In this document: in pieces, positions 1 through 13,440 of the stretch
Layout of the letters: every line of letters begins with the position of its first letter
Position numbering within the stretch: position 1 is the first letter of the stretch
Source: Prevotellaceae bacterium
GTDB lineage: Bacteria; Bacteroidota; Bacteroidia; Bacteroidales; Bacteroidaceae
Direction of reading: 5' to 3'
Assembly: GCA_021204545.1 (NCBI GenBank)
Contig: JAJPZF010000242.1
Span: forward strand, 1-13,440
DNA: 13,440 nucleotides
Translations under genes and position numbers: made by a program
The notes under the pieces: generated by a model
What the model saw: the letters and a program-made list of their open reading frames with translations, nothing else
Told to the model about the DNA's origin: nothing
Database searches by the model: none

Positions 1-54
1 GGGGTGTCCAGGCCCCCACCCGTGGGGGTGTCCAGGCCCCCACCCGTGGGGGTG
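1..54. repeat. 24-bp GC-rich tandem repeat with palindromic core
   Basis: About 2.25 copies of a 24-bp unit run in from the left edge, so the array is probably longer outside the window. Each unit contains the arms CCCCCAC and GTGGGGG separated by two bases (CC on the plus strand), a perfect 7-bp inverted repeat. The minus strand reads as Asp-Thr-Pro-Thr-Gly-Gly-Gly-Leu repeats in one frame. On that strand the unit matches, at about 20 of 24 positions, the repeat unit inside the giant gene at 9136-9375. It lies downstream of the terminase gene. Whether it is intergenic or part of a minus-strand gene extending left cannot be decided here. Confidence 0.85.
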
Positions 55-121
55 TCCGAAGCCTCGCCGCGCGCAAGAAAGCGGTGGTTATTTCCATTTT
101 GGGAACAGCCACTTGTGGTAT

Positions 122-138
122 GCGGGAGGAATGCCCGC
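122..138 (-). terminator. weak stem-loop just after terL (possible terminator)
   Basis: Arms GCGGG (122-126) and CCCGC (134-138) can pair around a 7-base loop, 3 bases past the terL stop on the minus strand. The stem is short and no T-run follows it, so termination is only a possibility. The rest of 55-141 shows no convincing gene. A short minus-strand frame with an ATG at 97 runs off the left edge through the 24-bp repeat. Confidence 0.2.
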
Positions 139-141
139 CTT

Positions 142-2256
142 TCAGATGGAAGCCTCGGAGAGGGAGTGTGTGATGGTGGCGAGGATGTCGCCGGGGCGGG
201 CTATGCGGGGCCGTGGCTGCTGGCGGTAGCACACATACAGTCCTATCGCCCGTGTCATCAGGATGTCGTCGTGGCAGCCCGGCGGGGCGGCATAGCCCCC
301 ACGGTCTGTAGTCTCGTAGGTGAGCAGCTCGGAGAGCATGCGCTCGTCACGCTCTATGTATCGGCTCTCCCTGACCGCCCAAACGAGGAAGTCCACCACC
401 TCGCCCTTGGTCTTGGCGTTGGTGTGGAAGCCGTACTTTCGGGGCAGTCCCTGCCTGATGTCCTCGGCGCTCTGCTGGCGGGCGTAGAGGTTGGGGTACG
501 CCTCGGCTATCATGGAGAGGACGAAGGGTGTGCTGTCCCTTATCTGCCGCGATATTCCCCCGGTCGTCTCGAGGGTGTTGCTCTCCACGACGAGCAGGGC
601 GTTGTTGTACCACGAGGCTATTTGCGCGGCTTTCCACGCCAGGAGATCCATGTCCGTCCTGCCCCTCCACTGGGCGACTATCTGCGGCCTGCCCTCGGGG
701 TCGTCCATCATCATGAGGCGGTCGAGGACGGCTATCACCGAGTAGTCCGCCTTGTCGGAGAGCCCCCTGCCCACGTCCGCCACGACGAGATAACGGTCGG
801 CTATCGGCTCTTGGGGGTCGTCCTGCTCCGGCTCCTCCCACACCTCCAGCGCCCCCGTCTCGTCGGGCGTGAAACGGATAGATCTGAGAGCCTGCTCCCC
901 GTCCTGCCTCTCGCCGTACAGCTCGCCCGTCAGCCCCGCGGGGCGGCACGTGGGGCGCAGCCGCTCCACACCGCTGAGGGAGAAGACCTGCCTGCCCGAG
1001 TGTGTGAACGCCTCCTCGGGGTCTGTGGGGTACTCGCTCGCCATGAACTCGTGCGAGGAACACTTCCTACGCTCCTCAACATACCAATTGACGCCCTCCA
1101 GCGTCGCCCCCTGCTCCCAGAGCCACCAGCGGTACTCCCCGCTGTCCTCGCGGCTGTTGCGCGCCTCGCGGCTGTTGCGCTCCCTGAGCAGCCTGTCGGC
1201 GAACTCCCGGGGGTCTTTCAGGGGCAGCGAGTACTGTTCTATCTCGTGCCACGAGACGAAGAACGGCTTGAACTGCGATGTCCCCGCCACGGCCGCGCAC
1301 CACTCGGAGTGGAAGAAGTTCGCCACGCCCTTGGCGGTGCTCTCGTAGACGATCATCGTCATCGGCTCGAGCAGCACGCCCGACGTGACAGCCTTGGCAA
1401 TCTCCTCGTCCGTCGTGCCGTCCTTTCCTTTCCACAGCCCCACCTCCGAGCCGTGGACGAGGGCGTAGTTCTCTCCCCTGACGCTGTTGGGGCTCTCCGC
1501 CGAGCCTATCTTCACGTAGCAGCCCCTTTGCGGTATGGTGTGCATCGAGTGGCTGCCCATCACGCTGTGGAACTTCACCTCGTCCGCCTTGAACGCCTCG
1601 CCCGGGGGGTGCAGCAGCCTGGTGGGGTAACGCTCCAGCATGCGCTGGTACTTGGCCTTGATGCCCGCGGCAATGTCCCCCACCTGCGCCACGATGATTG
1701 AGTTGAGCCCCCGCCTCTGCGTCAGCTGCAGCCACGCCATGTACATCTGCACGAGCGTCGAGCCGCCCCACTGGCGCGCCTTGAGGATCACAAGACGTAT
1801 AGGCTCGCCCCTCAGCCTCATCCCCTCAAGCGCGGCGACGAGCTTGCGCTGCGGGTGGTTGGGAGAGAGCGTCACGTCGGGACCCGGCTGCTTGTTCTGT
1901 ATGTAGGCGTATGCCGCCGCCCAGAAGGGGAAGTCGTGTCCCATGCGGACACGCTCGATGAGATCCCTTGTCTGCTCTGTGAAGAGCCGCGCCTCCTCCC
2001 CCGACTGGGGGCGGAGGTAGTCCTGCACGAACCTCCCTATCGATCCGTGCCTCTCCAGCTCCTGGAACAATGGGGTGTTGGCGGCGGCAAGCGGCACATG
2101 CTGCACCTCTATGTCGTAGTCGGGCAGCACCAGCGTGTGCCTCTCCAGCGGCTCTCCCTCGCCTGTTATCGGGTTGACGGGGGCGAGCAGCCTTGCCCGC
2201 CGCGCGGCGTTCTCCCGGAGCATCGCCTCCGTGTCATGGGGCGGGGCTTCCCTCAT
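142..2256 (-). CDS. terL: phage terminase large subunit
   Basis: 704 residues. The large terminase is the ATPase-nuclease motor that pumps phage DNA into the prohead and cuts the concatemer. The N-terminal ATPase is visible: a Walker A-like LKARQWGGST (158-167), a Walker B-like HGSEVGLW (268-275) with its acidic residue, and a coupling motif IVYESTAKG (302-310). The C-terminal RNase H-like nuclease has the expected three acidic sites: Asp494 in VVADVGRG, Glu558 in LVVESNT, and Asp663/Asp664 in CHDDILM. The length is normal for an intact two-domain TerL with some N-terminal extension. An Arg/Asn/Ser/Glu-rich patch (359-370) contains a short internal duplication. The ATG at 2256 starts 12 bases after the stop of the TerS-like gene, so the two are probably co-transcribed. 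The assignment is firm; the phage subfamily is not determined. Confidence 0.95.
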   Translation of the reverse strand: MREAPPHDTEAMLRENAARRARLLAPVNPITGEGEPLERHTLVLPDYDIEVQHVPLAAANTPLFQELERHGSIGRFVQDYLRPQSGEEARLFTEQTRDLIERVRMGHDFPFWAAAYAYIQNKQPGPDVTLSPNHPQRKLVAALEGMRLRGEPIRLVILKARQWGGSTLVQMYMAWLQLTQRRGLNSIIVAQVGDIAAGIKAKYQRMLERYPTRLLHPPGEAFKADEVKFHSVMGSHSMHTIPQRGCYVKIGSAESPNSVRGENYALVHGSEVGLWKGKDGTTDEEIAKAVTSGVLLEPMTMIVYESTAKGVANFFHSEWCAAVAGTSQFKPFFVSWHEIEQYSLPLKDPREFADRLLRERNSREARNSREDSGEYRWWLWEQGATLEGVNWYVEERRKCSSHEFMASEYPTDPEEAFTHSGRQVFSLSGVERLRPTCRPAGLTGELYGERQDGEQALRSIRFTPDETGALEVWEEPEQDDPQEPIADRYLVVADVGRGLSDKADYSVIAVLDRLMMMDDPEGRPQIVAQWRGRTDMDLLAWKAAQIASWYNNALLVVESNTLETTGGISRQIRDSTPFVLSMIAEAYPNLYARQQSAEDIRQGLPRKYGFHTNAKTKGEVVDFLVWAVRESRYIERDERMLSELLTYETTDRGGYAAPPGCHDDILMTRAIGLYVCYRQQPRPRIARPGDILATITHSLSEASI

Positions 2257-2268
2257 AAGGCGGGTGTG

Positions 2269-2691
2269 TCAGCTGTTCCTCACCATCTTGCGAACACCAC
2301 GCTCACGCCTCAATGCGCGGTAGGTGATCTCCTTGCAGGAGAGGGGCGTGAGGTAGAACTCGGGGGCGGGGGACTGGATGACCTTTCGCAGAGCGGTGTA
2401 GTAGTCCATGCCCTCACCCTCAAGCCTGACTGCCCTCCTCTGAATCTCCTGGTACATCTTAAGGCGCAGCAGCCGTATGCCCGCGGGGACTGTCCCCTTT
2501 GCGAGCTGTCGCATCATCTCGAGGGCGTGCCGGTAGGTGATCCAGAAGCGGGATGTGGGGTGGACGCACATCATTCTGAATATCTCCTCGTTGCGTTTCT
2601 CGGGGTGCTGCCGCCTCAAGGCGTGGTAGAGGGATGTCAGCTCGCTGTCGCGCCCATAGGTGATCTCTGAGTGTGTGCCTTTCTTGTTCAT
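2269..2691 (-). CDS. TerS-like small protein next to terL
   Basis: 140 residues, basic and mostly helical. I recognise the pattern (a SRFW motif followed by a 'PAPEFYLTP' motif near the C-terminus and an Arg-rich tail) from small proteins encoded just before terL in many Bacteroidales phages. From position and size it is the best candidate for the small terminase subunit, which would recognise the packaging site and present DNA to TerL. No classical helix-turn-helix is obvious by eye, so the function is inferred from context. I chose the ATG at 2691 (MNKKGTHSEI). It has an AAGAGA stretch just upstream and lies downstream of a good -7 promoter element. The longer frame would begin with TTG at 2721, upstream of that element. 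The stop is 12 bases before terL. Confidence 0.7.
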   Translation of the reverse strand: MNKKGTHSEITYGRDSELTSLYHALRRQHPEKRNEEIFRMMCVHPTSRFWITYRHALEMMRQLAKGTVPAGIRLLRLKMYQEIQRRAVRLEGEGMDYYTALRKVIQSPAPEFYLTPLSCKEITYRALRRERGVRKMVRNS

Positions 2692-2709
2692 ATCTCTTGG
2701 GTCATGCGG

Positions 2710-2717
2710 CGAAGTTA
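2710..2717 (-). promoter_or_regulatory. putative Bacteroidota -7 element for the terminase operon
   Basis: The minus strand reads TAACTTCG, one mismatch from the Bacteroidota -7 consensus TAnnTTTG. It would place transcription start about 10-15 bases before the ATG at 2691. No TTTG -33 element is seen at the expected spacing. The sequence GCTAACTTYGC is shared with the plus-strand element at 2825-2832, facing the other way. Confidence 0.35.
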
Positions 2718-2742
2718 GCAAAAATGCGGCAGACGCGGGCTT

Positions 2743-2770
2743 CCCCGCCCTCTGTGAGGGTCTTGCGGGG
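2743..2770. repeat. nested inverted repeat in the divergent intergenic region
   Basis: The outer arms CCCCGC (2743-2748) and GCGGGG (2765-2770) enclose the inner arms CCTC (2749-2752) and GAGG (2756-2759). The last bases touch the left arm of the longer inverted repeat at 2770-2818, so the two foldings may compete. It lies between the two putative promoters. Confidence 0.5.
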
Positions 2771-2818
2771 GCATCCCCTCGGCAAATAGTAAACGGATGG
2801 GGTAGCCGGGGGGATGCC
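2770..2818. repeat. 14-bp inverted repeat with 21-base spacer, possible operator or packaging site
   Basis: The left arm GGCATCCCCTCGGC (2770-2783) and right arm GCCGGGGGGATGCC (2805-2818) are complementary at 13 of 14 positions; the odd pair would be G-U in RNA. The right arm ends 6 bases before the plus-strand -7 element, where a -33 element would be expected. A DNA-level role fits this placement best: a repressor/activator site or a cos/pac-type packaging site beside the TerS-like gene. The role is inference; the repeat is directly visible. Confidence 0.6.
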
Positions 2819-2824
2819 GTGGGC

Positions 2825-2832
2825 TAACTTTG
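2825..2832 (+). promoter_or_regulatory. putative Bacteroidota -7 element for the virion operon
   Basis: TAACTTTG matches the Bacteroidota -7 consensus TAnnTTTG exactly. The start of transcription would fall near 2839, giving a leader of roughly 45 bases that is much richer in A and T than its surroundings. No TTTG -33 box is visible; that region is taken by the right arm of the inverted repeat, which suggests factor-dependent or repressible transcription. Confidence 0.45.
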
Positions 2833-2872
2833 CGCGCAATGTTATAGTTATTATCAGAAATCACAAATCAGA

Positions 2873-2878
2873 AAGGAG
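2873..2878 (+). promoter_or_regulatory. Shine-Dalgarno sequence AAGGAG
   Basis: AAGGAG lies 6 bases before the ATG at 2885. Clear Shine-Dalgarno sequences are uncommon in Bacteroidota genes, so it supports this start. Confidence 0.55.
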
Positions 2879-2884
2879 ACAGGA

Positions 2885-3436
2885 ATGGCAGGATTGGGGG
2901 ATATAGTGTCCGGCGCAGCGGGACTTGCAACTGGCATAGCGAACATCTTCACCCAGAGATCGCTTTCCCAATCGAGGAAGGACGATCTAAACAAAAGGAT
3001 TAGACAGAACCAGAACTGGTACAACCAGCGGTACAACGAGGACGCGACGCAGAGGGCCGACGCGCAGTCGATGATCACCAAGATGCAGGAGACGCTCAGG
3101 CAGCAGAACGCCGACGCGAAGGGCACGGCTGCCGTGATGGGCGGCACGGAGGAGAGCCAGGCGGCCACGAAGGCGGCGAACGCACAGGCCATAGCCGACA
3201 CCTCCAGCAATATCGTTCAGCAGGCGGACGCCCGCAAGGACTCTATCGAGCAGCAATATCTGGCGCAAAAGAACAGCTTACAGGACATGCAGGACCAGCT
3301 GAAGGCCGACCAGCAGCAGCAAATGGCCAGTGCGTTAAGTAATCTGGGTCAAAGCGTAGGCAAGGGTGCTGCCAGCTATGGCACTAATGGGGGGGGCGTG
3401 ACGAAGGCTGACATCATCAGCGCACTCAGGGAGTGA
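2885..3436 (+). CDS. small ejection-type virion protein
   Basis: 183 residues, Ala/Gln-rich and hydrophilic except for a Gly/Ala N-terminal segment (residues 2-23) that could form an amphipathic or weakly membrane-active helix. The rest is predicted by eye to be long helices (about 25-155). The conserved-looking elements NWYNQRYNEDATQRADAQ (44-61), AAVMGGTEESQAATKAAN (82-99) and the RKDSIEQQYLAQK segment match a family I remember from Bacteroidales phages. Such proteins sit just before the giant virion-associated protein and resemble T7 gp14-like internal/ejection proteins. It is the first gene of the plus-strand operon, behind a good -7 element and an AAGGAG. The virion role is inferred from family memory, composition and neighbours; a scaffold or minor tail role is an alternative. 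Confidence 0.75.
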   Translation: MAGLGDIVSGAAGLATGIANIFTQRSLSQSRKDDLNKRIRQNQNWYNQRYNEDATQRADAQSMITKMQETLRQQNADAKGTAAVMGGTEESQAATKAANAQAIADTSSNIVQQADARKDSIEQQYLAQKNSLQDMQDQLKADQQQQMASALSNLGQSVGKGAASYGTNGGGVTKADIISALRE

Positions 3437-3467
3437 GTTAGGAACATTATAACCAAAGACAAGGAAG

Positions 3468-4769
3468 ATGGCAAAACCGGAATACAACCCTACAGAGGAT
3501 GACTGGAAGCGGGCGCAGGCCGCGTCCGCGGCACAGCAACAGCAACAGCAATCAGCTGGGCAGCCCGAGGAAGGGCAAGGATACCCCCAGCAAGAACACC
3601 CTTACTACACCGAGAGCCACAATGCCGGCGGCGGCGCGCAGCAGCGGATTGAGAGGATCGTCACTTCTATGCCGAGGTCGGTCTTCCAGCCCTATATGAG
3701 TGTCAAGGGATGGGAGACGCAGGTGCAGGACAACATGAGGCACAAGTACGATCCCGTTCCCAAGGGCTGGACACCAGCGATGGGCGGCAGCGCTATAGGT
3801 AACGGCGGAGGCGGAAGCTCCTCAAGATACTACTACAAGTTCACACCCCCCGAGGAGCGCCACGACAACGAGGACGAGTTCCGCAAGGAGAACCCCGAGA
3901 CGAAGGAGCCCTCAGAGGAGGAGCTGGAGGCGGCAAGGAAGAAGGAGCGGCGGGATAAGAGACTCGCAAACGCCAAGAGCATAATGGACACTCTGAGCCG
4001 CGTCGCCAACTACGTCGCCACAACGCAGGGAGCTCCCAGCGCCAAGTGGGGGCTGACCGCAGCCCCAAAGCCGAAGTCTTACCTCGGTGAGATGTGGGAC
4101 AAATACAACAAGGAACACAAGGACTGGCTGGACAATCTGGAGAAGATGAAGGAACTCGACATGAAGGCCAACAATGGGCGCTACAGCAACGCCTTCAAGG
4201 AGTGGTTGGAAGACTTGAACCAGAGAAGGCAGGCGGGTGACCAGGCAGGAAAGGACGCGAAAAACAAAGCCGATGTGGACTACACCAACGCCCAGACTAA
4301 CAAGACTAATACGTTGACGCCGCTCGAAGTGAAAAGCGAGGAAGCCCTGGCCCAGCAGCGCAGAGCCTCCGCATACCAGAGCTACACCAGCGGCAAAGCG
4401 AACGACAAAGAGTACTACCGCATCAACGAGAACGGAGAAGAGGAAAGATACAAGGCGGACAAACAGAACGAGTGGGAGAACAAGACCCGCAGTGACGCAA
4501 GGCAGCTGCATATCCCCGACACGTACAACGAGACATCAACCACCAGCAAAACCGACAAGCGTGGCAACTCCGACGGGAGTTCGACCACAACGAAGAGTAA
4601 GCAAAGAACGGCGATTGAGCTGGCCTCCGCGGCAGCGCGTGTCCGCAATTGGAACAAGAAAAAGCACAAGGAAGACCCCGACTGGGACATCAACACCCCC
4701 GCAGATGCGCCAGAAGGCTTTCTTAGTAGCGAAGAGAGCCTGTTCGGCGGCGATGACCTGAACATTTAG
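3468..4769 (+). CDS. hydrophilic phage protein, probable internal virion component
   Basis: 433 residues with no transmembrane segment. The N-terminal part (about 1-120) is low-complexity and includes a six-Gln run and a Gly/Ser stretch. The middle (about 145-250) is a charged helical region containing the element SRVANYVATTQGAPSAKW, followed by WDKYNKEHKDWLDNLEKMKELD. I recognise this pattern (a 'TTQGAP' loop in a helical pair) from unnamed proteins lying between the small ejection-type protein and the giant protein in Bacteroidales phages. The C-terminal 130 residues are Lys/Thr/Asn-rich and look disordered. AAGGAAG lies just before the ATG; the gene starts 31 bases after the previous stop and ends 23 bases before the giant gene, so one operon is likely. 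Function is unknown; a gp15-like internal protein role is inference from order and size. Confidence 0.8.
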   Translation: MAKPEYNPTEDDWKRAQAASAAQQQQQQSAGQPEEGQGYPQQEHPYYTESHNAGGGAQQRIERIVTSMPRSVFQPYMSVKGWETQVQDNMRHKYDPVPKGWTPAMGGSAIGNGGGGSSSRYYYKFTPPEERHDNEDEFRKENPETKEPSEEELEAARKKERRDKRLANAKSIMDTLSRVANYVATTQGAPSAKWGLTAAPKPKSYLGEMWDKYNKEHKDWLDNLEKMKELDMKANNGRYSNAFKEWLEDLNQRRQAGDQAGKDAKNKADVDYTNAQTNKTNTLTPLEVKSEEALAQQRRASAYQSYTSGKANDKEYYRINENGEEERYKADKQNEWENKTRSDARQLHIPDTYNETSTTSKTDKRGNSDGSSTTTKSKQRTAIELASAAARVRNWNKKKHKEDPDWDINTPADAPEGFLSSEESLFGGDDLNI

Positions 4770-4792
4770 AAAACACAAAGAAAGCTGAGGCA

Positions 4793-7700
4793 ATGGCAAA
4801 CGAAAAGGACACGGAGAGGAAGGACGACAAATACTCGGAGCTGCACACCCAGCTGCTCAGGATCGGCTACAACGAGGGGCAGTTAGGCGACAAGGCACAG
4901 TTCCGGGAGAGAATGCAATCTGACCAAAAGAGGAAGAACCTCTATAACTCCGTGAACAGGAGGGGCGACTGGAGTAAACTGGGGATCAGCTCGTACACTG
5001 ATTACGAGACACGCTATGCCCCCGAGAGCCCGACGCAACGGAAGGTGCGCCAAATCAAGGAGAACAAGCAGGCTCTGGATGACAACGACACCTCCTCCCC
5101 CACCCCGTCCTCGCAGTCAAAGCCAAAGCCAAAGCCACAGCAGCAAAAGCCCGCCCCCGGCAGCGTCGCCCCCGACGGGGGTGACAACAAGGGATGGTGG
5201 GGAAGAGTCGTCGACTATATGACCAGGCCCTCGACGGGAGAGGGCAGCTGGTACACCAAGGAGGGAGTGGAGAGAGCGAGGGCGAGGGATCAGCGGAAGA
5301 GGGAAGACATCGCGCTGAACCAGGCGGTGGGGAGCACGCTCGGCGAGGGAATGCGCAAAGGGTGGTCTAAGGAGCGGGCTGCGCTGGCAAGGGAGATGAA
5401 GGACAAGCTCTCGCCTGAGGATTACGAGAAATGGCTGAACGATTACACCCACCGTGAGGAGAAGGACTTCCTGGAAAACAGGGGCACATACACGAGTTTC
5501 CCCGATGCCTACGCAGGAACGCTTGCAAACTCCATGGAGAGGGAAAGGATAGACGGCGCGCCCGTTACCGGCGGCACTCCCGTCGACCGGGAGAAAGCGG
5601 AGCGGACAATGAGGGAACTCGGCGAAGGATATGGCCAAACCGAGAACGCCCTCGAGGAAAACAGGAAGAGGAGGGAGAGGACGCTGTCCGTCATCAACGA
5701 CCCACACAAGATGGCGGCTATTGTCTCCCGCCAGAAAGAGATCGGCACAGACCCCCTGACCGGCAATGCGGCGTGGGTGTATACCCTGCCCGACGGGGAG
5801 GTGACGGCGGACAAGTCCCAGTACGATAAGGAGTGGCGGGCGGTCGACGACGCGTTCTCCAAGAAGCCTGTGTACGACCAGGCGAGCGATGAGATCAAGT
5901 CCATCGACAAGAAGGCGGGCGAGCGGCAGAAGGCCTTGGACGAGCAGTTCGAGCAGACCGTGAGGAATAACCCCATGGCGGCCTACGGGATGATGATGTC
6001 GACAGGCGGGGACAGGTACAGGCAGGACACCAACCTCACAATGTACGGGTACGCCCGCCGCCACGCCGAGAACTCGAAGCGGATGGTTGAGGAGGCGGGC
6101 AAGAACAACTCCGACAACTGGTGGCAGAGCAACTTCATGAGCGGGGCGGGACGGGGCTTCTGGGACGCTGTCAAGGACCCCCGCACGTGGGACTTCGGCG
6201 TGGGCGACGCTGACGAGGCGCTGTACATGCTCAGGATAAAGGACAAGTTCGAGAAGGGGGAGAAGCTGACGGACTCGGAGCAGGCCCTGGCGGATGCGGT
6301 CGCCCTCGATGTCGCCACGCAGGCTATGTACAGCCCCCTCATAGGCAGGGGCTACCGGGCGGGCATGGTGACGGGCGAGAGCCTTCCCTTCATGATAGAG
6401 ATGATGATCAACCCGATGTCGGGCGCTTCGGAGGAGGGCTCGGCCGCCTTCGCGAGATGGATAACGAGGAAGTACGGGCAGCGCATACTGGAGGCGGTGG
6501 GCAGACGCTGGGAGCGGGCTCTCGTGAAAGGGGCGGCGTTCAGCGCCAGGCAGGGGCTTGGCGCTCTGTACTCCCTCGGCATGGAGGCGACGACGGGAGC
6601 GCCGAGGACTGCCTCCATCATCCTCAACCGCCACATGGGCGACGTGGACTACACGGGTGGTGAGGCGAGGGCAGTGACCGACCGCGACGGGGAGCGCGTG
6701 GAGATGACCCCCGTCAGCTTCGGCGGCTTCAAGAATGGCGAGAGCTGGGGCGAGGCCGTGTACAAGGGCCTGGCGCAGCAGAACATAGAGTACTACTCCG
6801 AGATGCTGGGCGAGGAGTTCGCCCCGCTGCTCGGCCTGCTGGGCAAGGGCGCGGGAAAGGGTCTCAACAAGATGGGGCTTGGGAACGTCACGAGAACCAT
6901 AGAGAGGATAGGCAGTACGGACTTCGCCAAAGGGGCGGGCAAGTTCCTCAAGCGGACGCAGTGGCACGGCACACTGGGCGAGTACATGGAGGAGGTGTCG
7001 GGCAACATGATGAACGCCCTGCTGGTGGGCGACAACACGTGGGACGCAGCGCCTGGCACGGGTGTCTTCAACCCGAGCGACAACGTGGACACGTTCCTCG
7101 GAGTGGGCCTGTTCGGCGGCTTCACGTCCGCCGTCAACACCGGGGCGTACGGCGTGGAGAGGTTCAAGCTCGGCAGGCGGATAGAGGACAGCGACATGGA
7201 CGCGCTCACCCTCTTCCAGTCCGCCGACGGCCAGCAGAAGCAGCTGTGGGACAACTATGTCAAGACACTAAGGACAGGCAGCCCCGAGACGATAAGGAAA
7301 GCCGTGGAGACGATGCTGGGCGACCGGAACATCTCCCTCACACAGCGCAGGCACATGCTCGAGCGCGCCAACCTCGAGATGCAGGCCAGGGGAGGCGACG
7401 AGACAAGGAAGCGGCTCAACCAGCTGTACGGCAACGCCGTCAGCGAGACGCAGGACATGATGGAGAAGGAGTACGCCGCCGGCTCAAGGCTCGTGACGGG
7501 GGCGGCGGGGCAGGAGGGACAGCCGGCGACAGGGCAGCCCGACAGGGAGGGCATACAGAAGGCGTACGACACGATGTATTACTCGATGGCGCGGCTGCGC
7601 GCCGTCTGGGGGCAGGAACTGCTCGACAGGCTCGACCGCGACCCGCTGACAACGATGGCGGAGCTCTCCGCCACGGGGGACGAGAGCCGGCTCGACCTCG

Positions 7701-10700
7701 CGAAGAGCTATGTCGGGGCGCGCCAGCGCTTGGAGGGCATCATGCAGGAGTACCGGAACAGGAGCGACAAGGCGAGGAAGGGCATAGCCGAGGATCTCGA
7801 GAGCAGGACGCACAGGAACAGCAAGGGCAGGCCCGACGGCACGATACAGCACGCCACTCTCAAGAGCGGCGAGAAGGTGGACATCGTGGACGAGCGCAAG
7901 TCCTCGAAGGGCTTGGTCTTCGTGGTCGGCGAGGACGGCAGGACGCGCTCCGTGGCGAGCGGCGACATAGCGAGCCGTGACGGGGAGGAGGACAAGAAGG
8001 CGCTCAGGGAGAGCCGGGAGAAGGAGTCGGATGACAGTCTGGCGGGCGAGTTTGCCGGCATGGCCGGGGGCTTCGGGGAGATAACGCTTGGCGCACAGTA
8101 CGAGATACCCCTGAAGGAGGGAGACGGTAACATGGCGGTCACCCTCACCGCCCGCTCGGGCGAGCAGGACGGGGAGAGGGAGCGGCTCACGCTCACCCTT
8201 CCCGACGGCACCGGGATGCAGACCACCCGGGCCGGGCTGCTTGATGCCGTGGGCGAGGCCCGCATGAGGCACGTGGCAAGGAGCGCGGAGGCCGAGGGCG
8301 GCCGCCTCGAGGACTCCTACAACCGTGAGCGCCTGAGGCGGATAAGGAAGCACGGGCGCGGCTCAGGCGGCTACAAGGTGGGGCAAAAGCTGAGGCTCAG
8401 CGACGGCGAGGGCGGCGTGACGGATGTCGAGGTCATGAGGGTGGACAGCCACAAGGGCATGGTGCGGGTGTGGGCTCCAGGCAAGCCCCTGAGCGGGTAT
8501 GCCGTGAAGGATCTCACCCTCGAGGAGCTGCGCCGCCTCACCGTCGGCAAGGACGATAGGCAGAAGAAGACATACGCCGGCTTGTACAAGGAGGGCGAGA
8601 CGATATACACCCGGGAGGGCGAGGCCGTGATAAGCTCCATCGACATGGGCGAGAGAGGTGTCCCACTGTTCACGCTGGAGTACGGCAGCGGCAGGCGGGT
8701 GACCTACGTCGGGGAGAGTACCCTGATGAAAGCTGTCGACACCCTGATGGGGCAGACAGTGAGCGTTGACGGCAGGATATACACCGTGGAGAGCCGTCAG
8801 GGCGAGGGGGACAGCCTCGTATACACCCTGCGGGACAATGTGGGCAACAGCATACAGATGCAGGCCGACGAGCTTGGCGGCATCGTGGACGAACAGGAGC
8901 AGGCGGAGCAGGAGCTCACCAACGGCAAGCGGCTGAGGCTGAGGCTGGAGGACGGCAGCGAGGCGGAGGGCGAGATAAGCGCCGTGGAGAACGGGGAGTA
9001 CACCGTCTCCCTGCTCGACAAGGACGGCAACATCACGGGCAGCCGGCGCTTCGGCCGCCTCGCCGAGCTGCTGGGCAGCCTCGTGGCCGTGGAGGACACG
9101 GGCGGAAAGCCCGTTGAGGCCACTACGCAGGCTCCGGAGACCCCCACAAACGGGAGCGGGGAGACCCCCACGAGTGGGGGTGTGGAGACCCCCACGAGTG
9201 GGAGTGTGGAGACCCCCACGAGTGGGAGTGTGGAGACCCCCACGAGTGGGAGTGTGGAGACCCCCACGAGTGGGGGTGTGGAGACCCCCACGAGTGGGAG
9301 TGTGGAGACCCCCACGAGTGGGAGTGTGGAGACCCCCACGAGTGGGAGTGTGGAGACCCCCACGAGTGGGGGTGTGCAAGCCCCAGCCCTTGCCCCAGCT
9401 CCTAAGCCTAAGCTGACGCTCGACGACAAGGGCAATCCCGTGTACGAGGAGAGCCCCGCGGAGGCCACGCTCGACGACATAATAAAGAAGGCGGGGGGCA
9501 ATATGAAGAACGTCGAAGCCGTCATCGCCGCGAAGCGGAAGAGCTGGGAGAAGAAGGCGGGAAAGGCGAAGAAGGCTCTCGAGAAGGCGCGCAAGGGCGG
9601 CGACCTGGGGGAAGGCACGGTGGACGAGATGCTCGCCCGCCTCGACAAGATGGGAAATGAGGCACAGGAGGCAGAGAGAAACGCGGCCTACTGGAAGGCG
9701 GTCGGGGACGAGATAACAAGGCGGGAGAACGAGCGCAAGGCACAGGAGGAGCAGGCAAGGCGGCAGGCGGAAGAGCAGGCGGACAGGCGGCAGGCGGAGC
9801 AGCAGGAGCTGGCGGACGCGCCCGAATACATTACTGACAACCCGCTGAAGGCGAGGCTGAGGGGCTGGATAAAGGTGGCGGGGCGGAAGGTCATGCGCAG
9901 GGGGCCGCTCAAGGGCAAGAAGGGCAACGCCGTCGAGGTGGCGTTCAAGCTCTCGCCCGTCGGGGGCGTAGTGGCCGGTGGCAACGTCATGCTCGTTGAG
10001 GCAAGCGACCTCGTGCCGAGCATAACGACGAACGACCAGTACAACCCGCTGCACCTGTTCCTCGAGGAGAGCCAGCCCAAGGGAAGGGAGGGCGACCTGG
10101 GCAGCTCCCTCTCCAAGAGGATGATAGCGGAGAGCGTCAAGCCCGGCTTGATAGTGACGCAGGGCGAGTTCGGGACTGCCTTCACCGGCTCTCCCGTCGT
10201 GAACGCCCGCGGGGAGGTGATACAGGGCAACAACCGCGCCTCCGGCCTGCAGCTGATGTACGAGAAGCACCCCGCCGAGGCGGCGAAGTACAAGAAGTAC
10301 CTCATCGGCCATGCTAAGGAGCTGGGCTTGAGGGCGGAGGACATAGAGGGGATGCAGTGTCCCGTCGTCGTGAACATGGTGGACGCGAGCGACGAGAAGG
10401 CGATAGAGTACGGCAACTACAAGGCCGCGGACACGGAGAGCGGCGGCGCAGAGGGGATGAACCCCAAGACGGAGGGCGCGAAGCTGAGCTCCAAGGGGCT
10501 GTTCGGGACGTTCGCCCGCATGCTCACCGAGGGCAGCGAGGACGACACGCTCTCCACTCTCGTCCAGAACAACGCCGAGAGCGTCCTGAGGTGGATGGCG
10601 GAGAAGGGCATCATAACCCTCACGCAGCTGAGGACAGCCTACGACGACATGGCGGACGCGCGCGCCTCCCTGCAGAGGATACTCCAGGACGCAGCCTACA

Positions 10701-13440
10701 AGGGCATGGGCGAGAAGATGCGCAAGGTGTTCGACAGCCTGCCCGACAAGATCACCTCCGCCATAAAGATGACGGCGTGGAGGGACACGGGGACCAAGCG
10801 CCCCGGAGACAGGATGCAGCCCGAGGTGCGCAAGGCCCTGGAGCTGTACAGCCGCCTCAGGGAGGAGCTGGAGGCTGTCAAGGGCGACCCCCTGAGGGTG
10901 GAGAACATCCTCAGGGACTTCGCCCGCCAGTACGACATGGAGACGGGCAAGACGGGATCACAGCTCTACAGCCCCTTCGCCATGAGGCTCACCGAGCTGT
11001 TCGCCACCAAGAACAGGAACTACATCCGCGACGTCTTCGACGAGATGTACGACTGGATGCAGGGCAACCAGAGCGGGCAGACGAGCCTGCTCGACGACCC
11101 CCGCAAGGGAAAGATGACCTTGGCGGAGGCCGTGAGGGAGGTGCTGGACGTGGACTACAACCCCGAGGAGTGGACCGACACGGGGAAAGTGACTAAATTG
11201 GGCAAGGACAACAACCAAACAGACAACGACAATGGACAAACGGGAACTGGTCTTCTGGCTGGCGACAATAAGGCTGGCCAAAAAGGGAAGCAAGGAGGCG
11301 AGGGAGGATCTCAGGAGGGAGGAGGAGAGAAGAAGAGCGGAGGGACTGCCGACGCTCAGCGAGGAGATGACGAGGGCGGCCGAGGGGATGTAGGCGGGAA
11401 GAAGGAGACCGCAAGTGAAACCCCGTCGGAAGAGCCGAAGCCCATAGGCAAGGGCCCGTTCGGAGACATATACGACCAGTTCAAGGGCAAGGCGAAGGAG
11501 GCGATAGACTTCCTCCTAAGCCACAAGAGCGGCGACTTGCTGGGAGTGTTCCACCGTGACGAGATAGGTGACATAGACCTTGTGTGGGGAGACAGAAACG
11601 GAGGTCTGTGTCATATACTGGAGAAACACATAAAGGAGCTTCACGACTTTAAGGACACTGGCGAGCTTGCGGCGGTGATGTCTGGCATTGTTGAGAGTGG
11701 TGATATTATCACTGACGGCAAAAGCTCGTACAGAATAAGAAAGGGAAACTACATTCTCGTCATCCGGAAAGATTATGATGGCGAGAAAAAGAATTGGGTG
11801 GTCACCTCTTTTGACAAGAGCCGCAGTGTAAAAGGAAAAAGGAATGCCACCAATCCCACGTCCGCCCCTCATGGTGCGAGTGAAGAGGGGAAGACTGCCT
11901 CTTCAAGCACTCCTTCTGGGCGCAAAGGTACGGAGAAGGGAAACACCACGCAAGAGAAGGGCGGGGAAAACGAGGGGGAGAGCAGACAGACGGAGAGTAA
12001 GCCTGCGATACCGCCAGTTCCTTCGCGGGAATACCCCACAGGCTGGGACTACTTCAAGAGTGCGAAAGACGGGGGCGGAATCACCGCCCGGGACAACGAG
12101 GAGAGCATTTATCCGAACGGGCAGAGGAAGTACGAGAAAAAGGAAGAAGGCTATAATAACATTGTGGAGACGTGGTATCGTCAGGACGGGAGCCGGGTGG
12201 CCACGCTGGTAGATAATGGGAAATATGGCACCGTCTTCCAGGTTTACTACGAGAACGGCAGTACGCGCGAGAAAATATCAAAGGGTGCGGACGGGCTTGT
12301 AAAATCTATTGAAAAATACGACGAGAAAGGGCAGTACGTCTATGTGTATAATCACTTCGTTTCATCTCATCGTGAGGACTTCTATCAGAAAGGCGTTATT
12401 TCCCACTCAATACTGATTGAAGAAGACTTGAGGAAGGCGGTAGAAGATGGAGCTTTTGTGGAGACGTGGTTCTATCCGCTGAATGGGAATATGTCGTTTC
12501 CGCGTAGAAAGGAGAAGATCTTCCTCGGGCCGGACGGCTCAGGCTATCACCGTTGGTACGACGATAAGGAGAGAATTGTGCGGGCAATATACTACAACCC
12601 CGACGGCTCGTGGGAAGAAGTGGAGTACGACGCGTCGGGCAGGGAGCACATTACAAGGCAAGGGCAGGGCGGCAAGCCTGCGAAGGGTGAGGCAGCCACT
12701 GGGAACAAGGAGAGCAAAGGGGAGAAAAAAACTGTGGCGGGCGAGGCGAAGGGAGGAAGCGGCGCGCCAGCCGTGAGCCAGGTTAACATCGAGAGCCTCG
12801 TGGGCGCGCTCAGGCAGAACGGGGAGGCAAAGCTCTCGGACCATTCCAGCCCATTGACGCAGGAGGGGGCGGCAGAAAAAAAGGGCGGCAACTCCACAGC
12901 CGGGAAAGAGGAAGGAAAGAAAGAGGAGAAGAACGAGGGCTTGCTGGGACTCGTCTCCGACGCACGCATGGAGGAGCTTAAGGAGCGGCTCAGGCAAAAG
13001 CTCTTCGGGCAGGCGAACATGGGTTTCGACCCCGAGCTACTCTTGATAGGCATGGAGCTTGCGGCGGGGCACATAGACAGGGGTGTCAAGTCCTTCACGG
13101 ACTTCTGCCGCAAGATGATAGCGGACCTGGGCGACGCTGTGCGCCCGTACCTGAAAGCCTTCTACGAGGGCGCGAGGTATATGCCCGGGATGGATAATTA
13201 CAGGAAGGACATGACCCCCACGGAGGAAGTGAACACCACAGACGTGGGCAAAATCACGGGCGGGGAGGAGAAAAAAACCGCCGAGAGTGGAGGGGAAAGA
13301 GGAAAAGGCGTAACTTCGCCGCCGAAGTCGAACCAAACCGAAAAAGGAGGAGAGAATGGACTACAGGGAATTCATGTCACACGCGCCGGAGGACTGCAAG
13401 CCGACAGTGGTGGACAACAAGAGGGACTACGAGCTGGCGA
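4793..13440 (+). CDS. giant multidomain polyvalent protein (3' end outside window)
   Basis: One uninterrupted frame of at least 2,882 residues; I checked the frame at many points and saw no stop or frameshift. Order: charged N-terminus with a Lys/Pro/Gln linker (about 96-135); charged helices; a helical module with hydrophobic patches (507-788); helices ending in YVGARQRLEGIMQ; about six SH3/KOW-like repeats (1020-1433); ETPTSG(G/S)V repeats (1449-1528); a coiled coil (about 1563-1673); a ddrB-type ParB domain (1682-2125); a PBECR nuclease domain (2220-2342); MORN-like repeats (2437-2623); and a C-terminal polyvalent module (2717-2813). Gly/Lys/Glu linkers separate the last domains. In known polyvalent proteins such domains are delivered with incoming phage or conjugative DNA to protect it and disarm the host. 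The position after two virion-type genes suggests packaging in the capsid. Third-position GC bias leaves this frame at 13356, so the true C-terminus may be close to the window end. Confidence 0.9.
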   Translation, partial: MANEKDTERKDDKYSELHTQLLRIGYNEGQLGDKAQFRERMQSDQKRKNLYNSVNRRGDWSKLGISSYTDYETRYAPESPTQRKVRQIKENKQALDDNDTSSPTPSSQSKPKPKPQQQKPAPGSVAPDGGDNKGWWGRVVDYMTRPSTGEGSWYTKEGVERARARDQRKREDIALNQAVGSTLGEGMRKGWSKERAALAREMKDKLSPEDYEKWLNDYTHREEKDFLENRGTYTSFPDAYAGTLANSMERERIDGAPVTGGTPVDREKAERTMRELGEGYGQTENALEENRKRRERTLSVINDPHKMAAIVSRQKEIGTDPLTGNAAWVYTLPDGEVTADKSQYDKEWRAVDDAFSKKPVYDQASDEIKSIDKKAGERQKALDEQFEQTVRNNPMAAYGMMMSTGGDRYRQDTNLTMYGYARRHAENSKRMVEEAGKNNSDNWWQSNFMSGAGRGFWDAVKDPRTWDFGVGDADEALYMLRIKDKFEKGEKLTDSEQALADAVALDVATQAMYSPLIGRGYRAGMVTGESLPFMIEMMINPMSGASEEGSAAFARWITRKYGQRILEAVGRRWERALVKGAAFSARQGLGALYSLGMEATTGAPRTASIILNRHMGDVDYTGGEARAVTDRDGERVEMTPVSFGGFKNGESWGEAVYKGLAQQNIEYYSEMLGEEFAPLLGLLGKGAGKGLNKMGLGNVTRTIERIGSTDFAKGAGKFLKRTQWHGTLGEYMEEVSGNMMNALLVGDNTWDAAPGTGVFNPSDNVDTFLGVGLFGGFTSAVNTGAYGVERFKLGRRIEDSDMDALTLFQSADGQQKQLWDNYVKTLRTGSPETIRKAVETMLGDRNISLTQRRHMLERANLEMQARGGDETRKRLNQLYGNAVSETQDMMEKEYAAGSRLVTGAAGQEGQPATGQPDREGIQKAYDTMYYSMARLRAVWGQELLDRLDRDPLTTMAELSATGDESRLDLAKSYVGARQRLEGIMQEYRNRSDKARKGIAEDLESRTHRNSKGRPDGTIQHATLKSGEKVDIVDERKSSKGLVFVVGEDGRTRSVASGDIASRDGEEDKKALRESREKESDDSLAGEFAGMAGGFGEITLGAQYEIPLKEGDGNMAVTLTARSGEQDGERERLTLTLPDGTGMQTTRAGLLDAVGEARMRHVARSAEAEGGRLEDSYNRERLRRIRKHGRGSGGYKVGQKLRLSDGEGGVTDVEVMRVDSHKGMVRVWAPGKPLSGYAVKDLTLEELRRLTVGKDDRQKKTYAGLYKEGETIYTREGEAVISSIDMGERGVPLFTLEYGSGRRVTYVGESTLMKAVDTLMGQTVSVDGRIYTVESRQGEGDSLVYTLRDNVGNSIQMQADELGGIVDEQEQAEQELTNGKRLRLRLEDGSEAEGEISAVENGEYTVSLLDKDGNITGSRRFGRLAELLGSLVAVEDTGGKPVEATTQAPETPTNGSGETPTSGGVETPTSGSVETPTSGSVETPTSGSVETPTSGGVETPTSGSVETPTSGSVETPTSGSVETPTSGGVQAPALAPAPKPKLTLDDKGNPVYEESPAEATLDDIIKKAGGNMKNVEAVIAAKRKSWEKKAGKAKKALEKARKGGDLGEGTVDEMLARLDKMGNEAQEAERNAAYWKAVGDEITRRENERKAQEEQARRQAEEQADRRQAEQQELADAPEYITDNPLKARLRGWIKVAGRKVMRRGPLKGKKGNAVEVAFKLSPVGGVVAGGNVMLVEASDLVPSITTNDQYNPLHLFLEESQPKGREGDLGSSLSKRMIAESVKPGLIVTQGEFGTAFTGSPVVNARGEVIQGNNRASGLQLMYEKHPAEAAKYKKYLIGHAKELGLRAEDIEGMQCPVVVNMVDASDEKAIEYGNYKAADTESGGAEGMNPKTEGAKLSSKGLFGTFARMLTEGSEDDTLSTLVQNNAESVLRWMAEKGIITLTQLRTAYDDMADARASLQRILQDAAYKGMGEKMRKVFDSLPDKITSAIKMTAWRDTGTKRPGDRMQPEVRKALELYSRLREELEAVKGDPLRVENILRDFARQYDMETGKTGSQLYSPFAMRLTELFATKNRNYIRDVFDEMYDWMQGNQSGQTSLLDDPRKGKMTLAEAVREVLDVDYNPEEWTDTGKVTKLGKDNNQTDNDNGQTGTGLLAGDNKAGQKGKQGGEGGSQEGGGEKKSGGTADAQRGDDEGGRGDVGGKKETASETPSEEPKPIGKGPFGDIYDQFKGKAKEAIDFLLSHKSGDLLGVFHRDEIGDIDLVWGDRNGGLCHILEKHIKELHDFKDTGELAAVMSGIVESGDIITDGKSSYRIRKGNYILVIRKDYDGEKKNWVVTSFDKSRSVKGKRNATNPTSAPHGASEEGKTASSSTPSGRKGTEKGNTTQEKGGENEGESRQTESKPAIPPVPSREYPTGWDYFKSAKDGGGITARDNEESIYPNGQRKYEKKEEGYNNIVETWYRQDGSRVATLVDNGKYGTVFQVYYENGSTREKISKGADGLVKSIEKYDEKGQYVYVYNHFVSSHREDFYQKGVISHSILIEEDLRKAVEDGAFVETWFYPLNGNMSFPRRKEKIFLGPDGSGYHRWYDDKERIVRAIYYNPDGSWEEVEYDASGREHITRQGQGGKPAKGEAATGNKESKGEKKTVAGEAKGGSGAPAVSQVNIESLVGALRQNGEAKLSDHSSPLTQEGAAEKKGGNSTAGKEEGKKEEKNEGLLGLVSDARMEELKERLRQKLFGQANMGFDPELLLIGMELAAGHIDRGVKSFTDFCRKMIADLGDAVRPYLKAFYEGARYMPGMDNYRKDMTPTEEVNTTDVGKITGGEEKKTAESGGERGKGVTSPPKSNQTEKGGENGLQGIHVTRAGGLQADSGGQQEGLRAG
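6311..7156 (+). other. helical module with hydrophobic patches in the giant protein
   Basis: Residues 507-788. Hydrophobic stretches such as AGMVTGESLPFMIEMMI, ARQGLGALYSLGM, EFAPLLGLLGKGAGKG and DTFLGVGLFGGFTSAV alternate with charged segments. The sequence NALLVGDNTWD..PGTGVFNPSDNVDTFLGV matches my memory of a recurrent block in giant Bacteroidales phage proteins. A role in membrane contact during DNA ejection is plausible but inferred; no motif proves it. Confidence 0.5.
7850..9091 (+). other. array of about six beta-rich SH3/KOW-like repeats
   Basis: Residues 1020-1433. Segments of roughly 45-60 residues begin near 1020, 1096, 1194, 1262, 1316 and 1376. Each follows the pattern of a glycine turn, a short beta pair with alternating valines, an acidic-Gly turn, and a closing strand (for example VGQKLRLSDGEGGVTDVEV and NGKRLRLRLEDGSEAEGEI). 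This resembles SH3-like barrels. The repeats have diverged beyond easy alignment by eye, so the fold is an inference. Confidence 0.5.
9136..9375 (+). repeat. in-frame 24-bp tandem repeat (10 units) coding ETPTSG(G/S)V
   Basis: Ten contiguous 24-bp units lie inside the giant gene (residues 1449-1528). The first is degenerate (ETPTNGSG). The next nine follow the order A B B B A B B B A, where A units end in Gly-Val and B units in Ser-Val, differing by one base (GGGGG versus GGGAG). A units contain perfect 8-bp arms ACCCCCAC/GTGGGGGT around GA. The order points to duplication of a four-unit, 96-bp block. The peptide is a Thr/Pro/Ser/Gly spacer between the SH3-like array and the coiled coil. The unit is related to the repeat at 1-54. 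Confidence 0.97.
9836..11167 (+). other. ddrB-type ParB superfamily domain of the giant protein
   Basis: Residues 1682-2125. The diagnostic segment is GSPVVNARGEVIQGNNRASG (1799-1818), which matches the 'pPvVdarG.VieGNgR' signature of the ddrB-like ParB domain named after P1 DdrB, with Gly1812-Asn-Asn-Arg1815 as the core. A preceding Arg/Lys-rich strand region and a following helical region up to LDVDYNPEEW (end about 2127) complete the long form of this domain. P1 DdrB belongs to the Dar antirestriction system, so a DNA-associated, recipient-side role is likely. Biochemical activity here is unproven. Confidence 0.8.
11232..11393 (+). CDS. nested 53-residue ORF inside the giant gene (candidate)
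   Basis: ATG at 11232 to TAG at 11391-11393, in the +1 frame relative to the giant gene. It begins MDKRELVFWLATIRL, continues as a charged, helix-forming Arg/Glu/Lys segment, and ends TRAAEGM. An in-frame TGA (11190-11192) lies upstream, and the A-rich leader between is typical of Bacteroidota genes; no Shine-Dalgarno is seen. By hand count third-position GC is about 79% (42 of 53 codons) in this frame but only about 46% in the giant frame over the same bases; the giant frame regains its bias straight after the TAG. In the giant frame the segment is a Gly/Lys/Gln linker. It could be a real overlapping gene or the remnant of a gene swallowed when two genes fused. Its function is unknown. Confidence 0.5.
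   Translation: MDKRELVFWLATIRLAKKGSKEAREDLRREEERRRAEGLPTLSEEMTRAAEGM
11450..11818 (+). other. PBECR-type (barnase/colicin E5/RelE-like) nuclease domain
   Basis: Residues 2220-2342. The pattern GDIDLVWGDRNGGLCHILEKHI with His2274 and His2279 is the hallmark of the phage Barnase-EndoU-ColicinE5/D-RelE-like nuclease domains. It is followed by a short helical insert and a beta hairpin SSYRIRKGNYILVIRKD...NWVVTSFDK, which closes the fold as in other family members. Such domains occur as toxins at the ends of, or inside, polyvalent proteins. Target RNA or DNA is not predictable from sequence alone. Confidence 0.8.
12101..12661 (+). other. MORN/YwqK-like repeat region
   Basis: Residues 2437-2623. 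The aromatic-Asn/Asp-Gly pattern recurs: YPNGQRKYEKK, YRQDGSRVATLVDNG, YYENGSTREKISKG, LGPDGSGYHRWYDDK and YYNPDGSWEEVEYDASG. This matches MORN_2-type repeats found in YwqK-family proteins, which are annotated as antitoxins of toxin systems. It directly follows the nuclease domain. The repeat assignment is moderate; an antitoxin role is inference. Confidence 0.55.
12941..13231 (+). other. C-terminal Bacteroidales polyvalent module
   Basis: Residues 2717-2813, starting LLGLVSDARMEELKERLRQK and containing FGQANMGFDPELLLIGMELA and MIADLGDAVRPYLKAFYEGA. I recognise this from memory as a block that recurs in large Bacteroidales phage and conjugative-element proteins, usually beginning 'LV(S/T)D.R...L..R.R.KLGGQ.NMGIDPE'. 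It is helical and soluble. Its biochemical role is not known to me. Confidence 0.7.
13345..13350 (+). promoter_or_regulatory. perfect Shine-Dalgarno AGGAGG
   Basis: AGGAGG lies 5 bases before the ATG at 13356, the strongest ribosome-binding sequence seen in the window. It supports a new gene start inside the open frame of the giant protein. Confidence 0.6.
13356..13440 (+). CDS. start of the next gene, overlapping the giant frame (partial)
   Basis: Only the first 28 residues are in the window: MDYREFMSHAPEDCKPTVV followed by DNKRDYELA. An in-frame TAA (13311-13313) lies upstream and AGGAGG sits 5 bases before the ATG. Third-position GC is about 89% (25 of 28) in this frame against about 32% (9 of 28) in the giant frame over the same bases, where the giant frame reads as a Gly/Gln-rich string. 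The selected coding frame therefore switches here, and the giant protein probably ends soon after, overlapping this gene. The start resembles that of the nested ORF at 11232 (MD.RE, and 13 of 16 bases alike around the ATG). I do not recognise the product. Confidence 0.65.
   Translation, partial: MDYREFMSHAPEDCKPTVVDNKRDYELA

Follow-up and report, generated by a model that had tools for sequence, protein, structure and literature searches.

Is a small gene translated from within a giant phage gene, in another frame, or was a formerly intergenic gene captured by a fusion that happened to leave an open frame? The initial annotation posed both readings for a 13,440-nucleotide stretch of a Prevotellaceae contig (the window), in which a giant open reading frame contains a short one. 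The features that bear on the question are the following:

4793..13438, forward strand: giant polyvalent-protein ORF (the host), 2882 aa visible, open at the contig end
6785..7171, forward strand: LPD14 domain of the giant protein, Pfam E 5.4e-15
9989..10378, forward strand: ddrB-ParB domain of the giant protein, Pfam E 8.1e-17
11202..11231, forward strand: putative translation initiation region of nested gene 1, A-rich and weakly folded, with A at -3, -6 and -13, not at -12
11231..11396, forward strand: interdomain linker in the host frame, overprinted by nested gene 1; host dNN/dSN 0.89, CI 0.59-1.46
11232..11393, forward strand: nested gene 1, 53 aa, ATG to TAG, +1 frame relative to the giant ORF; 21 distinct cores, dN/dS 0.23
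11549..11827, forward strand: PBECR1 nuclease-like domain of the giant protein, downstream of nested gene 1, Pfam E 9e-18
13326..13355, forward strand: putative translation initiation region of nested gene 2
13356..13439, forward strand: nested gene 2, +1 frame, first 28 codons, ended by the contig end

The host polypeptide carries a number of domains known from polyvalent proteins: LPD14, ddrB-ParB and PBECR1 all score above Pfam cut-offs, and the giant proteins of its relatives also have InPase, PBECR2, MuF_C, RadC and N6_Mtase. The gene is visible over 8.6 kb in the window and is 16.7 kb long in phage BKO1-TP3. The closest Pfam domain upstream of nested gene 1 is ddrB-ParB, which ends about 284 codons ahead of the nested ATG, and is present too in locus L002 and in 10 of 10 further loci.

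Nested gene 1 extends for 53 codons from the ATG at 11232 to the TAG at 11393 and is wholly contained in the giant ORF. Its third-position GC is 79.6% (54 codons, stop counted), compared with 47.2% for the host frame across the same DNA (53 codons), close to the 79% and 46% first counted by hand; over 4793-11192 the host frame has 87.6%. When a 162-nt window is slid along the giant gene (2829 positions), a swap of at least 0.25 between frames occurs only at 11216-11243 and 13265-13277, each peaking at 0.315, and the latter place turned out to be the second nested gene. The swap had been described as running exactly from ATG to TAG; the ORF does lie at its centre, though exact ends are beyond the resolution of a sliding window. 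An open frame of this kind is a weak criterion: when the host codons are recoded synonymously, a +1 ATG ORF of at least 53 codons arises at this place in 30.5% of cases, so that the ORF alone is not significant, and anywhere in the giant gene in 94%. The significance of nested gene 1 comes from its conservation across 21 distinct DNA cores, not from the open frame.

Bacteroidales phages and MAGs carry relatives of nested gene 1 at the equivalent position of their giant genes. There are 26 matches at 25 distinct places (the window counted), all in the +1 frame, and the 24 matches analysed give the 21 distinct cores. In every one of these the ATG, the open nested frame and the open host frame are present, the small frame being fully contained on the same strand. 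The window's product is 42% identical to its BKO1-TP3 counterpart, and a profile built from 20 nested peptides without the window recovers it with E=8e-15; with a host-frame profile of the same DNA, the window's host frame is absent among the matches listed, to E=5.3. The initial annotation had held that a conserved linker with frequent stops in the nested frame would speak against the gene. The opposite is seen, as none of the 21 cores has a stop over the aligned core and the host residues are nearly neutral (see below). Its other counter-case, a 53-residue product without any homologue, is likewise contradicted by the relatives described here. The homologue search proposed there also identified relatives that, although homologous to nested gene 1, are standalone small genes: L034:10101-10277 and L045 (profile E 4e-11 and 6e-11), from two genomes of one genus in the window's order. 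The standalone L034 gene is preceded by a 62-aa ORF that we take, from its sequence, to be PspC-like. At L050 the nested frame has decayed while the host frame is open, and nested gene 1 is therefore dispensable in some giants. It is unlisted in both annotated phage records.

The product had been described as a small helical protein, and the AF2 model agrees, predicting three helices with a mean pLDDT of 93.2. Family and fold searches of the product returned no match pointing to function. Weak TPR_6 matches occur in 3 of 11 members (best E 0.002), with 13.3 bits for the first member and 17.6 for L027, below the Pfam cut-off of 26.3, and assignment as a tetratricopeptide repeat was rejected. 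Outer-membrane spanins of the Rz1 type have, by definition, a lipoprotein signal that includes a cysteine; the 53-aa product lacks that residue and is not one of them. It could instead be a dedicated antitoxin or immunity protein of a toxin-like module downstream, as its gene is followed by PBECR1 in the window, by PBECR2 in five loci and by MuF_C in three, and the C-terminal tails of the nested proteins differ in length and sequence between loci. The core, however, is constant across varied downstream modules, and is the same even where the first downstream Pfam domain is InPase (L002, L022, L023, L024, L028, L038) or N6_Mtase (L007), which makes this role improbable. As a guess, and a doubtful one, the product might act as a small accessory to the giant protein, perhaps partnering its ddrB-ParB part.

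How would such a protein be initiated? Adenines upstream of the start, at -3, -12 and -13, are reported in PMC6847099 (section 15) as positive determinants of initiation in Flavobacterium. The nested-1 starts have A at -3 and -13 in 21/21 cases and at -12 in 20/21 (the window being the one without A-12), against a background of 36%, 28% and 37% for -3, -13 and -12; A at -6 is found in only 57%. In each of seven loci tested, the start is less folded than 83-100% of other out-of-frame ATGs, but in the window 7 of 34 other such ATGs have an equally AT-rich upstream region. Judged by its sequence, the nested ATG carries a Bacteroidetes-type initiation region.

Programmed frameshifting is known in phages, and with the nested frame at +1 to that of the giant protein, some ribosomes might shift after the ddrB-ParB part and make a truncated giant protein ending in the nested peptide. 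This is very unlikely: the ATG, needless for a frameshift, is kept in 21/21 copies of nested gene 1 and 16/16 of nested gene 2; the last nested-frame stop lies just 6-24 nt ahead of the ATG in 20 of 21 cores (39 nt in the window; median 12); the standalone relatives begin with Met near the same place; and the initiation adenines stand at the published spacing (PMC6847099).

Selection on the two frames was compared within and outside the overlap, using two of the four ratios, because SS sites are saturated. Inside, nested dNN/dNS is 0.23 (CI 0.12-0.39) and host dNN/dSN is 0.89 (0.59-1.46); in the upstream control the pattern is reversed, with 0.10 (0.05-0.17) for the host and 0.88 (0.38-2.2) for the +1 frame, these intervals coming from a codon bootstrap that ignores phylogeny among related loci. 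The comparison of synonymous-site constraint that had been proposed thus finds purifying selection on the nested frame beyond that owed to the host frame, which is itself near neutral. Substitution rates at nested codon positions 1, 2 and 3 are 0.217, 0.162 and 0.318; those at host positions go from 0.163/0.096/0.410 upstream to 0.259/0.168/0.125 inside the overlap (16-sequence subset). In a scan of the 16.7-kb BKO1-TP3 gene against 13 relatives, blind to the ORF (788 windows of 40 codons with enough aligned sequence, coverage being thin near the end), the lowest third-position share, 0.17 with a median of 0.57, falls at nested gene 1. The host frame is open in 21/21; the recoding probability of this is 0.001-0.129 in 20 of them and 0.27 in the window.

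The selection might predate the fusion, leaving a fossil of a captured gene whose frame is now unused, and both the standalone relatives and the decayed L050 copy fit such a history. We give it very little weight, as dNN/dNS is 0.21 in the closest pairs (<20% divergence), all already within giant genes. Still less probable is that the GC-rich, G/K-rich linker produced a +1 ORF by chance, as an artefact of composition: giant genes of this kind often contain open +1 ORFs as long as this one, but the homologous product elsewhere, the profile match and the selection test all argue against chance.

Nested gene 1 is thus very probably a real, translated small gene, lying in the +1 frame across a linker between domains of a giant phage polyvalent protein. 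We infer its translation from selection, and the conserved start and initiation adenines are indirect indications of the same. On the mRNA of the giant gene, ribosomes would initiate internally at the nested ATG with no Shine-Dalgarno sequence to guide them, and a separate three-helix protein would be made beside the giant one. Translation from within the giant gene is strongly favoured by the nested constraint, the near-neutral host and the homologues; capture of an intergenic gene is its likely origin, given the standalone relatives, which suggest that both readings are probably true of one object. The older small gene may have separated the gene of the ddrB-ParB part from the one that followed and been retained on fusion, the fused frame reading through it as a linker.

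Nested gene 2 is unrelated to nested gene 1. It is found at 17 loci, 16 nested and one standalone, has a dN/dS of 0.31 with variation concentrated at nested third positions, and has a full copy of 63 aa, identical in the first 28 residues, in the same-genus genome L060. In one phage pair its slot is occupied by different ORFs. The boundary of the gene coincides with an alignment break between L004 and L002; this match might suggest DNA conserved for a non-coding reason (a regulatory RNA, or a packaging or recombination site), a reading made most improbable by variation that gathers at nested third positions and by the nested-1 core, whose length differs only by a single whole codon, in L011 and L028. 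The data support two slots, one following the ddrB-ParB part and one preceding the N6-methylase part. They are occupied by three nested families, of which the last (L002/L026) is a candidate recognized only by position, frame and a clean alignment break. We tentatively propose, at somewhat less than even chances, that giant polyvalent genes of Bacteroidales phages are fused operons whose linkers double as +1 small genes and as exchange slots, at which recombination replaces a whole nested gene, start codon to stop codon, without closing the giant frame, and that each phage thereby has its own set of extra small proteins.

Annotation easily overlooks small genes of this kind within giant phage genes, and the codon-position test is applicable to other such genes. 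The usual account of overprinting appears inverted here, as the small frame seems to be the older, constrained one and the giant protein's linker a disposable newcomer; this suggests a route by which operons fuse into giant genes with intervening small genes retained.

The domain content of the host resembles that of the polyvalent proteins of phages and conjugative elements (PMC5512222); the passages of that paper found by word search describe no out-of-frame genes inside them, with "overlapping" occurring 0 times and "nested" twice, both times of a hairpin fold. Nested overlapping genes have known precedents in phages. Rz1 lies within Rz of phage lambda. Gene E inside gene D of phiX174 is likewise given as an internal overlapping phage gene in a passage of PMC8227390. 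As in both pairs, a complete gene is contained here within another on the same strand, in a different frame, with both frames open. The differences are that the host gene encodes a very large protein of several domains, the overlapped part is a linker with nearly neutral residues, the nested gene has standalone relatives, and one host gene has two such slots.

The window is an entire contig of 13,440 bases (G000:C158) of an incomplete genome assembly made of 292 contigs, which its relatives would put in Bacteroidales. Three of its features are of interest here:

4793-13438, + strand: giant open reading frame, open at the contig end
11232-11393, + strand: nested gene 1, an ORF in the +1 frame of the giant ORF
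13356-13439, + strand: nested gene 2, a +1 ORF that runs into the contig end

The giant protein contains LPD14, ddrB-ParB and PBECR1 domains, and is thus a polyvalent protein as PMC5512222 describes them. A 24-bp tandem array of 10 copies at 9136-9376 supplies it with a Thr/Pro/Ser-rich repeat; the first bases of the contig (1-57) also carry a 24-bp repeat, built of a different unit, which is perhaps the reason for the assembly break there.

The initial annotation had proposed a small gene nested out of frame in a linker of the giant protein, on the grounds of a local swap in third-position GC content. Both the ORF, 53 codons in the +1 frame, and the swap are indeed there: GC3 is 79.6% in the nested frame vs 47.2% in the host frame, and 87.6% in the host gene upstream. 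A swap of at least 0.25 is seen at two places only among 2829 sliding windows, namely at this ORF and at 13265-13277. The open +1 frame is in itself uninformative, because synonymous recoding at random produces such an ORF at the same place in 30.5% of trials, and anywhere in the giant gene in 94%.

The proposed search of the nested product against phage records did uncover homologues, starting from phage BKO1-TP3 (L002), the single weak tblastn match among 50,697 phage records (E=2, 47.8% over 46 residues). It sits in a 16.7-kb 'DarB-like' CDS, likewise in the +1 frame, beginning with ATG and ending with TAG. Searches from this match recovered phage BS-TP4 (L012), ten viral contigs, ten bacterial genome contigs (titled Bacteroides, Phocaeicola, Butyricimonas, Prevotella, Muribaculaceae and other Bacteroidales, with one MAG labelled Bacillota), and three further genomes. 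Together with the window there are 26 hits at 25 distinct places, L047, one of the three further genomes, repeating genome contig L029; 24 hits were analysed (without L009 and L010, with the same core, or aligned shared part, as L008), comprising 21 distinct cores. At every one of the 25 places the nested gene starts with ATG and lies in the +1 frame, and the host frame is open. The matches are scarce, occurring in 5 of 399 genomes of the window's family, a decayed copy (L050) included, and in 2 of 295 genomes of its order. Nested gene 1 is lengthened to 129 codons in L007 (4381-4770), L008 and L030, where the nested-frame tail is protein-like and the host frame linker-like; products of 66-87 residues are seen in L006, L011, L027, L028, L031 and L049.

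Across the 21 distinct cores, difference rates at nested positions 1, 2 and 3 are 0.217, 0.162 and 0.318, the lowest being at nested second positions, which are the host third positions; in pairs with the window only, the contrast is weaker (0.376, 0.377 and 0.510). Constraint was compared in both frames, as the initial annotation had advised, and, with the caveat that the sequences are related, that the bootstrap takes no account of relatedness and that SS sites are saturated, by an overlapping-gene count dNN/dNS in the nested frame is 0.23 (bootstrap CI 0.12-0.39) and dNN/dSN in the host frame 0.89 (0.59-1.46). The pattern is reversed in the 43 host codons just upstream, at 0.10 (0.05-0.17) for the host and 0.88 (0.38-2.2) for the +1 frame; this control comprises 16 of the 21 cores, the window, L023, L027, L038 and L049 being omitted as their upstream sequence differs. 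The host frame is open in all 21 cores; were the nested peptide coded by synonymous codons drawn at random, the probability of an open host frame would be 0.27 in the window and 0.001-0.129 in the other 20. Given the low nested ratio and the invariably open host frame, the residues of the nested peptide are therefore kept, and so is an uninterrupted host frame. An ORF-blind scan along the giant gene of BKO1-TP3, covering 788 windows in which enough sequence was aligned (coverage is thin in the last part), places the minimum third-position share at nested gene 1, 0.17 vs a median of 0.57. With a profile of 20 nested peptides, window excluded, the nested frame of the window scores E=8e-15; for a host-frame profile of the same DNA, the window's host frame is absent among the matches listed, to E=5.3.

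The expectation of a helical small protein is borne out, the window product being predicted to form three helices (mean pLDDT 93.2). Family and fold searches gave no match pointing to function. The C-terminal tails of the products differ between loci, as might suit an antitoxin specific to a toxin-like module encoded downstream; the core, however, is unchanged whether the first downstream domain is PBECR1, PBECR2, MuF_C, InPase or N6_Mtase, which speaks against such a role. The constant neighbour is ddrB-ParB: in each of the 12 loci tested it is the nearest upstream Pfam domain, and its end lies some 265-285 codons short of the nested start. Our best guess, a tentative one, is that the product might be a small accessory protein acting with that part of the giant protein which carries ddrB-ParB.

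Bacteroidetes are described in PMC6847099 as lacking Shine-Dalgarno signals, with A at -3, -6, -12 and -13 and weak folding favouring initiation in Flavobacterium. Nested gene 1 has A-3 and A-13 at all 21 starts, A-12 at 20 (the window is the sole exception) and A-6 at 57%; the frequencies at -3, -13, -12 and -6 are 36%, 28%, 37% and 31% in the background of 4260 other ATGs of the same frame and loci, with loci on both lists counted twice. A-3, A-12 and A-13 occur jointly at 20/21 starts of nested gene 1, 14/16 of nested gene 2 (L068, L071, L073 and the window included, standalone L058 and duplicates not) and 5.1% of the background. In 6 of 7 loci tested, no other out-of-frame ATG matches the upstream AT-richness of the nested start; the exception is the window, with 7 such ATGs among 34. 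Frameshifting into the nested frame is argued against by the retained ATG together with a nested-frame stop 6-24 nt 5' of it in 20 of 21 cases and 39 nt in the window. An AAGGAGG stretch, unusual for Bacteroidetes, precedes the start of nested gene 2 in the window (13326-13355) and in L060; it may be only host codons.

The 28 residues of nested gene 2 in the window match ORFs of five loci already recovered for nested gene 1, and alignment-based searches extended the set to 17 distinct loci with the window, 16 in the +1 frame within the host and one standalone (L058). Duplicates were removed (L051 = L004, L053 = L006, L061 inside L055), as were contigs already counted (L063-L067, L069, L070 and L072). 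L060, of the same genus as the window, has a 63-residue copy, identical across the window's 28 residues. For 12 sequences (omitting duplicates, L058, the window with its 28 codons only, and later-found L068, L071 and L073) nested dNN/dNS is 0.31 (0.18-0.46) and host dNN/dSN 1.26 (0.96-1.71); scans with three other reference giants have their minimum third-position share at nested gene 2. In phage L006 the giant gene is divided between two open frames that overlap, 2-7259 holding nested gene 1 and 7102-10126 holding nested gene 2.

The place of nested gene 2, slot 2, varies in content. L004 and BKO1-TP3 align at 82-87% on either side of it; the alignment ends at L004 7558, inside codon 2 of nested gene 2 (whose ATG is at 7554), and picks up again at 7742, near its stop. 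BKO1-TP3 has here an unrelated +1 ORF of 87 codons (13182-13445), found also in L026 (Bacteroides congonensis, at 6548); since a search for relatives gave none beyond these two, and the length has a chance probability of 0.20, this ORF is only suggestive of a nested gene. In BS-TP4 and L029 slot 2 is without a nested gene, the host frame running on through different sequence.

Standalone relatives of nested gene 1 occur in two genomes of one genus of the window's order (L034 and L045, profile E 4e-11 and 6e-11). The minus-strand giant gene of L050, its host frame open, retains a remnant of nested gene 1 that lacks the N-terminal half and contains a stop; this is a natural loss of the nested gene. 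We infer that the small gene would be the older, and that the linker of the giant protein would have been laid over it later, probably at a fusion of neighbouring genes; among the loci recovered, none has the giant gene in unfused form.

Nested genes are already known in phages, as PMC8227390 describes, and searches of an open-licence library listed no report of them within polyvalent-protein genes. What would be new is the presence of conserved small genes overprinted by giant-gene linkers at two slots, of which one seems exchangeable.
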